Assembly (NCBI GenBank): GCA_026693085.1
Contig: JAPLNB010000380.1
Location: forward strand, 1 to 64,000
Length of the DNA: 64,000 nucleotides
Source: Planctomycetota bacterium
Lineage (GTDB): Bacteria > Planctomycetota > Phycisphaerae > Tepidisphaerales > Tepidisphaeraceae
Direction of reading: 5' to 3'
A program made the translations under genes and the position numbers. This document shows positions 1-64,000 of this stretch, one piece after another (position 1 is the stretch's first letter; each line of letters begins with the position of its first letter). Below the pieces are notes generated by a model. That model did no database searches and was not told the origin of the DNA. It saw nothing but the letters and a program-made list of their open reading frames with translations.

Positions 1-2137
1 CGTCGAGGGGTTTCCAGGTGGTGCCGTTGTCTTTGCTGAGCCAGAGGCCGGAGTTGGGGGCGCTTTCGGTGAGGGTCATGTAGATCCAGCCGGGGCGATT
101 GGGGTGGAGGTAGGCGCCGAAATGTTCGGGGCCTTTGCGGGCGAGGAGTTTCCAGGTGGTGCCAGCGTCGGTGGAGGCGTAGAGGCCGCCTTGTTTTTGG
201 GCGGCGGCATCGGCGGCGCCGATGTAGATGATGCGGCTGTCCTTTGGATCGACGGTGAAATCCTTGGGCCAGAGGAGGGGTTGGGATTGGTTGACCCATT
301 GCCAGGTGGCGGCGCCGTCGCGGGAGCGATAGAGGCCGACGCCATCGGGGAGGAATCGGCCATTGGCGCGCATGGCGGTGATGAGGACGAAGAGGGAGCC
401 GTCGGGGTGGAGTTGGAGACGGCAGACGCGCCTGTTGGCATCGTGGCCGAGGCCGGTGCTGGTTTTCTGCCAGGATTTGCCGTCGTTGGTGGATTTGTAG
501 ACGCCTTGGCCGAAGATGCTGGCGTAGAGGGTGCGGGCGCCTTCGGGGCTGCGGGGGTCGAGGACGATGGAGAGTGCGGGGGCGAGGGGGAGGCCTTGGC
601 TGGTGGGTTTCCAGGAGGCGGCGAAGTCGGTGCTGAGGCAGATTCCGCCGGGGCCATTGGCGTTGTGGCGGCCGGAGATGATGTTGTCGTTGGGGATGTC
701 GTGGACGTTGGAAAATGCGCCCCAGATCTTGCCGGGGATCTTGGGGTCGAAGGCGAGTTCGTAGCAGGTGTTTGACCAGGGGGCATGGGTCTGGGCGGAC
801 CACCATTTCCAGGTTTTGGCGGCGTCGAGGGAGCGGGCGAAGCCGATGTCGGTGTAACCGATGTAATGGCGGTTGGATTCGAAGGGGTCGATGTAGTAGT
901 TCCAGGTGGTGGTGACGACGAGGCCGCTGCAAAGCCAACTGGCGTCGGGGGAGCGGGGGTCGGTGGCGTTGGTGAGGCGGGTATGCCGGGCGAGCCAGGT
1001 TTTGCCGCCGTTTTCGGTGATGTAGCAGCGTCCGCCGTCGACCTGCATGACATGATCGGGGTTGGCGGGGTCGATGGCGGCTCCGGTGGGGGTGTCCTGG
1101 AAGAACTGGCGCATGCCGGCGGTCATGTAATCTTGCTCGACGTTGCAGGGGGTGAAGCGTGGGTCGGGGTTGAAGGTGGGTCGCCAGGTTTTGCCGGCGT
1201 CGTCGGAGCGATAGGCAGCGGTGTGGTGAGGGGGTTTGACGCCGGTGTTGGCGTTGAAAGCGTAGACGGTGAGGGGTTTGGCGTTGGTGGTGAGGACGCG
1301 GTGGTATTGGGCCACGTCGCCCATGGCCCATTGGTCGGCGGCATTGGTGTCGATGTTGAGGCCGCCGGACATGACGGACTGCCAGGACTCGCCGCGGTCG
1401 GTGGAGCGGAAGACGCCGCCGGTGTATTGGAGGGCGGCGTCGGCTTTGCTGGGGACGGCGCAGTAGAGGATGGCACGATTGGTTCTTGTGTCTGAGCCAG
1501 CGGCAAAGGAGCGGATGCCGCGCCAGGGGAGGGCAGCGGATTTGTCGGTCCAGCGGAGGCCGGCGTCGTCGGATCGCCAGATGCCGTCGGCGGTGGCGGC
1601 GAACATGACGCGGCGTTGGGGTGGGCTGGTCTGGTCGAAATGGAAAGCGACGGCGGCGCCTTTGGGGCCGTCGCAGCGGCGCCAGGTTTTGCCGGCGTCG
1701 GCGGAAAGGTAGGTGTTGTTGGAGGTTCCGGCGAGCATGAGTTCGGGCTGGCCGGGGTCGATGGCGATTTCGCCGCGGAGGTCGCCGGGGAGGTTGCCGA
1801 TGGATTGCCAATGCTCGCCGAGGTCGGTGGTGATTTTAAGGCCGGACCCGCCGCTGGCGGCGAAGATGGTTTTGGGTTGGGTGGGATGAAAGGCGGGGCG
1901 GCATTGGGTGCTGGAGCGGAGCTGGCTGTGGTGGATCATGCGCCAGGTTGCGCCGCCGTCGGAGGAGATGTAGGCGGCGCTCATGTCGCAGTTGACCATC
2001 ATGTATTGGCCATTGGCGGGGCTGATGGCAGGGGCGAACATGGCGCCGCCGCCGGAGATGCCGATGGGCTGCCAGTCGGCCGCGTGTATTGAAGACGCAA
2101 GAACCAACACCGCGAACATCGCTGCCATGCGTTTCAT
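1..2137 (-). CDS. Exported Asp-box (BNR) beta-propeller protein, partial (3' end off window)
   Basis: The frame is open from an ATG at 2137 to the left edge without a stop: 712 codons are visible and the C-terminus is missing. It starts with a signal peptide (MKRMAAMFAVLVLASSIHA, followed by ADWQP) and then carries about thirteen Asp-box motifs of the form S-x-D-x-G-x-x-W, for example SSDGGATW, SADAGKTW and STDAGTTW, spread along the whole chain. This pattern is typical of sialidase, sortilin/VPS10 and GH74 xyloglucanase propellers. Two propellers in tandem, as in GH74, would fit the length, but I see no residue that fixes a catalytic activity. Secreted glycan hydrolase or glycan-binding protein is an inference. 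miaB lies 14 bp upstream on the same strand. Confidence 0.85.
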   Translation of the reverse strand, partial: MKRMAAMFAVLVLASSIHAADWQPIGISGGGAMFAPAISPANGQYMMVNCDMSAAYISSDGGATWRMIHHSQLRSSTQCRPAFHPTQPKTIFAASGGSGLKITTDLGEHWQSIGNLPGDLRGEIAIDPGQPELMLAGTSNNTYLSADAGKTWRRCDGPKGAAVAFHFDQTSPPQRRVMFAATADGIWRSDDAGLRWTDKSAALPWRGIRSFAAGSDTRTNRAILYCAVPSKADAALQYTGGVFRSTDRGESWQSVMSGGLNIDTNAADQWAMGDVAQYHRVLTTNAKPLTVYAFNANTGVKPPHHTAAYRSDDAGKTWRPTFNPDPRFTPCNVEQDYMTAGMRQFFQDTPTGAAIDPANPDHVMQVDGGRCYITENGGKTWLARHTRLTNATDPRSPDASWLCSGLVVTTTWNYYIDPFESNRHYIGYTDIGFARSLDAAKTWKWWSAQTHAPWSNTCYELAFDPKIPGKIWGAFSNVHDIPNDNIISGRHNANGPGGICLSTDFAASWKPTSQGLPLAPALSIVLDPRSPEGARTLYASIFGQGVYKSTNDGKSWQKTSTGLGHDANRRVCRLQLHPDGSLFVLITAMRANGRFLPDGVGLYRSRDGAATWQWVNQSQPLLWPKDFTVDPKDSRIIYIGAADAAAQKQGGLYASTDAGTTWKLLARKGPEHFGAYLHPNRPGWIYMTLTESAPNSGLWLSKDNGTTWKPLD

Positions 2138-2151
2138 GTTTTGCCCTCGAG

Positions 2152-3654
2152 TTAATCCGCGATCAGTTTACCGAAGAGCGTGAGGGACTGCGAATCGGTG
2201 ATTTGGACCCTCAGGAGTTGGCCTTTGAGAAAGGGGCCGCCATCGACGCAGACGATTTGGTCGCCGCGGGTGCGGGCGATCAGTTGTGTTACCGTTGGAC
2301 TCAGGTGAGGGTGGGCCGGTTTGTTGCCGGCGATTGTCAGATCAACGAACGATGGATCGGCTTTGGCTTGGCGGCTGGTCAGCTTGCTTTCGCCTTCGAT
2401 GATGACCTCGACGCGTTTGCCGATCATCTGGCGGTTGTTTTCGGCGGAGACTTCCTGTTGGACCGCGAGCAGCTCATTGTTGCGGCGGCGTTTGTCCGGC
2501 TCGGGGACGTCGTCTTCGAAGCGGTCGATCGCGATCGTGCCGGGGCGGGGGGAGTATTTGAAAATGAAGCTGTTTTTGAAGCGGCAATAGCGGAGCAGGT
2601 CCATGGATCGGCGATGATCGTCCTCGGTTTCGGTGGGGAAGCCGACGATGAAATCGGTGGCGAGGCTGATATCGGGCATCATGGATTTGGCGCGGTCGAT
2701 GAGGTCGAGGTATTGCCGGGCGGTGTAGCCACGGTTCATGAGTTTGAGGATACGGTCGGAGCCGCTTTGGGCGGGGATGTGAAGATAATGGCAGATGCGG
2801 GGGCAATCGCGCATGGCCTGGAGGGCGGCGTCGGTGAAATCGCGGGGGAAGCTGGTGACGAAGCGCAGGCGCGGGAGGGCGGGGGTGGCTTCGTGAATCC
2901 TATAGAGCAGATCGGCAAAGGATGTGACACGGGCGTCGGGGTGGCGGTAGGCGTAGTGGTTGACGGTTTGGCCGAGGAGTGTGACTTCGCGGGCACCGGC
3001 GTCGGCGAGTTTTATGACTTCGTCGATGATGTTTTGCGGGGGGCGGTGGACCTCGGGGCCGCGGGTGTAGGGGACGACGCAATAGGTGCAGAATTTGTTG
3101 CAGCCGCGGGTGATTCGGACGTAGGCTTGGGAGACGTCGTCGGTGGAGGAGACGGAGCGGGAGAGATCGAGGTTTTCGAGGTGGTCATCGGTGGCGGCGA
3201 GGGTGGAGGAGCGGCGGGTGGTGGAGGCCATGAGGGCGACCTGACGTCGGCGGCCGCTGTGGCTGACGTGGTCGGTGTCGGAGGGTTTGGCGCTGGTGAC
3301 GACGGCGTTGTGGAGCATGGCGGGGAGCTTGTCAAGCTCGGCGGGGCCACAGAGGATGTTGACGTGGGGGTAGCGACGAAAGAGGCCTGTGCCTTCGCGT
3401 TCGGCCATGCAGCCGATGACGCCGATGACGAGGTTGGGGCGTTGTTGTTTGGTGGCGCGCAGTTCGCCGAGGCGGGACCAGACCTTTTGTTCGGCGTGTT
3501 CGCGGACGGAGCAGGTGTTGTAGAGGACGATGTCGGCGTCGTCGGGGGTATCGACGACTTGGTAGCCTTGTGCGCGGAGTTGTCCGAGGACGAGCTGGGT
3601 GTCCAGGACGTTCATCTGGCAGCCGAAGGTCTCAATGTAAAGTCGCCGACCCAT
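2152..3654 (-). CDS. miaB: tRNA-2-methylthio-N6-dimethylallyladenosine synthase MiaB
   Basis: Radical-SAM methylthiotransferase of 500 residues that converts i6A37 to ms2i6A37 in tRNAs reading UNN codons. The N-terminal UPF0004 domain holds three cysteines for the auxiliary [4Fe-4S] cluster (C12 in FGCQMN, C48 in NTCSVRE, C82 in IGCMAE). The radical-SAM triad is C185-x3-C189-x2-C192 in RGCNKFCTYC. The last 80 or so residues look like the TRAM RNA-binding domain. A basic, Ser-rich insert of about 40 residues (roughly 130-172) lies before the radical-SAM triad. MiaB is favoured over MtaB or RimO by the N-terminal motifs and overall length. No clear ribosome binding site precedes the ATG. Confidence 0.95.
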   Translation of the reverse strand: MGRRLYIETFGCQMNVLDTQLVLGQLRAQGYQVVDTPDDADIVLYNTCSVREHAEQKVWSRLGELRATKQQRPNLVIGVIGCMAEREGTGLFRRYPHVNILCGPAELDKLPAMLHNAVVTSAKPSDTDHVSHSGRRRQVALMASTTRRSSTLAATDDHLENLDLSRSVSSTDDVSQAYVRITRGCNKFCTYCVVPYTRGPEVHRPPQNIIDEVIKLADAGAREVTLLGQTVNHYAYRHPDARVTSFADLLYRIHEATPALPRLRFVTSFPRDFTDAALQAMRDCPRICHYLHIPAQSGSDRILKLMNRGYTARQYLDLIDRAKSMMPDISLATDFIVGFPTETEDDHRRSMDLLRYCRFKNSFIFKYSPRPGTIAIDRFEDDVPEPDKRRRNNELLAVQQEVSAENNRQMIGKRVEVIIEGESKLTSRQAKADPSFVDLTIAGNKPAHPHLSPTVTQLIARTRGDQIVCVDGGPFLKGQLLRVQITDSQSLTLFGKLIAD

Positions 3655-3735
3655 GGTTCTGGGTGATTGTACCGCCCCGCGGGAGAAAAGGTTCAGGGGC
3701 GTCAGCAGGCGTGCGATGGGATGGTGCGGGGAACT

Positions 3736-4980
3736 TCAGCGTTTGCGGACTTGGTCCCAGAGTTTTTGTTCGACGGTTTTGAAGCCCTCGAAAGCTTTGT
3801 TGAGCTGTTCTTTGGCCTTTTCGATTTTGTCGGGGTCGGTGTGGGGACTGTTGGAGGCATCGCGGAGGGCACGGGCGGCGTCGTTGAGTTCGCTGGCGCC
3901 CTGGGCGAATTCTCGGGCGGCGTTGAAGATGACGAGGTTTTCGACTTCGGTGGATTTGGGCGAGTAGAGCAGGCGCCAGGGGCGGGCGCTGATCTCGGCG
4001 GTGAACAGTTCGAGATTGGTGGCGGCGCCGTCGAGATGCTTGATCATGCCTTCGAGCTTGCCCTTGTTGCCGGCGATGACCTCATTGGCGGTGGCCATGG
4101 TGGACTTGATGTCCTTGATGGCGGCGTTGGCATCGGTGACGGCGGAGCTCAGACCGCCGAGGACCTCATCGATGCGCTTGGCCCAATCGGGAAGCTTGCC
4201 GCTGACGGTGGCGGTGGCGGACTTGAGGTTGGCGACGGTGTCGCGGAAATCGCTTTTGGAGGAGCCGAACAAATCGCCGATCTCGGTGAGGGCGCGGATG
4301 GCGCTATCGGCGACGGCATAGTAGGCGTTGACGATGGGCTTGAGATGGCCTTTGAGGTCGTTGACGAGGGCAGTGGCGGCTTGGCCGGTCTGGGTGAAGG
4401 TGTCGGCGGTTTCGCCGGCCTTGGTGATGGTGCGGTTGACCAGCGGGAGGGTTTGGGTGCGGGCATCGGCGGTGATCTGCTCAACGTTGGCGAGGGTGCG
4501 GTCGATTTTGGGAGCCGCGTCGCGAAGCGCGGCGAAGGCAACGGAGAGCGCGCTGGGCAGGCCCTTGAGCTGATCGTGCGGCGAGAGGATCGGCCCCTGG
4601 CCGAGGCTTTCGAAATTGAGCCAGCTCTGGCCGGTGACGGTGCCTTGGATGCTGACGACGGCGTCGGTGTGGAGGTCGTATTTTTTGGGCATTGAGAAGG
4701 TGACGACGATGCCTGGGGCGGCGGGCTGGGTGGTGGACAACTTTGTTTGGGTGGCGATTTGGATATTGCGGACGACGCCGACCTTGTAGCCGCCGATGCG
4801 GACGTCGTCGCCGATGCGCAGGCCGCCGATGTCGTCCTTGAGAGAGAAGACGATGGTGCGGAACTGGAGCGGCTCGAAGAGGCCGACGCCGCGTTGCGTG
4901 GCGACAACGACGACGAAGACCATGGCGATGGCGAAGAGGATGAATATGCCGGCCCTGAGGGCATTGCGTTGCTTAGACAT
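3736..4980 (-). CDS. mlaD: MlaD-type MCE domain lipid transport protein
   Basis: Substrate-binding subunit of an Mla-like ABC importer: MCE proteins anchor to the inner membrane and form a lipid channel. One N-terminal membrane helix (AGIFILFAIAMVFVVVVA) is followed by one MCE domain (LKDDIGGLRIGDDVRIGGYKVG is its core) and then a long helical tail of about 280 residues, much longer than E. coli MlaD. The ATG at 4980 is preferred because GAGG lies 6 nt before it; a GTG at 4998 in the same frame has no such site. Last gene of the unit STAS-MlaE-(cassette)-MlaF-MlaD. The long tail is more like the needle-forming MCE proteins (PqiB, Mce1-type), so transport across the periplasm is possible. Confidence 0.9.
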   Translation of the reverse strand: MSKQRNALRAGIFILFAIAMVFVVVVATQRGVGLFEPLQFRTIVFSLKDDIGGLRIGDDVRIGGYKVGVVRNIQIATQTKLSTTQPAAPGIVVTFSMPKKYDLHTDAVVSIQGTVTGQSWLNFESLGQGPILSPHDQLKGLPSALSVAFAALRDAAPKIDRTLANVEQITADARTQTLPLVNRTITKAGETADTFTQTGQAATALVNDLKGHLKPIVNAYYAVADSAIRALTEIGDLFGSSKSDFRDTVANLKSATATVSGKLPDWAKRIDEVLGGLSSAVTDANAAIKDIKSTMATANEVIAGNKGKLEGMIKHLDGAATNLELFTAEISARPWRLLYSPKSTEVENLVIFNAAREFAQGASELNDAARALRDASNSPHTDPDKIEKAKEQLNKAFEGFKTVEQKLWDQVRKR

Positions 4981-5058
4981 GGCAAACCTCGACCGCACCG
5001 ATGAGGGCTGCGGCGGTTAGACGACAGGCATAGGAGTTCTTCGAGCCGGGCGGTTGGA

Positions 5059-5862
5059 TCATATGTAGTCTCCGAGAAGATCGGACTCGTAGGTGCCGGA
5101 GCGGCGGCGATCGGTGAGGGGGCCTTCGGTGAGGCCATAGACGAACTGTCGGACGAGGGGGTCGGTGGAGTCTTTCAATTGCTGGGGTGTACCGGAGATG
5201 ATGAATTTTCCGCGGTCGAGGAGGACCATGCGGTCGGCGATGCGGAAGGCGGAGTCCATTTCGTGGGTGACGACGACGCTGGTCACGCCGAGCTTGTGGT
5301 TGAGGTCGATGATGAGCTGGTCGATTTCGGCGCTGGTGACGGGGTCGAGTCCTGCGGAGGGTTCGTCGTAGAAGAGGATTTTGGGGTCGAGGGCGATGGC
5401 GCGGGCGAGGCCGGCGCGTTTTTTCATGCCGCCGGAGAGTTGAGCGGGCATCTTGTCGGCATGCTCGCGGAGGCCGACCAGCTCGAGCTTGATCTTGACC
5501 ATGATGTCGATGGTTTCTTCGGGCAGATCGGTGTGTTCGCGGAGGGGGAGGGCGACGTTGTCGGCGACGGTCATGGAGTTGAACAGCGCGCCGCTTTGAA
5601 AGAGGACGCCGATCGATCGGCGGTAGTCAGCCAGTTCCGATTCGGTCATGCTCGCGAGGCTTCGTCCGAGGCCGACGATGTCGCCGCCGTCGTAGGGGAT
5701 GTTCCCGATCATCAGGCGGAGCATGGTGGACTTGCCAGAGCCGGAGCCGCCGAGAATGGCGAGCGTTTCGCCCTGCAGGACGTCCAGGCAGATTCTGTCC
5801 AGGACGGCCCGGCCGTCGTAGAGCTTCGTGACATCAATAACTCGGATGGCGGGATCGGGCAT
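5059..5862 (-). CDS. mlaF: MlaF-type ABC transporter ATP-binding protein
   Basis: ATPase of 267 residues that powers the Mla-type lipid transporter. Walker A is GGSGSGKST, the signature LSGGMKKRAGLARA, Walker B plus the following loop ILFYDEPSAGLD, and the H-loop is TSVVVTHEMDS. The start is the ATG at 5862 (MPDPAIRVIDVTKLY); the frame extends upstream only through repeat DNA. No Shine-Dalgarno site precedes this ATG, because AT-rich heptad repeats fill the leader. The upstream four-helix-bundle gene stops with TGA at 5866-5864, a single base before the mlaF ATG, so translation of mlaF probably relies on termination-reinitiation from the inserted gene. Confidence 0.93.
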   Translation of the reverse strand: MPDPAIRVIDVTKLYDGRAVLDRICLDVLQGETLAILGGSGSGKSTMLRLMIGNIPYDGGDIVGLGRSLASMTESELADYRRSIGVLFQSGALFNSMTVADNVALPLREHTDLPEETIDIMVKIKLELVGLREHADKMPAQLSGGMKKRAGLARAIALDPKILFYDEPSAGLDPVTSAEIDQLIIDLNHKLGVTSVVVTHEMDSAFRIADRMVLLDRGKFIISGTPQQLKDSTDPLVRQFVYGLTEGPLTDRRRSGTYESDLLGDYI

Positions 5863-5863
5863 A

Positions 5864-6250
5864 TCAATTTTCGATTTTCGATTTTCGATTTTCGAATGAC
5901 GCGGAACGGCGAACCGAGCGGCGTGAGGCCACAACGATGGCGACAAGCTGATCGGCTTCATTCAACAGCATTTTGACGCGGTTCTCGGGCATCAGGCCAG
6001 CTTCGATGATCAGTTCCATCCAGTAAGCGCTCTCGTCGGCCTCCTCTTCGACCACCCCCAGCCTGGAAATGAACTCGGCTTTGGAGCGAGCTCGACAAGC
6101 GGAACGGTAGTTGGCGCCGACGGAAGTCCCCGATCGGACGAGCTGGTTGGCAAGCGTACGTCCGGTAATGCTGCGATCGAGCGAAGCCGCCAGTTGCATC
6201 GCACGGAGCGCGAACTGCTTGGTCCGGCGTTTCAGGTCAACTTCCTGCAT
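5864..6250 (-). CDS. Four-helix-bundle protein (23S rRNA intervening-sequence protein family)
   Basis: A protein of 128 residues matching the family often named four helix bundle protein or 23S rRNA IVS protein: the N-terminal DLKRRTKQFALRAMQLAASL helix and the LVRSGTSVGANYRSACRARS segment are characteristic, followed by EADESAYWMELI. Such proteins form pentameric bundles and are related to Avd of diversity-generating retroelements; their cellular role is unclear. The ATG at 6250 is preferred, since GGAG lies 6 nt upstream; an ATG at 6262 is part of the repeat itself. The last nine residues are translated from the heptad array. It interrupts an Mla operon and has no known role in lipid transport. 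Confidence 0.88.
   Translation of the reverse strand: MQEVDLKRRTKQFALRAMQLAASLDRSITGRTLANQLVRSGTSVGANYRSACRARSKAEFISRLGVVEEEADESAYWMELIIEAGLMPENRVKMLLNEADQLVAIVVASRRSVRRSASFENRKSKIEN
5867..5898 (-). repeat. Left heptad array of the cassette
   Basis: On the plus strand four perfect copies of ATTTTCG (5867-5894) are followed by AATG. Read on the minus strand this is CATTCG, three copies of AAAATCG and a diverged AAAATTG. The array encodes the last residues (ENRKSKIEN) and borders the TGA of the four-helix-bundle gene, and it is the whole leader of mlaF. Confidence 0.9.
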
Positions 6251-6259
6251 GTGCTTCTC

Positions 6260-6293
6260 CATTCGAAAATCGCCATTCGAAAATCGAAAATCG
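6260..6293 (+). repeat. Right heptad array of the cassette
   Basis: On the plus strand: CATTCG-AAAATCG (6260-6272), one C, then CATTCG-AAAATCG-AAAATCG (6274-6293). The second block equals the left end in reverse complement over 20 bases. Its inner end supplies, on the minus strand, the GGAG that precedes the start codon of the four-helix-bundle gene. The outer end touches the mlaE stop codon. Confidence 0.9.
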
Positions 6294-7106
6294 CTACAGT
6301 CCCATCAGGAAGAATGCGGCGGTGAAGATCAAGTCTACCGCGATGAGTGCGACGATGGTCAGGACGACGGTGCGCGTGGTGGCGCTGCCTACGCCTTGGG
6401 CGCCGCCGGTGACGTTAAGGCCGAGGTAACAGGCGAGGGAGCTGATCAACATGCCGAAGACGCCGGCTTTGATCAGGCCCGTGTAGAAGTCGTTCAGATC
6501 GAGGATGTCGAAGGTGCGCTTGATGTATTGGAGGTAACTGACGCCGAGAAACGCATGCGACACGACCAAGCCGCCCAGGATTCCCATCAGATCGCCCAGG
6601 ACGGCGATGCAGACCATCATGATGGTCGTCGCCAGGACGCGAGGCACCACGAGAAATCGGATCGGCGAGATGGCGTGAGCTTCCAAAGCTTCGATCTCCT
6701 CCGAGACGACCATGGTGCCGATTTCGGCAGCGATGGATGCGCCGGCGAAGCCCGTGAGCACGATTGCGCTGACCAAAGGCCCGAGTTCGCGGAAGACGGC
6801 GATGGAAATGATGTCTGGAATCGTCACAACCAGGCCGAATTGTCGGAGCGTGGGCGCCATTTGCAGCGCCAGAATCGAACCGATGCAGAAGAGCACCAGG
6901 CTGACGATGGGTATGCTGCGGACGCCAACGCGGTCCATCTGTGCGAAGAAATGGGTCCAGCCGAGCCGGCGGCCGCGTTTGGCAACGAGCGACCGGCGGG
7001 TTGCGAGCAGCGCATCCCATGTCAGGTAGCCCACACCGCCGATGAATTCGAGCACGCTGGCGACAGCGCGAACGGTGGCAGTGAAGGGCAGAATCAGCAG
7101 TCTCAT
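6294..7106 (-). CDS. mlaE: MlaE-type ABC transporter permease
   Basis: Membrane permease of the Mla lipid transporter, about 270 residues. It has the family core: a long amphipathic N-terminus, SLVLFCIGSILALQ, the conserved FRELGPLVSAIVLTGFAGASIAAEIG stretch in the middle (split here as FRELGPL and GRAGAS-like GFAGAS), EIEALEAHAISPIRFLVVPR, and C-terminal helices ending GVGSATTRTVVL. Five or six membrane segments are visible. The ATG at 7106 gives a normal length but has no ribosome binding site; a TTG at 7142 (GGAG 12 nt upstream) is an alternative. The stop is 8 bp after no other gene but directly abuts the inserted cassette, while the STAS gene lies just upstream. Confidence 0.92.
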   Translation of the reverse strand: MRLLILPFTATVRAVASVLEFIGGVGYLTWDALLATRRSLVAKRGRRLGWTHFFAQMDRVGVRSIPIVSLVLFCIGSILALQMAPTLRQFGLVVTIPDIISIAVFRELGPLVSAIVLTGFAGASIAAEIGTMVVSEEIEALEAHAISPIRFLVVPRVLATTIMMVCIAVLGDLMGILGGLVVSHAFLGVSYLQYIKRTFDILDLNDFYTGLIKAGVFGMLISSLACYLGLNVTGGAQGVGSATTRTVVLTIVALIAVDLIFTAAFFLMGL

Positions 7107-7148
7107 GTGCAGATGCAACGATTGGCCCGCAGGCCGGGCCAAGCGAAG

Positions 7149-7505
7149 TTACTTCTCCAAAGCCTCTTGTTCAGTTCCTGTAATCTGGAAAATAGTATCG
7201 AGCCGAGCAATCTCGAGCAGGCCTTTGACGCGCGGCTGAAGGTCGGTCAGGGCAACTTGGCCGGGCTTGCCGACCTTCCGGACAGCTTCGACCAGAACGG
7301 CAATGGCGCTGCTATCCATGTATTGGACGTGGCGAAGGTTCAGAATGAGCTTCTTGGGGGCATGGCGGGCGATCAGATCCATCAAGGCGGCACGCAGGAC
7401 AGGGGAATTGCCGAGGTCGACCTCGCCGATGATGCTGGCCACCAAAGCATCGCCGTTTTTTCGGACCGAGGAGATGAGGTTGGTGCGGATTGTCCGTTCG
7501 CTCAT
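7149..7505 (-). CDS. STAS-domain protein (anti-sigma factor antagonist or MlaB-like)
   Basis: A single STAS domain of 118 residues. The phosphorylatable loop is QYMDSSAIAVLVEA, where the Ser of DSSA is the one modified by RsbW/SpoIIAB-type kinases. In gram-negative Mla systems a STAS protein (MlaB) binds and activates the MlaF ATPase; in Firmicutes-type partner switching the same fold antagonises an anti-sigma kinase. Both readings fit here, because it is directly followed by mlaE and preceded by an RsbW-like kinase gene. A terminator hairpin separates it from that kinase gene, which favours the MlaB reading, but the intact DSSA motif keeps the switch option open. Confidence 0.85.
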   Translation of the reverse strand: MSERTIRTNLISSVRKNGDALVASIIGEVDLGNSPVLRAALMDLIARHAPKKLILNLRHVQYMDSSAIAVLVEAVRKVGKPGQVALTDLQPRVKGLLEIARLDTIFQITGTEQEALEK

Positions 7506-7519
7506 GGTGCCACTGTTTC

Positions 7520-7546
7520 AAAAAGACGGGCCACCCATGGTGGCCC
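7520..7546 (-). terminator. Intrinsic terminator after the RsbW-like gene
   Basis: GGGCCACC (7528-7535), loop CAT and GGTGGCCC (7539-7546) form a perfect 8-bp stem. On the minus strand it is followed by GTCTTTTTG. It lies 20 bp after the kinase stop codon and 15-40 bp before the STAS start, so the two genes are probably not simply co-transcribed; it may also act as an attenuator. Confidence 0.75.
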
Positions 7547-7566
7547 GCGGGTTTTCGGATCACAGG

Positions 7567-8043
7567 TCAGCCGCAGTCTCGATTCCGGCGTCCCCGGCGT
7601 CGAGAGGCTTGTTTCCGGCGTATCATAGTCAGGATCATGCCGTCAGTCTGTGGGTGGAAGGCGATTTCATCCATCAACTCGCGAAGGCAGATCAAACCAA
7701 TCCCGCCAGGTCGAAGCGGATCTTGGTCTCTTGGCGCCAGCGTCATTGGGTTCAATCGGTTGCCCCAATCGCGGATCGCAATGCGGATTCCGTCGGGCAT
7801 TTTCTCCAGTCTAATTGCAATCGGCCTGCCAGTCGCCCCGCCGTACGCGTGGCGGAGAACATTGGCCAAGGCCTCGTTGGCACATAGCCCAATCTCGCCT
7901 TGGCTGGTTTCGTCGAACCCGCAACCCAGCGCGAAGGCTTCGACAGCGCGACGCGTGGGAGCCAGATTCTCCGCGTAGCTGTCGATCTTCAGCTCAATGC
8001 ACCGTGGCGAATCGGCGTTTGTGGGATTGGACATGGCGGTCAT
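7567..8043 (-). CDS. RsbW-like anti-sigma regulatory factor (HATPase, serine kinase)
   Basis: GHKL ATPase of about 158 residues of the HATPase_c_2 anti-sigma class. The N box is EIGLCANEALANVLRHAYGG, the G1 region IRDWGN and the G2 box GGIGLICLREL. Such kinases bind a sigma factor or other target and phosphorylate a STAS antagonist on Ser. The natural substrate candidate is the neighbouring STAS protein. The ATG at 8043 is chosen for its GAGG 5 nt upstream; it overlaps the stop of the preceding HEAT lipoprotein gene as ATGA, so the two are translationally coupled. The C-terminus is short and very basic (RRKQASRRRGRRNRD), which is unusual for RsbW. Confidence 0.85.
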   Translation of the reverse strand: MTAMSNPTNADSPRCIELKIDSYAENLAPTRRAVEAFALGCGFDETSQGEIGLCANEALANVLRHAYGGATGRPIAIRLEKMPDGIRIAIRDWGNRLNPMTLAPRDQDPLRPGGIGLICLRELMDEIAFHPQTDGMILTMIRRKQASRRRGRRNRDCG

Positions 8044-8399
8044 GCTTGCCTCGTGGCGGGCTGGGTTGTGGGCCGGTGGCCGGTGAGCCACTGTTTCCAT
8101 CGCTGAATGGCCGGCTGGCGGTCCGGCCGGTCGGCATAGAACTCATAATCGAGCGTCTGGCCGGTCAACTTCTCCAATGCAATGATCGCATAGAGGCGCA
8201 CGGCCGAATCATCGCTGTCGAGGGCATCGATCAACCGCGGGATGGCGGCCACATCCTTGTCGCCAACCGCTGATTTCATGGCCGGAATCTTGTAGGCCGG
8301 ATCCTGCCGGCCAAGCGGTGGCTCGGAGCGACCGCACGAGAGCGCGCATAGCGTCAAGGCAGGCACAAAGAGAACGGCAATGCGAGCGCTGCTGGCCAT
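8040..8399 (-). CDS. HEAT-repeat-like lipoprotein
   Basis: A protein of 119 residues with a lipoprotein signal: a hydrophobic stretch (IAVLFVPALTLCALSC) whose final Cys fits a lipobox, followed by GRSEPPLG. The mature part contains one or two HEAT/armadillo-like helices (AAIPRLIDALDSDDSAVRLYAIIALEKLTG), a pattern common in planctomycete exported proteins, and a segment RPDRQPAIQRWKQWL. The start at 8399 puts the signal at the N-terminus; 14 further in-frame codons exist upstream. It shares ATGA with the RsbW-like gene. Function unknown. Confidence 0.75.
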   Translation of the reverse strand: MASSARIAVLFVPALTLCALSCGRSEPPLGRQDPAYKIPAMKSAVGDKDVAAIPRLIDALDSDDSAVRLYAIIALEKLTGQTLDYEFYADRPDRQPAIQRWKQWLTGHRPTTQPATRQA

Positions 8400-8557
8400 G
8401 AGAAAGTGAGTTCCACCGCAAATGCACGCCGTCACCGGCAACCGCGGACCGAGTCCGCAGCCGCAACGATGATAGGCGTTGTTACTCTGGATGTATCGTC
8501 GGTTTGGGCGCGTTTCCTGTAGCGATCCGTGGCGTCGTCAAGCAGCGGGGGTGCGGT

Positions 8558-9250
8558 TCAGGGGTCTTTGCGGCGTGGCGCGGCGGGCCTTTCCCCAGCG
8601 TTCGACCGGACAATGGCCATCGCCCGCACCGGCGAGGCGTCAACGCCCCTGAGTTTCAACGGCAACGCGACCAATGTGAACCGGCGTGGAAGCCGATGCA
8701 AGTTGGCCAAGGACTCGAGTATGACGATCTCGAAGCCCTTTTTGAGCAGTATCCGGTGGCATTGCAGCCAGTCGGCACCGGGGCCGGGGGTGTCCATGCC
8801 GAGCAGAGAGATCCGGCGTGAAGCGATCCACCGGGCGGCGTCTGGGGTCAGGCTGGGATAGCTCTCGAAAAAATCGGATCGGCCAAACCGGCGTCCCCAG
8901 CCCGTCCGATAAATAACTCTCGCGCCAAGCCCAAAAGCCGAACTGTGCCGCCGAAGCATCTGGGGCGTAATGGCTGTGCCCGGCTGCAGTGCCGAAGCCG
9001 GTGCGAGATCGACCAGCACCGCCGCCCCATAACACTGGCCCAAATCGATCCGGTCCGCTGTCCGCCCGCCCTTGTAGAAATGGTATGGGGCGTCCAAGTG
9101 CGTTCCCTGGTGGCTGCCCATGCTCAGCCTGGTCAGGTTGTAATGCTGGGCCGCGATCGTCGCGTGCGGCTCGATGCAAACCGGGGGGTCGCCCGGAAAT
9201 GCGAGCTGCCCATGCTCAAGCGGATGCGACAGGTCAATCAGCCGGACCAT
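8558..9250 (-). CDS. Cyclase-family metal-dependent hydrolase (kynurenine formamidase-like)
   Basis: About 230 residues of the cyclase (PF04199) family. The metal-binding motif H-x-G-T-H-x-D-x-P-x-H is present as HQGTHLDAPYHF, and the N-terminus has the typical IDLSHPLEHGQLAFPGDPP. Members include kynurenine formamidase KynB and isatin hydrolase, which cleave N-formyl or lactam bonds with Zn or Mn. The family downstream residues (LLGMDTPGPGADW) are present too. The start at 9250 has GGAG 9 nt upstream and matches the normal N-terminus; upstream in-frame codons run through the 9271-9311 hairpin. No kynurenine pathway neighbours are seen, so the substrate is open. Confidence 0.85.
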   Translation of the reverse strand: MVRLIDLSHPLEHGQLAFPGDPPVCIEPHATIAAQHYNLTRLSMGSHQGTHLDAPYHFYKGGRTADRIDLGQCYGAAVLVDLAPASALQPGTAITPQMLRRHSSAFGLGARVIYRTGWGRRFGRSDFFESYPSLTPDAARWIASRRISLLGMDTPGPGADWLQCHRILLKKGFEIVILESLANLHRLPRRFTLVALPLKLRGVDASPVRAMAIVRSNAGERPAAPRRKDP

Positions 9251-9270
9251 GGCGGGGTTCTCCAGAAACA

Positions 9271-9311
9271 GCATTGCCAACCGACGATCGGCGATTGTCG
9301 GTTGGCAATGC
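9271..9311. repeat. Perfect 15-bp inverted repeat (strong hairpin)
   Basis: GCATTGCCAACCGAC (9271-9285) and GTCGGTTGGCAATGC (9297-9311) pair perfectly. The spacer GATCGGCGATT can extend the stem by three pairs (one G-U), leaving loop CGGCG. There is no T-run on either side, so it is not a standard terminator. It lies between the DUF1080 stop and the cyclase start. Confidence 0.85.
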
Positions 9312-9329
9312 ATTGGCGACAAGCCAGGT

Positions 9330-10319
9330 TCATTTTTTCTCAACCACCCAGATATTGCGGAACCGCACGGGATTGCCGTGGTTCTGCAGATAGATCGGTC
9401 CAGCGTCGGGTGATTCCTTGTAGGGCGCCGCGGTCGTTGGGCCAGGCACTTGGACACGGTCATGGATCAGCACGCCATTGTGCTTCACAGTCAGCGTCGC
9501 GTTCCTGGTCTTTTTGCCATCGGCATCAAACATCGGCGCGGTGAAGTCGATGTCATAGGTCTGCCAGGTGAGGGGCGGGAAGCTCATCGGCACTTTGGGG
9601 ACGCTGACGGTGTAGATTCCGCCGCACTCATTGTCCTTGGGCGGCAGGCCGAAGGAGTCGAGGATCTGGGTCTCATAGCGGCCCATCATATAGCAACCGC
9701 TGTTGCCGCGCCCCTGGCCGCGGTTCTTGGGTTCGTAGGGGATTCGGAATTCCAGGTGCAGCGAGCAGTCCTTGAAATTGCGATTGGTTTCGGCGCCCTC
9801 CATGAGGAGGCCTTCTTCGGTCATACGGCCGCCCTTCCATTGGTCGACGTTCTTGCCGTCAAAGAGGACCATTGCGCCCTCGGGGGGCTTGGCGTCAAGG
9901 GTGGGGCTTTTGCGTTCGACTTTTTTGAGCTTTGCGACTTCCTGGCCGTCGAGATTCACGACGGTCAGGGCGCCATCCTTGATCGTCACGGTCGCCTGCT
10001 CCGCGGCGAAAACCGCGGCGCCATCTTTCATCTGGCCATCGGCCTCGGGGAGTTTTTCGGGGGGGATCCATCCCTCCTCGCCGGGCAATCCGCCGACGAA
10101 ACCGACGGCGTGGAACTTGCCTTCGCCGAGGGCGATGACTCGGGCGCCGACCTTCACCGTCTTCCCCTGGTCGCCGAGCATTTCGCCGGCGTATTCGCCT
10201 TGGATCGCGTAATCCGCATCGACCTTTGCGGGGTCTGCGGCCGGGGCTTTTTCCGCCCTCGCCGCAGCGCCCAACAGCATCACCCACGCGAAAGCCACCA
10301 TCATATGCCACTGATTCAT
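9330..10319 (-). CDS. Exported DUF1080 protein (3-keto-disaccharide hydrolase family)
   Basis: About 329 residues with a signal peptide (MNQWHMMVAFAWVMLLGAAARA). The C-terminal half is a DUF1080/LamG-like jelly roll: GAMVLFDGKNVDQWKGG, LHLEFRIPYEP, GNSGCYMMGRYETQILDSFG, and the ending GPIYLQNHGNPVRFRNIWV are all family hallmarks. Recently characterised members hydrolyse 3-keto-glycosides made by Gfo/Idh/MocA-type oxidoreductases. The first 100 residues before the domain form an extra region (GEYAGEML, VGGLPGEEGWIPPEKLPEADG) seen in some planctomycete members. Start chosen at the second in-frame ATG, which has AAGGAG 6 nt upstream; the first ATG (10325) touches that site directly. Confidence 0.9.
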   Translation of the reverse strand: MNQWHMMVAFAWVMLLGAAARAEKAPAADPAKVDADYAIQGEYAGEMLGDQGKTVKVGARVIALGEGKFHAVGFVGGLPGEEGWIPPEKLPEADGQMKDGAAVFAAEQATVTIKDGALTVVNLDGQEVAKLKKVERKSPTLDAKPPEGAMVLFDGKNVDQWKGGRMTEEGLLMEGAETNRNFKDCSLHLEFRIPYEPKNRGQGRGNSGCYMMGRYETQILDSFGLPPKDNECGGIYTVSVPKVPMSFPPLTWQTYDIDFTAPMFDADGKKTRNATLTVKHNGVLIHDRVQVPGPTTAAPYKESPDAGPIYLQNHGNPVRFRNIWVVEKK

Positions 10320-10348
10320 GTTCATCTCCTTGTTTTACGCATCACGTT

Positions 10349-10447
10349 TCAGATCAAACTGCGGCACGGCCATTTGTGCGCCGCCGCCGCGGTGGTAGCC
10401 AGGAAAGCCCGTCGAGTCGTTCCCGTGCTCTTTTTTTCGTTTTTCAT
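10349..10447 (-). pseudogene. Remnant of a Tat-exported protein gene (leader only)
   Basis: Starting at the ATG at 10447 the minus strand reads MKNEKKSTGTTRRAFLATTA followed by AAA and then HKWPCRSLI and a stop. The twin-arginine motif TTRRAFL and the Ala-rich h-region are typical of planctomycete Gfo/Idh/MocA or sulfatase Tat signals, but no mature protein follows. It lies in a 396-bp gap between the DUF1080 gene (10319) and the pseudopilin gene (10716), which otherwise holds nothing I recognise. Confidence 0.45.
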
Positions 10448-10715
10448 GGTTGCTGCCAGACCTGTGTGTTGCTCGGGACGGATGAGCATGCACTCTAGCC
10501 TGCCTGGCGCGGAATTCCAACAGTGGGTGTTCCCGGACGTGCCGATAATCACCCACCAAAGCAGCCATCCGCCGGGGGCGTTAATTGGCATCTAAAGATC
10601 CTGTCCTTGCGATGCGATAGTAAGAATGCACCGGCTTTGTCATGCAAGGCAAGGGCAGAATGCCCAGGCGATCCGTTCGGCCGCCAACGCACCGGTGCGA
10701 TTGAGGAGTAAGAAA

Positions 10716-11165
10716 ATGCCAAGCCGCAACCTGCACCAAGACGGTTTCACCCTGGTTGAAGTGCTCATTGTGATAGTGATCGTCGGCATCCTCGCCGCGG
10801 TGGTCGTTCCCCGCTATTCCGCAGCCAGCGGAGATACCCGCGAGATCGCATCCAAAGAGCAACTCCGGCAATTGCGAACCATGGTCGAACTCTATAAGAC
10901 CCAGCACGATGGCCAACTGCCCGACATCGTCACCGACTGGAGTTCGATGACCAAGGTCACCACGTACAAGGGCCGCAACGTCGGTCCGTACCTGGCTGCC
11001 GCGCCCAAGAACCCGATGAACGATCTGGACAAGGTGGTCAACGGCGACGTCACCAAGCCCGCCACCGGCCAGAAAACCGCGTTCATCTACGATTACAAAT
11101 CCGGCGCCGGCAGCGGGCGAATCGTCGCGACGTCCGCGGATGGCCTGAGCCTCTTTTCCGAATAG
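10716..11165 (+). CDS. Type II secretion / type IV pilin-like pseudopilin
   Basis: A prepilin of 149 residues. The leader ends in Gly and is followed by the class III motif (QDG|FTLVEVLIVIVIVGILAAVVVP), with Glu at mature position 5, the substrate of prepilin peptidase. The remainder (REIASKEQLRQLRTMVELYKTQHDG, then GPYLAAAPKNPMN) resembles GspG-type major pseudopilins, which form the T2SS pseudopilus. GAGGAG 7 nt before the ATG fixes the start. It stands alone here, without gspD/E/F or a peptidase nearby, which is common in planctomycetes with scattered pseudopilin genes. The convergent GH16 gene ends 10 bp away. Confidence 0.9.
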   Translation: MPSRNLHQDGFTLVEVLIVIVIVGILAAVVVPRYSAASGDTREIASKEQLRQLRTMVELYKTQHDGQLPDIVTDWSSMTKVTTYKGRNVGPYLAAAPKNPMNDLDKVVNGDVTKPATGQKTAFIYDYKSGAGSGRIVATSADGLSLFSE

Positions 11166-11174
11166 CCGCCGCCC

Positions 11175-12068
11175 TCAATCGCGCTTCTTCCACGCCCGGA
11201 GGTAATCGACCGAGAACGTCGAGGGCAGATCCGCATCCTGCGGCATGCCAAACCATTCGGGCATCGTCTCGCTGTCGAAGATCAAATACAGCGGCTGGTG
11301 CCAATGCGTGTTCTGCACCGTGCGGACCCGCACGCCATCGACGTAATACCGGATTTCCTCCTTCGACCAGTCCAAACCGTAGACGTGGTCATCGTCCGCC
11401 AGCCGCCAGGGCGCGACCCACACGTCGTTAACCTGCCAATGCCGCTTTTCCTGGGGCGTGCGGAACACATGGACGGCCATGTTGTATTTCCGCTCGTAGT
11501 TCCCGGCTTTTCCGCCGATCTCGAAGACGTCGATCTCGGTGGAGAAGTCCGCTACGGAATCCTGCTGGAACCAGAACGAGCTTGAGCCGGCGGAATTCAT
11601 GGGGCGGGCGCGCACTTCGTAGTAGCCGTAGCTTGAGCGGGCCTTCGTGTGCAGCGCGGCGGACGTGTAGTCGCGGTAGCCTTGCTTCTCAAGCTCGGGC
11701 GACAGCTTTTCCTTTCGCAGGGTCAGGTGGAGCTGGCCATCTTTGACCGTGACGTTCTTCTCGCTGAACGCCGCTGGCCGGCGGCCTTTCCACCAGTACA
11801 TATTGAGCTGCCATTTGTCGGTGTCGAGAGTCGAGCCGTTGAATTCATCGGACATCGGCGGATAGAGGGCCCAATTGCCCTTGTTTGGCTGGTCGGAGAG
11901 GGGGCAGGCGTCGGTGACGCGTTTCGGCGGATCGTTTAACGGGCCGGCAAGGGTCCACTGTTTGATGCTCTTTTCATCGAACCTGCCGGCGGGCTGAGTC
12001 GCCGCCGCCCAGAGGACATTACAGATCAGCAGCATGAAAATGCAAGCACATCTCGACCATTGCGGCAT
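11175..12068 (-). CDS. Secreted family 16 glycoside hydrolase
   Basis: About 297 residues, with a signal peptide (CACIFMLLICNVLWAAA). The GH16 catalytic motif E-I-D-x-x-E is intact as TEIDVFEIGG, where the first Glu is the nucleophile and the second the acid/base. WALYPPMSDEFNGSTLDTDKW at the domain start, YGYYEVRARPM before the active site and YGLDWSKEEIRYYVDG after it are classic laminarinase/agarase features. The subclass, and so the substrate (beta-1,3-glucan, agar, carrageenan), cannot be told by eye; the NMYWWKGRRPAAF region resembles marine beta-agarase or porphyranase-like members. Start at 12068 has GGGAG about 7 nt upstream. Confidence 0.92.
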   Translation of the reverse strand: MPQWSRCACIFMLLICNVLWAAATQPAGRFDEKSIKQWTLAGPLNDPPKRVTDACPLSDQPNKGNWALYPPMSDEFNGSTLDTDKWQLNMYWWKGRRPAAFSEKNVTVKDGQLHLTLRKEKLSPELEKQGYRDYTSAALHTKARSSYGYYEVRARPMNSAGSSSFWFQQDSVADFSTEIDVFEIGGKAGNYERKYNMAVHVFRTPQEKRHWQVNDVWVAPWRLADDDHVYGLDWSKEEIRYYVDGVRVRTVQNTHWHQPLYLIFDSETMPEWFGMPQDADLPSTFSVDYLRAWKKRD

Positions 12069-12095
12069 AAGTGTACTCCCGAGCAACCGATCGCT

Positions 12096-12902
12096 TTACT
12101 TGATGCAGATCATAATCAGATCCGGGCTTTCTGGACGATCGTACGCCTGTCGGCGGTAGTCGCCGAAGAACTCGACGGCGGTGGCACCGGACTGGCGTGC
12201 CAATCGCTCAAGCTCGCCGCTCTCCAGGCCGAGGAATGGAACGCACTCGGTGCGCAGCGCCGGTTGTGAAAGCGCGTCGAGCCGCGTGACGAGCACATCG
12301 ACAAAGCCCTGCGCGCCGCAGCGGTGGATGCCTTTGATGATCAGGCAATCGCCGCGTGGCAGTGAGGCGCGGACGCATTTCTGCCAGACTGGCTGGCCAT
12401 CGGGCAGCGAGAAGAGATTGGGAACGTGGATGACGATCGAGCCGCCAGCCCGCACGGCAGACATCATGTGCCCGATGGCCACGGCGACGGTTTCATAATC
12501 GGCCGCCAACGCCAGGGAATTGCCGATGCACATCGCCACATCAAAGGAACCGGGTTGTTCGGCCGCCTGGTCGAATGGCCGAACAACCCAGCGAAGCCCG
12601 GCCGGCTCGCCATGGGTCTGGCGGCAGCGGCGGATCATGTTGGGGCTGATGTCAGCGCCTTCGGCCTCCAAACCCCAGGAGTGGAACATCGCGGCATGGC
12701 GGCCGGTGCCGCAGGCGATGTCGAGGATGCGTTTGGCGCGTACGCGATCGAAGAGCCAGCGGAAGAGGGACTGTTCGTTGCCGAGGCGCTTGGGCCAGTC
12801 GATGGTGGCTTCGTAAACGTCGGTCAGATCGTCGAAGACTTCGGCGGACATATGCAGCACCATAACCGGCCCGCGACGGAAACGGAACGAAGCTCCCGAC
12901 AT
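12096..12902 (-). CDS. Class I SAM-dependent methyltransferase
   Basis: 268 residues with a Rossmann methyltransferase fold. Motif I is ILDIACGTGRHAAMF, the acidic residue binding the ribose is in EGADIS, and motif II/III is FDVAMCIGNSLALAAD. An N-terminal YEATIDWPKRLGNEQ segment is typical of glycine-sarcosine-methyltransferase-like or UbiE-like small-molecule enzymes. The acceptor is unknown. The start is uncertain: ATGs at 12902, 12863 and 12851 are in frame and none has a good ribosome binding site. It diverges from purB, with a heptad repeat array in the 62-bp gap. Confidence 0.85.
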   Translation of the reverse strand: MSGASFRFRRGPVMVLHMSAEVFDDLTDVYEATIDWPKRLGNEQSLFRWLFDRVRAKRILDIACGTGRHAAMFHSWGLEAEGADISPNMIRRCRQTHGEPAGLRWVVRPFDQAAEQPGSFDVAMCIGNSLALAADYETVAVAIGHMMSAVRAGGSIVIHVPNLFSLPDGQPVWQKCVRASLPRGDCLIIKGIHRCGAQGFVDVLVTRLDALSQPALRTECVPFLGLESGELERLARQSGATAVEFFGDYRRQAYDRPESPDLIMICIK

Positions 12903-12943
12903 TCGGCTGGGCGGGGACGGTCTGCTCTTCCAATCGAATCACG

Positions 12944-12964
12944 AGAATCTAGAATCTAGAATCT
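12944..12964 (+). repeat. Three perfect AGAATCT heptads forming the purB leader
   Basis: AGAATCT occurs three times in tandem (12944-12950, 12951-12957, 12958-12964), preceded by CAATCGAATCACG, and the purB ATG follows with no gap. The heptad is a variant of the AAAATCG unit at the cassette ends and of the mixed array at 22983. Confidence 0.9.
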
Positions 12965-14395
12965 ATGGACCCCAACACGTACGAATCTCCCCTGGCCACG
13001 CGCAACGCCTCGCCCGAGATGCTCCGCCTCTTCTCCGCCCAGCACAAATTCAGCCTCTGGCGCCGCCTCTGGCTGGAACTGGCCCGCCACGAGCGTGACC
13101 TCGGCGTCACCCGGATCACCCCCGAAGCCCTCACGCAGATGGAAGCCAATCTCAACAACATCGACTTCCCAAAGGCCGCCGACTGGGAAAAGCGCCTCCG
13201 CCACGACGTCATGGCCCACGTCAGAACCTTCGAAGAGGCGGCCCCCGCCGCCAAAGGCATCGTGCACCTCGGCGCCACCTCTCAATATGTAGTAGACAAC
13301 GCCGACCTCATCATCATGCGCGATGGGATGAAGCTGCTCTGTGCTCGCCTGGTCAACGCCATCGATGCCTTGGGTGATTTCGCTCTTAAATGGAAGGATT
13401 TGCCCACGTTAGGCTACACGCACTATCAGCCCGCCCAGCTCACGACCGTGGGCAAACGCGCGACCCTCTGGGCCCAGGACCTGGTCATTGACCTGGAGGA
13501 ACTGGAGCACCGCATTTCCACGCTGAGGTTCCGGGGCGTCAAAGGCACCACCGGCACCCAGGCGTCGTTCCTCTGCCTCTTCGACGGCAACCACGAGAAA
13601 TGCGACGAGCTCGACCGCCGGGTCACCGCGGGCTTCGGCTTCGCCGAGTCCTTCCCCGTCACGGGCCAAACCTACCCGCGGAAGATCGATGGCCAGATTA
13701 TTTGCTCATTGGCAAACATCGCCACCTCTGTTCACAAGTTTTGTAACGACATTCGGTTACTGGCGGGCATGAAACAGATCGAGGAGCCGTTCGAAGCGGA
13801 GCAAGTCGGCTCCAGTGCGATGGCTTACAAGCGTAACCCCATGCGATGCGAGCGTGCGACCGGCTTGGCCCGTTTTGTTATCAGCCTCACCAATTCCGTT
13901 CTGCAAACCGCTGCCGAGCAGTGGTTTGAGCGTACCCTCGACGACTCATCCAATAAGCGGCTGACCATCCCCGAAGCGTTCCTAGCCAGCGACGGCTGCC
14001 TCCAGATCGTTGTCAACGTCGCCCGCGGGCTGGTCGTGTATCCCAAGACCATCGAATCCGCGGTCATGGCCGAACTGCCCTTCATGGCCACCGAGGAAAT
14101 CCTTATGGCCGCCGTGCAGGCGGGGGGCGACCGTCAGGAACTTCACGAAGTCATCCGGCGCCACTCTTTGGCCGCGGCCGAACAGGTCAAACTCCATGGC
14201 CGCCCGAACGATCTCATCGAACGACTCCAGCGCGACAGCAGCTTCAAGGCCCTCGATATTCCCCAGCTTATCAGCCCTTCCCATTTTGTAGGCCGATCTC
14301 CGCAGCAGACGGTGAAGTTTCTTCAAGAGATCGTTGTACCCATCCGCCAGCGATACCAACCGCAACTCGGCCAGCGTGTCGAGCTTAACGTATAA
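12965..14395 (+). CDS. purB: Adenylosuccinate lyase
   Basis: 476-residue fumarase/aspartase-superfamily enzyme of purine synthesis (SAICAR to AICAR, adenylosuccinate to AMP). The superfamily signature is SSAMAYKRNPMRCERATGLA, with the catalytic Ser in the mobile loop; HLGATSQYVVDN carries one catalytic region and GYTHYQPAQ another. Length and the EEDL-like C-terminal helices fit the eukaryote-like PurB subgroup. The ATG directly follows the third AGAATCT heptad, so there is no Shine-Dalgarno site; initiation must be leaderless or SD-independent. A near-consensus promoter begins 7 bp after the stop. Confidence 0.96.
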   Translation: MDPNTYESPLATRNASPEMLRLFSAQHKFSLWRRLWLELARHERDLGVTRITPEALTQMEANLNNIDFPKAADWEKRLRHDVMAHVRTFEEAAPAAKGIVHLGATSQYVVDNADLIIMRDGMKLLCARLVNAIDALGDFALKWKDLPTLGYTHYQPAQLTTVGKRATLWAQDLVIDLEELEHRISTLRFRGVKGTTGTQASFLCLFDGNHEKCDELDRRVTAGFGFAESFPVTGQTYPRKIDGQIICSLANIATSVHKFCNDIRLLAGMKQIEEPFEAEQVGSSAMAYKRNPMRCERATGLARFVISLTNSVLQTAAEQWFERTLDDSSNKRLTIPEAFLASDGCLQIVVNVARGLVVYPKTIESAVMAELPFMATEEILMAAVQAGGDRQELHEVIRRHSLAAAEQVKLHGRPNDLIERLQRDSSFKALDIPQLISPSHFVGRSPQQTVKFLQEIVVPIRQRYQPQLGQRVELNV

Positions 14396-14401
14396 AGCCT
14401 T

Positions 14402-14429
14402 TTGACATAACAACTTTTACACATATAAA
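14402..14429 (+). promoter_or_regulatory. Near-consensus sigma-70 promoter
   Basis: TTGACA (14402-14407), a 16-bp spacer and TATAAA (14424-14429), directly after purB. It would transcribe toward the PEP-CTERM gene with a leader of about 395 nt. Confidence 0.65.
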
Positions 14430-14831
14430 GCATTTCCACAACTCGATCTGAAACAATTGCGAATGTTGCCCACTTTTTACTTGCCCAATCGTCCTCATGG
14501 AGTATGTTTGGTTAGGAACAGGCAGCCGGTCCCTTGGTTTGTAGTGTTGGGACGACTGGCAGGCACGTCAATAATGGAAGGGAGCCAGATGTTGTGGCTC
14601 TTCAGGAAATAAAATTTTCCAAAGTTGATGGGTTGCTGGTGTTTTCTGCTTGACCGGGTCCAATATATGGGCCATACTGCTGAGTTAACTGATGCGTATT
14701 AAGCCAACAAGCGTCAGGTTTATCTGACTGACCTGACATTAGTTTGGTGGTTTTGATAATAAGAGTGAGGATTGGGCATGGGCTTGTGCCTTGCTCAGGT
14801 GAGTGAAACCTTTCAAGGAGAGGGGTTTACC
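14430..14831 (+). other. Long AT-richer leader before the PEP-CTERM gene; no gene seen
   Basis: About 400 bp without a credible gene and clearly more AT-rich than the surroundings. Small hairpins are visible: GTCCC...GGGAC near 14530-14556, GAGCC...GGCTC near 14582-14600 and GTCAGG...CCTGAC at about 14713-14737. No known riboswitch pattern was recognised. It may be the untranslated leader of the strongly promoted downstream gene, or hold a small RNA. Confidence 0.5.
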
Positions 14832-15569
14832 GTGGCTAAAGAAATTGGAGCAATCGTGAAGGGCCTCAAAAAACTGACTTTGGCGGCTGCGGCCGTCGTG
14901 GCGTTGGGTGTTTCGAGTAACAGCTTCGGCGGTGTGTTTGTTAACTTCAGCGCCGAACAAAGCACGCCGCTTCCGCCGTCTGTCCAGTACGACTCCGGCG
15001 CGCCGGTGCAGTTGTCGGAAGACGTTGGCGCGATCGGCGACGGCAGTCTGAATGCTCCCGGTCTCATCCTTACCGAGACCATCCTAGGCGTGACCACCCT
15101 GTATGCGGACGTCACCATGGACCTCAGTGGCCTCCAGGCCCTTGGCACTGCGGTGACCACCGTCATGGGGCCTGTGACGCTCGTGTCCCAGCAGCTCGAT
15201 ACCGGCACCTTTGTGTTCACGGCGACCGATAAGACCACCGTGCTCCTGGCCGGCAAGATCGAGAACGCTATCATCAACGGCCTGCAGGGCACCAACTCCG
15301 GTGGTGTCTTCAGCGCCAAGGTGACCTACGAAACCGGCACGATCGTCGCCGCCTTCCCGGCGGGCTGGCTCAAGGAAGGCGAGCTTTCTTGGAGCTTGCT
15401 GGACATCAAGCCTGTGCTTGGCACCACCGACACCCCCGGCGGCTTGGTCTTGAACGCCTTCAAGGCGAACATCATCGGTCAGTTCAGCACCCCGATTCCG
15501 GAACCCGCCAGCCTCGGCCTTCTGGCTCTGGCCGGTCTGTGCTTGTCCGCTCGTCGGCGCACCCGCTAA
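14832..15569 (+). CDS. PEP-CTERM sorting domain protein
   Basis: An exported protein of 245 residues. It has a signal peptide (LKKLTLAAAAVVALGVSSNSFG) and a C-terminal PEP-CTERM signal: IPEPASLGLLALAGLCLS followed by ARRRTR, the Pro-Glu-Pro, membrane helix and basic tail processed by exosortase. Secreted EPS-associated proteins carry this tag. The middle is Gly/Thr/Val-rich beta structure with no recognised domain. The GTG at 14832 is chosen because AAGGAGAGG lies just upstream and it directly precedes the signal; an upstream TTG at 14772 is in frame. It has its own promoter and a strong terminator, so it is a single-gene unit probably expressed at high level. Confidence 0.88.
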   Translation: MAKEIGAIVKGLKKLTLAAAAVVALGVSSNSFGGVFVNFSAEQSTPLPPSVQYDSGAPVQLSEDVGAIGDGSLNAPGLILTETILGVTTLYADVTMDLSGLQALGTAVTTVMGPVTLVSQQLDTGTFVFTATDKTTVLLAGKIENAIINGLQGTNSGGVFSAKVTYETGTIVAAFPAGWLKEGELSWSLLDIKPVLGTTDTPGGLVLNAFKANIIGQFSTPIPEPASLGLLALAGLCLSARRRTR

Positions 15570-15604
15570 GCGATCGCGACCTCTCTCCTCAATTGTGTGA
15601 TAAC

Positions 15605-15639
15605 GAACTTGCATGCGAGCGCATGCAAGTTCTTTTTTT
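15605..15639 (+). terminator. Rho-independent terminator of the PEP-CTERM gene
   Basis: GAACTTGCATGC (15605-15616), loop GAGC and GCATGCAAGTTC (15621-15632) form a perfect 12-bp stem followed by seven T. It lies 36 bp after the stop codon. The remaining bases to 15870 hold no feature I recognise beyond the ribosome binding site of the next gene. Confidence 0.95.
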
Positions 15640-15870
15640 GCGCAGCGCGCTTCGACTTCCTCACTCAAGCGTATTCTTCCGCGTGGCGGCCGACCCACAG
15701 GCCCGCCCCCAAGCGTTCCCTTTTCGCCGTCACCAGCGTAAATTTCGCTTCGCTCAAGATTTAAACGCCATCAGCCGAAACTACTCTCGGGCGGCCCTTC
15801 ATCCGCCCAACGGTTCTGCTGAAGAGCGGGTTCGCAGTGCCTTAAAAGTCGCGGCGGCTCAAGGAGTTGT

Positions 15871-18333
15871 ATGCCTCGGGATATCCCTGTCGGGAACGGC
15901 CAGTTGCTCGTTGCTTTCGACAGCCAATATCAGATCCGCGATATCTACTTCCCCCACGTCGGGCAGGAGAACCACGCCGGCGCCGGGCCCTGCCACTTCG
16001 GCGTGTACGCCGACTTGCCTGGCCGATCCAAAAGCCGCCTCTTCTGGACCAGTGACCAAGGCTGGAGCATCCGCCAACGCTACCTGCGCGACACCCTCAC
16101 CACCAGCGTCGCCCTCGAACATCGCGATCTGCGTCTCTCCTTGTACTGCAACGATGTCGTCGATTTCCACCGCCCCATCCTCGTGCGCAAGATCAAGGTC
16201 AAGAACCTTTCCGGCCGCGAACGGCTTGTCCAGATCATCCACCACCAAGACTTCAATATGTTCGGGATGAAGGTCGGCGACACCGCCTACTTCGATCCGG
16301 AGCTGCAATCGATCATCCATTACCGCGGCCAGCGTTACGTTATGGTCACCTTCTACGCGGATGGCGAACAGCGCATCGACGAATACGCGACCGGCACCAG
16401 CGGATTCCAGGGCGCCGAAGGCACGTGGCGTGACGCCGAGGACGGCCACCTCCAAGGCAATCCCATTTCCCAGGGGGCTGTTGACTCGACCATCGCTCAC
16501 CACCTCCAACTCCCCGCCGAGGGCGAACGCACTATTTACATGGTCATCATCGCGGGCCAGTCCCGCGAAGAACTGATCGAGCAGCACAAGTGGCTCTCCA
16601 AAACCACCCCCCAAGGCGTCCTCGATCGCACCTCCAGCTACTGGCGGCTCTGGGTGGGCGGCACCAAGATCAACTTCGGCAACCTGCCACCGAAGGTCGT
16701 CGACCTCTTCAAACGCTCCCTCCTGGTGGTCCGCACCCAGATCGACAACGGTGGCGCCATCCTCGCCGCCAACGACTCTGACGTCATGCAATTCTCTCGC
16801 GACACCTATTCCTATATGTGGCCGCGTGACGGCGCACTCGTCGCCAACTCACTCGACCTGGCCGGCTTCCCCGACCTGGCCCGCTGGTTCTACACCTTCT
16901 GCAAAGACGCCATCACCCCCGAAGGCTATTTTCATCACAAGTACAACCCCGACGGTTCGCCCGCCTCGTCGTGGCATCCCTGGGTGCTCAAAGGCAACCG
17001 CGTCCTGGCAATCCAGGAAGATGAAACCGCGTTGGTCGTCTGGGCGCTCTGGCGGCACTATCACCGCTACCGCGACATTGAATTCGTCCGCCCCCTCTGG
17101 GTAGACCTCGTGCAGAAGGCCGCCGATTTCATGGTCAGCTACCGCGACCCCCGGACCGGCCTGCCGCTGCCCAGTTACGATTTATGGGAAGAGCGCTGGG
17201 GAATCCACACCTTCACGGTCGCCACCGTCTACGGCGCCTTGAAAGCCGCCCGCAACTTTGCCGTCTGCTTCGGCGATCGCGTCCGCGCCGAGTCCTATAA
17301 CAACGCCGCCGAAGAAATAAAAACCGCCGCCGCCAAGTACCTCTTCAGCGAACGCCTCAACCGTTTTGTCCGCCGGCTGGTTCCCCTGGACAAGGCCGCT
17401 TCGCTTGATCCAACCGAAGCAACGGTCAACGCGGCCCCACCGGCTCAGCCGCCGCTCCATGACCTTTTCGAAGTCGATGAGGTCATCGATTCCTCGCTTT
17501 TCGGCATCTACAAGTTCCACCTTTTCGAAGCCACCGACCCTCGCGTCGAGTCAACCATGCGCGCCGTCGAAGAAGAGCTTTGGGTGAAGACCGCGGTGGG
17601 CGGCCTGGCCCGGTACGAAAACGACAGCTACCACCGCATCAGCAACGATATCGCCTCCGTCCCCGGCAACCCCTGGTTCGTCTGCACCCTGTGGCTCGCC
17701 GATTACCTCGTCACCCGCGCCACCACCCCGGCCGAACTGAAAGAGGCGTTGCCGATCTTCGAGTGGACCGCCAGCCATGCGTTGGAATCGGGCGTTCTGG
17801 CGGAGCAGGTCAACCCCTACACCAATGAGGCGCTGTCCGTCAGCCCCCTCACCTGGTCGCACGCCACCGTCGTCAGCACGATCATCAAGTACCTTGAGAA
17901 ACTCGAGGAATTGCAGGTCTGCCAGCTGTGCAACCAGCCGATCTACCGCCTGCGCCGCCGCGGTCCCAGCGAAATCAAGAGCCAGGCGGCTTTCGATCAC
18001 CTGGAAGCCGATTTCGATGTCGAAGTCGGCCGCGAGAACGTCGCCCCGGTCGGCCGCTTTGTCCGCCACGACGAGCATACCCACGACCCCTTCAAAGCCA
18101 CCCTCGCGATCGACATTCGTGACTGCATCGGCTGCGAAATCTGTGTCGCCCATTGCGAGCAGGAGGTCCTGCGTATGGTGGACGGCAAAGCCCTCGTCGA
18201 TAACCGCAACCTCAACCGGTGCGACCTGAACGGCCAATGCGTCGAGGTCTGCCCCACCAACGTCATCTCGTTGACCGTCCAAGCCACCGCCCCGCCAACC
18301 CCTCACGCGGAAAAGAGCATGGACGCAGTCTGA
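15871..18333 (+). CDS. GH15-type glucoamylase-like protein fused to a C-terminal ferredoxin domain
   Basis: 820 residues. Residues 1-270 are the beta-sandwich N-domain of prokaryotic GH15 enzymes (starts IPVGNGQLLVAFDSQYQIRDIYFPHVGQ, in parts), and about 300-670 form the (alpha/alpha)6 barrel: YMWPRDGALV near 315, QEDETALVVWAL near 381, DLWEERWGIHTFTVATVYGAL, and EQVNPYTNEALSVSPLTWSHA near 644 with the catalytic-base Glu. After C684-x2-C687 comes a linker and then a ferredoxin-like domain: C752-x2-C755-x2-C758-x3-C762 and C784-x5-C790-x3-C794-P. It lacks a signal peptide, so it acts in the cytosol, probably on maltodextrin, glycogen or trehalose. AAGGAG 4 nt before the ATG fixes the start. 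A GH57 enzyme follows. The redox domain on a glycosidase is unusual. Confidence 0.9.
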   Translation: MPRDIPVGNGQLLVAFDSQYQIRDIYFPHVGQENHAGAGPCHFGVYADLPGRSKSRLFWTSDQGWSIRQRYLRDTLTTSVALEHRDLRLSLYCNDVVDFHRPILVRKIKVKNLSGRERLVQIIHHQDFNMFGMKVGDTAYFDPELQSIIHYRGQRYVMVTFYADGEQRIDEYATGTSGFQGAEGTWRDAEDGHLQGNPISQGAVDSTIAHHLQLPAEGERTIYMVIIAGQSREELIEQHKWLSKTTPQGVLDRTSSYWRLWVGGTKINFGNLPPKVVDLFKRSLLVVRTQIDNGGAILAANDSDVMQFSRDTYSYMWPRDGALVANSLDLAGFPDLARWFYTFCKDAITPEGYFHHKYNPDGSPASSWHPWVLKGNRVLAIQEDETALVVWALWRHYHRYRDIEFVRPLWVDLVQKAADFMVSYRDPRTGLPLPSYDLWEERWGIHTFTVATVYGALKAARNFAVCFGDRVRAESYNNAAEEIKTAAAKYLFSERLNRFVRRLVPLDKAASLDPTEATVNAAPPAQPPLHDLFEVDEVIDSSLFGIYKFHLFEATDPRVESTMRAVEEELWVKTAVGGLARYENDSYHRISNDIASVPGNPWFVCTLWLADYLVTRATTPAELKEALPIFEWTASHALESGVLAEQVNPYTNEALSVSPLTWSHATVVSTIIKYLEKLEELQVCQLCNQPIYRLRRRGPSEIKSQAAFDHLEADFDVEVGRENVAPVGRFVRHDEHTHDPFKATLAIDIRDCIGCEICVAHCEQEVLRMVDGKALVDNRNLNRCDLNGQCVEVCPTNVISLTVQATAPPTPHAEKSMDAV

Positions 18334-18359
18334 CCGCCTCCCCCTCAGAAGCAGTATCG

Positions 18360-18467
18360 TATCCGGTATCTTGCTCGCTCGGGTGCCACTGGCGGGTTGC
18401 TGCCAGTGTTGGATTCCCCAGACGACACACGGGCGGACAAGCCGCCGCTGCCACCCTTCTATCCGGT
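18360..18467. repeat. MITE-like palindromic repeat pair with flanking TATCCGGT
   Basis: Two related hairpins in opposite orientation lie in the gap after the GH15-ferredoxin gene: 18381-18408 (GGGTGCCACTGGCGG...GCCAGTG) and 18426-18456, whose minus strand reads GGGTGGCAGCGGCGGCTTG...GCCCGTG. The pair is flanked by the same octamer TATCCGGT at 18360-18367 and 18460-18467. Imperfect terminal inversion and a possible 8-bp target duplication suggest a small non-autonomous element. Confidence 0.5.
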
Positions 18468-18481
18468 TTTAACACGGCTTC

Positions 18482-19000
18482 TCACGACCCGGCCCGCAGC
18501 ACTCCCATGCCCGCTTTCGGCCGCATCTGGTTGACCTTGCCCCACAACTGCCCATCTCTTTCCAGGAATTTTACCAGTCCGCCCGTAGACAGCCCCAGCA
18601 ACTCCGCCGCCTCCGCCACTCGCCACCCCGTCGCCGTCAGCACATCCAGCACCAGCCCCATCACCGCCGGATAACGGTCACTGGTCACCGCCACCCGCAG
18701 CGTCCCCTGTTCGCGGACGATCTGCTCCAGCCACGCCGGCCGAACAAAGCCAGCCACCTCAACCCGCTGGCGCACGTCGAGCGCCAGCCGGTGTCGCAGG
18801 CGTCGCACCGCCTTAACCCGGTTCTGGTGTTGCGAGCGCAGTTCGCCCGCCTCCCCCGTCAGGCCCGTCGGCAGATGGGTCACCCGCACGGCCGAACTGG
18901 TCTTGTTTCGCTTCTGCCCCCCCGGGCCAGGCCCGCGGAACGCCTCCCACCGGCACTCCGCCAGCAATTGCTCGTCGCTCATCGTCCGCGGATCACTCAT
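18482..19000 (-). CDS. Class I release-factor-like protein (GGQ domain) with altered C-terminus
   Basis: 172 residues. The N-terminal 70 residues are a class I RF catalytic domain: FRGPGPGGQKRNKTSSAVRVTHLPTGL contains the universal GGQ that triggers peptidyl-tRNA hydrolysis (shown in parts: GPGGQKRNK, SAVRVTHLPTG). There is no codon-recognition domain, as in ArfB/YaeJ and Pth4. ArfB ends in a basic tail that enters the mRNA channel; here residues 100-172 instead form a helical module (YPAVMGLVLDVLTATGWRVAEAAELLGLSTGGLVKFLERD) that looks like a helix-turn-helix. Rescue of stalled ribosomes is the likely role by family; the contribution of the C-terminal part is unknown. Confidence 0.85.
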   Translation of the reverse strand: MSDPRTMSDEQLLAECRWEAFRGPGPGGQKRNKTSSAVRVTHLPTGLTGEAGELRSQHQNRVKAVRRLRHRLALDVRQRVEVAGFVRPAWLEQIVREQGTLRVAVTSDRYPAVMGLVLDVLTATGWRVAEAAELLGLSTGGLVKFLERDGQLWGKVNQMRPKAGMGVLRAGS

Positions 19001-19235
19001 ATCACACTCAACCGATCAGCCCGCCTTATTCTACCCGCTCACCGTCCGCCGTTCCTCAGCAAAGGCCTTATCACGCGGCTTTGCGGCATGATTTGAGGCT
19101 CTTCGAAAGTTTGCCCTTTATTCCCGCTTGCCTATTCGCCCTATCCTCCCCAGGTATTATGGATGGACCGGCACGCAGCCGCGTGTAGAATGTGTGCGAT
19201 TGGGTGTCGATTTCTCGTCGCTTAACAGGACAACT

Positions 19236-20411
19236 ATGGCTTCGGTTTGCTTCTATTTTCAGCTTCATCAGCCTTATCGTCTCCGCCGCTACAGCGTTTT
19301 TGATACCGATCGCAACTATTTCGACGAGCAGAAGAACGCCGAAATCATCCGCAAGGTCGCCCACAAATGCTACCTGCCCGCCAACCGGATGTTCCTCGAG
19401 ATGCTCCGCCAGCACGAAGGCCGCTTCCGCATCGCCTACTCCATGACCGGCGACATTATCGAGCAGATGCAGCTCTATGTCCCCGAAGTCCTCGATACCT
19501 TCCACCAGCTCAACGCCACCGGCTGCGTCGAGTTCCTCAACGAAACCTACAACCACTCCATGGCCTTCCTCTATTCCCGCGAAGAGTTCCGCGCCCAGGT
19601 CGAGTTGCACCGGCAGCTCATCAAGAAGCTCTTCAACCAGGAACCCCGTGTCTTCCGCAACACCGAGCTGATCTATAACAACGACGTCGCCCATTTCGTC
19701 AGCCACATGGGCTACGATGCGATCATCACCGAAGGCGCTGACCACATCCTGGGCTACCGCAGCCCCAATTTCGTCTACCGCCCACCCCACTGCCCCAATT
19801 TCAAACTCCTGCTCAAGAATTACCGCCTCAGCGACGACATCGCCTTTCGCTTCTCGAACCGCGGCTGGAGCCAATGGCCCCTCACGGCCGAGAAATTCGC
19901 CCGCTGGATCAACCAGATCAACGGCAACGGCTACATCTGCAACATCTTCCTCGACTATGAAACCTTCGGCGAGCACCAGTGGGCCGATACCGGCATCTTC
20001 GATTTCCTCCGCCATGTCCCCGAAGAGATCCTCAAGCACCCCGACAACGACTTTCTCACGCCCTCGCAGGTCATCGACCGCTACGACGCCGTCGGCGAAC
20101 TCGACGTCCCCCATATGATCTCGTGGGCCGACACCGAACGCGATCTGTCGGCCTGGCTCGGCAATGCGATGCAGTCCAACGCTTCCCACGAGCTCTACAA
20201 GATCGAGGGCCTCCTCAAGGAAAAGGGCAATCCCCAGCTCCTGACCGACTGGCGCAAGCTGACTGCCAGCGATCACTTCTATTACATGTGCACCAAGTAC
20301 TGGGCCGACGGCGACGTTCACAAATACTTCAGCCCCTACGAAAGCCCCTACGACAGCTATATCAATTTCATGAATGTGCTGGATAACGTTCGCGCCCGCT
20401 CGCGGGATTGA
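19236..20411 (+). CDS. Family 57 glycoside hydrolase (alpha-amylase-like)
   Basis: About 391 residues, a compact GH57 catalytic domain. The N-terminal FYFQLHQPYRL holds the conserved HQP motif, the nucleophile is E144 in RNTELIYNN and the acid/base is D240 in FLDYETFGEHQW. GH57 members act on alpha-1,4- and alpha-1,6-glucans, including alpha-amylase, amylopullulanase and branching enzyme; the short length and motif spacing match the bacterial alpha-amylase-like group. No signal peptide, so intracellular glycogen or maltodextrin turnover together with the GH15-type protein upstream is likely. AGGA 5 nt before the ATG supports the start. Confidence 0.92.
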   Translation: MASVCFYFQLHQPYRLRRYSVFDTDRNYFDEQKNAEIIRKVAHKCYLPANRMFLEMLRQHEGRFRIAYSMTGDIIEQMQLYVPEVLDTFHQLNATGCVEFLNETYNHSMAFLYSREEFRAQVELHRQLIKKLFNQEPRVFRNTELIYNNDVAHFVSHMGYDAIITEGADHILGYRSPNFVYRPPHCPNFKLLLKNYRLSDDIAFRFSNRGWSQWPLTAEKFARWINQINGNGYICNIFLDYETFGEHQWADTGIFDFLRHVPEEILKHPDNDFLTPSQVIDRYDAVGELDVPHMISWADTERDLSAWLGNAMQSNASHELYKIEGLLKEKGNPQLLTDWRKLTASDHFYYMCTKYWADGDVHKYFSPYESPYDSYINFMNVLDNVRARSRD

Positions 20412-20438
20412 CTGGCACGGCCTATCCCCGAGGCGTTG

Positions 20439-20630
20439 CTACCGAGCTCGCGAGTTGTAGTTTTTGTGGCTCGCATCGAGCATCTGCGTCGCCCGCAGCG
20501 GATCGTCAGATCTAACACGCTGCGCCGGGTTCGTCGTTCTCCCCGCCCCCAAGCCGCCACAGCCCAACATGCCAAGCAACACGCCCCCGAGAATAAGCCA
20601 CGTCGACAACCAGGCTCGGCCATTATGCAT
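20439..20630 (-). CDS. Small putative lipoprotein
   Basis: 63 residues: a hydrophobic helix ending in a lipobox (WLILGGVLLGMLGC, then GGLGAG) and a short polar tail. AGGA lies 7 nt upstream of the ATG. It is convergent with the GH57 gene, and no homologous family was recognised. The surrounding gap 20412-20752 holds this frame and the terminator at 20691-20722. Confidence 0.5.
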   Translation of the reverse strand: MHNGRAWLSTWLILGGVLLGMLGCGGLGAGRTTNPAQRVRSDDPLRATQMLDASHKNYNSRAR

Positions 20631-20690
20631 GCCGACATCCTACGGTGGGCGGCGGTGCTGTCCACCTAAAACTCGCCGGATTTACCGCCG

Positions 20691-20722
20691 CGGCAAAAGA
20701 ACCCTCACCGTTCGGTGAGGGT
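20691..20722 (-). terminator. Rho-independent terminator of the oxidoreductase gene
   Basis: ACCCTCACC (20701-20709), loop GTTC and GGTGAGGGT (20714-20722) pair over 9 bp. On the minus strand the stem is followed by TCTTTTGCC. It lies 30 bp after the stop of the Gfo/Idh/MocA gene. Confidence 0.85.
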
Positions 20723-20752
20723 GCATACATTCTTCATCCAACCAAGGCGCCG

Positions 20753-21778
20753 CTATAGCTTCAGCACCGCCGTCTTTTCCCAACCCTTGGCGCTCTCCGC
20801 CGCCTTCAAAATCACCTCCAGGACCTTGCGCCCCTCCTCCACACTGTGCATCGGCCGCTTGCCCTGCTGCAGACACTCGGCAAAGTGCCCGATCTCCGCT
20901 TCGAACGTGTCCACCGGGGTAAAGTCGCGCTTCGCCGCCGTCTGAAACCCCTTCGGCCGGACGTACATCGTGTCGTTCGACCCGTAAATCTCGCCCTTCT
21001 CGCCGACGACGTGAATGTGGTGCGTCTCGGCCGGTAGATTGATCGCCCAACTGGTAAAAATCTCGCCGATCGCGCCATTGGCAAACCGCATGGAGACGCT
21101 GGCCATGTCCTCGCCGTCGATCTCGTTGTTGAATCGGCCCATCTGTGCCTTGATGTCCACCGGCTCGGCCCCGGCCAAATGCAGCATCCGGTACGTCGGA
21201 TGATACCCCGTATCGATCAGCTCGCCGCCGCCCTGGGTCTTGAAATCGGCTCGCCAGCCCCACTTTTCGCGTTTTCCGGCGACAATGAAGCAGTCTTGGC
21301 TGCGCAGCCAGTAGACGCGTCCCAGCTCGCCGGATTCGATCATGCGTTTCGCTTCCTGCACCACCGGCATGAAAAGCTGGTTGTGGGCGGACATATACGT
21401 CACGCCGGCCTTCTCCACCGCCTTGGCGATCACGTCCGCTTCCTTCAGCGACATGCACATCGGCTTCTCGCAGATGATGTTTTTCCCCGCCGCCGCCGCA
21501 TCGAGAATCGCCGGCGCATGCAGATGATGCGGCAAACAGATGTCCACCGCGTCGATATCGTTCGCCATCTCCTTGAGCATCTTCTTCCAGTCGCCGAACT
21601 GCCACTCGACGGTGCCGAGTTGCTCGCTGCGTTTCTTCATGTTCTGTTCGTTGATATCGCACAGCGCTACGACCTTGATCTTGTCGGCGTGCTTCAGGTA
21701 TCCCTTCGCATGGGCCTGTGAGATCCCGCCCGGCCCGATGATCGCGACGCGCACAATGCCTTTTATTTTCGCTGGCAT
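20753..21778 (-). CDS. Gfo/Idh/MocA family oxidoreductase
   Basis: 341 residues. The N-terminal Rossmann domain starts VRVAIIGPGGISQAHAKGY (a GxGxxG variant), followed by ALCDIN at the end of beta-2 and by the family signature CEKPM (K is catalytic, from IICEKPMCMS). The C-terminal domain has GGGELIDTGYHPTYRMLHLAG, where the Asp and His line the sugar site. NAD(P)-dependent oxidation at C2, C3 or other positions of sugars or inositol is the usual reaction. It has no Tat signal and is therefore cytosolic, unlike the second family member at 55248. AGGAAG precedes the ATG. Confidence 0.93.
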   Translation of the reverse strand: MPAKIKGIVRVAIIGPGGISQAHAKGYLKHADKIKVVALCDINEQNMKKRSEQLGTVEWQFGDWKKMLKEMANDIDAVDICLPHHLHAPAILDAAAAGKNIICEKPMCMSLKEADVIAKAVEKAGVTYMSAHNQLFMPVVQEAKRMIESGELGRVYWLRSQDCFIVAGKREKWGWRADFKTQGGGELIDTGYHPTYRMLHLAGAEPVDIKAQMGRFNNEIDGEDMASVSMRFANGAIGEIFTSWAINLPAETHHIHVVGEKGEIYGSNDTMYVRPKGFQTAAKRDFTPVDTFEAEIGHFAECLQQGKRPMHSVEEGRKVLEVILKAAESAKGWEKTAVLKL

Positions 21779-21942
21779 AATCGTTCTTCCTTTCTCCTGG
21801 GTGGTTCAGGGGGGAATCGTATGCCCGGCGGGGGGCTCTCGCAAGCGGATGCAGGGCAGCAAACCCCACTGTAGGGACGGCCCGAGAATGCGATTGCCCT
21901 GCAAGCCCATGGGCGTCTCGTGCGAATGGTCCGGCCATCCGG

Positions 21943-21948
21943 TATGAT
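21943..21948 (+). promoter_or_regulatory. Possible -10 element of a leaderless transcript
   Basis: TATGAT ends 6 bp before the ATG at 21955. There is no consensus -35 and no Shine-Dalgarno site, a layout seen for leaderless mRNAs. Confidence 0.35.
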
Positions 21949-21954
21949 GGTGGT

Positions 21955-22299
21955 ATGGCCGCCCATTTCCTCCGACGGGCTTCCAGGATTCTGCTCGTTC
22001 TGTCGCTCCTCTTTTCTACAGCGACGGGCTGTATCTGGGTTCTCAGCTACTGGAGGGAATGCTACTTCTGGTACAACGAACCACAAGGGTACCCAACGAC
22101 CGGGTTCTATCTTCATATCGCGGTCCTCCGTGGCGACTTCAGCGTGGAATCGCCCGGATTCACGCTGCTTGGTGCACCCTGTTCCACGGTTTTCTTCGTT
22201 TGGATGGTCCTGCCTGCAGTAGCTGCCCTGTGCCGCCTGCGTCGATGGCGACACCGCCATAATTCACCCGGCTTTCCTGTTACGATTGTCAGGAAATGA
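21955..22299 (+). CDS. Small membrane protein of a planctomycete-type family
   Basis: 114 residues with two membrane helices: ILLVLSLLFSTATGCIWVLSYW near the N-terminus and STVFFVWMVLPAVAALCRL near the C-terminus, and a basic cytosolic end (RLRRWRHRHN). The pattern of an N-terminal helix ending W-V-x-S-Y-W, a central beta region (GFYLHIAVLRGDFSVESPG) and a C-terminal helix followed by R-R is one I know from many paralogous planctomycete proteins of unknown function. Initiation may be leaderless. Confidence 0.7.
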   Translation: MAAHFLRRASRILLVLSLLFSTATGCIWVLSYWRECYFWYNEPQGYPTTGFYLHIAVLRGDFSVESPGFTLLGAPCSTVFFVWMVLPAVAALCRLRRWRHRHNSPGFPVTIVRK

Positions 22300-22417
22300 T
22301 GCGAGATCGTTCCCGGTTGTTCTCGGCAGGGACTCGGCCTTGTACGCGCGGTCACGCGCGCCAGATCGTCCCGCGGCCGCCTTGCATGTGGCCGTTCACA
22401 AGGCGAAGATCGGCGGC

Positions 22418-22975
22418 ATGAAGAAGCCGCGCCAATCCAAAGGCAAGACAAAGCAACCCCGGCGGATCTCCGAGGACCAGTACTACCTGAACATCGCCCG
22501 CGAGGTCGCCGCCCGAAGCACCTGCCTCCGCCGGAAGTTCGGCGCCGTCATCGTCAAGAGCAAGCAGATCATCTCGACGGGCTACTGCGGCGCGCCGCGC
22601 GGCACCGCCAACTGCTCCGACATCGGCGCCTGCCTCCGCAACCAGCTCGGCGCCAAGCCCGGCGAACATTACGAATGGTGCCGAAGCGTCCACGGCGAGG
22701 CCAACGCCATTATCCACGCCTCGCGCTTCGACATGATGGGCGCCACGCTCTACCTCGTCGGCCTCGAGGCATCAACCGGCCAAATCGTGCCCGACGCCGA
22801 GCCTTGCCGAATGTGCAAACGCATGATCATCAACGCCGGCATCGACCGCGTCGTCATCCAACTCGACAAAGGCAGAATCCGCACCGTCCAGGTGGAAGAG
22901 TGGATGAAGAACAACCTTGGGGAGTACAAGAAGGTCAAGGGGAAGCTGGTGCCGGTAAAACCCGAAGGTTACTGA
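22418..22975 (+). CDS. dCMP/cytidine deaminase family protein (ComEB-like)
   Basis: 185 residues. Zinc-site motifs of the deaminase fold are SVHGEANAII (H-x-E) and EPCRMCKRM (PCxxC); the N-terminal YYLNIAREVAARSTCLRRKFGAVIV is typical of dCMP deaminases, which make dUMP for thymidylate synthesis. An insert GYCGAPRGTANCSDIGAC with extra cysteines between the first strand and HxE is present in the ComEB subgroup and may bind a second zinc. The ATG at 22418 is chosen because it precedes the basic N-terminus and the upstream in-frame extension looks non-coding; no strong ribosome binding site. Confidence 0.88.
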   Translation: MKKPRQSKGKTKQPRRISEDQYYLNIAREVAARSTCLRRKFGAVIVKSKQIISTGYCGAPRGTANCSDIGACLRNQLGAKPGEHYEWCRSVHGEANAIIHASRFDMMGATLYLVGLEASTGQIVPDAEPCRMCKRMIINAGIDRVVIQLDKGRIRTVQVEEWMKNNLGEYKKVKGKLVPVKPEGY

Positions 22976-22982
22976 TCGCCCC

Positions 22983-23017
22983 CATTCGAGAATCTAAAAT
23001 CGAAAATCGAGAATCCT
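22983..23017 (+). repeat. Solo CATTCG-heptad array
   Basis: CATTCG followed by AGAATCT, AAAATCG, AAAATCG and AGAATCC in perfect seven-base phase. It fills the gap between the convergent dCMP deaminase and ABC-F genes and overlaps the ABC-F stop codon. It combines the heptad types of the four-helix-bundle cassette and of the purB leader. Confidence 0.9.
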
Positions 23018-24944
23018 AAAGGTCCTCCCGCCCGAAGTATTCTTCCTCCAACTGTCCCAGTTTCTCCGTCAATCCCTCGTATTCATCCTGCAATTCCTGC
23101 GCGCGCGACGGATTTCGAAACATCTCGGTGTCCGCAAAGCTCGCCTGGCACGCCGCCAGCTCCTTTTCGGTCTTGCCGATCTCCTTCTCAAGTTGCTCGG
23201 TGCTCAGAAGCCCGAACGGCCGTTTATAAGGATTATCCTTCCGGGGGGTCGATTTCGCCCCCGGCTTTGGGTTCTCTTTCGCCGCCCGTTTTTCCGCCGC
23301 TTCCTGCTGGCTGGCTATCTCCGCCGCCCGCTGCGCCTGCTCCTGCTGCTTCCGCGCCCACGCCGAGTAATTCCCCTCACAATCGACCACCGCCGGCGGC
23401 CGAAACACCAGCATCCGCTTCACCACCTTGTCCAGGAAGTATCGGTCATGGCTGACACACAGAATTGTCCCCCCAAACTGCCCCAGCGCCGCCTCCAACG
23501 CCTCCCGCGACGCGATATCCAGGTGATTCGTCGGCTCATCCAGCAGCAACACGTTCGGCCGGTCCAGCAATAGCTCCGCCAGCCTCACCCTCGCCCGCTC
23601 CCCGCCACTGAGAAGCCCGATCGGCTTGTGCACATCATCGCCCCGATACAACATGAGCGCCAGAATATCGCGAACCTCTTTTTCCTTCGCATCCCGCCCC
23701 TGGCGAACCTCCTCCAGGATCGAATTCTCGGGGTCAAAATCATCCAGCCGCTGGTCGTAGTACCCGATGTTCAGATTCGCCCCCCATTTCACATCCCCCG
23801 CGTCCGCGTCATTCTCGCCCAGCAGGACCTGCAACAGCGTCGTCTTCCCGGACCCGTTCGGCCCGATGATCCCGATCCGCTCCCCGCGGTTCACCAGCAA
23901 CGAAAAGCCCTGCCACAGCTTGTTCTGGCCATATGCCTTGCACAAATCCCGCAGCACCAGCACCTGGTCGCCCGCCCGCCGGTCCGTGTTCAGCGACAGC
24001 CGAATGTGGTGATCCGCCGACACCTTCCGGATCATCTCATCGCTTCTCATCATCCGCTGCAGCCGGGTCTGCCGCCCGCGCGCCTCTTTGCTGCGCTGGC
24101 CCGCGCCAAATCGCCGGATGAACTCCTGCTGCTTCTCGATGTACGCCTGCTGCTGTTCGTACTGCCGTTCCTGCGTCAGTTCGATCAGCTCCCGCTGCTG
24201 CACAAACGCCGAGTAATTCCCCGGAAAACTATCGATGTGCAGGTCATGCAGCCACACAATGCGCGTCGCCAACCGATCGAGGAGAAACCGATCATGACTG
24301 ACCAGAACCACCGCCCCCTTGAACGACAACAAATACCGCTCCAGCCATTCGATTGCGTTCAAATCCAGATGATTCGTCGGCTCATCCAGCAGCAGCAAAT
24401 CGGGCTCGCTGATCAGCAGCCTCGCCAGCGCCAACCGCGACCCCTGCCCCCCCGACAACGTCTGCACATTCTGCTCCCAAGTGATCCGCTCCAGCCCCAC
24501 CCCCAGTAGCGTCGCCTCGAGCTTATGCCGCCACGCATACCCCCCCGCCAGGTCAAACTCATGCTGCGTATGCTGGTACTGCCTCAGGACCTTCTGCAGC
24601 TCATCGCCCTCCTTCCCCGCCATCTCATGCTCCAGCTCCCGCAGCCGATGCGCAAGCTGATGCAGCTCCGCAAACGCCAGCTCCGCCTCATCAATAACCG
24701 TATTTTCAGGATCAAACACCGGGTCCTGCGTCAGATACCCGATCCGCGTCCCCTTGCTGATCGCGACTGTCCCCGTATCCGGTATAACCTGCCCCACAAG
24801 CACCTTGAACAGCGTCGTCTTCCCGCTGCCGTTGGCCCCGATGAACCCGATCCGCTCGCCCTCATAAATCGTCAGGCTCAGCTTATCGAACAGAACCCGC
24901 TTGCCGAAGGTTTTCTCGATATTGTCAAGCGACGCAATGGCCAT
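23016..24944 (-). CDS. ABC-F family ATPase (translation factor)
   Basis: 642 residues with two ABC domains on one chain and no membrane segments. Walker A motifs are GANGSGKTTLFK and GPNGSGKTTLLQ; signatures LSGGQGSRLALARLL and LSGGERARVRLAELL; Walker B LLLDEPTNHLD occurs in both halves. The linker between the domains (YEQQQAYIEKQQEFIRRF) is the P-site tRNA interaction motif region. The C-terminus is a predicted coiled coil (EQLEKEIGKTEKELAACQ), as in Uup-like members. ABC-F proteins bind the ribosomal E site and relieve stalls or confer antibiotic protection; Uup/EttA-type housekeeping is the likely role. Confidence 0.93.
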   Translation of the reverse strand: MAIASLDNIEKTFGKRVLFDKLSLTIYEGERIGFIGANGSGKTTLFKVLVGQVIPDTGTVAISKGTRIGYLTQDPVFDPENTVIDEAELAFAELHQLAHRLRELEHEMAGKEGDELQKVLRQYQHTQHEFDLAGGYAWRHKLEATLLGVGLERITWEQNVQTLSGGQGSRLALARLLISEPDLLLLDEPTNHLDLNAIEWLERYLLSFKGAVVLVSHDRFLLDRLATRIVWLHDLHIDSFPGNYSAFVQQRELIELTQERQYEQQQAYIEKQQEFIRRFGAGQRSKEARGRQTRLQRMMRSDEMIRKVSADHHIRLSLNTDRRAGDQVLVLRDLCKAYGQNKLWQGFSLLVNRGERIGIIGPNGSGKTTLLQVLLGENDADAGDVKWGANLNIGYYDQRLDDFDPENSILEEVRQGRDAKEKEVRDILALMLYRGDDVHKPIGLLSGGERARVRLAELLLDRPNVLLLDEPTNHLDIASREALEAALGQFGGTILCVSHDRYFLDKVVKRMLVFRPPAVVDCEGNYSAWARKQQEQAQRAAEIASQQEAAEKRAAKENPKPGAKSTPRKDNPYKRPFGLLSTEQLEKEIGKTEKELAACQASFADTEMFRNPSRAQELQDEYEGLTEKLGQLEEEYFGREDL

Positions 24945-25053
24945 CGGTTATCACGCAAACAATCCAGCCAGCGGGGCGGCACGATCCGCCACGCCGCTCA
25001 CACAAGAACGCCACCCTTGTCGAGGAAAACAACCCGTCTGTCAACCGCCCGGT

Positions 25054-25083
25054 TTGCCCCGGTGGGACAAACCATGTTAGAAT
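25054..25083 (+). promoter_or_regulatory. Putative sigma-70 promoter of the acyltransferase gene
   Basis: TTGCCC (25054-25059), 18-bp spacer and TAGAAT (25078-25083), 91 bp before the ATG at 25175. Four of six -35 and five of six -10 positions match consensus. Confidence 0.4.
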
Positions 25084-25174
25084 CCACAGATATTGACAAT
25101 TGGTCCAGGGCATTCATCCCCCTGCTGTCACTGATCTGGCTTCAACCGGGCAGTTGTATGGAAGGCGAGCATCC

Positions 25175-26245
25175 ATGTCGCAGACTGTCATTCTGACCTC
25201 TCCAGCACTTCCCCCCACACCAGCCCCACCCACCACCGCCCGCGTCGCCTGGGTCGATTACCTCAAGGGAATCACCATCTTCCTCGTCGTCGCCGGCCAC
25301 GGCATCGGCGGGCTGCATACCGCCGGGATCGTGCCCGATGCCGCCTTCAACTACCCCTATCGCTGGATTTACGCCTTCCACATGCCCGGGTTCTTTCTCG
25401 CGGCAGGGCTCTTTGCCTCCCGCTCCCTTCGCCACGGTTTCGCCGAATTCCTCGACGGCAAACTCCGCGGCATCGCCTATCCCTATCTCCTCTGGTCCGT
25501 GATCCAGTGGGCTTCTCACATGGTCATGGCCTCGCACACCAATACCCCTCCCGACCGCTTCCAACTGCTCAAGCTGTTCTACGTCGCCCCCATGAACTTC
25601 TGGTTTCTTTACACCCTGTTCGCCATCCTCATGGTCTACGCCCTGTTCACCCACCTGCGAATCGGCCCGCCAGTGTTCCTGCTCATCGCCGTCGCCTTGC
25701 ACCTCGGCTCTTCGACGCCGCCGGATTGGTTCTGGGGGCTCGGTTTGGCCGTGGCCTCAAACCTGCTCTACTTCGCCATCGGCGTCGTCCTGAGCGACAA
25801 GCTCAATTCCCTCGCCGCCACTGCTTCTGTCTCACTGCTTCTCGCTCTGGCTACAGCCTGTTTCACACTGATGTCGGTGGCCGTCTATTGCGATGTCTCC
25901 CACCGCTTCCCCTTCGCCCGCGCCGTTCCAGCTCTGCTCGGAATCACCGCCCTTTTCTCGATATCCGCAGTGCTGGCCGTTCGCCGCAAGCTCATCGGGA
26001 TCAGCTCATTGGGCGTCTTGTCCATGGAGATCTACGTCGCCCACGGCCTCGCCTTGGTCTTCACCCGCGTCGCACTGAGCAGAATCCTCGGCATTCGCTC
26101 CTGGCCGGTCTATGTCATCGCCGGCATTAGCATGGGAGTACTCGCCCCAGTGGCGCTCGCCTGGGTATGCAACAAAACCGGCTTCCCTTATCTCTACAGA
26201 CTGCCCCGCAAGCTCAAGCCCACCGCCCCCTTCGCTCTCCCATAG
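25175..26245 (+). CDS. Acyltransferase family 3 membrane protein
   Basis: 356 residues with about ten membrane helices. The family signature is WVDYLKGITIFLVVAGHGIG, where the first-helix His is required for acyl transfer, and FHMPGFFLAAGLF follows in helix 2 (the usual HMPLFFFISG region). Members O-acetylate or O-acylate sugars of lipopolysaccharide, exopolysaccharide or membrane glycolipids. The ATG at 25175 is preferred over upstream in-frame codons because the N-terminal cytosolic segment then has normal length; GGAAGGCGAG lies upstream. No polysaccharide cluster is adjacent. Confidence 0.88.
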   Translation: MSQTVILTSPALPPTPAPPTTARVAWVDYLKGITIFLVVAGHGIGGLHTAGIVPDAAFNYPYRWIYAFHMPGFFLAAGLFASRSLRHGFAEFLDGKLRGIAYPYLLWSVIQWASHMVMASHTNTPPDRFQLLKLFYVAPMNFWFLYTLFAILMVYALFTHLRIGPPVFLLIAVALHLGSSTPPDWFWGLGLAVASNLLYFAIGVVLSDKLNSLAATASVSLLLALATACFTLMSVAVYCDVSHRFPFARAVPALLGITALFSISAVLAVRRKLIGISSLGVLSMEIYVAHGLALVFTRVALSRILGIRSWPVYVIAGISMGVLAPVALAWVCNKTGFPYLYRLPRKLKPTAPFALP

Positions 26246-26369
26246 CACGCCCTTCGCACTGCCGCACCTTACTCCATCTCGCCGCCCTTCCCACGACTTG
26301 GCGTTATTCACCGCAATGCGTAAGATTTTGACCGTTTCTTCTATCCGGAAAGGATAAGGGTACGACCCA

Positions 26370-26714
26370 ATGGCTATTACCTATGACGATTTTGCGAAAC
26401 TCGAGTTACGCATTGCTACCGTTCTGGAATGCAGAATACACCCCAACGCCGATAAGTTGCTTGTCTTGCAGATCGACCTCGGCGGTGAGAGACGTCAGAT
26501 CTGCGCCGGCCTCCGAGCGTACTACCAGCCGGAACAGTTGACCGGCAAACAAGTCATCGTCGTCGCGAACCTCGAACCCAGAACGATGCGTGGCGAAGTC
26601 AGCCAGGGTATGCTCCTGGCGGCCACTGACGCATCCAATCCCGACCCCGCTGCGGCCCGCGTCATCATCGTCTGCCCCGTTGACACCGTCCCACCCGGCA
26701 GTGTCGTCAAATAA
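26370..26714 (+). CDS. Stand-alone tRNA-binding domain protein (MetRS C-terminal / CsaA-like)
   Basis: 114 residues forming one OB-fold of the EMAP/Trbp type: FAKLELRIATVLECRIHPNADKLLVLQIDLGG, RQICAGLRAYYQPEQLTGKQVIVVANLEPR and MRGEVSQGMLLAA are the conserved blocks (each quoted only in part elsewhere). The same domain forms the C-terminal dimerisation and tRNA-binding appendix of methionyl-tRNA synthetase; as a free protein it is either a split MetRS beta subunit or a CsaA-like chaperone. metG itself is not in the window. AAAGGATAAGG lies upstream of the ATG. recN follows 23 bp later. Confidence 0.9.
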   Translation: MAITYDDFAKLELRIATVLECRIHPNADKLLVLQIDLGGERRQICAGLRAYYQPEQLTGKQVIVVANLEPRTMRGEVSQGMLLAATDASNPDPAAARVIIVCPVDTVPPGSVVK

Positions 26715-26737
26715 GCGCCGCACTCAGCACTCCCCCA

Positions 26738-28462
26738 ATGCTCCGCGAACTCCACATCTCCAACCTCGCCGTCATCTCCGACGCTCGCATCGAGTTGGCG
26801 TCCGGACTCAACTGCTTCACCGGAGCCACCGGCGCCGGCAAGAGCCTCGTCATCGGCGCCATCGAACTCCTCCTCGGCCTCCGCAGCCCGGCAGAGATGC
26901 TCCGCCCGGGCGCCGAGGAGGGGCGCGTCTCCGGCGTCTTCGATGTCCACGACAAATTGCTCCTCCAGCGCATCGAGCAAGCCGCCGACGTCCAACTCCA
27001 GAACCACGCCCCCGAAATCCTCGTCACTCGCCGACTCTACGCCTCCGGCCGAACCTCCATCAGCCTCAACGGCCAACCCATCACCTTCGCCATGCTCAAG
27101 ACCGTCGCCGAGTTCCTCGTAGACGTCCATGGCCAGCATGACCACCAGTTCCTCCTTAAACCCTCCAACCAGCTCGATGTCCTCGACCAATACGCCGACC
27201 TCTGGAACCTCCGCCGCGACTACCACGCCGTCTACCAACAGCTCCAGCAGTCCCGCAAACACCTTGATGAACTCACCGCCAACCGGACCCTCCGCCAACA
27301 ACAACTCGAGCTCTACCGCTTCCAGGCCGACGAGATCGACAACGCCGAAATCGCCCCCGGCGAATACGAAGAGCTTACCGCCCGCTCAACCGTCCTGGCC
27401 AACCTCGAGAAGCTCAAGAAAGAAGCCTCCGCGACCCACTTCGCCCTCTACGAAGCCGACGGCGCCGTTCTTGAACGCCTCAAAATGATGGTCGCCGTCC
27501 TCGCCGAACTCGCCAACCTCGACGCCCAACTCAAAGACGTTTCCACCGGCCTCCGCGACGCCACCATCCAACTCGAAGAAGTCGCCTTCGACCTCTCCCG
27601 TTATCTCGACCGCCTCGACCTCGATCCCTCGGAACTGGCCGAGGTCCAGGAACGCCTCAACACCCTCAACCGCATTCTCAACAAGTACGGCCAAACCGCC
27701 GACGCCACCCTCGCCTATCGCGCAGAGATCGGCCAGAGAATCCACGACCTCGAACGCGCCACCGACGACCTCGCCGCCCTCCAGAAACAAATCGAACCCC
27801 TCAAGAAACAGCTCAAATCGATGGGCCAATCGCTTTCCGCCGCCCGCCAGGCCGCCGCCAGGAAACTCTGCCCCCTCATCATCAAACAATTGGCCGAACT
27901 CGGCATGGAAAAGTGCACCTTCACCGTCGCCTTCTCCTCACCGCCACCTGCCGACGGGCTCGACTTCCCCGCCACCCCCTTCGGCCTCGATCAAATCGAA
28001 TTCACCACCCAAACCAACCCCGGCCAGCTCGCACTCCCATTGCGCAAGATTGCCTCCGGCGGCGAACTCTCCCGCATCATGCTTGCCCTCAAAGGCATCC
28101 TCGCCCAGACCGACCGAACCAGCGTCCTCGTCTTCGACGAAATCGACGCCAACGTCGGCGGCCGGCTCGGCTCCATCATCGGCACCAAGCTTCGCGACCT
28201 CGCCAACCACCACCAGGTCCTCTGCATCACCCACCTGCCCCAGATCGCCGCCTACGCCGACCGCCATCTCACCGTCCGAAAAACCGTCGCCGGAAAATCC
28301 ACCGAAACCACCGTCCGAACCATCACCGCCAACGACCGCATCGAGGAACTGGCCGAAATGATCGGCGGCCAACACGTCACGCAAACCACCCGCGCCCAGG
28401 CAAAGGAACTGCTCGACAGCGCCAGCCCCCCACCCAAAGGCAAAAAAGTCAAGGGCCGCTGA
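26738..28462 (+). CDS. recN: DNA repair protein RecN
   Basis: 574-residue SMC-like ATPase of double-strand break repair. Walker A is GATGAGKSLVIGAIELLLG at the N-terminus; the central third is coiled coil with the hinge region; the C-terminal ATPase lobe has SGGELSRIMLALKGI (signature) and VLVFDEIDANVGGR (Walker B). VDVHGQHDHQFLL is the RecN-specific motif after the first lobe. Full length for the family (about 550-575). It shares a strand and short spacing with the tRNA-binding protein gene and ends at the stop of a convergent membrane-protein gene with no gap. Confidence 0.96.
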   Translation: MLRELHISNLAVISDARIELASGLNCFTGATGAGKSLVIGAIELLLGLRSPAEMLRPGAEEGRVSGVFDVHDKLLLQRIEQAADVQLQNHAPEILVTRRLYASGRTSISLNGQPITFAMLKTVAEFLVDVHGQHDHQFLLKPSNQLDVLDQYADLWNLRRDYHAVYQQLQQSRKHLDELTANRTLRQQQLELYRFQADEIDNAEIAPGEYEELTARSTVLANLEKLKKEASATHFALYEADGAVLERLKMMVAVLAELANLDAQLKDVSTGLRDATIQLEEVAFDLSRYLDRLDLDPSELAEVQERLNTLNRILNKYGQTADATLAYRAEIGQRIHDLERATDDLAALQKQIEPLKKQLKSMGQSLSAARQAAARKLCPLIIKQLAELGMEKCTFTVAFSSPPPADGLDFPATPFGLDQIEFTTQTNPGQLALPLRKIASGGELSRIMLALKGILAQTDRTSVLVFDEIDANVGGRLGSIIGTKLRDLANHHQVLCITHLPQIAAYADRHLTVRKTVAGKSTETTVRTITANDRIEELAEMIGGQHVTQTTRAQAKELLDSASPPPKGKKVKGR

Positions 28463-29014
28463 TCAGCGCCGCCTTCGCAACACCACCATCGCCACCACCA
28501 ACGCGATCGGAAACACCAGCCCCCTTAGATACGAGAAGTACGCTTGAATTCGGTAGATGCTCCCCAATGACCCCACACCGATGAACCGATAAGTCGCGAT
28601 CCGCGCCACAAAAGCCGCCGCCATTACCACCACGATCAAAGCGCAGATCAGCACCGCCGACAACGCCGCCGGCCGATCCGGGCTCAAGAGCGCCGGCCCC
28701 CGTGCCGGGTTCGACGCGTAAAACAACAGCCCCACCAGCAGAAGCACAAACACCGTCAACCCCACGCCTGCGCCGAGCAACGCCTCCAACTCCGACGCGA
28801 TCGACAGCCAGCTCACGACCACCACCGCCACCGACTCCGCCAGCATCGTGCACGCCGACACCAGACTCAAGATCAGCATCCCCCCGAGCAGCCACCTCAC
28901 CCGACCCGCCCGCGTCTCCAACTCCCCCTCCCGCCCATATTCCATCACCGGCAGCGGCACCGCCTCTTGCTCAATCATCGTCCCACGACCTTCGCGTGAT
29001 TCATCGTTCATCAT
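28463..29014 (-). CDS. Hypothetical membrane protein
   Basis: 183 residues, about four hydrophobic helices (WLLGGMLILSLVSACTMLA, VAVVVVSWLSIA, LTVFVLLLVGLLFYA, AVLICALIVVVMAAAFVARIA) and a polybasic end (VVLRRRR). No family recognised. The first ATG at 29014 lies directly after the thioesterase TGA inside a heptad array that also supplies GAGGG, 4 nt from the first and 7 nt from the second ATG, so it is coupled to the thioesterase gene. Confidence 0.65.
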   Translation of the reverse strand: MMNDESREGRGTMIEQEAVPLPVMEYGREGELETRAGRVRWLLGGMLILSLVSACTMLAESVAVVVVSWLSIASELEALLGAGVGLTVFVLLLVGLLFYASNPARGPALLSPDRPAALSAVLICALIVVVMAAAFVARIATYRFIGVGSLGSIYRIQAYFSYLRGLVFPIALVVAMVVLRRRR

Positions 29015-29028
29015 TCATCCCTCATCAT
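29001..29028 (-). repeat. ATGATGA-type heptad array at a gene junction
   Basis: Minus strand: ATGATGA, GGGATGA, ATGATGA, ACGATGA, four units in phase. It contains the end of the thioesterase gene (TGA 29017-29015), the ribosome binding site and the start codons of the membrane-protein gene. Confidence 0.8.
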
Positions 29029-29407
29029 TTCCCGCCAGAAACTCCGGAATCGCCTGCAACTGCCCCCCCCGATCCACGCACGCGATCGTCGTGTGCCCCT
29101 CCGCCAGAACAGTCTGGCCCCGCTTCAATTCATAGGTATGCTCAATCTTCACCGCGGTCTGCTTCGCAATCCGCGTCCGCAGCACCAGCTCATCATCGAA
29201 CTTCGCCGCCGCTCGATAGCGGATCTCCGCCTTCACCACCACAAAGAACACGCCCGCCTTCTCCAGATCCGCGTAGCTATGCCCGATCGCCCTCAGCAGC
29301 TCAATCCGCCCCATCTCAAAATACTGCAAATAATGGCTATGGTGCAAATACCCCATCGGGTCGCACTCCGGATACCTGACGCGAATGCTGATCGCATGTT
29401 CCATCAT
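29015..29407 (-). CDS. Acyl-CoA thioesterase (4HBT hot-dog, YbgC-like)
   Basis: About 130 residues of the 4-hydroxybenzoyl-CoA thioesterase family. The active-site region is RVRYPECDPMGYLHHSHYLQYFE, where the Asp of ECDPMG is catalytic (quoted in parts: PECDPMG, HHSHYLQYFE). YbgC-type enzymes cleave short-chain acyl-CoA or acyl-ACP and often accompany Tol-Pal. The start at 29407 (MMEHAISI) matches the family N-terminus; nine further codons precede it in frame. A decayed copy of its first 19 codons is found at 33258-33335. Confidence 0.9.
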   Translation of the reverse strand: MMEHAISIRVRYPECDPMGYLHHSHYLQYFEMGRIELLRAIGHSYADLEKAGVFFVVVKAEIRYRAAAKFDDELVLRTRIAKQTAVKIEHTYELKRGQTVLAEGHTTIACVDRGGQLQAIPEFLAGNDEG

Positions 29408-29503
29408 TCTCACCCATTCTACGCCCCCGCCCACACCATCGACAGGGCACCCATCGGCGCCTGCAACCCGGCGATTCCGTCCCCGAACTGCATTTCCCGC
29501 AAA

Positions 29504-29532
29504 TTGACATCGCCCGCCCGCCGGAGTATAAA
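29504..29532 (+). promoter_or_regulatory. Consensus sigma-70 promoter of the HtrA operon
   Basis: TTGACA (29504-29509), exactly 17 bp, then TATAAA (29527-29532), 93 bp before the HtrA start. AAGGAG at about 29611 precedes the ATG. Confidence 0.8.
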
Positions 29533-29625
29533 CGCCTCCAAGTCCTCAGGGTTAACTCCGGGAAGACGCGGTCAGGGCAGCTCGGAATCGCAAGTTCGCT
29601 TACCGCCTCTAAGGAGATCGCACTC

Positions 29626-30993
29626 ATGACCTGCTTTCGCACGTGGCCGTGCCTGTTGCTATGCGCGACCCTCGGCGTCTTCGGCCATGCCGCCACTCCG
29701 CGTGAAGAAGCCTCGCTCGACTTCCGCGCCATCGTCAACAAGGCCAAGGACAAGGTTTTCCCCGCCGTTGTCTTCATCCGCTGCATCAACGAGAACTACG
29801 AGCGCGGCGAAAAGGCCTCCAACTCCTCCGCCGGCAGCGGCGTCCTGATCTCCGAGAAAGGCGAGGTCCTCACCAACTGGCACGTTATCGACAAGGCCAT
29901 CGAGGTCCGGTGCCTTCTGTTTGATGGGCAAGCCATCGAAGCCAAAGTCGTCGGCTCCGATCAGGACACCGACCTGGCCTTGCTTCAGCTCAAGCTGCCC
30001 GACAATGCCCCTTCGCTCCCCCTCGCGACGATCGGCGACTCATCCGTCCTTAAAGAAGGCGATTTCGTCATGGCCATGGGCGCGCCATGGGGCCTCAGCC
30101 GCTCCGTCTCCATCGGGATCATCTCCTGCTCCCAGCGATTCCTCGAGAACAGCTCCGAATACTCCCTCTGGCTCCAGACCGACGCCGCCATCTCCCCCGG
30201 CAACTCCGGCGGGCCGCTGGTCAACACCGACGGCCACGTCATCGGCCTCAACGCACGCGGCTCGCTCATGGGCGGGGACATGGGCTTCGCCATCCCCTCC
30301 CAGACCATCCAGATCATCGTCCCCCAGCTCCGCGAGTTCCACCGCGTCAACTGGAGCTTCACCGGCCTTCATCTCCAACCGCTCAGGGACTTCAACCGCA
30401 ACATTTACTTCGAGGGCACGCACGGCGTCATCGTCTCCGACACCGACGCCGACAGCCCCGCTCGAACCGCCGGCATCCTCCCCCGCGACCGCATCGTCAA
30501 GATCAACGGCCAGTCCGCCACGGCCATCACCGAGGAACAACTCCCCGCACTCCGCCGAAGCCTCAGCCTGCTCCCGAAGCTCAAACCCGCGACCATCGAA
30601 CTCGAACGCAATGGCAAGCTCCTCTCCGTCCAGCTCACCCCCCGCGAAAAAGGCAAGGTCCAAGGCGAAGAACTCAGCTGCCCGCGATGGGATTTCACCG
30701 TCAAGACCATCAATGAGTTCGATAACCCCGAGCTCTACTTCCACCAGAAGACCGGCGTCTTCGTCTTCGGCATCAAGTACCCGGGCAATGCGTCGCAGTC
30801 CGGGCTCCAAGCCCGCGACATCCTCCTCAAGATCGACAACAAGCCCATCGCCACCCCCGACGACGTCAAGTCCATCCACCAGCAATCACTCAAGAACCTC
30901 AACGACAGCCACCGACTGGTCCTGACGGTGCTGCGCAACGGCCTGATGAAACAAGTCGTCATCGATATCTCTCGCGACTACTCCAAGGAGTGA
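29626..30993 (+). CDS. HtrA/Deg-type serine protease with two PDZ domains
   Basis: 455 residues with a signal peptide (CLLLCATLGVFGHAA). The trypsin-like domain has an intact triad: His in LTNWHVID, Asp in DTDLALLQ and Ser in GNSGGPLV. Two PDZ domains follow, about residues 265-330 (GVIVSDTDADSPARTAGI) and 375-450 (GVFVFGIKYPGNASQSGL). HtrA proteases degrade or refold misfolded envelope proteins. It is driven by a consensus promoter and followed 2 bp later by a related protein without catalytic residues, so the two products probably work together in the periplasm. Confidence 0.93.
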   Translation: MTCFRTWPCLLLCATLGVFGHAATPREEASLDFRAIVNKAKDKVFPAVVFIRCINENYERGEKASNSSAGSGVLISEKGEVLTNWHVIDKAIEVRCLLFDGQAIEAKVVGSDQDTDLALLQLKLPDNAPSLPLATIGDSSVLKEGDFVMAMGAPWGLSRSVSIGIISCSQRFLENSSEYSLWLQTDAAISPGNSGGPLVNTDGHVIGLNARGSLMGGDMGFAIPSQTIQIIVPQLREFHRVNWSFTGLHLQPLRDFNRNIYFEGTHGVIVSDTDADSPARTAGILPRDRIVKINGQSATAITEEQLPALRRSLSLLPKLKPATIELERNGKLLSVQLTPREKGKVQGEELSCPRWDFTVKTINEFDNPELYFHQKTGVFVFGIKYPGNASQSGLQARDILLKIDNKPIATPDDVKSIHQQSLKNLNDSHRLVLTVLRNGLMKQVVIDISRDYSKE

Positions 30994-30995
30994 TC

Positions 30996-33188
30996 ATGAC
31001 CCCCACAACAAAGTGGACGTGCCTCGCCCTGACGCTGCTCCTGTCCATCTCCAGCGCACCCGCCGCCGAGACTCCGCTCACCCCCGATCAGCAGCTTGCC
31101 ATCGTTCAATCCCTCGCGCCATCCGCCGTCACGGTCGAAATCACCCTTCAGTACGACAACGGCGAGGCCCCCTACGGCTCCGGCTGGTCCACCCGCTGCC
31201 CCAACTGCGGCCAATACCACGGCGAAGACACCGAACGCTACGTCCAGGATGAACGGCCCATGGAACTGCCCGGCCTCCTCATCGCACCCGACCGCGTCAT
31301 CACCGCCGACGTCACGCTGCACAAGCGATTCATCAAATCGATCGCCGTCCGCTCCGGCAATCGCCTCGTCCCCGCCGCCCCGGCCGCCTACGCCCGCGAG
31401 CACAACGCCCTGTTCCTCGAGCTTAAGCAGCCTCTGCCGAACGCCAAGGCCCTCGCCTTCGACGCCGCACGCAAAGGCCCCTATCTGACCGTCACCCGCG
31501 CCCAGCTCAACGGCGACTGGTCCACCACCATCCAGCCACTCGGAATCAAAAGCACCGCCACCGACAGAGGCCGCAAGTTCGTCTCCGTCGGCTCCTATGC
31601 ACTGGTCGTCGACCAGAGCGGCGTCCCCGTCGGCCTGTGCATGAATGACCAGATCCCCCCGAACGATTCATGGAAAGGCACCCCCACCAATTGGCCGACT
31701 TTTTCCGCACAGGAGATCGACGGCATCCTCGGCAACCTCGAAGAACAGGCCGCCTCGGCCATGCTCCGCGTCGCCCTCAGCTACCGCAGCCCCAAGGCCT
31801 CCTCCGCCCGCGATCGATACATGCCCCGCGACGAAGACGAACGCACCACCCCGCGAAACGTCGCCGGCATCCTGCTCGATAACCAGCGGATCATGATTCT
31901 GGCCAACCTCAAGTCCGGCACCACCGCGCGCCTTCAGCGCATCATGGTCTACCCCGGCCAAGGCGCCGCCGTCCCCGCCAAGTTCAGCCACACGCTGTCC
32001 GACCTCGGCTGCTTCATCGCCACCCTCGATAAGCCCCTCCCCGGCATCCCCACCCTCTCGACCGCCGACATCCGCACCCACGCCGACCGCCTCGTGTTCT
32101 GCGTGGAAGTGCGCGTCAACGGCGAGAAACGTACCGCCTATTTCGGCCACCGGCGCATCGCCAGCTTCGAGCTCGGTTTCCGCCGCCAGATCACCCCCCA
32201 ACTCCCCGGCCGTGGCCAGCAGCAGCCCTTCCTTCTCGACGATAGAGGCTCGATCCTGGCCATCCCTGTCGCCCGCCGCGAGAAGCTTTCACTCGAGGAG
32301 CGTTACAGCTACAACTCCAACAACCTGTCCCTGCTAGCCGCCTCCGACATCGCCCGGACACTCCAGGATCTGGCCGCCAATTCGGACCCGGCCAACGTCC
32401 CGCTCAGCGATGCTGACGAAAGCCGCCTGGCGTGGCTGGGCATCGAGCTGCAAGGCCTTACGCCCGAACTGGCCCGCGCCAACAACGTCTCCGACCTCAC
32501 CACCGACGGCCAATCCGGCGCGCTGGTCACCTTCGTCCACCCCAATTCTCCCGCCGCCAAGGGCGGCATCGGCGCCGGCGACGTGCTGCTCCGCCTCCAC
32601 GCGGCAGGCCAGCCCAAGCCCGTCGATGTCCGCATTGAAGACCGGCACGACACCGAAAGCTTCCCGTGGGACCGCATGGACGAGGTGTCTGAGCAGTATT
32701 TCGACCAGATCCCCAAGCCCTGGCCGTCCGTCGACAACTCCTTCAACCGCATCCTCACCGAGCTGGGCTTTGGCAAGAGCTTCGTCGTCGAATTCGTCCA
32801 CGAGGGGAACACTGTCAAACACCCGTTCACCGTCATCGCCGGCCCGACCCACTTTGACTCCGCCCCACGCTTCAAGGCCGACGCCATCGGCCTGACCGTC
32901 CGCGACCTGACCTACGAGGTCCGCCGCTACTTCCAACGCAAGGACGACGACCCCGGCGTGATCATCTCCAAGGTCGAACAAGGCTCCAAAGCCTCGACCT
33001 CCGGCCTGAAACCCTACGAGATCATCACGCACGTCAACGACCAGCCGATCGCCACGGTCAAGGATTTCCAGAAGCTCACCGAAGGCCAAACCAACCTGCG
33101 CCTCTCCGTCAAGCGTATGGCCAAAGGCCGCCAGGTAATATTCACGCTCCCCGCGCGTCCCAGCCCCGCAACTTCCCCCGCAAGGTAG
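30996..33188 (+). CDS. Catalytically dead HtrA-like protein with PDZ domains
   Basis: 730 residues with a signal peptide (LALTLLLSISSAPAAE). The first 220 residues align with the protease domain of the preceding gene but the triad is lost: LTNWHVID becomes ITADVTLH, DTDLALL becomes EHNALFL, and GNSGGPLVNTDG becomes VVDQSGVPVG. A second protease-like region follows (280-450), then two PDZ domains near 500-560 and 630-690 (GVIISKVEQGSKASTSGL). An early C-P-N-C-G...H motif could hold a metal. The ATG at 30996 has AAGGAG 5 nt upstream, which overlaps the end of the protease gene. A regulator or substrate adaptor of the active HtrA is the likely role, by inference. Confidence 0.85.
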   Translation: MTPTTKWTCLALTLLLSISSAPAAETPLTPDQQLAIVQSLAPSAVTVEITLQYDNGEAPYGSGWSTRCPNCGQYHGEDTERYVQDERPMELPGLLIAPDRVITADVTLHKRFIKSIAVRSGNRLVPAAPAAYAREHNALFLELKQPLPNAKALAFDAARKGPYLTVTRAQLNGDWSTTIQPLGIKSTATDRGRKFVSVGSYALVVDQSGVPVGLCMNDQIPPNDSWKGTPTNWPTFSAQEIDGILGNLEEQAASAMLRVALSYRSPKASSARDRYMPRDEDERTTPRNVAGILLDNQRIMILANLKSGTTARLQRIMVYPGQGAAVPAKFSHTLSDLGCFIATLDKPLPGIPTLSTADIRTHADRLVFCVEVRVNGEKRTAYFGHRRIASFELGFRRQITPQLPGRGQQQPFLLDDRGSILAIPVARREKLSLEERYSYNSNNLSLLAASDIARTLQDLAANSDPANVPLSDADESRLAWLGIELQGLTPELARANNVSDLTTDGQSGALVTFVHPNSPAAKGGIGAGDVLLRLHAAGQPKPVDVRIEDRHDTESFPWDRMDEVSEQYFDQIPKPWPSVDNSFNRILTELGFGKSFVVEFVHEGNTVKHPFTVIAGPTHFDSAPRFKADAIGLTVRDLTYEVRRYFQRKDDDPGVIISKVEQGSKASTSGLKPYEIITHVNDQPIATVKDFQKLTEGQTNLRLSVKRMAKGRQVIFTLPARPSPATSPAR

Positions 33189-33257
33189 GCCCCGGATGCT
33201 CTCTCACCGCGCGCCCCGTCTGCGCCTGCCCAGCATCCCCGCCAACACCCACGCCTT

Positions 33258-33335
33258 TTACAGGGCCGCATAATCATCGCCCATCGGATCGCACTCCGGA
33301 CGCCCGACGCGAATGCTGATCGTATGTTCGGTCAT
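33258..33335 (-). pseudogene. Truncated copy of the thioesterase N-terminus
   Basis: A 25-codon frame reads MTEHTISIRVGRPECDPMG then DDYAAL and a stop. The first 19 codons match the thioesterase at 29407 (MEHAISIRVRYPECDPMG); over 57 bases I count 7 differences. Homology ends abruptly at GATGGG. Its ATG overlaps the stop of the upstream GH-A-like gene as ATGA. The active-site Asp is kept, but the protein fold cannot form. Confidence 0.65.
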
Positions 33336-34468
33336 TTCCCGCCTGCTCCGCTCATTTCCGACAACAGCTTGAAAAAGCCCCGCTTCCGCTCCGATCCATC
33401 CGCCTTCCAATTCGTCGGCACACTCTGATACCCGTCATCAAAGCCCTCCCCCTTCATCCGAAAATCAAAATACCCCCACGACGCCCCCTTGCTCACCGCC
33501 CCCACAAAATTGTTATCCGCCTTCTCAAAATCAAAATGATCATCCTCATTGAACAAGATCGGCTGACCCCGATACCCCCCCACCGCCCGCGTCTTATCCA
33601 CCATCTCCCGAATCCGCCTCGGCTCCCCAACCCCATTCCCATGCACCAACAGAAAATCCGCACCCCGAACCACATTCTCTCTCGGAATCGTCCCCCCGCC
33701 ATAACTCACCGACACCAGCAACCGCCCCGCCTCATTCTTCACCTTCCCCGCCGACCTCTTCTGCACCATCTCAATCAACTCATGCACCCGCCCCGGCTTC
33801 ACAATCGCATTCTTGTATCTGCTGACATCGCACTCATTGGCGATCTCCACCAACACATTCCGATACGCCTTCGAGAGCAGCCAATCCGTCGCATTCTCCG
33901 TCGCCTTCACGATCGGACCCTCGCCCTCAAACCGTGGCTCCTGTCCAAAATAAAAGTACCCCAGGATCACCACCATCCCCAACTCATCCGCCCGATCCAA
34001 TATCCTCTCCAGCCGCCCCATATAGTCCGCCCGCAGCGACCCGTCCAAGTCAATGGCCGAATTCCACCACGGCTGCGAACTGCTATACCCCTGCGGACTG
34101 CCTCCCTGCAGATTAATCGTAAAACACAACAACCCCGCCTTCCGCCAGGAGGGCATCGCCTCTATGAACTCGCTCGTATTCCTTTCCGGATCCCACTTCC
34201 CATCCGGATAATCCCACAGTTTCCGCGTCTCGGGATTGCGATCATCAAATATTCCCTGCACCATCCGCGAGTTCAGCAGCAGCCCCTCGATCTTCATCCC
34301 CCGCCACACCCGCCCCTCATAGGTCGGCTTTCCATTGATGAAAAAGCCCTCTCCCTTGATATCCACGACCGTCTTCCGCCCCTCCGCCGCCACTGGCGCG
34401 CCGGCCAAACCAAGAATCCCCACCACCCACGCCGCCCAGCGTATTGTGCTCAATTTCATGCCCCCCAT
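33332..34468 (-). CDS. Exported TIM-barrel glycoside hydrolase-like protein (clan GH-A type)
   Basis: 378 residues with a signal peptide (WAAWVVGILGLAGAPVAAE). The barrel shows two candidate catalytic glutamates in the positions used by clan GH-A retaining enzymes: the NE pair in VLVEIANECD after strand 4 and FNED in PILFNEDDHFDF near strand 7. It opens with a domain-start motif FFINGKPTYEGRVWRGMKIEG. GH5-like cellulase or mannanase relatives are nearest in look, but I cannot place a family. Either ATG, 34468 (GAGGGG 4 nt upstream) or 34459, may be used. Confidence 0.75.
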   Translation of the reverse strand: MGGMKLSTIRWAAWVVGILGLAGAPVAAEGRKTVVDIKGEGFFINGKPTYEGRVWRGMKIEGLLLNSRMVQGIFDDRNPETRKLWDYPDGKWDPERNTSEFIEAMPSWRKAGLLCFTINLQGGSPQGYSSSQPWWNSAIDLDGSLRADYMGRLERILDRADELGMVVILGYFYFGQEPRFEGEGPIVKATENATDWLLSKAYRNVLVEIANECDVSRYKNAIVKPGRVHELIEMVQKRSAGKVKNEAGRLLVSVSYGGGTIPRENVVRGADFLLVHGNGVGEPRRIREMVDKTRAVGGYRGQPILFNEDDHFDFEKADNNFVGAVSKGASWGYFDFRMKGEGFDDGYQSVPTNWKADGSERKRGFFKLLSEMSGAGGK

Positions 34469-34535
34469 TCTACCCCTCTAGTTCGCTTCTTCCCAAGACA
34501 CACCGCCCCCCATTTCGCATCCGCCCTTTTCCACC

Positions 34536-34541
34536 TATGAT
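34536..34541 (+). promoter_or_regulatory. Possible -10 element close to the pyruvate kinase start
   Basis: TATGAT ends 12 bp before the ATG at 34554, so the transcript would carry at most a few leader bases. No Shine-Dalgarno site is present. Confidence 0.35.
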
Positions 34542-34553
34542 GGTCCCAACCCT

Positions 34554-35987
34554 ATGATCCGCACCAAAATCATCGTCACGTTGGGTCCCGCCTCCTCCTC
34601 CGTCCAAACTCTGATCCGGCTCTTCGAGGAAGGCGCCGACATCTGCCGCCTCAACTTCTCGCACGGCTCGCTCGCCGACCACCGGCAGATGCTCAAGAAC
34701 ATCCGCCAAGCCGCCCGCCACGTCAAAGAACCCATCGCCGTCCTTGGCGACCTCTGCGGCCCAAAAATCCGCCTCGGCGAAATCGCCAATCCCGACGGCA
34801 TGCCCATCAACTCCGGCGACATCCTCTGCATCCAACGCGACCCCATCGCCGGCCAAGACTTACGCGTCTCCACCACCTACCCCCGCTTCGTCGATGACGT
34901 CCGGGTCGGCGACCGCATTCTCATCGAAGACGGCCTACTGCGATTCCTTGCCACAGACAAGACCGCCGACCAGATCACCTGCTCCTGCACCTCAGGCGGT
35001 ATCCTCAGATCCTCCAAAGGCATCAACCTCCCCAACACCCCCGTCTCCATCCCCTCGATCACCGACAAAGACTGGGAATGTGCCGACTTCGCCATCGACA
35101 ACGACTTTGATTACCTCGCCCTCTCCTTCGTCCGCCACGCCCGGGATCTGCTCACCCTCCGCGCCCATCTGCAGAAGCGCAAGAGCCACATCGGCCTCAT
35201 CGCCAAGATCGAGAAAGCCGAAGCGATCCAGGAAATCGACGCCATCATCGATGCCGCCGACGGCCTGATGGTCGCCCGCGGCGATCTCGGCGTCGAAATG
35301 GACCTGGCCCGAGTCCCCATCATTCAAAAAGGCCTCATCCGCCGCTGCCAGAAGGCCAGCAAGCCCGTTATCGTTGCCACTCAAATGTTACAGAGCATGA
35401 TTATTGAATCATCGCCCACCCGCGCCGAAGTCAGCGACGTCGCCAACGCGATCTTCGACGGCACCGACGCCATCATGCTCAGCGGCGAAACCTCTGTCGG
35501 CAAATACCCCTCCGCCGCCGTCCACGTCATGAACCACATCGCCGCAGTCACCGAAACCTACCTGGACACGATCGACCACCCGATCCATCCATCCGTGCTC
35601 GACAAGACCTCCGCCCTCTCCTCCGCCGTCGCCGCCGGCGTCTGGGAAATGGTCCAGGAGATCAAGGCCAAACTCGTCGTCCTCTGGAGCCACAGCGGCG
35701 CAACCGCCAGGGTCTTCTCCAAGTTCCGCTTCTCCGTCCCCGTCGTCGCTTTCACCAACGAAGAGCGTACCCGCCGCCAGATGATTCTCCACTATGGCGT
35801 GATCCCCCGGCCGATGTCCCCTCCGGACAGTATGAAAGAGCTGATCGCCAAGGTCGATGCCGCCGTCCGCGACCAAGGCTTCGCGTCGGAGTCCGATCGC
35901 ATCGTGATTGTCGCCGGCCCGTCCATGGGCGTACCTGGAACGGCCAATCAGGTTATCATCCACACCGTCGGAATGGAGACACCATGA
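34554..35987 (+). CDS. pyk: Pyruvate kinase
   Basis: 477 residues; converts phosphoenolpyruvate and ADP to pyruvate and ATP in the last glycolytic step. KIIVTLGPASSS at the N-terminus, CRLNFSHGS, the active-site segment IGLIAKIEKAEA with the catalytic Lys, metal ligands in MVARGDLGVE, and ATQMLQSMI followed by PTRAEVSDVANAIFDGTDA are all present. The B domain lid (about 70-170) and C-terminal regulatory domain are complete. The next gene begins in an ATGA overlap, so they share a transcript. Confidence 0.97.
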   Translation: MIRTKIIVTLGPASSSVQTLIRLFEEGADICRLNFSHGSLADHRQMLKNIRQAARHVKEPIAVLGDLCGPKIRLGEIANPDGMPINSGDILCIQRDPIAGQDLRVSTTYPRFVDDVRVGDRILIEDGLLRFLATDKTADQITCSCTSGGILRSSKGINLPNTPVSIPSITDKDWECADFAIDNDFDYLALSFVRHARDLLTLRAHLQKRKSHIGLIAKIEKAEAIQEIDAIIDAADGLMVARGDLGVEMDLARVPIIQKGLIRRCQKASKPVIVATQMLQSMIIESSPTRAEVSDVANAIFDGTDAIMLSGETSVGKYPSAAVHVMNHIAAVTETYLDTIDHPIHPSVLDKTSALSSAVAAGVWEMVQEIKAKLVVLWSHSGATARVFSKFRFSVPVVAFTNEERTRRQMILHYGVIPRPMSPPDSMKELIAKVDAAVRDQGFASESDRIVIVAGPSMGVPGTANQVIIHTVGMETP

Positions 35988-36553
35988 GCGTGCTGATGCG
36001 AGCTTGTTGGGCCGTTGCATTTCTGAGCATTCCGCTGGCTGGCTGCATCGGCAAGCCACGCAACCCCGCGGCAACACAGCCGGCGACGGCAATCGATCCC
36101 GCGATCGCAGAGCCGGCATACTGGCTGAGCCAGCCCGCGGCGGCGGAAGTCACCAATTCGGAGTTCGAGAAACTCTGGGACGCATCCGAAGCGGTGGCGC
36201 GCCAGTACCTGTTCCCCATCGATCTGCGCGACTACCGCCAGGGCATCCTGAAGACCGAGCCGGTGATCAGCAAACAATGGTTCGAACTCTGGCGGAAAGA
36301 CGCAGGCATCGCCAAAGATGTGGCAGAGGACTCCCTGGGGGCAATCCGGCGGACGATCCACTTCCAGTTCACACGCAACCTGGACGGCAGCTACACAGTC
36401 ACCCCAAAGGTCGTCGTGGAGCGCGAATCGCGCGTAGAGCCAAAGTACGCGACGGAGATCCAGAAGCCATCTCTATATTGGTATGCACTGCGCCGGGACA
36501 CCGCCCTTGAGGCGAAACTGGCTACTTCAATAGAGAGCAAACTCAAGACGTAG
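35984..36553 (+). CDS. Putative lipoprotein, LptE-like in size
   Basis: 189 residues with a lipoprotein signal (AVAFLSIPLAGC, Cys then IGKPRNP). Pro/Ala-rich linker, then a folded part with LWDASEAVARQYLFPIDLRDYRQGILKTEP and FQFTRNLDGSYTVTPKVVVERESR (both partial quotes of longer conserved-looking stretches). Planctomycete lipoproteins of this size with a DYRQGxLxTEP-like core recur, but the function is unknown. ATGA overlap with pyk; a 73-residue gene follows 36 bp later. Confidence 0.75.
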   Translation: MSVLMRACWAVAFLSIPLAGCIGKPRNPAATQPATAIDPAIAEPAYWLSQPAAAEVTNSEFEKLWDASEAVARQYLFPIDLRDYRQGILKTEPVISKQWFELWRKDAGIAKDVAEDSLGAIRRTIHFQFTRNLDGSYTVTPKVVVERESRVEPKYATEIQKPSLYWYALRRDTALEAKLATSIESKLKT

Positions 36554-36589
36554 CCGGCAACCGGAGGCCTTGGGAAGGAGGATCTTCAT

Positions 36590-36811
36590 ATGCGGGAGAG
36601 CACCGTGCAGTCGCTGGTGCGCCAGCAATTGGGCTTGCGTGTGGGGCGTGAAATGGCCGAGCATCTCGTCAGGCAGGCCCAGCAGTCGGCGAATGGCGGG
36701 ACCATCGCACCAATAACCGTGATCGCCGCCGACGCGCGAACGGGCGTTCCGGTTCACACGACGCTTTCGCCGGATGCGCTGCGTGTGTTACTGATTCCAC
36801 AGGCGAGCTAG
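36590..36811 (+). CDS. Small hypothetical protein
   Basis: 73 residues, no signal, no recognised domain: an N-terminal helical part (VQSLVRQQLGLRVGREMAEHLV) and a beta-rich end (GTIAPITVIAADARTGVPVH). AAGGAGG lies just upstream, so it is probably translated. It shares the pyk transcript direction and spacing with the lipoprotein gene. Confidence 0.65.
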   Translation: MRESTVQSLVRQQLGLRVGREMAEHLVRQAQQSANGGTIAPITVIAADARTGVPVHTTLSPDALRVLLIPQAS

Positions 36812-36855
36812 GATGGCTGTCTTCTGATTGTGGATTGCAGTATCCTCATGCGATC

Positions 36856-37857
36856 ATGATCATCACCGCAGAGGCGTATGCTCGGGCCGGGCTGATCGGG
36901 AACCCATCCGACGGGTACTTCGGGAAAACGATATCGATCCTGATCCGGAATTTCCGAGCCACGGTGCAGCTCTGGGAAAGCCCCGGCTTCGAGATTCAGC
37001 CGTCATCCGGCGACCTCGGACAATTCCCGGCGATCGGAGACTTCCTCCGCGATCTGCGGCTCCACGGCTACTACGGCGGCATGCGCCTGATCAAGGCGGC
37101 CATCAAGAAGTTCCACGACTACTGCCAGCAGAACGGCATCAGCCTGCACACCCGGAACTTCACCCTCTCCTACACGACCGACATCCCCCGGCTGGTGGGC
37201 CTTGCGGGCAGCAGCGCGATCGTGACCGCGACCATTCGGGCGATGATGCAGTTCTACAAGGTCCAGATCCCCAAGCACCTGCTGCCTTCGATCATCCTGT
37301 CGGTCGAAAAGGACGAGCTGGGCATCAGCGCGGGGCTTCAGGACCGCGTGATCCAGGTTTACGAGGGAATCGTCTACATGGATTTCGAGCGGTCGCAGTT
37401 GGAGCAGCACGGGTATGGGATGTACGAACCGTTGAACCCGCCGAAGCTGCCGCCGCTCTACGTGGCGTACGATCCCGCTCGCGCAGAGGTGAGCGACATC
37501 CCGCATCGCAACCTGCGCGACCTGTTCAACCGCGGCGACCCGACGGTGCTGGCGGCGATGAAGCGGTTCCGCGAGATCACCGACATCGGCAGAGAATCGC
37601 TGCTGAATGGCGACTGGGAAACGCTGGCGCGGGTGATGGACGAGAACTTCGACATCCGGCGGACGATCATGAACATCGCGCCGGAGAATCTGCGGATGGT
37701 CCAGGTGGCGCGATCGACAGGGGCCAGCGCCAAGTTCGCCGGCTCCGGCGGCGCGATCGTCGGGCTGTACAAGGACGGCCGGCAGTATCAGCAGCTCTCG
37801 GATGCGCTGGCGGAGATCCGCTGCACGGTGCTGCGGCCGTTGATCGTTGAGCCGTGA
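36856..37857 (+). CDS. GHMP kinase, glucuronokinase-like
   Basis: 333 residues of the GHMP kinase family. The N-terminus ARAGLIGNPSDGYFGKTIS closely resembles the signature of plant glucuronokinase (ARVGLLGNPSDVYFG type), and the phosphate-binding loop is PRLVGLAGSSAIVTA. The C-terminal motif 3 is AKFAGSGGAIVGLY. Glucuronokinase phosphorylates D-glucuronate to glucuronate 1-phosphate, which a UTP-sugar uridylyltransferase turns into UDP-glucuronate. A GalU-type uridylyltransferase gene starts 4 bp after its stop, which supports this reading; related kinases for other uronic or aldose sugars cannot be excluded. The ATG at 36856 fits the family start. Confidence 0.85.
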   Translation: MIITAEAYARAGLIGNPSDGYFGKTISILIRNFRATVQLWESPGFEIQPSSGDLGQFPAIGDFLRDLRLHGYYGGMRLIKAAIKKFHDYCQQNGISLHTRNFTLSYTTDIPRLVGLAGSSAIVTATIRAMMQFYKVQIPKHLLPSIILSVEKDELGISAGLQDRVIQVYEGIVYMDFERSQLEQHGYGMYEPLNPPKLPPLYVAYDPARAEVSDIPHRNLRDLFNRGDPTVLAAMKRFREITDIGRESLLNGDWETLARVMDENFDIRRTIMNIAPENLRMVQVARSTGASAKFAGSGGAIVGLYKDGRQYQQLSDALAEIRCTVLRPLIVEP

Positions 37858-37860
37858 GGA

Positions 37861-38751
37861 ATGCTGAGTGTGAGGCAGATGATACACAAAGCGGTGATAC
37901 CGGTGGCGGGGTTTGGAACGCGGATGCTTCCGGCGGCCAAGGCCGTGCCCAAGGAGATGCTGCCGGTGCTGGATCGGCCGACGATCCAGTATGTGGTCGA
38001 GGAGGCGGCGGAGGCGGGGATTGCAGACGTTCTGCTCGTCACCGCGAAGGACAAGCGGGCCATCGAAGACCATTTCGATCGGAACGGCGAACTGGAAGAG
38101 CGGTTGGCGGCGAAGAACAAGCAGGCGTTGTTGGCATCCGTTTCGGAACTGGCAAGCAGAGTCAGCGTTCATTCGGTGCGCCAGGCGGAGCAGCGTGGCC
38201 TAGGCGACGCGGTGAACTGCGCGCGGCATCATGTGGGCAACGAGCCATTTTTGTGCCTGCTGGGCGATACGATTTTCAGCGGCGATCTGTTGCCTTCGCG
38301 GCAACTCGTCGAGGCGTACCAGAAGCTAGGGACCGCGATCATCGGCCTGGAGGAAGTACCGGCGGAGAAGGTCAGCCGCTACGGCATCGTCGGGGGGCAG
38401 ATGATCGGGGAGGGGCTGATGCGATTGAGCACACTGGTGGAGAAACCGTCGCCGCAATCGGCGCCCGGCCGGCTCGCAGTGGCCGCGAGGTATATTCTCA
38501 CGCCGGCGATTTTCGATTGCCTTGATTGCACGCAAACCGGAGCGGGTGGCGAGATTCAATTGACCGACGCACTCCGACTGCTGTTGGAGCGGGAGCCGAT
38601 TCACGGCGTGGTGCTTCGTGCCAAGCGGCACGACATTGGGAATCCGGTGGACTGGCTGAAGACGAATCTCGTTTTCGCATCGCGCGATCCGCGACTCTGG
38701 GAGCAGTTGAGTCCTTTCTTGGGCGACCTGCTTGGTCGCGAGGCGCGATGA
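37861..38751 (+). CDS. galU: UTP-glucose-1-phosphate uridylyltransferase (GalU)
   Basis: 296 residues. IHKAVIPVAGFGTRMLPAAKAVPKEMLPVLDRP is the nucleotidyltransferase signature (quoted as AVIPVAGFGTR and PKEMLPVLDRP), and FLCLLGDTIF, GIVGG and VEKPSPQSAPG are the metal- and sugar-binding parts. It makes UDP-glucose from glucose 1-phosphate and UTP. Directly behind the glucuronokinase-like gene, it may also use glucuronate 1-phosphate. The start is not certain: ATG 37861, GTG 37870 or ATG 37879 (GAGG 3 nt upstream). A terminator lies about 105 bp after the stop. Confidence 0.94.
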   Translation: MLSVRQMIHKAVIPVAGFGTRMLPAAKAVPKEMLPVLDRPTIQYVVEEAAEAGIADVLLVTAKDKRAIEDHFDRNGELEERLAAKNKQALLASVSELASRVSVHSVRQAEQRGLGDAVNCARHHVGNEPFLCLLGDTIFSGDLLPSRQLVEAYQKLGTAIIGLEEVPAEKVSRYGIVGGQMIGEGLMRLSTLVEKPSPQSAPGRLAVAARYILTPAIFDCLDCTQTGAGGEIQLTDALRLLLEREPIHGVVLRAKRHDIGNPVDWLKTNLVFASRDPRLWEQLSPFLGDLLGREAR

Positions 38752-38856
38752 CAGAGGCGCGGCGACTGACGCTCATTGTTGTTGATTTCCACTTTCGAGT
38801 ATTGACGATCCACGGCGGCGCGTTATCTTTTACATTATAGTAAGTGATACTCAGTA

Positions 38857-38895
38857 GGACCGAAGGCGGTGGCTCCCCTTCGGTCCGACTCTTTT
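38857..38895 (+). terminator. Intrinsic terminator of the glucuronokinase-galU unit
   Basis: GGACCGAAGG (38857-38866) and CCTTCGGTCC (38876-38885 region) form a perfect 10-bp stem with a loop of about ten bases, followed by GACTCTTTTC. Confidence 0.65.
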
Positions 38896-38962
38896 CTGTG
38901 ACACCCCCCAACCGCGTTGACACCGACTGGCAATGGCAGGTTTGCAGGCGTAAAGTCAGGCC

Positions 38963-39130
38963 ATGAGGATGATGCAGGCCGGGCTCATCGTCGGCAACGG
39001 ATCGGGGCAAGCACCGATGATCCAGGCGGATGATGCCGGCCCAGTGTGCATGGCGTTTGCGGAACTTATTCATGCGGCGGATCGTCAGATAGTGATTGAT
39101 GCCGTGACTGCATTGCGGAGGTTGCACTGA
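38963..39130 (+). CDS. Possible small protein before the PQQ/TPR gene
   Basis: A 55-codon frame from ATG 38963 to TGA 39130: begins MRMMQAGLIVGNGSGQAPM and ends with an amphipathic helix (AADRQIVIDAVTALRRLH). It stops 11 bp before the next start. No family is known to me and the ribosome binding site is weak (CAGG), but the codon use looks like the neighbours. Apart from this frame and the terminator the 38752-39141 gap holds nothing I recognise. Confidence 0.4.
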   Translation: MRMMQAGLIVGNGSGQAPMIQADDAGPVCMAFAELIHAADRQIVIDAVTALRRLH

Positions 39131-39141
39131 TCGGGAGCAAC

Positions 39142-42100
39142 ATGACCTCGCTATTACCCCGTGCGATGAAGAAGCGTCTGATGTTGTTGCTGGCGGCGGC
39201 GGGTGTGGCCGTCCTGTCGGCGATGAGCTTGGGGCAGGTCCGGATAATGCGGGCGGTTCGTCCGGCCGAGCCCGCCGCCGAGCCGCAGCAGGGGGTATAC
39301 GTTCGCGACTCGGCGACGGCCACGGATAAGTTTGAGTTGGGCAAGCGTATGGAGCGGCTGAAGGAGTGGCCCAAATCGGCGGACGTCTACCAGGAGATCC
39401 TCGAGAAATACCAGGACCGGGTGATCCCCGTGGCGACGAACGACAAGGGGCAGTTCATCAAGTATTCGAGCGTGACGGTGGCGGTGCAGGAGCGGCTTGC
39501 GCGCTGGCCGGAGGAGGGGCTGACAGTCTACCGGGCGCGATACGAGCCGTCGGCGGCGATGATGCTGGAGCAGGCGAGATCCGGCGATTACCGCGCGCTG
39601 CACGACATCCTATCACGATATTTTGTCACGGAAGCGGCCAAACAGGCGGGGTTTCGCCTGATGGATCTGTATCTGGAATCGGGCGAGTTCATGGCTGCAA
39701 CATGGATCGGTCAGCGGCTGTTGGAGTGGCATCCGAACCTCGCGGCGGAGAAACCTCGCGTGCTGTTCCGGACGGCGATCGCGTTGCACCTGGCGGGTCA
39801 GAGAGCCGAGGCGGCCAAGCTGTTTGACGAGTTGAGGGGCAAATACCCGAACGAAGTGGCGACGATCGCCGGCAAGGACACGTGTCTTGTGGACGCATTG
39901 GCGAGGCAGTTGGAGCAGCGAGCGCCCGTGGCCGGGGGACGGGCGGACGATTCGTGGCCGATGTTTGGCGGCGATGTATCGCGCAGCCTGATTCCGACGG
40001 CGACAGGGGTTCCCGGGGCGAAGGTATATTCGGTGGATCTGCCGGGGCCGAACGTCGAGGGGCTGAAGGATCAGGCCAAGCGTGCTTTGCTGGATGCGCA
40101 CAACCAAGCCAAAGCACAAGGGACGGCGGTCAACGTGATGCCGGTGGCGGACCGTGGGCAGTTGTTTTTCCAGGACGGGTATCGAGTGTACGCGGTGCAA
40201 CTGGAGAGCGGTGTGCCGCTGCCGGGGTGGGCGCAGACGTATAGCGGGAGTCATGCGGGGCAGTTTTGGCTGCCGGCAGGGCCGAATGCGTCTTACAACA
40301 TGATGGGGCTGGAGCAGTGGCAGTTTGCGCAACTGCTCGTTCCGCAGCAGCGTTCGCTGACGGTGACTGACGATGCGGTTCTGGCGGTGATGGGGCAGGC
40401 GCCGATACGGTTTCAGCTTGGACCGGTGCCGATGCAGGATGCGGGGGCGCGGCTGGTATGCCTGGACCGGACGACAGGCCGGCAGCGTTGGATCGCAACG
40501 CCGCGCGCGGGGGCGGCGGATCAGGCGAACGCAAAGAACCTGGCTTTCAGCGGCTCGCCGCTGGTCGTTGGGGACAGCGTGTATGTGATTGCCCGCGGAA
40601 GCAGTGCCACGGGGGTCGAGGATTGCCATGTGTGCTGCTACAGCTTGTCGAATGGCGAGTATCGCTGGGCGAGCTATGTGGCTTCGTCGCAATCGGGCAG
40701 CGCGAACATGAACGGGATGCCGGTCGGACCTGATGTTGACTCGCTTTCGCATCTGGCGTTTGGCAGCGGTCGGATCTACGTTTTGACCAACCTCGGCGCC
40801 GTGGCGGCGATCGACGCGTACAGCGGCGCCACGGCATGGCTGACGATTTATCCCCGCGACGAGCGGGCGATCGCGGCGGTGCAGCAGCGGCAGATGATGA
40901 TGGGCTGGGGGGGGGGCAACCAGGGAATGGCGCAGGGGTCGATCGAGGACTTGAAGCCGTGGGAGCTTAACCCGGTAATCGTTAGCGGCGGCAACGTGTT
41001 CGTGCTGCCCAGCGACGGCAAACACATCCTGGTCTACAACGCCGGCTCAGGCGAGGAGATCAAGCGCATCCCGCGGGAGATCGAATACAGCGGCCGCAGC
41101 AGCATGAAGCTGACGATGTTGCTGGCGGTGACGGGTGAGAAGCTGATCGCGGCGGCTCGGGACGGTGTTTTGTTCCTGGATTGGACCCAGGCGGATCCGG
41201 TGGAGGCGGGCTCGCGGAAACTGAACGAGGCGGCGATCCTGTATCCTCAGACGTTTGCCGGGGGGATCAAGGGCCGGCCGTTCGTGACCAGCGATCAGGT
41301 TTATGTGCCGGGCGAGTCGGCGCTGTTTATCATCAGCATTCCGCGGACGAAGGTGGTGATGCGGTTCCCGAAGGACCCGGCGACCTGGTCGCCGGAAGAG
41401 GGGCCGGGGAGTGTGCTGGTGACGCGGGACCACGTGGTGGTGGCGGCGGGCAAGAGCGTGAACGTCTACACGGACCTGGGTGCGGTGCGGCAGAAATACC
41501 TGGCGGCGATCAAGACCGATCCGGGGCATGTGGAGGCGAGGCTGGTCTTTGCCGAGGTGATGTTCAACGCCAACGAGGTCGGCGAATCGCGGCAGGCGAT
41601 GGACGAGGCGATCCAGATACTGGGGGGGCTGAATTCAATGCGGGCGGGGGCGCTGCGCGACCGGATCTTCAATGACGCGATGCTGTTCGCGCAGAGAGCC
41701 GGCGCACAGAAGTCCGGGAAGTCCATCGCGCTGGCAGAGGAGCTGTTTGACCGAGCGGCGGCGGCAGCGCAGAGTCCCGAGCAGCAGGTGGACTATCGGC
41801 TGGGTCGGGCGGCGTTCATTGAATCGCTGCGAGGGGCGCAGGAGAATCCGGACTGGTCGTGGGCGGTGCGGTTGTACCAGGAGATTCTGAGCAGCGCGGC
41901 GATGCGCGCGATTTCGATGCCCGGGCCGGATGGGATTCCTCTGACGGCGGGGAGGAAGGCCGAAACAGCCATTGCGGATCTGATCGCGAAGGTGGGGCCT
42001 GGGGCCTATGCGCCATTTGAACAGAAGGCAGCGAGCGTTTTGGCAGCGATGGCGAACACGAAAGAAACCGGAGCGCTGCTGGCGCTGGCCGATGAGTATC

Positions 42101-43992
42101 CCCATTCGACCGCTGCGCCGCAGGCGCTGATGCAGGCGGCGACGATTTATCAGAATGCTGGCCAGCCGCGGCTGGCGACGATTGTGCTGCGGCGGCTGTA
42201 TTGGCGATATCAGCAGCGTTACACCGGCGAGGACCGGGCGCGTCTGGCGGAGGCGATCGCACGCAGTTACCTGGCGACGGGCAACATCGGCGCGGCGTTG
42301 GGACGGATGCAGCGGCTGACCAGCACGCTGCCCGGGGCGAAGCTCAGCGGGGTACTCGCCGTTGATGGCAAACCGCTTCAGACGAAGGACGGCCGGGCCG
42401 TTCAGACGCTGCAGCAAGCCGTCGATGCGCTGCAACTGCTGGCGAACCAACGGATGTCGGTCGAGTCGCTTCCGGATGTGAATCTGCCGTTGCCGCTGAC
42501 GGTGGAGGAGCGCCTGGCGAAGAAGAAGCTGACGAGCTTTGAGGCGGCGACGGGACAGGGGGTCGTGCCGGATGTGCAGGCGATCGTAAAACAGCCGCTC
42601 GATCTGGCGGATTCGGTTCGAGATGACCGGGTGATTGTCTGGGCTGATGGGAAGCTGGCGTGTTTGGCCGCCGGGGAGGCTTCGCCGCTGTGGACAAGCC
42701 CGGCGCTAACGCAAGCAGCGACGGCGTTGGCGTGGATGGATAAGAACGTACTGGTATGGAGCGGCGACGAGGCAGTGCTGCTCGAGAGCGATAGCGGCAA
42801 GGTCGTGTGGAAGCTGAATATGAAAGCGCTGCCCGCGGTTCCGGACCTGGCTGCCGCTGCCAATGAAGGCAATGCTCCGGTGGCGGCGGCGGAGATTGAG
42901 CAGCGACTCGAGGTACGCGCGCTGCAGGTCGAGGTGGAGAGGATGCAGGCCAATGTGGCGAGACAATTGCAGCGTGGAATTGTCGGCCGCGTACGCGTAG
43001 TGGTGGCGGGAAATGTCGCGCCGGTTGAGGCGCCGGCCCAGCAGGGGCCGGAGCGGATCGTTCATGTTCGGCCGCTTTCTGACCGCGTTATGATCAGCAC
43101 GAGCACCGGCCGGGTGCTGGCGGTGGATCTGGGCAAAGGCGAGCCGATCTGGCAGGCCCGGGTGGCCAGGGCGGCGGGAATCCAGCAGACGCTGGCCAGC
43201 GACGATTTCACCGTTGTCCGAGTGATCGAGCCGCCGCAGGCACAGTTGGTCGTGCTCGACAGCTACAGCGGTCAACAGGTCTGGCGCAAGAAACTTGGGC
43301 AGGAGCAGGGAACATGGCTGGTCAACTGTGCCTTGTCCGCCGATGGCATGCTCGTCTGGACAATGCAGCAGTCGATGGCGGGCAAGGATCTGTACGATTC
43401 CGGGGAGGAACCCACGTGGGAAAGGCGAGGCCATTCCTATGCGGGAATGCAGCAGCCGGACCAGATCGCGATCTTCGGGCAGGAGGTCTTTGCGGTCTGC
43501 AACGGGGGGCAGTTGATCATCGCCACCTCGCTTCGGCGAGGCGAACCGGCGCGCGACCCGATCAACACCCAAGGCAGCGACTCATCGACACGCCTGCGCC
43601 TGGCGGGCCCCAGGCTCTACATCATCGGCAGCCGCTCGGTAATCGCGTATCACCTCGAGCAGAGAACCTCGGTGCCGATCCAGTTGAATCCCGATGTGAC
43701 ATCATCGGTTTTGGACTCGCTGTTGACGAAGCATTACCTGGTTTTGCCTGGCGTGGCGAAGGCGGGTCCGTTTGCGCCGGCGCGGAATGCAGATTCGTAC
43801 TCGCTCCAGGGGTATAGCCGTGCGCTGATTCGCAACAACGACAGCGGCAAGCTGACCGAGAGCGGCTTGCAGGTCCATCGGTACGACTTCAACGAGTCGT
43901 CAAAGATAAGAGGGTGGCAGGCAGTGCGGGGCGGAATCTACTACCTGGCGAGCGACGGGAAACTGCAGTTCTTACGCGGGACCAAGAAGTAG
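39142..43992 (+). CDS. Giant exported PQQ-like beta-propeller and TPR protein
   Basis: 1616 residues with a signal peptide (RLMLLLAAAGVAVLSAMSLG). Residues 60-260 hold tetratricopeptide-like helices (KFELGKRMERLKEWPKSADVYQEIL). Then comes a first PQQ-type propeller (about 270-780: CLDRTTGRQRWIATP, AIDAYSGATAWLTIYP), a helical TPR region (about 790-1130) and a second propeller (about 1150-1610: AVDLGKGEPIWQARV, VLDSYSGQQVWRKKLG). Proteins of this plan are common in planctomycetes and are thought to be periplasmic scaffolds; there is no catalytic PQQ site that I can see. GGGAGCAAC precedes the ATG. BamB-like or cytochrome-complex scaffold roles are guesses. Confidence 0.85.
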   Translation: MTSLLPRAMKKRLMLLLAAAGVAVLSAMSLGQVRIMRAVRPAEPAAEPQQGVYVRDSATATDKFELGKRMERLKEWPKSADVYQEILEKYQDRVIPVATNDKGQFIKYSSVTVAVQERLARWPEEGLTVYRARYEPSAAMMLEQARSGDYRALHDILSRYFVTEAAKQAGFRLMDLYLESGEFMAATWIGQRLLEWHPNLAAEKPRVLFRTAIALHLAGQRAEAAKLFDELRGKYPNEVATIAGKDTCLVDALARQLEQRAPVAGGRADDSWPMFGGDVSRSLIPTATGVPGAKVYSVDLPGPNVEGLKDQAKRALLDAHNQAKAQGTAVNVMPVADRGQLFFQDGYRVYAVQLESGVPLPGWAQTYSGSHAGQFWLPAGPNASYNMMGLEQWQFAQLLVPQQRSLTVTDDAVLAVMGQAPIRFQLGPVPMQDAGARLVCLDRTTGRQRWIATPRAGAADQANAKNLAFSGSPLVVGDSVYVIARGSSATGVEDCHVCCYSLSNGEYRWASYVASSQSGSANMNGMPVGPDVDSLSHLAFGSGRIYVLTNLGAVAAIDAYSGATAWLTIYPRDERAIAAVQQRQMMMGWGGGNQGMAQGSIEDLKPWELNPVIVSGGNVFVLPSDGKHILVYNAGSGEEIKRIPREIEYSGRSSMKLTMLLAVTGEKLIAAARDGVLFLDWTQADPVEAGSRKLNEAAILYPQTFAGGIKGRPFVTSDQVYVPGESALFIISIPRTKVVMRFPKDPATWSPEEGPGSVLVTRDHVVVAAGKSVNVYTDLGAVRQKYLAAIKTDPGHVEARLVFAEVMFNANEVGESRQAMDEAIQILGGLNSMRAGALRDRIFNDAMLFAQRAGAQKSGKSIALAEELFDRAAAAAQSPEQQVDYRLGRAAFIESLRGAQENPDWSWAVRLYQEILSSAAMRAISMPGPDGIPLTAGRKAETAIADLIAKVGPGAYAPFEQKAASVLAAMANTKETGALLALADEYPHSTAAPQALMQAATIYQNAGQPRLATIVLRRLYWRYQQRYTGEDRARLAEAIARSYLATGNIGAALGRMQRLTSTLPGAKLSGVLAVDGKPLQTKDGRAVQTLQQAVDALQLLANQRMSVESLPDVNLPLPLTVEERLAKKKLTSFEAATGQGVVPDVQAIVKQPLDLADSVRDDRVIVWADGKLACLAAGEASPLWTSPALTQAATALAWMDKNVLVWSGDEAVLLESDSGKVVWKLNMKALPAVPDLAAAANEGNAPVAAAEIEQRLEVRALQVEVERMQANVARQLQRGIVGRVRVVVAGNVAPVEAPAQQGPERIVHVRPLSDRVMISTSTGRVLAVDLGKGEPIWQARVARAAGIQQTLASDDFTVVRVIEPPQAQLVVLDSYSGQQVWRKKLGQEQGTWLVNCALSADGMLVWTMQQSMAGKDLYDSGEEPTWERRGHSYAGMQQPDQIAIFGQEVFAVCNGGQLIIATSLRRGEPARDPINTQGSDSSTRLRLAGPRLYIIGSRSVIAYHLEQRTSVPIQLNPDVTSSVLDSLLTKHYLVLPGVAKAGPFAPARNADSYSLQGYSRALIRNNDSGKLTESGLQVHRYDFNESSKIRGWQAVRGGIYYLASDGKLQFLRGTKK

Positions 43993-44028
43993 CAACGGAT
44001 GGCGAGGCTACACGATCCTGCGACATGG

Positions 44029-44057
44029 TTGCCCGGGTTCTTTTGCGGACCTATACT
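44029..44057 (+). promoter_or_regulatory. Sigma-70-like promoter before nfu
   Basis: TTGCCC (44029-44034), 17 bp, TATACT (44052-44057), 46 bp before the nfu start. Confidence 0.6.
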
Positions 44058-44103
44058 AAACAGGGATGGTGACTGTACCTGCGTTTCACCCTTGAGGTCG
44101 AGG

Positions 44104-44370
44104 ATGTCTGAGGCAACAACCCAGGGCAATGCGAGCCCAGTCGGCCTGCGCGACAAGGTGGAGAAGGTAATCAACCTGATTCGCCCGGCGGTGCAGGCCG
44201 ACGGCGGGGACATCGAGCTGGTGGATGTCTCCGGCGACGGCGTCGTGCAAATCCGCTTTCACGGCGCTTGCCAGGGTTGCCCCAGCGCCGGCATGACTCT
44301 TCAGTTCGGGATCGAACGCAACCTGCGTGAGAAAGTGCCCGAAGTGACCGAAGTCATTCCCGTCTTGTAG
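44104..44370 (+). CDS. nfu: NifU-like Fe-S scaffold (Nfu domain)
   Basis: 88 residues making a single Nfu domain. The C-x-x-C cluster site is GACQGCPSAGMTL, after VEKVINLIRPAVQADGGDIELVDV, the canonical N-terminal half. The protein carries a transient [4Fe-4S] cluster to target apo-proteins; the radical-SAM MiaB and the ferredoxin-fused GH15 protein in this window would be clients of such a system. GAGG 6 nt before the ATG at 44104 fixes the start. tadA follows 16 bp after the stop. Confidence 0.94.
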   Translation: MSEATTQGNASPVGLRDKVEKVINLIRPAVQADGGDIELVDVSGDGVVQIRFHGACQGCPSAGMTLQFGIERNLREKVPEVTEVIPVL

Positions 44371-44386
44371 CATGGGCATTCCGGGC

Positions 44387-44890
44387 ATGAACAACGATGA
44401 GCAATGGATGCAGGAGGCGATCCGCCTGGCCGAGCAGGCCGGCGCCATGGATGAGGTGCCGATCGGCTGCGTGATCGTGCATGAGCCAAGCGGACGGATC
44501 ATTGGAACGGGCTTCAACCGGCGGGAAGTGGACGGCGATGCGACGGCGCATGCGGAGATCGTGGCGATCCGCGAAGGCTGTCGGCAGGTGGGACACTGGC
44601 GGCTGCTGGATTGTGTGCTGGTGGTGACGCTGGAGCCTTGCCCGATGTGTGCCGGGGCGATCGTCAATGCACGGATTCCAAGGCTGGTGTATGGGTGCGA
44701 CGATCCCAAGGCCGGGGCCGTCCGCACGCTGTACCGAATCTGCGAAGATTCGCGGCTGAACCATCGCGTCGAGGTCGCGGGGGGCGTCTTGGGCGAACCG
44801 TGCGCCGGGCTTCTGCGGAGCTTTTTCAAGAACAAGAGGGGGCCGGAGACAGCCGCCAAGAGCCAGGAAGAGGCGTCGACCGATCGTTGA
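44387..44890 (+). CDS. tadA: tRNA-specific adenosine deaminase TadA
   Basis: About 167 residues. H-A-E in DATAHAEIVAIRE (zinc His and proton-shuttling Glu) and LEPCPMCAGAIVNARI (PCxxC zinc cysteines) define TadA, which converts A34 to inosine in the tRNA-Arg(ACG) anticodon. The C-terminus extends about 15 residues beyond E. coli-like TadA and is Lys/Glu-rich. The ATG at 44387 (MNNDEQWMQEAI) matches the usual N-terminus; ATG 44372 is also in frame. It lies in a plus-strand unit nfu-tadA-galE. Confidence 0.93.
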   Translation: MNNDEQWMQEAIRLAEQAGAMDEVPIGCVIVHEPSGRIIGTGFNRREVDGDATAHAEIVAIREGCRQVGHWRLLDCVLVVTLEPCPMCAGAIVNARIPRLVYGCDDPKAGAVRTLYRICEDSRLNHRVEVAGGVLGEPCAGLLRSFFKNKRGPETAAKSQEEASTDR

Positions 44891-44965
44891 GCCTCGGGCT
44901 GTGGTTTCTGCCCCTTCCGCATCCCGCTGATTTGCGTTATCACATTCGGCCACAGGAGAATCCAC

Positions 44966-45961
44966 ATGAACGTGCTCGTCGCAGGCGGTGCAGGATACAT
45001 CGGGTCACACACGGTCAAGCGGCTGAAGGAAGCAGGGCATGCCCCGGTCATCTATGACAACTGTTCCCGCGGGCATCGTGCGGTGGTGGATATTCTGAAG
45101 GTGCCGGCGGTCATCGGCGACTTAAGCGACCGGGCGGCGCTCTCCAGGGCGCTGCGGGATCACCGCATCGACTGCGTCATGCATTTTGCGGCGTATGCGT
45201 ACGTGGGCGAGAGCGTTGAGAAGCCGCTGATGTATTACGAGAACAACGTGGCGAACACGGTGGGCGTTTTGCAGTGCATGCAGGAGGCGGGCGTCAACCG
45301 ATTCGTGTTCAGCAGTTCGTGCGCGACCTATGGCGACCCGGATCGGGTGCCGATGACGGAAGATGAAAAGCAGATCCCCGTTTCGCCTTACGGGCGGACG
45401 AAGCTAATGGTGGAACAGATGCTTCGCGACGTCATAGGCGGGGATTTGCGGTTCACGTTTGCGGCGCTTCGGTATTTCAACGCCAGCGGCTGCGCCGCCG
45501 ACGGGACGCTGGGAGAGGACCACGATCCGGAAACGCACCTGATCCCCAATGTGCTGGGGGCGATCATGGGGATTCGACCGAATCTCACGGTTTTTGGTAC
45601 GGACTACCCCACGCCCGACGGGACGAACGTCCGGGATTACATCCACGTGGACGATCTGGCCGATGCCCATATCCGAGCCATGGAGAAGCTGGAGCCGGGC
45701 AAGCCGATGTTCCTGAACCTTGGGATGGGGCGGGGTTTTTCGGTGAAGGAGATCATCGCGGCAGCGGAGAAGGTGGCGTGCAAGAAAGCGCCGGTGGTGT
45801 ATGGCGCGCGGCGGGCGGGAGATGCGATTGCGCTGTATGCCGACCCGACACGTGCGAAACAGTTGCTCGGCTGGGAAGCGCAGTACAAGGACCCCGAGAC
45901 GATCATTCGCACCGCCTGGAATTGGTTTTCCAAACATCCGCACGGGTACGAGGGCAAGTAG
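44966..45961 (+). CDS. galE: UDP-glucose 4-epimerase
   Basis: 331-residue extended short-chain dehydrogenase. NAD-binding GGAGYIGSHT at the N-terminus, catalytic Ser in SSSCATYG and Y142-x3-K146 in SPYGRTK, and NVRDYIHVDDLADAH near the C-terminal half are the GalE features. It interconverts UDP-glucose and UDP-galactose, and some members also act on UDP-glucuronate or the N-acetyl forms. With galU and the glucuronokinase-like gene 7 kb upstream it completes nucleotide-sugar supply. AGGAG lies 8 nt before the ATG. Confidence 0.95.
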   Translation: MNVLVAGGAGYIGSHTVKRLKEAGHAPVIYDNCSRGHRAVVDILKVPAVIGDLSDRAALSRALRDHRIDCVMHFAAYAYVGESVEKPLMYYENNVANTVGVLQCMQEAGVNRFVFSSSCATYGDPDRVPMTEDEKQIPVSPYGRTKLMVEQMLRDVIGGDLRFTFAALRYFNASGCAADGTLGEDHDPETHLIPNVLGAIMGIRPNLTVFGTDYPTPDGTNVRDYIHVDDLADAHIRAMEKLEPGKPMFLNLGMGRGFSVKEIIAAAEKVACKKAPVVYGARRAGDAIALYADPTRAKQLLGWEAQYKDPETIIRTAWNWFSKHPHGYEGK

Positions 45962-46018
45962 AGAGTCACTCCCGGACATTTCTGTGCAAATCGCCGGTTT
46001 TTTTGGAAAGATCGTCCG

Positions 46019-46048
46019 TTGCCGCTTTTCCTGGCTCTGCCGTATAAG
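46019..46048 (+). promoter_or_regulatory. Putative promoter of the response regulator gene
   Basis: TTGCCG (46019-46024), 18-bp spacer, TATAAG (46043-46048), about 75 bp before the GTG start at 46123. Confidence 0.45.
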
Positions 46049-46122
46049 GGCCTGTGGTGTTCGGATTTTGATCCCAGATGCGCGCCCCACGAAGGTTGGG
46101 CCCATCTCCGGGAGGCTAGCTG

Positions 46123-46521
46123 GTGACTGAGGTCTTGATTGTTGACGACACATTCGGTTGCCGAGAGCCGCTGGCACGGTTCCTGAGTTTGTCAGGCTAC
46201 CGCACAGCGACTGCGTCCAACGGCCGAGAGGCATTGGCCTATCTGCACGGTCATCGTGCGGATGTAATTTTGCTGGATCTGATGATGCCGGACATGGACG
46301 GCATCGCTTTTCTGCAGGCACTGCAAGGCGATGGCGTTCTGCGTAATGTGCCTGTGATCATGGTGACGGCCATCTCCGATGGTCCGATGCTGAGTCAGGC
46401 ACATGACTTGGGCATCCGGGGCTGGCTGGTTAAGAGCCAATTCACCACGGATGAGTTGCTGGAGCGCGTGCGGGAGGCGTGCGGAAAGCCTTCAGCGGGG
46501 CAGGGGGCGGTCAGCGGCTGA
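46123..46521 (+). CDS. Single-domain response regulator (CheY-like receiver)
   Basis: 132 residues, receiver domain only. Acidic pair D8-D9 (IVDDT), phosphoacceptor D52 (VILLDLMMPDMDG), switch Thr82 (IMVTAIS) and Lys104 (WLVKSQ) are all in place. There is no output domain, so it signals by protein contacts. The start is GTG at 46123 with GGAGG 7 nt upstream. No histidine kinase is adjacent. Confidence 0.93.
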   Translation: MTEVLIVDDTFGCREPLARFLSLSGYRTATASNGREALAYLHGHRADVILLDLMMPDMDGIAFLQALQGDGVLRNVPVIMVTAISDGPMLSQAHDLGIRGWLVKSQFTTDELLERVREACGKPSAGQGAVSG

Positions 46522-46553
46522 GGCATGCAACTGGATGGGCAGAAAGCGGCATG

Positions 46554-47297
46554 CTATTTTTCAGCGGCTTTTCGAGCGGCGGCAAGGGTTCGAAAATGGC
46601 GCAACGCCGCGCCGTAAAGAGCGGGGGCATGCCGACGGAGCAGCGCATCGGCCAATTCGCCGCGTTGACGTTTGAAGGTTCGCAGTTCCCTGACGACATC
46701 ATCGCGTTTCCATCGCCGGCGATGGCGTACCTTGGCGGGGTCAATGCCGGCCGCTTTGACGGCTTGGTCGTAGGTGCCGAAGTGCCTGATGGCAGCGGCG
46801 TGGGCGCCGGGATCCTGGTGCTGGATGGCGCCGCTGTTCAGCGGCTTGCGATGGTGCAAGCGGCGTTTCAGTTCCGCGACGATGCTCTTGCGGTCCCAGC
46901 GGCGGTAGCGGCTGATCTGGTGGGGGTCGAGGCCGGCGGCGACGAGTGCACGATCCCAATTGCGAAAGAGCCGCGGCTGCAACGATGCGAAGGCTGCCTT
47001 GCCCATCTCGTCGCGGCGGCGGGTCACGGCAGACCAGTTCAGATCTTCGCCTGAGCGTTTGGCCTGCTTGATCAATTGGATGATACGGGCTTTGCTCCAG
47101 CGCGGTCGGCGGACGACCTCGGCATAGTCGATTCCGGCCTTTTCGACCGCCTTGCGGTACGAGCCAAAATGATACGCCGCCGCCGAGACCAGCGACTGCG
47201 CCTTGCTCGCCAGGCGGTTGTAGGAGAGATCGGCCCCGGATCTGTGGAGCCTGCGCAACGCCTCGAGAACTCGTGCTTTGTCCCACGTCTTTTTCAT
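46554..47297 (-). CDS. Protein of four homing-endonuclease-associated (HNHR-like) repeats
   Basis: 247 residues built from about four tandem units of 55-60: each begins W-(D/S/K)-(K/R) followed by a helix, and ends FGSYRKAVEKAGIDY, FRNWDRALVAAGLDP, FGTYDQAVKAAGIDP, or for the last HFRTLAAARKAAEK. This W...A..FG(S/T)(W/Y)..A..AAGIDP pattern is the repeat (PF18780-like) normally found next to HNH homing endonuclease domains as a DNA-binding helical module. No HNH or other nuclease motif is visible, and the protein is strongly basic. Sequence-specific DNA binding, perhaps as a remnant or regulator, is the likely role. It is the only minus-strand gene in 34.5-48.5 kb. Confidence 0.75.
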   Translation of the reverse strand: MKKTWDKARVLEALRRLHRSGADLSYNRLASKAQSLVSAAAYHFGSYRKAVEKAGIDYAEVVRRPRWSKARIIQLIKQAKRSGEDLNWSAVTRRRDEMGKAAFASLQPRLFRNWDRALVAAGLDPHQISRYRRWDRKSIVAELKRRLHHRKPLNSGAIQHQDPGAHAAAIRHFGTYDQAVKAAGIDPAKVRHRRRWKRDDVVRELRTFKRQRGELADALLRRHAPALYGAALRHFRTLAAARKAAEK

Positions 47298-47410
47298 TGC
47301 GATTGCACCATTTTCAGCGTATGCAGATTACCGCAGGAACAGGCGAAATGGAAGACGATTCGGGGTTTCTTTTCATGCGCACCCGGCTTCACGTTTGGGC
47401 CGAGACAGCC

Positions 47411-47416
47411 TATGCT
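47411..47416 (+). promoter_or_regulatory. Possible -10 element of a leaderless rsgA transcript
   Basis: TATGCT ends 8 bp before the rsgA ATG at 47425, with TTCACG 17 bp upstream as a weak -35. Confidence 0.35.
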
Positions 47417-47424
47417 TGTGGGCC

Positions 47425-48477
47425 ATGGCAGGAAAGCGACGCGACAAATCACGAGTCAAGAACCTGACCGACCTCTACCTCAGTGGCAATATGGAGGCTC
47501 AAGGCCCGGAGGCGCAGCAACGGTTTTCGCAGCGGTCGGCGCAGGCGCAGCACCGGAAAATGGAGCAGACGGCGTTGCTGCGCGCGGCGGAAGAGGCGGA
47601 GATCGGCCAGACCGAGTTGCTGCCAACCGGCGAGGTGGTGCAGGTTTACTCGTTATTCAGCGATGTGGAGGCTGGGGGGGTGATGCGGCTGTGCGTGGTC
47701 CGCAAGACGATGGCGAAGGTCGCGGAGACGTCGCTGGTGGTGGGGGACCACGTGCGATTCCGGGACATCGGGAGCACGGACGAACAGGGCCGGCCGGAGG
47801 CGGTCATCGAGCGGATCCTGCCGCGAACTACGGTCCTGACCCGCGCCGACAGCTTCAAGGGCATCGAGCAGCAGCCGATCGTGGCCAACGCCGAGCAGAT
47901 GCTGATCGTCCTCAGCCTGCATGAGCCGGAGGTGCGCTGGGGGCTGGTGGACCGGATGATCGTTGCGGCACAGAGCGGGGGGCTACGCCCGATCGTGTGC
48001 CTGAACAAGTCAGACCTGGCTGGTCGCGCGGGAGACGACATCGAATCGGCCACGGAGGTGCTGGCACACTACGTGCGCCTGGGGATCCGCTGCCTGGAGA
48101 GCAGTATAACCAGCGGCGTGGGTCTCAATGATCTTCGAGACCTCCTGCGGAACAAGACGACGGTCCTGGCAGGGCACAGCGGAGTCGGCAAGAGCAGCCT
48201 GATCATGGCGATCGAACCGTCGTTGGACCTACGGATCGGCGCGATCAGCGGCTACACCGGCAAGGGCCGGCACACCACCTCTTCGGCGCGGCGGTATCGG
48301 CTCGCCCTGGGCGGGCTCGTGATTGATACTCCTGGGGTGAAGCTCTTCGGGCTGTGGGGAGTGACCAGGGAGAACCTGCCGGGATATTTCCCGGACGTGG
48401 AGAACAGCACAGCGCCGCAGTGGCGATTGGAGAGCTTCGATCGGATTATGAAGAGCCTGCCACGGGAAGAGCACTAA
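47425..48477 (+). CDS. rsgA: Ribosome small subunit-dependent GTPase A
   Basis: 350-residue circularly permuted GTPase that assists late 30S assembly. Motifs in the permuted order G4 (LNKSD), G5, G1 (GHSGVGKSSL), G2 (HTTSS) and G3 (IDTPG) are intact, after an OB-fold (VVGDHVRFRD). The C-terminal zinc knuckle C-x4-C-x-H-x5-C, which normally follows the FP(D/E) segment, is missing: the chain goes FPDVENSTAPQWRLESFDRI directly, as if about 15-20 residues were deleted. The N-terminal 60 residues are longer than usual. Start at 47425 gives the normal GTPase architecture; the upstream open frame is probably not translated. Confidence 0.93.
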   Translation: MAGKRRDKSRVKNLTDLYLSGNMEAQGPEAQQRFSQRSAQAQHRKMEQTALLRAAEEAEIGQTELLPTGEVVQVYSLFSDVEAGGVMRLCVVRKTMAKVAETSLVVGDHVRFRDIGSTDEQGRPEAVIERILPRTTVLTRADSFKGIEQQPIVANAEQMLIVLSLHEPEVRWGLVDRMIVAAQSGGLRPIVCLNKSDLAGRAGDDIESATEVLAHYVRLGIRCLESSITSGVGLNDLRDLLRNKTTVLAGHSGVGKSSLIMAIEPSLDLRIGAISGYTGKGRHTTSSARRYRLALGGLVIDTPGVKLFGLWGVTRENLPGYFPDVENSTAPQWRLESFDRIMKSLPREEH

Positions 48478-48510
48478 CCTGCATCATGGGCCGGCAACAC
48501 ACGGCACGGG

Positions 48511-48564
48511 GCGTAATGAGTGATACCTGAAGCAGAATCTGCCTCACGTATCACTCATCACGTA
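48511..48564. repeat. Inverted heptad repeats without a gene (empty site?)
   Basis: Plus-strand right arm: TCACGTA, TCACTCA, TCACGTA (48544-48564) in seven-base phase. Left arm around 48511-48530 (GCGTAATGAGTGATACCTGA) is its reverse complement with about 4 mismatches in 21. The spacer AGCAGAATCTGCC is itself a small palindrome. It lies between the convergent ends of rsgA and the cyclophilin-PKD-RTX gene. Confidence 0.75.
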
Positions 48565-48598
48565 GCGTCACCTCCGCGCGACGAGGTGAATCACCCTG

Positions 48599-51500
48599 TC
48601 AAATGGCAACGACGGATTCGGCGCCAGCCCGGTCAACGATGGCATCTTTGGTGGTCGCCGCGTCGGTGTTCGAATAGAAGACGTCGTAGTTCTTCTGGCC
48701 GGTGAGACTATCCAGGTCAGTGTCATCAATGATGGTCCGGCTGGTCAGCAGGGCCTTGCGGGTGTTCAGACCGGCCGAGCGTGTGGTCAGATGGGTCAGC
48801 CGCTGGACGTAGGTCTGATCGGTGCGAGTCCACTCGCTCATGAGCCGGTTGAGTGCGACGGGGTCGGCATCGAAAGAGGTGGTTCCGGCAACGAGCAGAT
48901 CGTCGCCGTTGCCGCCGAGGAGGGTGTCCTTGCCGGAGCCGCCGATGAGCAGATCCCGGCCGGCGTCGCCATAGATTGAGTCATCGCCGGCGCCGCCGAC
49001 GATAATATCGTTTCCTTGGCCGCCATAGAGGGTGTCGTTGCCGACGCCGCCGTAGAGTTCTGCAGGGATGCGAATGCCAGGCGCGAAGCTGATTAGATCG
49101 CTGCTATCGCCGCCAAAGACCTGGATGCGGCTGGTGGGGGCAAACACCCCGGCGGAAACGCCAGCGAACAAGACCTCGACCTGATTGTTGACGGCGGGGC
49201 GCAGGTGAATGCTATCGGCAGCCGAAGTGCCACCGACAACCAGGACCTTCTTGGTGGAGTCGATGGGGTCGGTCTGGAGTTGGGCGGCGACGATGGTCAT
49301 CTGCGAAGTCTGCAAACCGGACATGCCTTCCGGGTCCGTGGCCGTCACTTTCACGGTATACGAAGTGTCAGAAACCGCGGCGTAGGTGTGCGAGGCGGTG
49401 GTGGTGGTAATGGTGTCCACGCTGGAGCCATCACCCCAATCGACCAAATAATACAGGCCGGCCGAGTCGACAGGGGAGGGATCGCTGCCGGTGAAGGTGA
49501 TCGTGCGTTTCTGGCCACAGACGCCATTGGTATCGCCGCCGATAATGGACACGCTGGGTGGAGTATTCTTGACGACGAGGTTGATGGTGTCGCTGCCGGT
49601 GGCGCCGGTGTTGTCGGTCACGATGACATTGGCTTTGTAGGTCCCGCTGTTCACGAACTCATGGTTGAGATTGATGGTGTTGTCCGAGATGGCCAGGGTC
49701 TCGAGGGGCGAGCCATCACCCCAAACAACGGTGGCGGTGTAGGTGTGTCCGCTCTCGCTGTCGCTGAAAGTGATCTGGCGGTTGAAATAAGTGCCCTCAT
49801 ACAGGCCGTAGGAATCGTCGGAGGTGATATCGGGGCCACCCTCGACGACGAGCGACGGGCGGGCAATTCTCGCGGTGACGTTGGCGGTGGTGAGGGTGCC
49901 GCCGACGCTGAAGACCTCGACGGAGATGGGTTTGCTGCCGGGGGTCGTGTAACGGTGAGTGCCGGCCAGGGTATAGACTTTTCCGGACTTGGTGATGGTG
50001 GCAACAGAGGTTTCGCCATCGCCCCAGTCGATGCTGGCGCTGAAGTCGCTGAGTTGGCCGCGGGGATCGGCGTCGGTGAAGGTGAGCACGGGGATGTCGG
50101 TCAGGTCGGTGTTGGGATAGCCGATGATGATGGCGGGCGTGGTGGTGATGGGGGCATCGGCGACGGAAGCGTTTCCGGCGATTGTCTGGGTTGCCCCGCC
50201 CAGTTTGCCAGCAATGGTGACGGTGACGGGGAAACCCCCTTCGGCACGGTAGGCGGTGGTGCCGCTGACGTAGAAGTAGCCGTTTTTGCTGGTGATGGTC
50301 CCTGCGGAGACCTGGCTGTCGCCCCAGTTGATGCTCGCGGTGAAATCGGTGGGCTTGCCTTTGAGGTCGGTGTCCCTGAACGTCGCAACGGTGAAAGTAC
50401 CCGACACGCCAGTGGTGGCCTTGAACGTCCTGGCCTTGGCCGGCTTGATGGGTTTATCACCGACGGCGATGGTGAAGACCTGACCATCGTCATCGGAACC
50501 TTGATTGGCATAAGTCGTGTCGCGGAAAAGCCTGGCCTTGAACTGGATGATGCCCCTATAGCCCGTGTTGGGCGTGATGCGGACAGTCTTTCCGTCAGCA
50601 AGGATGGTGCCGGTGGCGTGCGAGTCGCTGTCGCCAACCCACTGGCCGCCGAACACGCCCGGGTTATTCTCCATGTCAATTGACGATAACGGGATGTCGA
50701 TGGGTGTATTCACCGGGGTAAAGAGGCTGGTCGGTATTGGGGCGAGGTATGGCGGCTCGTTGGTGGCATCGGTGGCGGTGGTGACGTTGAAAGTCTTTGA
50801 AGCGCCGCCTCCGTTCGGGTCGTTGACGTAGACCGTGACAGCGCCGGAAGCACCGGCAGGAGCAGACAGGGTGATAACGGCGTCGTAGGGATCCTGGATG
50901 ATCTCGGCTTTGGTGATGACGATGGAGGATTGCGGCTTGCCGTCCGAATCGACGGCAGCGATGGTCAGCAGGTCGAGCACATCGGACCCGCGGACGAGTT
51001 GGCCGAAGATCGTGTGGTTGAAGTCCAGGTGGCGGGTCGGGGCCGCGGTGATGAAGAACTGGGTGCCGTTGGTGTCCGCGCCCGAGTTGGCCATGGCAAG
51101 CTGGCCCTTGCTGCTGAAGATGGCGCCGAGGTTGAACTCGTCATCATAGGTAATGGGAGAGGGGCCGGAGCCGGTGCCGTAGATGTCGCCACCCTGAACA
51201 ATGTACGCAGTGGCCGAGCCCGATCCGGCGAGGTTGGTGATGCGGTGGAACGTCAGACCATTGTAGTACTCACCCTTGACCAGCCCACTGATGTTGTCGA
51301 CAGTCTTCGGGGCCAGGTCGCGAAGGAGCTGGAACGCCATGGATCCGTAATTCTGGACCGTCAGCCGCAGATACGGATTGCCCTTGTGGAGCCGGACTTT
51401 GATGGCGGGGTTGCTGCTGTAGAAGCTGTAGGACAGCGGATTGCCATCGGCGTCGTTGGCGACGATGGGCATGATGTACGGCTTGCCGCCTGGGAGCGAG

Positions 51501-51652
51501 ACATCGGCGATGGGATCGATGACAGGCAACGCATTGAGCAACTGTCGGGATTCGAGCGTTTCGACGCAGGCGCGGTGCAGCCTGGGCGCCTTGGAGACGA
51601 GTTTGCGGACATGGCTATTGATGGATGACCGATTTTTGAGGGAAAAGAACAT
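48599..51652 (-). CDS. Surface protein with cyclophilin, PKD-like and RTX repeats
   Basis: 1017 residues. The N-terminus ends with VETLESRQLLN, the planctomycete LEPR-XLL-like export motif. Residues 40-100 are a cadherin-like strand region, then a cyclophilin-type peptidyl-prolyl isomerase domain follows at about 90-250: VQGGDIYGTGSG, GQLAMANSGADTNGTQFFIT (family core) and NHTIFGQLVRG. Several PKD-like domains (DWGDGS, NWGDS, DWGDGETS) fill 380-800. RTX calcium-binding nonapeptides lie near 870-930 (GGVGNDTLYGGQGNDIIVGGAGDD and on, in parts). The ATG at 51652 has GGAGG 8 nt upstream. Calcium-stabilised, extracellular or cell-wall-attached protein; isomerase activity outside the cell would be unusual. 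Confidence 0.88.
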   Translation of the reverse strand: MFFSLKNRSSINSHVRKLVSKAPRLHRACVETLESRQLLNALPVIDPIADVSLPGGKPYIMPIVANDADGNPLSYSFYSSNPAIKVRLHKGNPYLRLTVQNYGSMAFQLLRDLAPKTVDNISGLVKGEYYNGLTFHRITNLAGSGSATAYIVQGGDIYGTGSGPSPITYDDEFNLGAIFSSKGQLAMANSGADTNGTQFFITAAPTRHLDFNHTIFGQLVRGSDVLDLLTIAAVDSDGKPQSSIVITKAEIIQDPYDAVITLSAPAGASGAVTVYVNDPNGGGASKTFNVTTATDATNEPPYLAPIPTSLFTPVNTPIDIPLSSIDMENNPGVFGGQWVGDSDSHATGTILADGKTVRITPNTGYRGIIQFKARLFRDTTYANQGSDDDGQVFTIAVGDKPIKPAKARTFKATTGVSGTFTVATFRDTDLKGKPTDFTASINWGDSQVSAGTITSKNGYFYVSGTTAYRAEGGFPVTVTIAGKLGGATQTIAGNASVADAPITTTPAIIIGYPNTDLTDIPVLTFTDADPRGQLSDFSASIDWGDGETSVATITKSGKVYTLAGTHRYTTPGSKPISVEVFSVGGTLTTANVTARIARPSLVVEGGPDITSDDSYGLYEGTYFNRQITFSDSESGHTYTATVVWGDGSPLETLAISDNTINLNHEFVNSGTYKANVIVTDNTGATGSDTINLVVKNTPPSVSIIGGDTNGVCGQKRTITFTGSDPSPVDSAGLYYLVDWGDGSSVDTITTTTASHTYAAVSDTSYTVKVTATDPEGMSGLQTSQMTIVAAQLQTDPIDSTKKVLVVGGTSAADSIHLRPAVNNQVEVLFAGVSAGVFAPTSRIQVFGGDSSDLISFAPGIRIPAELYGGVGNDTLYGGQGNDIIVGGAGDDSIYGDAGRDLLIGGSGKDTLLGGNGDDLLVAGTTSFDADPVALNRLMSEWTRTDQTYVQRLTHLTTRSAGLNTRKALLTSRTIIDDTDLDSLTGQKNYDVFYSNTDAATTKDAIVDRAGAESVVAI

Positions 51653-51951
51653 GCTCTGAACCTCCCGGATCAAAGGCAGGCGGGGCAACCGCCGGCAGTC
51701 AGTCGTCAGGGAATAAAACTATAACACACAACGGGTGAATCGGAAAACCGCGGGTGCCCGTTACAATCGTCGCGGCACCCTAGAGACGCCGCCGACGCCT
51801 GTCGCATTGCACACCAAGCGGCACGGCAACCCGATAGCGCCAGGGTGGGCCAAAATGTCAGCGGGGACTGCCGCTGCGCGGTCTTTCTCACCTGTTTGAT
51901 CCGGGCGGCAAGGGTGGCAGACCGCGGCAAGTCGCGGCGTAACGATTGTTT
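51653..51951. other. Gene-free gap
   Basis: About 300 bp between the surface-protein start and the GT2 stop. Beyond the ribosome binding site of the surface-protein gene I see no gene, repeat or clear promoter in it. Confidence 0.5.
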
Positions 51952-52686
51952 TTATCGGGCGTTACGTTTCTCCTCGCCGAGGATCCGCCGCAGCGCCAGC
52001 AGCTCGGAGAAGCTGCGGCAGAGAATTCGGCTGGGGCGTAGACGGGAATCGGGATCGCAGCTCCAATGGACGGGAAACTCGACGAACCGGTAGCCTCGCT
52101 GCCGGGCGCGAATCAGCACTTCGAGATCGAACATGAAGCCGTCAATGATGCAGTCCGCATAGAGCTTACGCGCAATGTCACCGCGGTAGATCTTGAATCC
52201 GCACTGGGTGTCGGTCAGATGACGCGGCAGATGCAGGGCATGAAGCACGACCCAGCGGAAGAACTGCGAGAGTGTGCGGCGGTACAGGGTCTGGCGGCGG
52301 CCGATGATGCTGGCGTCCATCTTGCGCGAGCCGTTGGCGATATCACACTCGCCGTTTCGCAGCAGTTGCAGGGCGGGCAGCACATCACCGAACGGCACGC
52401 ACAGGCCGCTGTCGGCGAACATGGCATAGTCGCCGCGGGCCGCGACCATGCCTTGCCGAACCGCGTGGCCTTTGCCGCGATGATCCAGGCGCAGGACGCG
52501 GCATTCCAGGCCGGGTGGAACCGGGGCTCTGGCGGCGGCGTCGGCCGAGCCGTCGGGGCTGCCATCGTCAGCGACGATCACTTCGCCGCTGAGCCCATTG
52601 CCTGCAAGGAACACGCCGGCAGCCTGCACGTCGCGTGCGATTTTGTGGGCTTCCCTGTAGGCCGGGATAACGATGGACAAATCCAT
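51952..52686 (-). CDS. Family 2 glycosyltransferase (dolichyl-phosphate glucosyltransferase-like)
   Basis: 244 residues, soluble GT-A fold. LSIVIPAYREAHKI at the N-terminus, VIVADDGSPDGS (nucleotide-binding), DHRGKGHAVRQGM and MFADSGLCVP (the DxD-equivalent is DSG here), and DTQCGFKIYRGD near 165 are diagnostic of the ALG5/dolichyl-phosphate beta-glucosyltransferase-like subgroup, which charges lipid phosphate with a sugar for transfer outside. The DxD change to AFADSG-like (MFADSG) is notable since the second Asp is replaced. No strong ribosome binding site at 52686. Confidence 0.9.
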   Translation of the reverse strand: MDLSIVIPAYREAHKIARDVQAAGVFLAGNGLSGEVIVADDGSPDGSADAAARAPVPPGLECRVLRLDHRGKGHAVRQGMVAARGDYAMFADSGLCVPFGDVLPALQLLRNGECDIANGSRKMDASIIGRRQTLYRRTLSQFFRWVVLHALHLPRHLTDTQCGFKIYRGDIARKLYADCIIDGFMFDLEVLIRARQRGYRFVEFPVHWSCDPDSRLRPSRILCRSFSELLALRRILGEEKRNAR

Positions 52687-52705
52687 TGAATATTGGCAGC
52701 CGGGA

Positions 52706-53242
52706 TTACCTGCGTGCAAAAATGCCGACCGCCTGGAGCGTCAGGACAATCGTGATCAGGATCGACGAGTAACGATGGGTCTTGTCCAGCAGTTCCTGTC
52801 CGTGCGTGCCGAAGATCGGGGTCATCGGGAAGACGGCGGAAAGGATGACCACCAGGGCAAGGAGGACCATCAGCCAGTAGAGCAGCTTTCCGACGGCGCC
52901 GAAGGTGGAGCCATTGTCCTGAACGAACTGGCAGCGATCGGCCCAGATGACGGCCAGCAGCGTGACAAAGATCGCGAACGGCGGGGCAACCGAAGCGTGG
53001 ATCATGAGGATCCAGCCGGTCATCGCCTTGCCACCTGTGAGCACGAAAGTGCCAATGCCGGTCAAAGCGAGCATGGCGGCGCAGAGCAGCACGACCGCGT
53101 AGACAACGAGTTCGACCCAGGAGAGCTGGCGGGCAATCGGCTCGGAGGCCGCAACCCTACGCCCCGCCTCGCCGAACGAGGTCTGGTTTGAAGCGAGCAT
53201 GAGTGTGGCCATCAGAGCGATTATGCAAAGCGTGAGGAACAT
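52706..53242 (-). CDS. Membrane protein, probable partner of the multihaem cytochrome
   Basis: 178 residues with about four or five membrane helices (MFLTLCIIALMATLMLA may be a signal anchor; ELVVYAVVLLCAAMLALTGIG; MTGWILMIHASVAPPFAIFVTLLAVIWA; LLYWLMVLLALVVILSAVFPM; SSILITIVLTLQAVGIF). Histidines sit in or by helices (LMIHASV, GTHGQELLDKTHRY), as in small b-type cytochromes that link quinol to periplasmic multihaem proteins. The gene starts 57 bp after the stop of the seven-haem cytochrome c gene on the same strand, so a complex of both is likely. The b-haem assignment is an inference. Confidence 0.7.
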   Translation of the reverse strand: MFLTLCIIALMATLMLASNQTSFGEAGRRVAASEPIARQLSWVELVVYAVVLLCAAMLALTGIGTFVLTGGKAMTGWILMIHASVAPPFAIFVTLLAVIWADRCQFVQDNGSTFGAVGKLLYWLMVLLALVVILSAVFPMTPIFGTHGQELLDKTHRYSSILITIVLTLQAVGIFARR

Positions 53243-53299
53243 ATGTTTAATCCTGCTAATGCGTCAGATCACTGAAATCCAAGGTTCTCGAAAGCGGTT

Positions 53300-55159
53300 T
53301 TAGCCCATTCGGTTCGTCAGCCAGCCCAGGCCGCGCAGGCCGTACAGGACCAGCACGCCGCCAAGGACAGCGGCCGAACCGAAAGAAATCACCTTGAGCA
53401 TCATTCGGAAGTTGAACGTAAAGGCGAACAGCCAGGCGAGCAGCCCGTTGTCGTCGCGCAGCTCGTACATGGCCTTTGAGAGCGCCTGCGTCGGGGCGAC
53501 GGGGCCTTGGGCGACGACCTGCGTGAAGTAGATCGGGCTCTTAGAGGAATGGCAATCAGCGCAGCCGCGGGTCCCCAGCGCCTGAGACGCCGGACGAACC
53601 TCATGCGCCAGCGGCCAGGCGTAGGGCTTGGCAGCGGCGTGTTCGACGGCGGAGACCTTGCCGTCGGCGGCGCGGCGATACAGCTTGCCGCCGCTGACGT
53701 AGACCGGCTCGCCACCGAGGTCCTTAGCGCCGCTCATGCCGGCCAGGACTTTGCCGACCTGCTCGTTGGTGAGGGCGGCCCAGGGCGTCGCCTGCAGCTC
53801 TTTCAGGGCATCCTTGGCGACGGCTTTCACCTTGGCCGGAGCCATCGGAGTCACTTTATCGCTCTGCAGCGTTCCCCAGAAGTTCGGCCAGACCATCTTG
53901 TGCGGGGTGATCTTGTTGTCGTCCGCGCGAAGGAAGATCGGGGCGACGATCCGCGGCGCGGATTCGGCCGTGCGCTCGAACGACTCAAGCCCCAGCTCAT
54001 GAGCAAAGGACGTCTGAACACTAGCCGGCGTTTCGTTCGGCCATGGACCACTGTGGCAAGCGGTGCAGGAGAGCCTATCGAAGTGAACAGGCGGGATGCC
54101 TTTGTGGACCGGGCGGGGAGCACCCAAGCGTCCGCCGAGCGCCAGGGCGTCTTCGCCTTCTCCGTCGCCCATGTGGCAGCCGCGGCAGGAAAGGGCGGCG
54201 GCTTCCTTGCGGGTGGCGGCTTCGGATTCGTACCCGCGGACGACCTGGTGATCGACCCCGTGCCGGTGGCAATCGGTGCAGGTCAAACCAGCGGCCAGGT
54301 GAACGTCCTGGTCGGCCTGCCAGTCCTCATGCTCGCCGGCGGCGACCTGCCTGGTCATGTGACAGTAGTAGCACTTGCTCGGCGAGCTGGCACGGCTGAC
54401 GTTCAGAACCGCTCGCATCTCGCCATCGAAGTTTCGCATGTCCCAGGCGACCTTCGGGGTCTCCTTTGATTTGTTAGGATCATCGCCGGAAGCGTCCGCC
54501 TCTTCGACAATGGTCCGGACCGAGCTGTTGATCTTACCCAAGCCCAGCGAGCGCGTGGGGGAGAACTTGTAGTTCATCGTCCTGAGCTGCAACTCACGGT
54601 CGCCGGTGCTGTAGGCGTTGCCGCCGTCGTGGCAGATCATGCAGTCGTTCTGCAACTTGCCAGCCAGAGTCCAATAGGCCTTGGGATCGGCGGGCTGGGT
54701 GGTGGGATTCTCGCCGACGCCGCCGCCGGGCATGTGTCGGGCGAAAGCCTGCACGAACTGCCAATCGCTCACACCGACCTCCGCCGGCCGGAACGTCCCC
54801 GGCCAGGCGCGATAAGACAACGGAAGCTGGGTCCGCGTCACAGCATCAAGGAGCATCCACGGCTCGCCAGGACGGCCCGGCGAAACATTCGACTGGTTCG
54901 CGTTGAAATGCCAGCCCTGGTTGATCGCGGCATAGTCGTGGCACTTGCCGCAGGTCGTCGCAGGCGCATACGGCAGCGGATCCTTCGCGCCGGGATTGAT
55001 CCCATTGCCCTGCTCATTGAGCAGCATGATCCGATGCGGATACGGCGCGCGGCTGTCGGCCTTGCCGTGCTTCTTACCTGCCTCTGAAGCATTGGCGGCC
55101 AAGGCCGCCAACAGGCAGAGGCCCAGAACTGAGAGCATTACGACGGTACGAGCATTCAT
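53300..55159 (-). CDS. Membrane-anchored seven-haem cytochrome c
   Basis: 619 residues with a signal peptide (VVMLSVLGLCLLAALAANA) and one C-terminal membrane helix (MLKVISFGSAAVLGGVLVLYGL). Seven C-x-x-C-H haem sites: CGKCH, CMICH, CYYCH, CTDCH, CRGCH, CTACH and CADCH. Many extra His are available as distal ligands. The spread of haems and the CxxCH...H pattern recall octahaem tetrathionate/nitrite or hydroxylamine-type families, but I cannot place it and no catalytic Lys-type haem motif is seen. Likely a periplasmic electron carrier or terminal reductase fed by the membrane protein downstream. ATG at 55159 chosen ahead of the signal. Confidence 0.88.
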   Translation of the reverse strand: MNARTVVMLSVLGLCLLAALAANASEAGKKHGKADSRAPYPHRIMLLNEQGNGINPGAKDPLPYAPATTCGKCHDYAAINQGWHFNANQSNVSPGRPGEPWMLLDAVTRTQLPLSYRAWPGTFRPAEVGVSDWQFVQAFARHMPGGGVGENPTTQPADPKAYWTLAGKLQNDCMICHDGGNAYSTGDRELQLRTMNYKFSPTRSLGLGKINSSVRTIVEEADASGDDPNKSKETPKVAWDMRNFDGEMRAVLNVSRASSPSKCYYCHMTRQVAAGEHEDWQADQDVHLAAGLTCTDCHRHGVDHQVVRGYESEAATRKEAAALSCRGCHMGDGEGEDALALGGRLGAPRPVHKGIPPVHFDRLSCTACHSGPWPNETPASVQTSFAHELGLESFERTAESAPRIVAPIFLRADDNKITPHKMVWPNFWGTLQSDKVTPMAPAKVKAVAKDALKELQATPWAALTNEQVGKVLAGMSGAKDLGGEPVYVSGGKLYRRAADGKVSAVEHAAAKPYAWPLAHEVRPASQALGTRGCADCHSSKSPIYFTQVVAQGPVAPTQALSKAMYELRDDNGLLAWLFAFTFNFRMMLKVISFGSAAVLGGVLVLYGLRGLGWLTNRMG

Positions 55160-55247
55160 TGTCACACCAACGTCCTTTAGTGGTCCCACTGCGTGGGGTT
55201 AAACGACTACAGTCTCAACCGCAACCCATCGCTGCGTTCCTGCGGCG

Positions 55248-56558
55248 CTACACACTCCATGGGCTGCGCATGGCCCGTGCGATCAAGCGATCGGCTTCCT
55301 CGTCATTGACGAATCGCTCGCGGGCCGGGTTCCATTTCACCGTACGACCCAGGCGCATTGCGATGTTGCCCAGGTGACAGACGGTGGCCGAGCGATGGCC
55401 GACCTCCGCGGTGCAGATCGTCGGCTGCCGAGTGCGCATGCACTCGAAGAAATTGCCCCAATGGCTGCGGCTGTTGTACAGCCGAGTCTCATGGGGACCG
55501 ATCACCGAACTCAATATCGATACGGGGCTGGCCTGGAGCGTGCTGCGGGTGACGTAGACCCAGCCTTCGGAGCCTTCGAACCGCACGCCGCTGCCGCTGG
55601 TCTTGCAGTACAGCTTCACCCCGTTGGCGTATGTGCATTCGAAGTCCACCTTGGTCGCAACGTCATACAGACCCTCGGTGGGGAACTCGGCACGGCTGCC
55701 ATCGATCTCGACCGGGCCGCTGTTGTCCATCCCCATCCCCCACTGCGCGATGTCCAAGTCGTGCGCGCCGAAGTTCGTCACCTGGCCGCCGGAGTAATCG
55801 AGGATGAACCGGAAGAAGTAATGAACCCGGCCTTCGGTATAGGGCGCATATGGCGCCGGGCCAAGCCACATGTTGTAATCCAGTTCTGGCGGAACCGGCA
55901 TCGGCGGATGAATGCCGGTGTTCCTGGCATTGTTCGCGGGAAGACCGACGCGGATCGTCTGCAGCTTGCCGATGCGCCCATTGCGAACCAGTTCACAGGC
56001 AGTGCGGAAACGAGAGTCGGAGCGCTGCTGGCTTCCGGTCTGGAACACCCGCCCGTACCGGGCAGCGGTTTCGGCAATAACACGCCCTTCGGCAATCGTC
56101 AGCGTAAGAGGCTTTTCACAATAAACGTCCTTGCCGGCCTTCATGGCAGCGACAGCAATCACCGCATGCCAATGGTCCGGCGTGGCGATCATGACGGCGT
56201 CGATGTCGGGGCGGGCCAGGAGCTCGCGATAATCGTTATACGCCGCACAACCCTTGTAAGAGCCGGACTGCATGGCGTCGGCGTAGGACCGGTCGACGAC
56301 CTCTTTGCCGGCCACGCGGATTCTGGTATCAACGTCACAGACCGCCACAACCTGGACATCGCCGTTGCCGGAAAGGCTCTTGAGGTGGCCGCCGCCCTGG
56401 TTCTTGATGCCAATGCAGCCCATGCGAATGCGATCATTGGCGGAAGTGCGGCGGTTAGCGCCCGAGGCACTCCCCTGAAGGAGCATCGGCGATGCCAGAC
56501 CAAGAGCCGCGATGCGCTTCATGAATCGTCGACGCGAAAAAACACTGTTCTGGAGCAT
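55248..56558 (-). CDS. Tat-exported Gfo/Idh/MocA oxidoreductase
   Basis: About 436 residues. Twin-arginine signal SRRRFMKRIAALGLASPMLL, then a Rossmann domain (IRMGCIGIKNQGGGHLKSL, with a GxxxxG variant), VAVCDVD, YCEKPLTLT (catalytic Lys) and the bacterial-type C-terminal domain (NFGAHDLDIAQWGMGMDNSG, with the Asp/His). Many planctomycete genomes encode dozens of these; they oxidise sugar C3 or other hydroxyls in the periplasm with tightly bound NAD(P), and act together with DUF1080 hydrolases, one of which lies next door (56781). The ATG at 56558 has GGGAG 7 nt upstream; the upstream extension is repeat sequence. Confidence 0.93.
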   Translation of the reverse strand: MLQNSVFSRRRFMKRIAALGLASPMLLQGSASGANRRTSANDRIRMGCIGIKNQGGGHLKSLSGNGDVQVVAVCDVDTRIRVAGKEVVDRSYADAMQSGSYKGCAAYNDYRELLARPDIDAVMIATPDHWHAVIAVAAMKAGKDVYCEKPLTLTIAEGRVIAETAARYGRVFQTGSQQRSDSRFRTACELVRNGRIGKLQTIRVGLPANNARNTGIHPPMPVPPELDYNMWLGPAPYAPYTEGRVHYFFRFILDYSGGQVTNFGAHDLDIAQWGMGMDNSGPVEIDGSRAEFPTEGLYDVATKVDFECTYANGVKLYCKTSGSGVRFEGSEGWVYVTRSTLQASPVSILSSVIGPHETRLYNSRSHWGNFFECMRTRQPTICTAEVGHRSATVCHLGNIAMRLGRTVKWNPARERFVNDEEADRLIARAMRSPWSV

Positions 56559-56703
56559 GCCCGGTCTCCCAGCAACAAGCCTGTCATCCGCAACCATGCG
56601 TTTGGATGCGACAGCCAAAAGCCCTGTTGCCCTACTATAGCAGACGCCGGTGAAAATGTTGAACGAACACACGCAGTCGGAAACTTGCGATTGAAGACGG
56701 CCA

Positions 56704-56733
56704 CGCGGACACAAAGACACGAAGGCACGGAGG
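56704..56733. repeat. Short GGACACAAA-type tandem repeat
   Basis: GGACACAAAGACACGAAGGCACGGAGGG: three imperfect units of about nine bases. Short purine-rich ACACGAAGG-type repeats like this occur between genes in many planctomycete and other environmental genomes. Confidence 0.55.
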
Positions 56734-56780
56734 GATGGGGCATTCGTGCCTTCGATGCTTCTCGGGATGGCTGCTCGACC

Positions 56781-58301
56781 TTAGTCAGCGAGCTTCTTGA
56801 TCTTCACATTGCGGTACCAGACGGCGCCGCCGTGGTCCTGCAGGCCGATGTACCCTTCCCTGGGGAAATCCTTCACCGGATTCTTGAACTTGTTCTTCGC
56901 TCCATCCGGGTTCTTCTGGGCCTCGGTCCACTGGTCCAGATCCATGTCAATGATCTGCTGCTCGTTCATGACGATCTGGATTTTGTTCTGGTTGGCCGTG
57001 ATGACCATGTGGTTCCACTCACCGGCAGCTTTGTCGGGCTGCTTGCTCGGCGCCAGGCAGTCGTAGACCGCGCCGCAGCTATACTTGCTGGTTTTCTGGC
57101 CAGCCGAGTCGAAGATCTGAATCTCAATGCCGGTCTGGACATTGTCCTTCGGGTTGCCGGTGCGGATGAAGATGCCGCTGTTGGTGCCCTTGGCAACTTT
57201 GAACTCCACATCCAGCACGAAATCGCCGAACTTGTCCTCGGTCCACATGTCGCCGGCGCCTTTTTTCCAGGCCAGGGCGCCGTCTTCGATCGGCCACGTG
57301 CCCTTCCACCCAGCCAGGTCTTTGCCATTGAACAGCGGCTTGAATCCGTCCGCGACGTCGGCGGCAAGGATCACTCTGCCGGTGTCTGCGGAAGCGGCGA
57401 GCTTGGCAGTGGGGGTGGCGTCGGCCTTCAGATCGCCCATGGCATACTGAACCCCGTCAAGGTAGTGCTGGAGGATCGCGGGATTCCAGAAGAGCGGGTG
57501 CTGATGGCCGAAGGAGCAATAGAACACGCGGCCCTGGCCGACCTCGCGAATCCAACTGATCGCGTAGTCGTGGTCATTGCGATTTTCGCCCTTTTTGAAG
57601 CCGGGCTTGGCTGGATCGTCCTGGATCTTTTTGGAATTCGGCAGGTCGATGCTCAGAAGGATGTGCAGCTTCTCGCGAGAGTAGGGATTCTTGAAAGTAT
57701 ACATCTCGTCGGTGATCGTGAAGCTTTGGCCCTTGAAGGCGGCGTTGATCGGGCTTTTGGGATCGTCAATCTTCACCGCGATGTCATAGAACGGATGGCC
57801 CTGGAAGTAGCCACCCATCATCTGGCCGTACTCGGCCCACTGGTAGAAGCAGTCCGTGGCGGCATGCGAGCCGGCGATCCCTTTGCCGTTCTTGACGAAG
57901 TTGATGAGGCTGTCCTTGAGGCGGGCCTTGGTTTGGGCGTCTTTGCCGTCAAACAGTTCGCCGGTGTTGCTCATCATCATGACGGCGTCGAATTGGGCGA
58001 GCTTCTCCGGCTCGAATATCGAGATGTCTTCGCTGATTGTCGTTTCCCAGGCGCCGGTCTTCTTGCCGATGATTTCCATGGCCTTGGCGCCAATGGGAAT
58101 CACATCGTGATAGAACCCCTTGGTCAGCGTGAACACCAGCAGCTTGCGCGCTTTGGCCGGCTGAACAGTGGCTTTTTCCGGCGCGGCCGCGGTAACCTTC
58201 TTGATCACCTCGTCGGTCAGGACATTCTTCCTCTCGGCCGCGAATCCCGTCAGCGACAACGCGCCGATGGCAATCGCGATAATCGTTCCTTTCAGGCTCA
58301 T
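56781..58301 (-). CDS. ThuA-like domain fused to a DUF1080 domain
   Basis: 506 residues with a signal peptide (TIIAIAIGALSLTGFAAE). Residues 50-300 are a ThuA (trehalose-utilisation, GATase-like) domain: KLLVFTLTKGFYHDVIP, GSHAATDCFYQW and GRVFYCSFGHQHPLFW. Residues 310-506 form a DUF1080 jelly roll: FKPLFNGKDLAGWKG, VEFKVAKGTNSGIFIR, YIGLQDHGGAVWYRNVKIKKL. The fusion joins two functions that often stand apart in planctomycete sugar clusters, and it abuts a Gfo/Idh/MocA gene. Together they fit stepwise oxidation and cleavage of disaccharides through 3-keto sugars in the periplasm; the role of ThuA is not established. Confidence 0.92.
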   Translation of the reverse strand: MSLKGTIIAIAIGALSLTGFAAERKNVLTDEVIKKVTAAAPEKATVQPAKARKLLVFTLTKGFYHDVIPIGAKAMEIIGKKTGAWETTISEDISIFEPEKLAQFDAVMMMSNTGELFDGKDAQTKARLKDSLINFVKNGKGIAGSHAATDCFYQWAEYGQMMGGYFQGHPFYDIAVKIDDPKSPINAAFKGQSFTITDEMYTFKNPYSREKLHILLSIDLPNSKKIQDDPAKPGFKKGENRNDHDYAISWIREVGQGRVFYCSFGHQHPLFWNPAILQHYLDGVQYAMGDLKADATPTAKLAASADTGRVILAADVADGFKPLFNGKDLAGWKGTWPIEDGALAWKKGAGDMWTEDKFGDFVLDVEFKVAKGTNSGIFIRTGNPKDNVQTGIEIQIFDSAGQKTSKYSCGAVYDCLAPSKQPDKAAGEWNHMVITANQNKIQIVMNEQQIIDMDLDQWTEAQKNPDGAKNKFKNPVKDFPREGYIGLQDHGGAVWYRNVKIKKLAD

Positions 58302-58403
58302 ATGCGGTCTCCAAAAAAGTGTTATTGACTGCTCCTGTATAGTCAGACACCGGCGCCGGCGTTGTGTTGGTGAGACAGGGTTCCGGGGCAGGCACGAGGG
58401 TCG

Positions 58404-60392
58404 CTATTTCATCGCGGGGATTTTCAGGAATGCCTCCCACAGGTCGGATTGAACATGGACGATCAGCAGCACGTGCGGACGCAGGCCGAAAAAATCCGGG
58501 TTTGCATAGCCGGGCTTCAACTGCTCCGCCACAGCCGGCTCCAGCTCCGTTGAAGTGATGATCACCGGGGCATTAATCATCGTCTGAGCATTTACGCCCT
58601 CGGCTGCGCCTTGGCGGACCGCCGAATCGACGTCGGGCCAGTATCCGATATTCGAAAATGACCGCAAATACCACGGGATCGGCCAGATGTCCTTCGTAAA
58701 CACATTGATGCGCATCTCGCGGCCCTTGGGATGGACCTTGGCCAGTCGCTCGATCCGCTCGATCAGTTCGTACATCGTCAGACCGGGATGTGAGTAGACA
58801 TAGGGGTTGCGCTGGTCGCAGTACAACGACAACTTGCGCTGGCCATAGTAGGAGGGGGAATTCAGCCGATACGCCTGCCACCCCAATTGGGCCGACCCGG
58901 CCAATAGCACCAACGCCATCAGCGTCATCGGCACCACCCGCCGCGTCAACCACAGAAATGTCGCCACAATCGCCCCGGCCAGCGAAATCAACACACCGTC
59001 GTAGATCGAGTCACCCCGGTACATCTGCCAGCCGAAATACCCCGCTGCCGCCAGCGGCAAGAGCATCGTGATAATCTGCGGGACCAGATGCCGCATCCCC
59101 CGCACGAGCGCGACGGCCCCGATGCCACCCAGCAGGATCATGCCATGAAGAAAGCCCAGCAGGCACCACGGGGTCTTGTACGGAATGGCCGCGTACGCCG
59201 CAGTGAGGATCAGCGTGTAGAACAGGAGGAACAACCGGAATCGCCGGCGTAGATGATCGACGCCGGGCGGCTCGTTGGCCGCCACCGATGCCGTTGGCTC
59301 GACCGCCGGGGCGGCGGCGGAGATACGCTCAGTCGAGAACACCCCCGTCAGCGCACCGACGATCATCTGCGTACTCTCCTGCTGCGACAACGCAAGGACC
59401 GCTCTGCCGCCAGACGCCGCCTGCAACGCAACCCTTGGCCGAGTAAACACAGCAACCAGCCCCCCCACCGCCGCCAGCGTCAGGATCAGGCCCTCACTGA
59501 ACCACAACCGCCCATATTGGGTCCACGCCAGCAGCTTCAGATAGTAATCCCACGGATGATTGTGATCGGTGTTGCCGGTCCCGCGACTGAAATAGGTCTT
59601 GTACGCAAGCACGGAATTCCATGGCCCGCGAACGGCAGCCAGCAGTTTCTCCTTGCCCGTCGGCGCCTGGGCTGCTTCCATGAAGAAGCCGGACAGAAAC
59701 AGTGAGGCAATGAGAATGGCGCCCAGAGCAGCAATGACAAACACCCCCCACCTGAACAGCCCCCGTGCCGCATCGCGCTGGCCATCAATCCATCGCACCC
59801 ACAGCATCGTCAGGACCGCCGCCCCACCCATCGCCGCCAACTGGATAACCCACGTTTCCTTCGTCGCATGCATCATCCCCAGGCACAGCCCACACAGGAT
59901 CGCCCAACCCGCCTTGCCGCTCCGCGCATACCGGCAACCCGATGCAATCGCCACGAACGTGAAGAACACCAGCAGCATTTCCTGGATGTAGTACCGGCTG
60001 TAGAAGACCATGGCCGACGAAACCGCCGTCAGAACACCCGCCCACACCGTCTCCCACCCGCCCATTTCTCGCCGCACCAGCCACAACGCCAACACCAGGC
60101 CCGCACCGAAAATGGCGGGCACAATACGGTAATACGCTTCGCTGGCATCCATGTAGCCACGACCCGTGATCCACATCACCGGGAGCGTGAAGTAGTGGAG
60201 CGTCGGGCCATGGTATTCCTTCGGATCATACTGAAAACTGCCGGTGTCCTGCAGCTCCCCGAACTTCACGGCGTGAATGGCCTCATCCCCGTGAAACGGC
60301 CGGGCAGTGAGACGCGGAGCGCGGAATACCAGCGCGCCCGCCGTGATCAGCAGCAGGGCCAGCGCGAGGGTCCAACGGTTGCTTGTCATCAT
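58404..60392 (-). CDS. Agl23-like membrane glycosyltransferase (TIGR03663 family)
   Basis: 662 residues with about twelve membrane helices. The N-terminus ALVFRAPRLTARPFHGDEAIHAVKFGEL has the GDE acidic motif of GT-C/PMT-like enzymes, and KEYHGPTLHYFTLPV follows; this pair defines the flippase activity-associated Agl23 family. The last 150 residues (from LYCDQRNPYVYSHPGLTMYELIERIERLAKVHP, in part) form a periplasmic domain. Transfer of sugars from lipid carriers to proteins or glycans is the expected reaction. The two Met at the start (60392, 60389) are equally possible. Confidence 0.88.
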   Translation of the reverse strand: MMTSNRWTLALALLLITAGALVFRAPRLTARPFHGDEAIHAVKFGELQDTGSFQYDPKEYHGPTLHYFTLPVMWITGRGYMDASEAYYRIVPAIFGAGLVLALWLVRREMGGWETVWAGVLTAVSSAMVFYSRYYIQEMLLVFFTFVAIASGCRYARSGKAGWAILCGLCLGMMHATKETWVIQLAAMGGAAVLTMLWVRWIDGQRDAARGLFRWGVFVIAALGAILIASLFLSGFFMEAAQAPTGKEKLLAAVRGPWNSVLAYKTYFSRGTGNTDHNHPWDYYLKLLAWTQYGRLWFSEGLILTLAAVGGLVAVFTRPRVALQAASGGRAVLALSQQESTQMIVGALTGVFSTERISAAAPAVEPTASVAANEPPGVDHLRRRFRLFLLFYTLILTAAYAAIPYKTPWCLLGFLHGMILLGGIGAVALVRGMRHLVPQIITMLLPLAAAGYFGWQMYRGDSIYDGVLISLAGAIVATFLWLTRRVVPMTLMALVLLAGSAQLGWQAYRLNSPSYYGQRKLSLYCDQRNPYVYSHPGLTMYELIERIERLAKVHPKGREMRINVFTKDIWPIPWYLRSFSNIGYWPDVDSAVRQGAAEGVNAQTMINAPVIITSTELEPAVAEQLKPGYANPDFFGLRPHVLLIVHVQSDLWEAFLKIPAMK

Positions 60393-60428
60393 GAGTGTTT
60401 TTACGCCGTGCAGCGATGCCCATTTGTA

Positions 60429-61181
60429 TCATTTGCCGGGCACGCCGTATACCTCGACCTCGGTGTAATGATTGGTATCCCCTTCCGTTCCGCCGTTGCT
60501 GTAGAGCCGGACGTAACGGCCCTTGACCTGGCCTTGGGTCTCGATCAGCTTGCCCTCGTAGCTCTCCGCGTACATCAGGTCTTTGCCGATGCCCATCCCC
60601 AGGCTGTTGTCGATGTCATTGTTGTAGACCGCCTGCACATTCGTAATGAAATCGAGGTCGTCGCAAACTTGGACCAACACGTCCTTGTAAATGCGCGGAT
60701 CGCTGTGCCGGTGCCAGATGACGATGCCCCACACGTCCCCGGCTTTTCCCAGATCAATCTGCACCCACTGCTTGCCAGGCCCCAGCTCAACGGATCTTCC
60801 GTCGAGTGCTTCTTTATCCCCATCCGTCACCATCTCAAGCTTGCCCACAAGCGGCTCCGTGTCGCTGCCGGTGACCGGGCGCTTTGCGGCAAGATTGACC
60901 ACGCCCGCCGGCGCCTGCAGCGGCGCCCTGGGGCCCTTCCGGGCAGGCTCCAACACATATCCGAGAGGCACATCCTTGCGGGTGCCAATAAACGCTGGCT
61001 TCGGCAACGAAATCGCAACGGCCGTCAGCCCGGGTAACGCACCCCGAGTCGTCGGCTGCGTCGCGGGAGCGATTGTTTTCACAGGCTTCGGCTCCTCGCA
61101 ACCAACAGCCAGCCACGCAAGGCAGACCATCAACACCGCCATCTGAGCGGAACCCGATGCTCTTGCTCGTGTGAACATCAT
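60429..61181 (-). CDS. Discoidin-like (F5/8 type C) lipoprotein
   Basis: 250 residues. Signal with lipobox (AVLMVCLAWLAVGC, then EEPKP), a proline-rich linker to about residue 90, and a galactose-binding-like beta-sandwich: VNLAAKRPVTGSD, MVTDGDKEALDG, QWVQIDLGKAGDVWGIVIWHRHSDPRIYKDV and GRYVRLYSNGG (family blocks). Such domains bind sugars or cell-surface ligands and anchor enzymes to glycans. It is upstream of the Agl23-like gene on the same strand, with a 36-bp gap, so both may serve one surface glycan. Confidence 0.85.
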   Translation of the reverse strand: MMFTRARASGSAQMAVLMVCLAWLAVGCEEPKPVKTIAPATQPTTRGALPGLTAVAISLPKPAFIGTRKDVPLGYVLEPARKGPRAPLQAPAGVVNLAAKRPVTGSDTEPLVGKLEMVTDGDKEALDGRSVELGPGKQWVQIDLGKAGDVWGIVIWHRHSDPRIYKDVLVQVCDDLDFITNVQAVYNNDIDNSLGMGIGKDLMYAESYEGKLIETQGQVKGRYVRLYSNGGTEGDTNHYTEVEVYGVPGK

Positions 61182-61423
61182 GACCTCCTAACAAGAAATA
61201 CCGGCAGCCCAAGCAGCGTGTTGATAGATTCCGTGCGTAAGCAGAATCGCGCAGGAGCAGGCCTTGCCGCCTCCATCCGCCCACACCACCGGACTTACGC
61301 ATCGTATCCGGCAGTATCCCTCAACGATTCACCGGCTGGTGCTGGCCGCGGTGATTGATGTCGAAGGGCTTGGCCGCGTCGGGGCCCGTTGGCCTGGCGT
61401 TCGCTATCACGTTGCCAAGTTGC

Positions 61424-61429
61424 TATGAT
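61424..61429 (+). promoter_or_regulatory. Possible -10 element of a leaderless GroES-like transcript
   Basis: TATGAT ends 8 bp before the ATG at 61438; there is no Shine-Dalgarno site. Confidence 0.35.
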
Positions 61430-61437
61430 ATCGGCAT

Positions 61438-61845
61438 ATGGCGACCAGAGGTTCCAAACGACGCAATGAATACGACATCATCGAGCCCATCGGCAAACGC
61501 GTCGTTATCCGCAAGGATGAGAACAAACGGGAAACCAAGAGCGGCATTGCCCTGCCCGACAGCCACGAGATCCTCGTCATCACCGGCCGCATCATCTCCA
61601 TCGGCAAGGAAATCGAGAACGACGACAACTACACCATCAACCAATACGACAAGGTCCTGTTCGACCCCCGCGAAGCCATTCCGGTCGAGTTGGAACATGA
61701 CAACAAGCTGTTCGTCGTCCATATCGACCGCGTCCTGGCGATCTTCCGCCGATCCGAGCAACGGAAGCCCGGCGCTGCCCATGGCTCAGACGCTACCGAC
61801 CTGCCTGATGAGGAAACCGGCCCGGACGCGTCGGATGATGCTTAG
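61438..61845 (+). CDS. GroES-like co-chaperonin
   Basis: 135 residues with a Cpn10 fold: IIEPIGKRVVIRKDENKRETKSGIALPDS (N-terminal strand and mobile loop, in part), VITGRIISIGKEI and YDKVLFDPREA. GroES normally has about 95 residues; here an acidic tail of about 30 (ATDLPDEETGPDASDD) is added, and groEL is not adjacent. The mobile loop SGIALP resembles the IVL tripeptide site only loosely. A second, divergent GroES, as planctomycetes often have, is the probable identity. It may be translated from a leaderless mRNA. Confidence 0.85.
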   Translation: MATRGSKRRNEYDIIEPIGKRVVIRKDENKRETKSGIALPDSHEILVITGRIISIGKEIENDDNYTINQYDKVLFDPREAIPVELEHDNKLFVVHIDRVLAIFRRSEQRKPGAAHGSDATDLPDEETGPDASDDA

Positions 61846-61892
61846 GCGCACCGTCCGCACTCCGCACCCACGTCGCCGTGTTGCCACCCCAA

Positions 61893-62105
61893 TTACACCG
61901 GCAACCCAAACCACTGCCTCGGCTGCCGACAGAGCGTGCCCCCAATCTTGAATCTGTGACATGCCTCAGGGCGCCTGTCGTAAATCATGCAGCTACAACG
62001 CACCCCGATGCACCCCGCCAGCGTGCTGCACACGCGATATCCCTCTCCGGTGAGGCATGTCTCCGGCGTAGCGATGGACGCCAAGGAACTACTCTTATCT
62101 CGCAA
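61893..62105 (-). pseudogene. YkgJ-family cysteine cluster protein, C-terminal fragment
   Basis: A TTG-started frame of 70 codons reads through CSTLAGCIGVRCSCMIYDRRPEACHRFKIGGTLCRQPRQWFGLP (quoted in parts: GVRCSCMIYDRRPEAC, HRFKIGGTLC). This is the end of a YkgJ (CxxxCxxC-type zinc/iron chelator) protein with CxC...Y..RP..C. The N-terminal CxxC part should lie upstream, but an in-frame stop follows; another frame there shows ADCGHCGG near 62200, so a frameshift is likely. The rest of the 61846-62338 gap shows nothing further. Confidence 0.5.
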
Positions 62106-62338
62106 CTATTGCCAGTTCGATCGCTTACGGCAACTCGACCGCCACCAATCGCCCCGCAAACGGACCCTGACGCACCGCCGCAGTGCCCACAATCTGCCCG
62201 CTCAGGCAAGCCACCAATCGCCCACGCAACAGTTGCTGCCGCGCGCGCCCATTGACAAAGCCCGCCGTCTACGGGAAAACGGACACGTCGCGGCGAACCG
62301 GGACGCCTGTCGGGCAACCACAAACTGGCAATTACTCA

Positions 62339-63226
62339 ATGTATCGAACCTGGGTCATTCTTCGGCACACTTTCATCGAAGCGGTCGTCCAGCCCATCTA
62401 CTCCCTGCTGCTCGGCCTGGGCAGCGCCATCCTCGTCATCTTCGGCCTGCTCCCGTTTTTCACCCTCGGCGAAGACACCGTGATGTACAAATCCGTCGGC
62501 CTCGACGTCATCCTCCTGCTCGTTCTGATCACCACCCTCTTTGCCACCAGCAAGTCCGTCTTCGAGGAAATCGAAGACCGCACGATGCTCACGCTCATGA
62601 GCAAACCCCTCAAGCGATGGGAGGTCCTGCTCGGCAAATACCTCGGCATCGTGGCCGCTTCGCTCCTGGCCGTCATCATCCTTGGCGTCGTCATCTGCCT
62701 GGCCACCTGGTGGCGAGTCCCCGGCGATTACATGCTCAGCACCCGGACAATCGATGACCAGGAACTGCGGAAAGTCCTCGGCTTCCGCATGATGCATCTC
62801 TCGGGCTTGATCGCGGAGCTGGTGCTGAAATGGCTCCAGATCGCCGTCCTGGCTGCCGTCGGCGTCGCCCTCAGCACGCGCGTATCGCTGGTCGTGAACC
62901 TGCCCGTGGTGATCTTCATCTACATCGCCGGCAACCTGACTCGCTTCCTCTACCCGCTCGAAGGCCAAGGCTTCGCCGTCAAAGCCCTTGCCTACGCCGT
63001 CACCACAGTCCTGCCCTACCTGGAGAACTTCGACCTCAGCGGCGCTACGCTCTACAAGCGGATCGCGATATATCAGTTCGCCGAGGACCGCTCGGCCGTG
63101 CAGCTTGCCGCCATCTGGAAATACGTCGCATGGGCCGTCGGCTACGCCGCCGTCTACATCTTCTTCGCCCTCACGGCCGGCCTGTGGCTCTTCCACAACC
63201 GCGAGCTCGGCGGGGCCGAAGGTTAA
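62339..63226 (+). CDS. ABC-2 type transporter permease (NosY/GldF-like)
   Basis: 295 residues with six membrane helices in the ABC-2 pattern: VVQPIYSLLLGLGSAILVIFGLLPF, SVGLDVILLLVLITTLFATSKSVFEEIEDRTMLTLMSKPLKRWEVLLGKYLG (the conserved amphipathic coupling region EEIEDRTMLTLMSKP in part), AASLLAVIILGVVICLATWW, VLKWLQIAVLAAVGVALSTRVS, FIYIAGNLTRFLYPLEG and AVGYAAVYIFFALTAGLWLF. No ATPase gene is adjacent in the window; nearby only nagB (convergent). No ribosome binding site is visible at 62339. Confidence 0.85.
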   Translation: MYRTWVILRHTFIEAVVQPIYSLLLGLGSAILVIFGLLPFFTLGEDTVMYKSVGLDVILLLVLITTLFATSKSVFEEIEDRTMLTLMSKPLKRWEVLLGKYLGIVAASLLAVIILGVVICLATWWRVPGDYMLSTRTIDDQELRKVLGFRMMHLSGLIAELVLKWLQIAVLAAVGVALSTRVSLVVNLPVVIFIYIAGNLTRFLYPLEGQGFAVKALAYAVTTVLPYLENFDLSGATLYKRIAIYQFAEDRSAVQLAAIWKYVAWAVGYAAVYIFFALTAGLWLFHNRELGGAEG

Positions 63227-63244
63227 TCGTCCACCCCCTGACGA

Positions 63245-63985
63245 TCACAATGTCGCCAAAGAAACGGCCTCCCTGTCGGACAGGCAGACGACCGACGGAT
63301 GCATCCAAAGCATGGAAGCCGGGAAGTCGGTGCTGATCTCGCGGCCCATCAGCCGGCGCATGGGCTGGGCTTTGTGCGATCCATTGACCAATAAAAGGAT
63401 CTGCCGGGCGTGCATGATGTCGGCCATGCCCAATGTCAGACCATACGCCGGAGCGCGGCCGGTTCCCGTGAGCATGGGATGCCCGAGGGTTGATCGACTG
63501 AGTTGCGCAACGTGGGCACGCGACCGCAGCGTAGCGGCTGGCTCGTTCAGACCCAGATGGCCGTTGGCCCCCAGCCCCAGGACGCACAGGCCGATCGGCC
63601 CAGCCTCGGCAAGCCACTGGTCAATGCGGCCGCATTCAGCCGCCGGGTCTGTTGCGTTGCTTACAAATCCCTCGTACCGCTCGCGGCCGATTCCCAGAGG
63701 CCCCAGGAAGTGTTCTCGCAGGTACGACTCGCACGTGCACGGGTCGTCCATGGCAACCCCGACCCACTCGTCGAGTTTCAGCGTGCGAAGACGATCGCAC
63801 GAGACCAAGCCGTTCCGGCATCGCTCGGCCAGCAGTTGGTAGATCCTCTTTGGCGATGATCCGGTGGCCAGGCACAAAAGAAGATCCGGCTCACGCGCAA
63901 TCTGCTCGGCAAGGTGACAGGCAGCGGCCCGGCTCATGGCCTCGTAGTCGGTGGCGACCGTCAATTGAAAACTGGGCATGGGCAT
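63245..63985 (-). CDS. nagB: Glucosamine-6-phosphate deaminase
   Basis: 246 residues; converts glucosamine 6-phosphate to fructose 6-phosphate and ammonia. The SIS-like Rossmann signature LLLCLATGSSPKRIYQLL is at the N-terminus, LKLDEWVGV holds the catalytic Asp (D72-type), LGLGANGHLGLNEPA contains the substrate-binding GHxxxNEP with the catalytic His, and the allosteric C-terminal region is shortened, as in the NagB2 or monomeric types. Start at 63985 (MPMPSFQLTVA); the 15 bp to the window end are not informative. It completes amino-sugar use from chitin or peptidoglycan. Confidence 0.9.
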   Translation of the reverse strand: MPMPSFQLTVATDYEAMSRAAACHLAEQIAREPDLLLCLATGSSPKRIYQLLAERCRNGLVSCDRLRTLKLDEWVGVAMDDPCTCESYLREHFLGPLGIGRERYEGFVSNATDPAAECGRIDQWLAEAGPIGLCVLGLGANGHLGLNEPAATLRSRAHVAQLSRSTLGHPMLTGTGRAPAYGLTLGMADIMHARQILLLVNGSHKAQPMRRLMGREISTDFPASMLWMHPSVVCLSDREAVSLATL

Positions 63986-64000
63986 GGGTGTTACTCACTT

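Follow-up and report, generated by a model that had tools for sequence, protein, structure and literature searches.

In the 64,000-nt stretch of DNA analyzed here (the window), mlaE is separated from mlaF by a short block with a gene of its own, raising the question of what this block is and how it came to lie within an operon. The gene order on the minus strand is a STAS gene, mlaE, a gene for an S23/four-helix-bundle (4HB) protein, mlaF and an mlaD-like gene, with mlaE ending at 6294 and the ATG of mlaF at 5862. The features of the region are as follows:

5059..5862, minus strand: mlaF-like ABC ATPase, beginning one base past the 4HB stop
5863..6293, minus strand: whole insert from the mlaE stop to the mlaF start (431 nt), absent from the orthologous junctions of relatives
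5864..5898, minus strand: downstream arm (relative to the gene), a (CGAAAAT)n array with CATTCG first, read as the protein tail FENRKSKIEN
5864..6262, minus strand: S23/4HB gene (132 aa), above the cut-offs of PF05635 and TIGR02436
6260..6293, minus strand: upstream arm CGATTTTCGATTTTCGAATGGCGATTTTCGAATG, an inverted copy of the downstream arm
6294..7142, minus strand: mlaE permease, its stop TAG directly adjoining the upstream arm

Both arms are built from the word GATTTTC/GAAAATC. A repeat search delimited them as an inverted pair of 37 nt (5862–5898 and 6260–6296) that is 86% complementary and separated by 361 nt; their duplex has a computed energy of −43 kcal/mol, and the predicted fold of the insert RNA, in which the terminal stem is formed, is stronger than that of 100 out of 100 shuffled sequences (z −2.85). 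The 4HB gene is the only one in the block, and its last ten codons fall in the downstream array. A preliminary description of the locus had recognized the block (sized there at 428 bp), its inverted arrays, its single 4HB gene and the protein tail read from the repeat, and these structural points hold. It had also proposed that the repeat supplies the GGAG motif ahead of the gene; the first G does belong to the array end GAATG, but the rest of the motif lies outside the array. This GGAG precedes an alternative start, an ATG at 6250, while the open reading frame listing places the start at 6262, an ATG inside the array end. Classified by repeat period, the window contains four arrays of period 7, three each of periods 12 and 14 (the latter a harmonic of 7) and none of periods 4–6, 8–11, 13 or 15. 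Period-7 arrays without an inverted partner lie at 12944–12965 (AGAATCT), 22991–23015 (AAAATCG, the same word as in the insert) and 29000–29026 (TTCATCR).

The encoded protein is a member of the S23 (23S_rRNA_IVP) family, scoring above the curated cut-offs of both PF05635 (56 bits; cut-off 33.8) and TIGR02436 (82 bits; cut-off 24). Its AlphaFold model consists of four helices (mean pLDDT 90), and the nearest solved structures found by Foldseek are those of the S23 family, 2rld (TM 0.9) and 2gsc, followed by Avd (4dwl). The relationship to Avd of diversity-generating retroelements suggested in the preliminary description is confirmed at the level of the fold (TM about 0.82), with a sequence identity of about 12%. 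Unlike these retroelements, the mla block contains no reverse transcriptase; it comprises one gene, and the scanned neighbors are mla genes. Considered as a defense or phage protein, the 4HB protein returned no match to PADLOC or PHROGs.

The position of the insert bears on the translation of mlaF, which was earlier thought to have lost its ribosome-binding site. This is not borne out by the empty junctions of relatives, which also lack an mlaF ribosome-binding site and look coupled to mlaE (TGATG, TGACCCATG), so the insert removed none. The 4HB stop TGA is followed by a single T and then by the mlaF ATG; since the 4HB frame crosses the downstream array and ends a single base short of mlaF, translational coupling can probably pass through the insert. 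The element may be tolerated between mlaE and mlaF because ribosomes arriving from mlaE would still reach mlaF via the 4HB frame.

The literal repeat word proved to be a poor guide to related elements. GAAAATCGAAAATCG is found at five sites in the genome of 6.24 Mb and forms an inverted pair only between mlaE and mlaF; the other four sites are unpaired, three of them lying within open reading frames where they are read as ENRKSKI-like inserts. This sequence gave 10 matches in the window's genome and three or fewer in any of 60 relatives. The check put forward with the preliminary description, a search for inverted AAAATCG pairs across the genome, therefore returned one pair only, and AAAATCG pairs are neither a mobile signature nor a mobile family in this genome. 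Had this word been the signature, there would be little to support a mobile cassette. The search finds this copy alone because words vary between copies; in general, the signature is two inverted arrays of a 7- or 8-bp word specific to the copy. Among the GATTTTC/AAAATCG arrays within open reading frames of this genome, those in L002 (1496–1521), L003 (1495–1524) and L005 (1495–1524 and 1854–1880) lie in frames that by eye are helicase-like, DnaE-like and sugar-permease-like, and give in-frame ENRKSKI-type inserts reminiscent of Rickettsia palindromic elements.

When arrays were sought by self-matching at a lag of 7, with no fixed word, they proved to be concentrated at 4HB genes. At 80 4HB loci from public genomes, a period-7 array was present within 300 bp of the gene in 47 cases, at a density of 1.07 per kb near the gene and 0.14 per kb farther away, and no arrays of periods 5, 10 or 11 were found near the gene. 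These loci had been retrieved with patterns that included the tail FENRKSKI, which introduces a selection bias, and the tests were therefore repeated on loci chosen by HMM score only. Across 61 related genomes, period-7 arrays lay within 300 bp of the gene at 16 of 30 4HB loci, at one of 30 ParE loci and at none of 30 loci each for GxxExxY genes and Y1 transposases, so that neither of the latter two can be regarded as a carrier of the same heptads. The window's genome itself has six 4HB genes, of which five are accompanied by period-7 arrays, with the words GGGTAGT, CAGGGGT, AGGGTTC, ATTGGTT and GATTTTC, and the sixth by an 8-bp word.

The arrays are also paired. Aligning the 250 bp upstream of each gene with the reverse complement of the 250 bp downstream, and accepting Smith–Waterman scores of at least 18, identified inverted arms at 109 of 154 4HB loci from at least a dozen phyla, in genomes that are mostly metagenome-assembled; about 30% of the loci are without clear arms at this threshold. 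Chance is excluded as an explanation, since flanks paired across different loci give arms in about 1% of cases (1.1%), and none of 30 ParE loci has them. The arm period is 7 in 70 elements and 8 in 18, and element length has a median of 477 bp (interquartile range 449–519). A further sample gave arms at 17 of 23 4HB matches (one locus counted twice). Seven 4HB copies on cyanobacterial or Chloroflexota plasmids have word arrays on both sides, four of them scoring at least 18 and the others, with shorter or degenerate arms, 12.5–17; six of the seven lie between two same-strand genes. Neighbors of these plasmid genes include DUF1156 with a Swt1-family (Swt1-HEPN) gene twice and csx2 with cas1 once (L362, L364 and L365), a setting that could lead the 4HB gene and its heptad arms to be taken for part of a defense system. 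Carriers in culture include Gloeocapsa PCC 7428, Planktothrix agardhii NIES-204 and Dolichospermum CCAP 1403/13F. In-frame insertion was rejected as a general rule: read-through in one frame or another was seen in five of 109 elements, compared with five of 327 cases with foreign flanks.

These data define a class in which a single S23/4HB gene is enclosed by tandem arrays of a 7-bp (sometimes 8-bp) word in inverted orientation. The block between mlaE and mlaF is probably one copy of this widespread class of small selfish elements, which measure about 0.45–0.52 kb. The open-access literature yielded no paper tying 4HB or GxxExxY genes to heptad arrays, and this widespread class of probable small mobile elements is apparently undescribed. 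GxxExxY genes (L157–L186) have inverted arms in 26 of 29 cases, with other words of 8 to about 12 bp, including CACAGAGG, CACGAAG and CACAGATGAA; with arms of their own words, they form a parallel cassette class.

Orthologous sites without the element are readily found. A 4HB gene is absent from the mlaE–mlaF junction in all 27 related genomes in which this junction is readable. Within the same family, 21 junctions are readable including that of the window, nine of which are short (−1 to 56 nt) and twelve of which hold an insert: the 4HB element of the window, GxxExxY genes in inverted arms (L019, L020 and L034; two congeneric), GTAG-type REP doublets (L022 and L025), small inverted repeat pairs (L024, L026, L027, L029 and L032) and an unpaired array (L031). 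The congeneric L023 and L024 differ in that the former has nothing and the latter a 117-nt hairpin at this position. Because the words of the inserts differ, most must be independent, making the junction a hot spot, and the presence of REP doublets means that repeat elements of at least three kinds end up there. A second site is provided by G037, in which a complete 4HB element lies inside dnaE (L141, about 1396–1915); the dnaE of its congener G028 (L308) is without the element and has flanks 87–88% identical to those of G037, the closest site comparison being one between species. The dnaE frame of G037 remains open through the whole element, with the 4HB gene read in another frame. The insertion and cassette character ascribed to the mla block in the preliminary description is supported by the empty junctions of relatives, together with recurrence across many phyla, and we infer from this that the element is mobile.

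The word is inherited with the protein. The more similar two 4HB proteins are, the smaller is the distance between their words (Mantel r = −0.435, p = 0.0002; 62 loci), also in the HMM-chosen subset (r −0.386, p = 0.0002; 31 loci), and words keep their orientation with respect to the gene. Within an element, the arms differ on average at 0.95 of 7 positions, compared with 1.5–1.9 of 7 for the same arm in elements whose proteins are >70% identical. The two ends thus keep pace with each other as the word drifts, and this requires some copying or regeneration of the ends.

The same words also occur away from 4HB genes. In the complete genome G012, 400 kb sampled at even spacing contain 13 arrays of period 7 along with several small pairs in inverted orientation, and the word GTAGGCA is common to the 4HB element of this genome (L146) and its hairpins. 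GTAGGCAGTAGGCAG gave 58 matches in G012, 32 in G025, 28 in G001 and 21 in G009, with at most five in each other genome. Many GTAGGCA sites are hairpins of about 75–145 bp whose middles vary and whose loops end in AGAAG...CTTCT. Inspection of the hairpin flanks showed no target-site duplication, the sites compared being strongly diverged; at one hairpin site, matching flanks are 94 nt apart in G012 and 169 nt apart in G025, which has no clear heptad array there. The window's genome has 15 period-7 arrays in 436 kb, and six of 13 solo arrays from this sample, chosen without regard to word, are within one mismatch of a word of the genome's own 4HB genes, compared with 18% for random word sets (p 0.014). 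Since the other GATTTTC arrays in this genome have no inverted partner, some of them falling within open reading frames, its gene-free population consists of solo arrays and not hairpins.

The closest known counterparts are the intervening sequences (IVS) of 23S rRNA genes. The IVS of Coxiella burnetii is 428 nt long, carries an S23 gene and has a 28-bp terminal stem, and is cut out by RNase III (PMC4990558). The mla insert resembles it in size (431 nt), in its single S23-family gene and in its complementary, stem-forming termini (arms of about 35 nt), and IVS share a sporadic distribution with the 4HB elements. However, IVS sit in 23S rRNA helices whereas the elements described here occur in protein-coding operons, as the mla insert does between mlaE and mlaF; a coarse string test of the loci retrieved for their 4HB genes found exact 23S motifs in none of them. 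The likeness to IVS concerns size, gene and stem; the ends of the present elements are tandem arrays of a copy-specific 7- or 8-bp word. By analogy with Coxiella, the terminal stem of the insert transcript could also be cut by RNase III. The authors of PMC4990558 cite an earlier proposal by which IVS are mobile elements with an open reading frame serving mobility.

A possible, though tentative, account is that the S23/Avd-fold protein recognizes its own 7- or 8-bp word and mobilizes both its own element and gene-free hairpins of the same word in trans, regenerating matching end arrays perhaps by reverse transcription or telomere-like slippage; the 23S IVS would then be special cases. On the broader and probable reading that these are small selfish elements, gene and arms would move as a unit. 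Gene-free arrays would be spread in trans, either by a nuclease, transposase or reverse transcriptase of host or foreign origin acting with the 4HB protein or by such an enzyme on its own, and arrays would grow and shrink through 7-nt slippage. The trans-acting recombinase that was earlier deduced from the lack of a transposase inside the block is not supported as stated.

Two further routes of movement can be weighed against this account, each of them unlikely. The 4HB protein may instead be an Avd-like partner of a reverse transcriptase, with an IVS-like RNA being copied and inserted and template slippage in cDNA synthesis yielding the words and keeping the ends identical. The fold match to Avd, the agreement of the two ends while the word drifts between relatives, the strong terminal stem of the element RNA and the residence of known members in an RNA (23S rRNA) are all in keeping with such a route, against which stands the lack of a reverse transcriptase in the element.

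Equally doubtful is that the elements are miniature transposons moved through their hairpins by a Y1 (HuH, RAYT-like) transposase, in the manner of REPINs, with the 4HB gene as a passenger or accessory. REPIN/RAYT is an established trans system (PMC3116915), the genome has eight Y1_Tnp matches, cargo-free hairpin mini-elements are abundant and GTAG-type REP doublets occupy the mlaE–mlaF junction in two relatives (L022 and L025, as above). REP sequences and REPINs share with the present elements a short, dispersed hairpin form, several sequence families per genome and probably movement in trans, as well as a presence at this junction. The Y1 genes here, however, are flanked by GC-rich REP palindromes and never by heptads, and the 4HB arms are tandem 7- or 8-mers without the REP form (GTAG and a short GC-rich palindrome). 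The gene partner of REPINs is Y1, whereas here it is 4HB, the sole gene between the heptad arms of the mla insert.

Quite improbable is local 7-nt slippage, by which arrays would grow beside any small dispensable gene and become inverted by template switching, with no unit moving. As reported in PMC4679880, heptanucleotides are in many prokaryotes the most frequent kind of long repeat, and polymerase slippage is proposed to favor 7 nt; solo arrays are indeed common here, at the 15 per 436 kb given above. Direct heptanucleotide repeats such as the cyanobacterial STRR and the TAACTGA of Beggiatoaceae are likewise dispersed, mostly intergenic 7-bp tandem words specific to a lineage, but they are described without a gene, and open-access papers on them yielded no link to 4HB genes or inverted pairs. 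Against slippage, the arms at 4HB genes are inverted and not direct copies, such arrays are missing from ParE and Y1 genes, which are just as small and sporadic, words track the 4HB protein across phyla, and element-free orthologous sites exist. Growth of arrays could be put down to 7-nt slippage, which would not account for their inverted pairing or for their link with a single gene family. That the 4HB protein serves the mla operon as a working component or regulator is very improbable, for although its gene is on the same strand, within the operon and coupled to mlaF, the related junctions examined have nothing, REP doublets, small hairpins or GxxExxY genes in its place, and other 4HB genes occur at five unrelated loci of the same genome.

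The survey of 4HB loci provides a concrete element definition and a protein family with solved structures, and links both the origin and mobility of 23S IVS and the abundance of bacterial heptanucleotide repeats to one gene family. Co-inheritance of word and protein makes a role of the 4HB protein in moving its own repeats, formerly offered as speculation, testable, with the specific prediction of binding between the protein and its own word. The survey further accounts for a frequent nuisance in annotation, namely protein tails that read as NRKSKIENRKS-like repeats. Among the gene-free relatives, a TGCAAAA-type hairpin is nested in the loop of a GTAGGCA hairpin in G001 (L352, 917–1105), and long unpaired GTAGGCA arrays of 74–96 bp lie beside hairpins in G012 (L337–L339), perhaps as decayed or expanded single ends.
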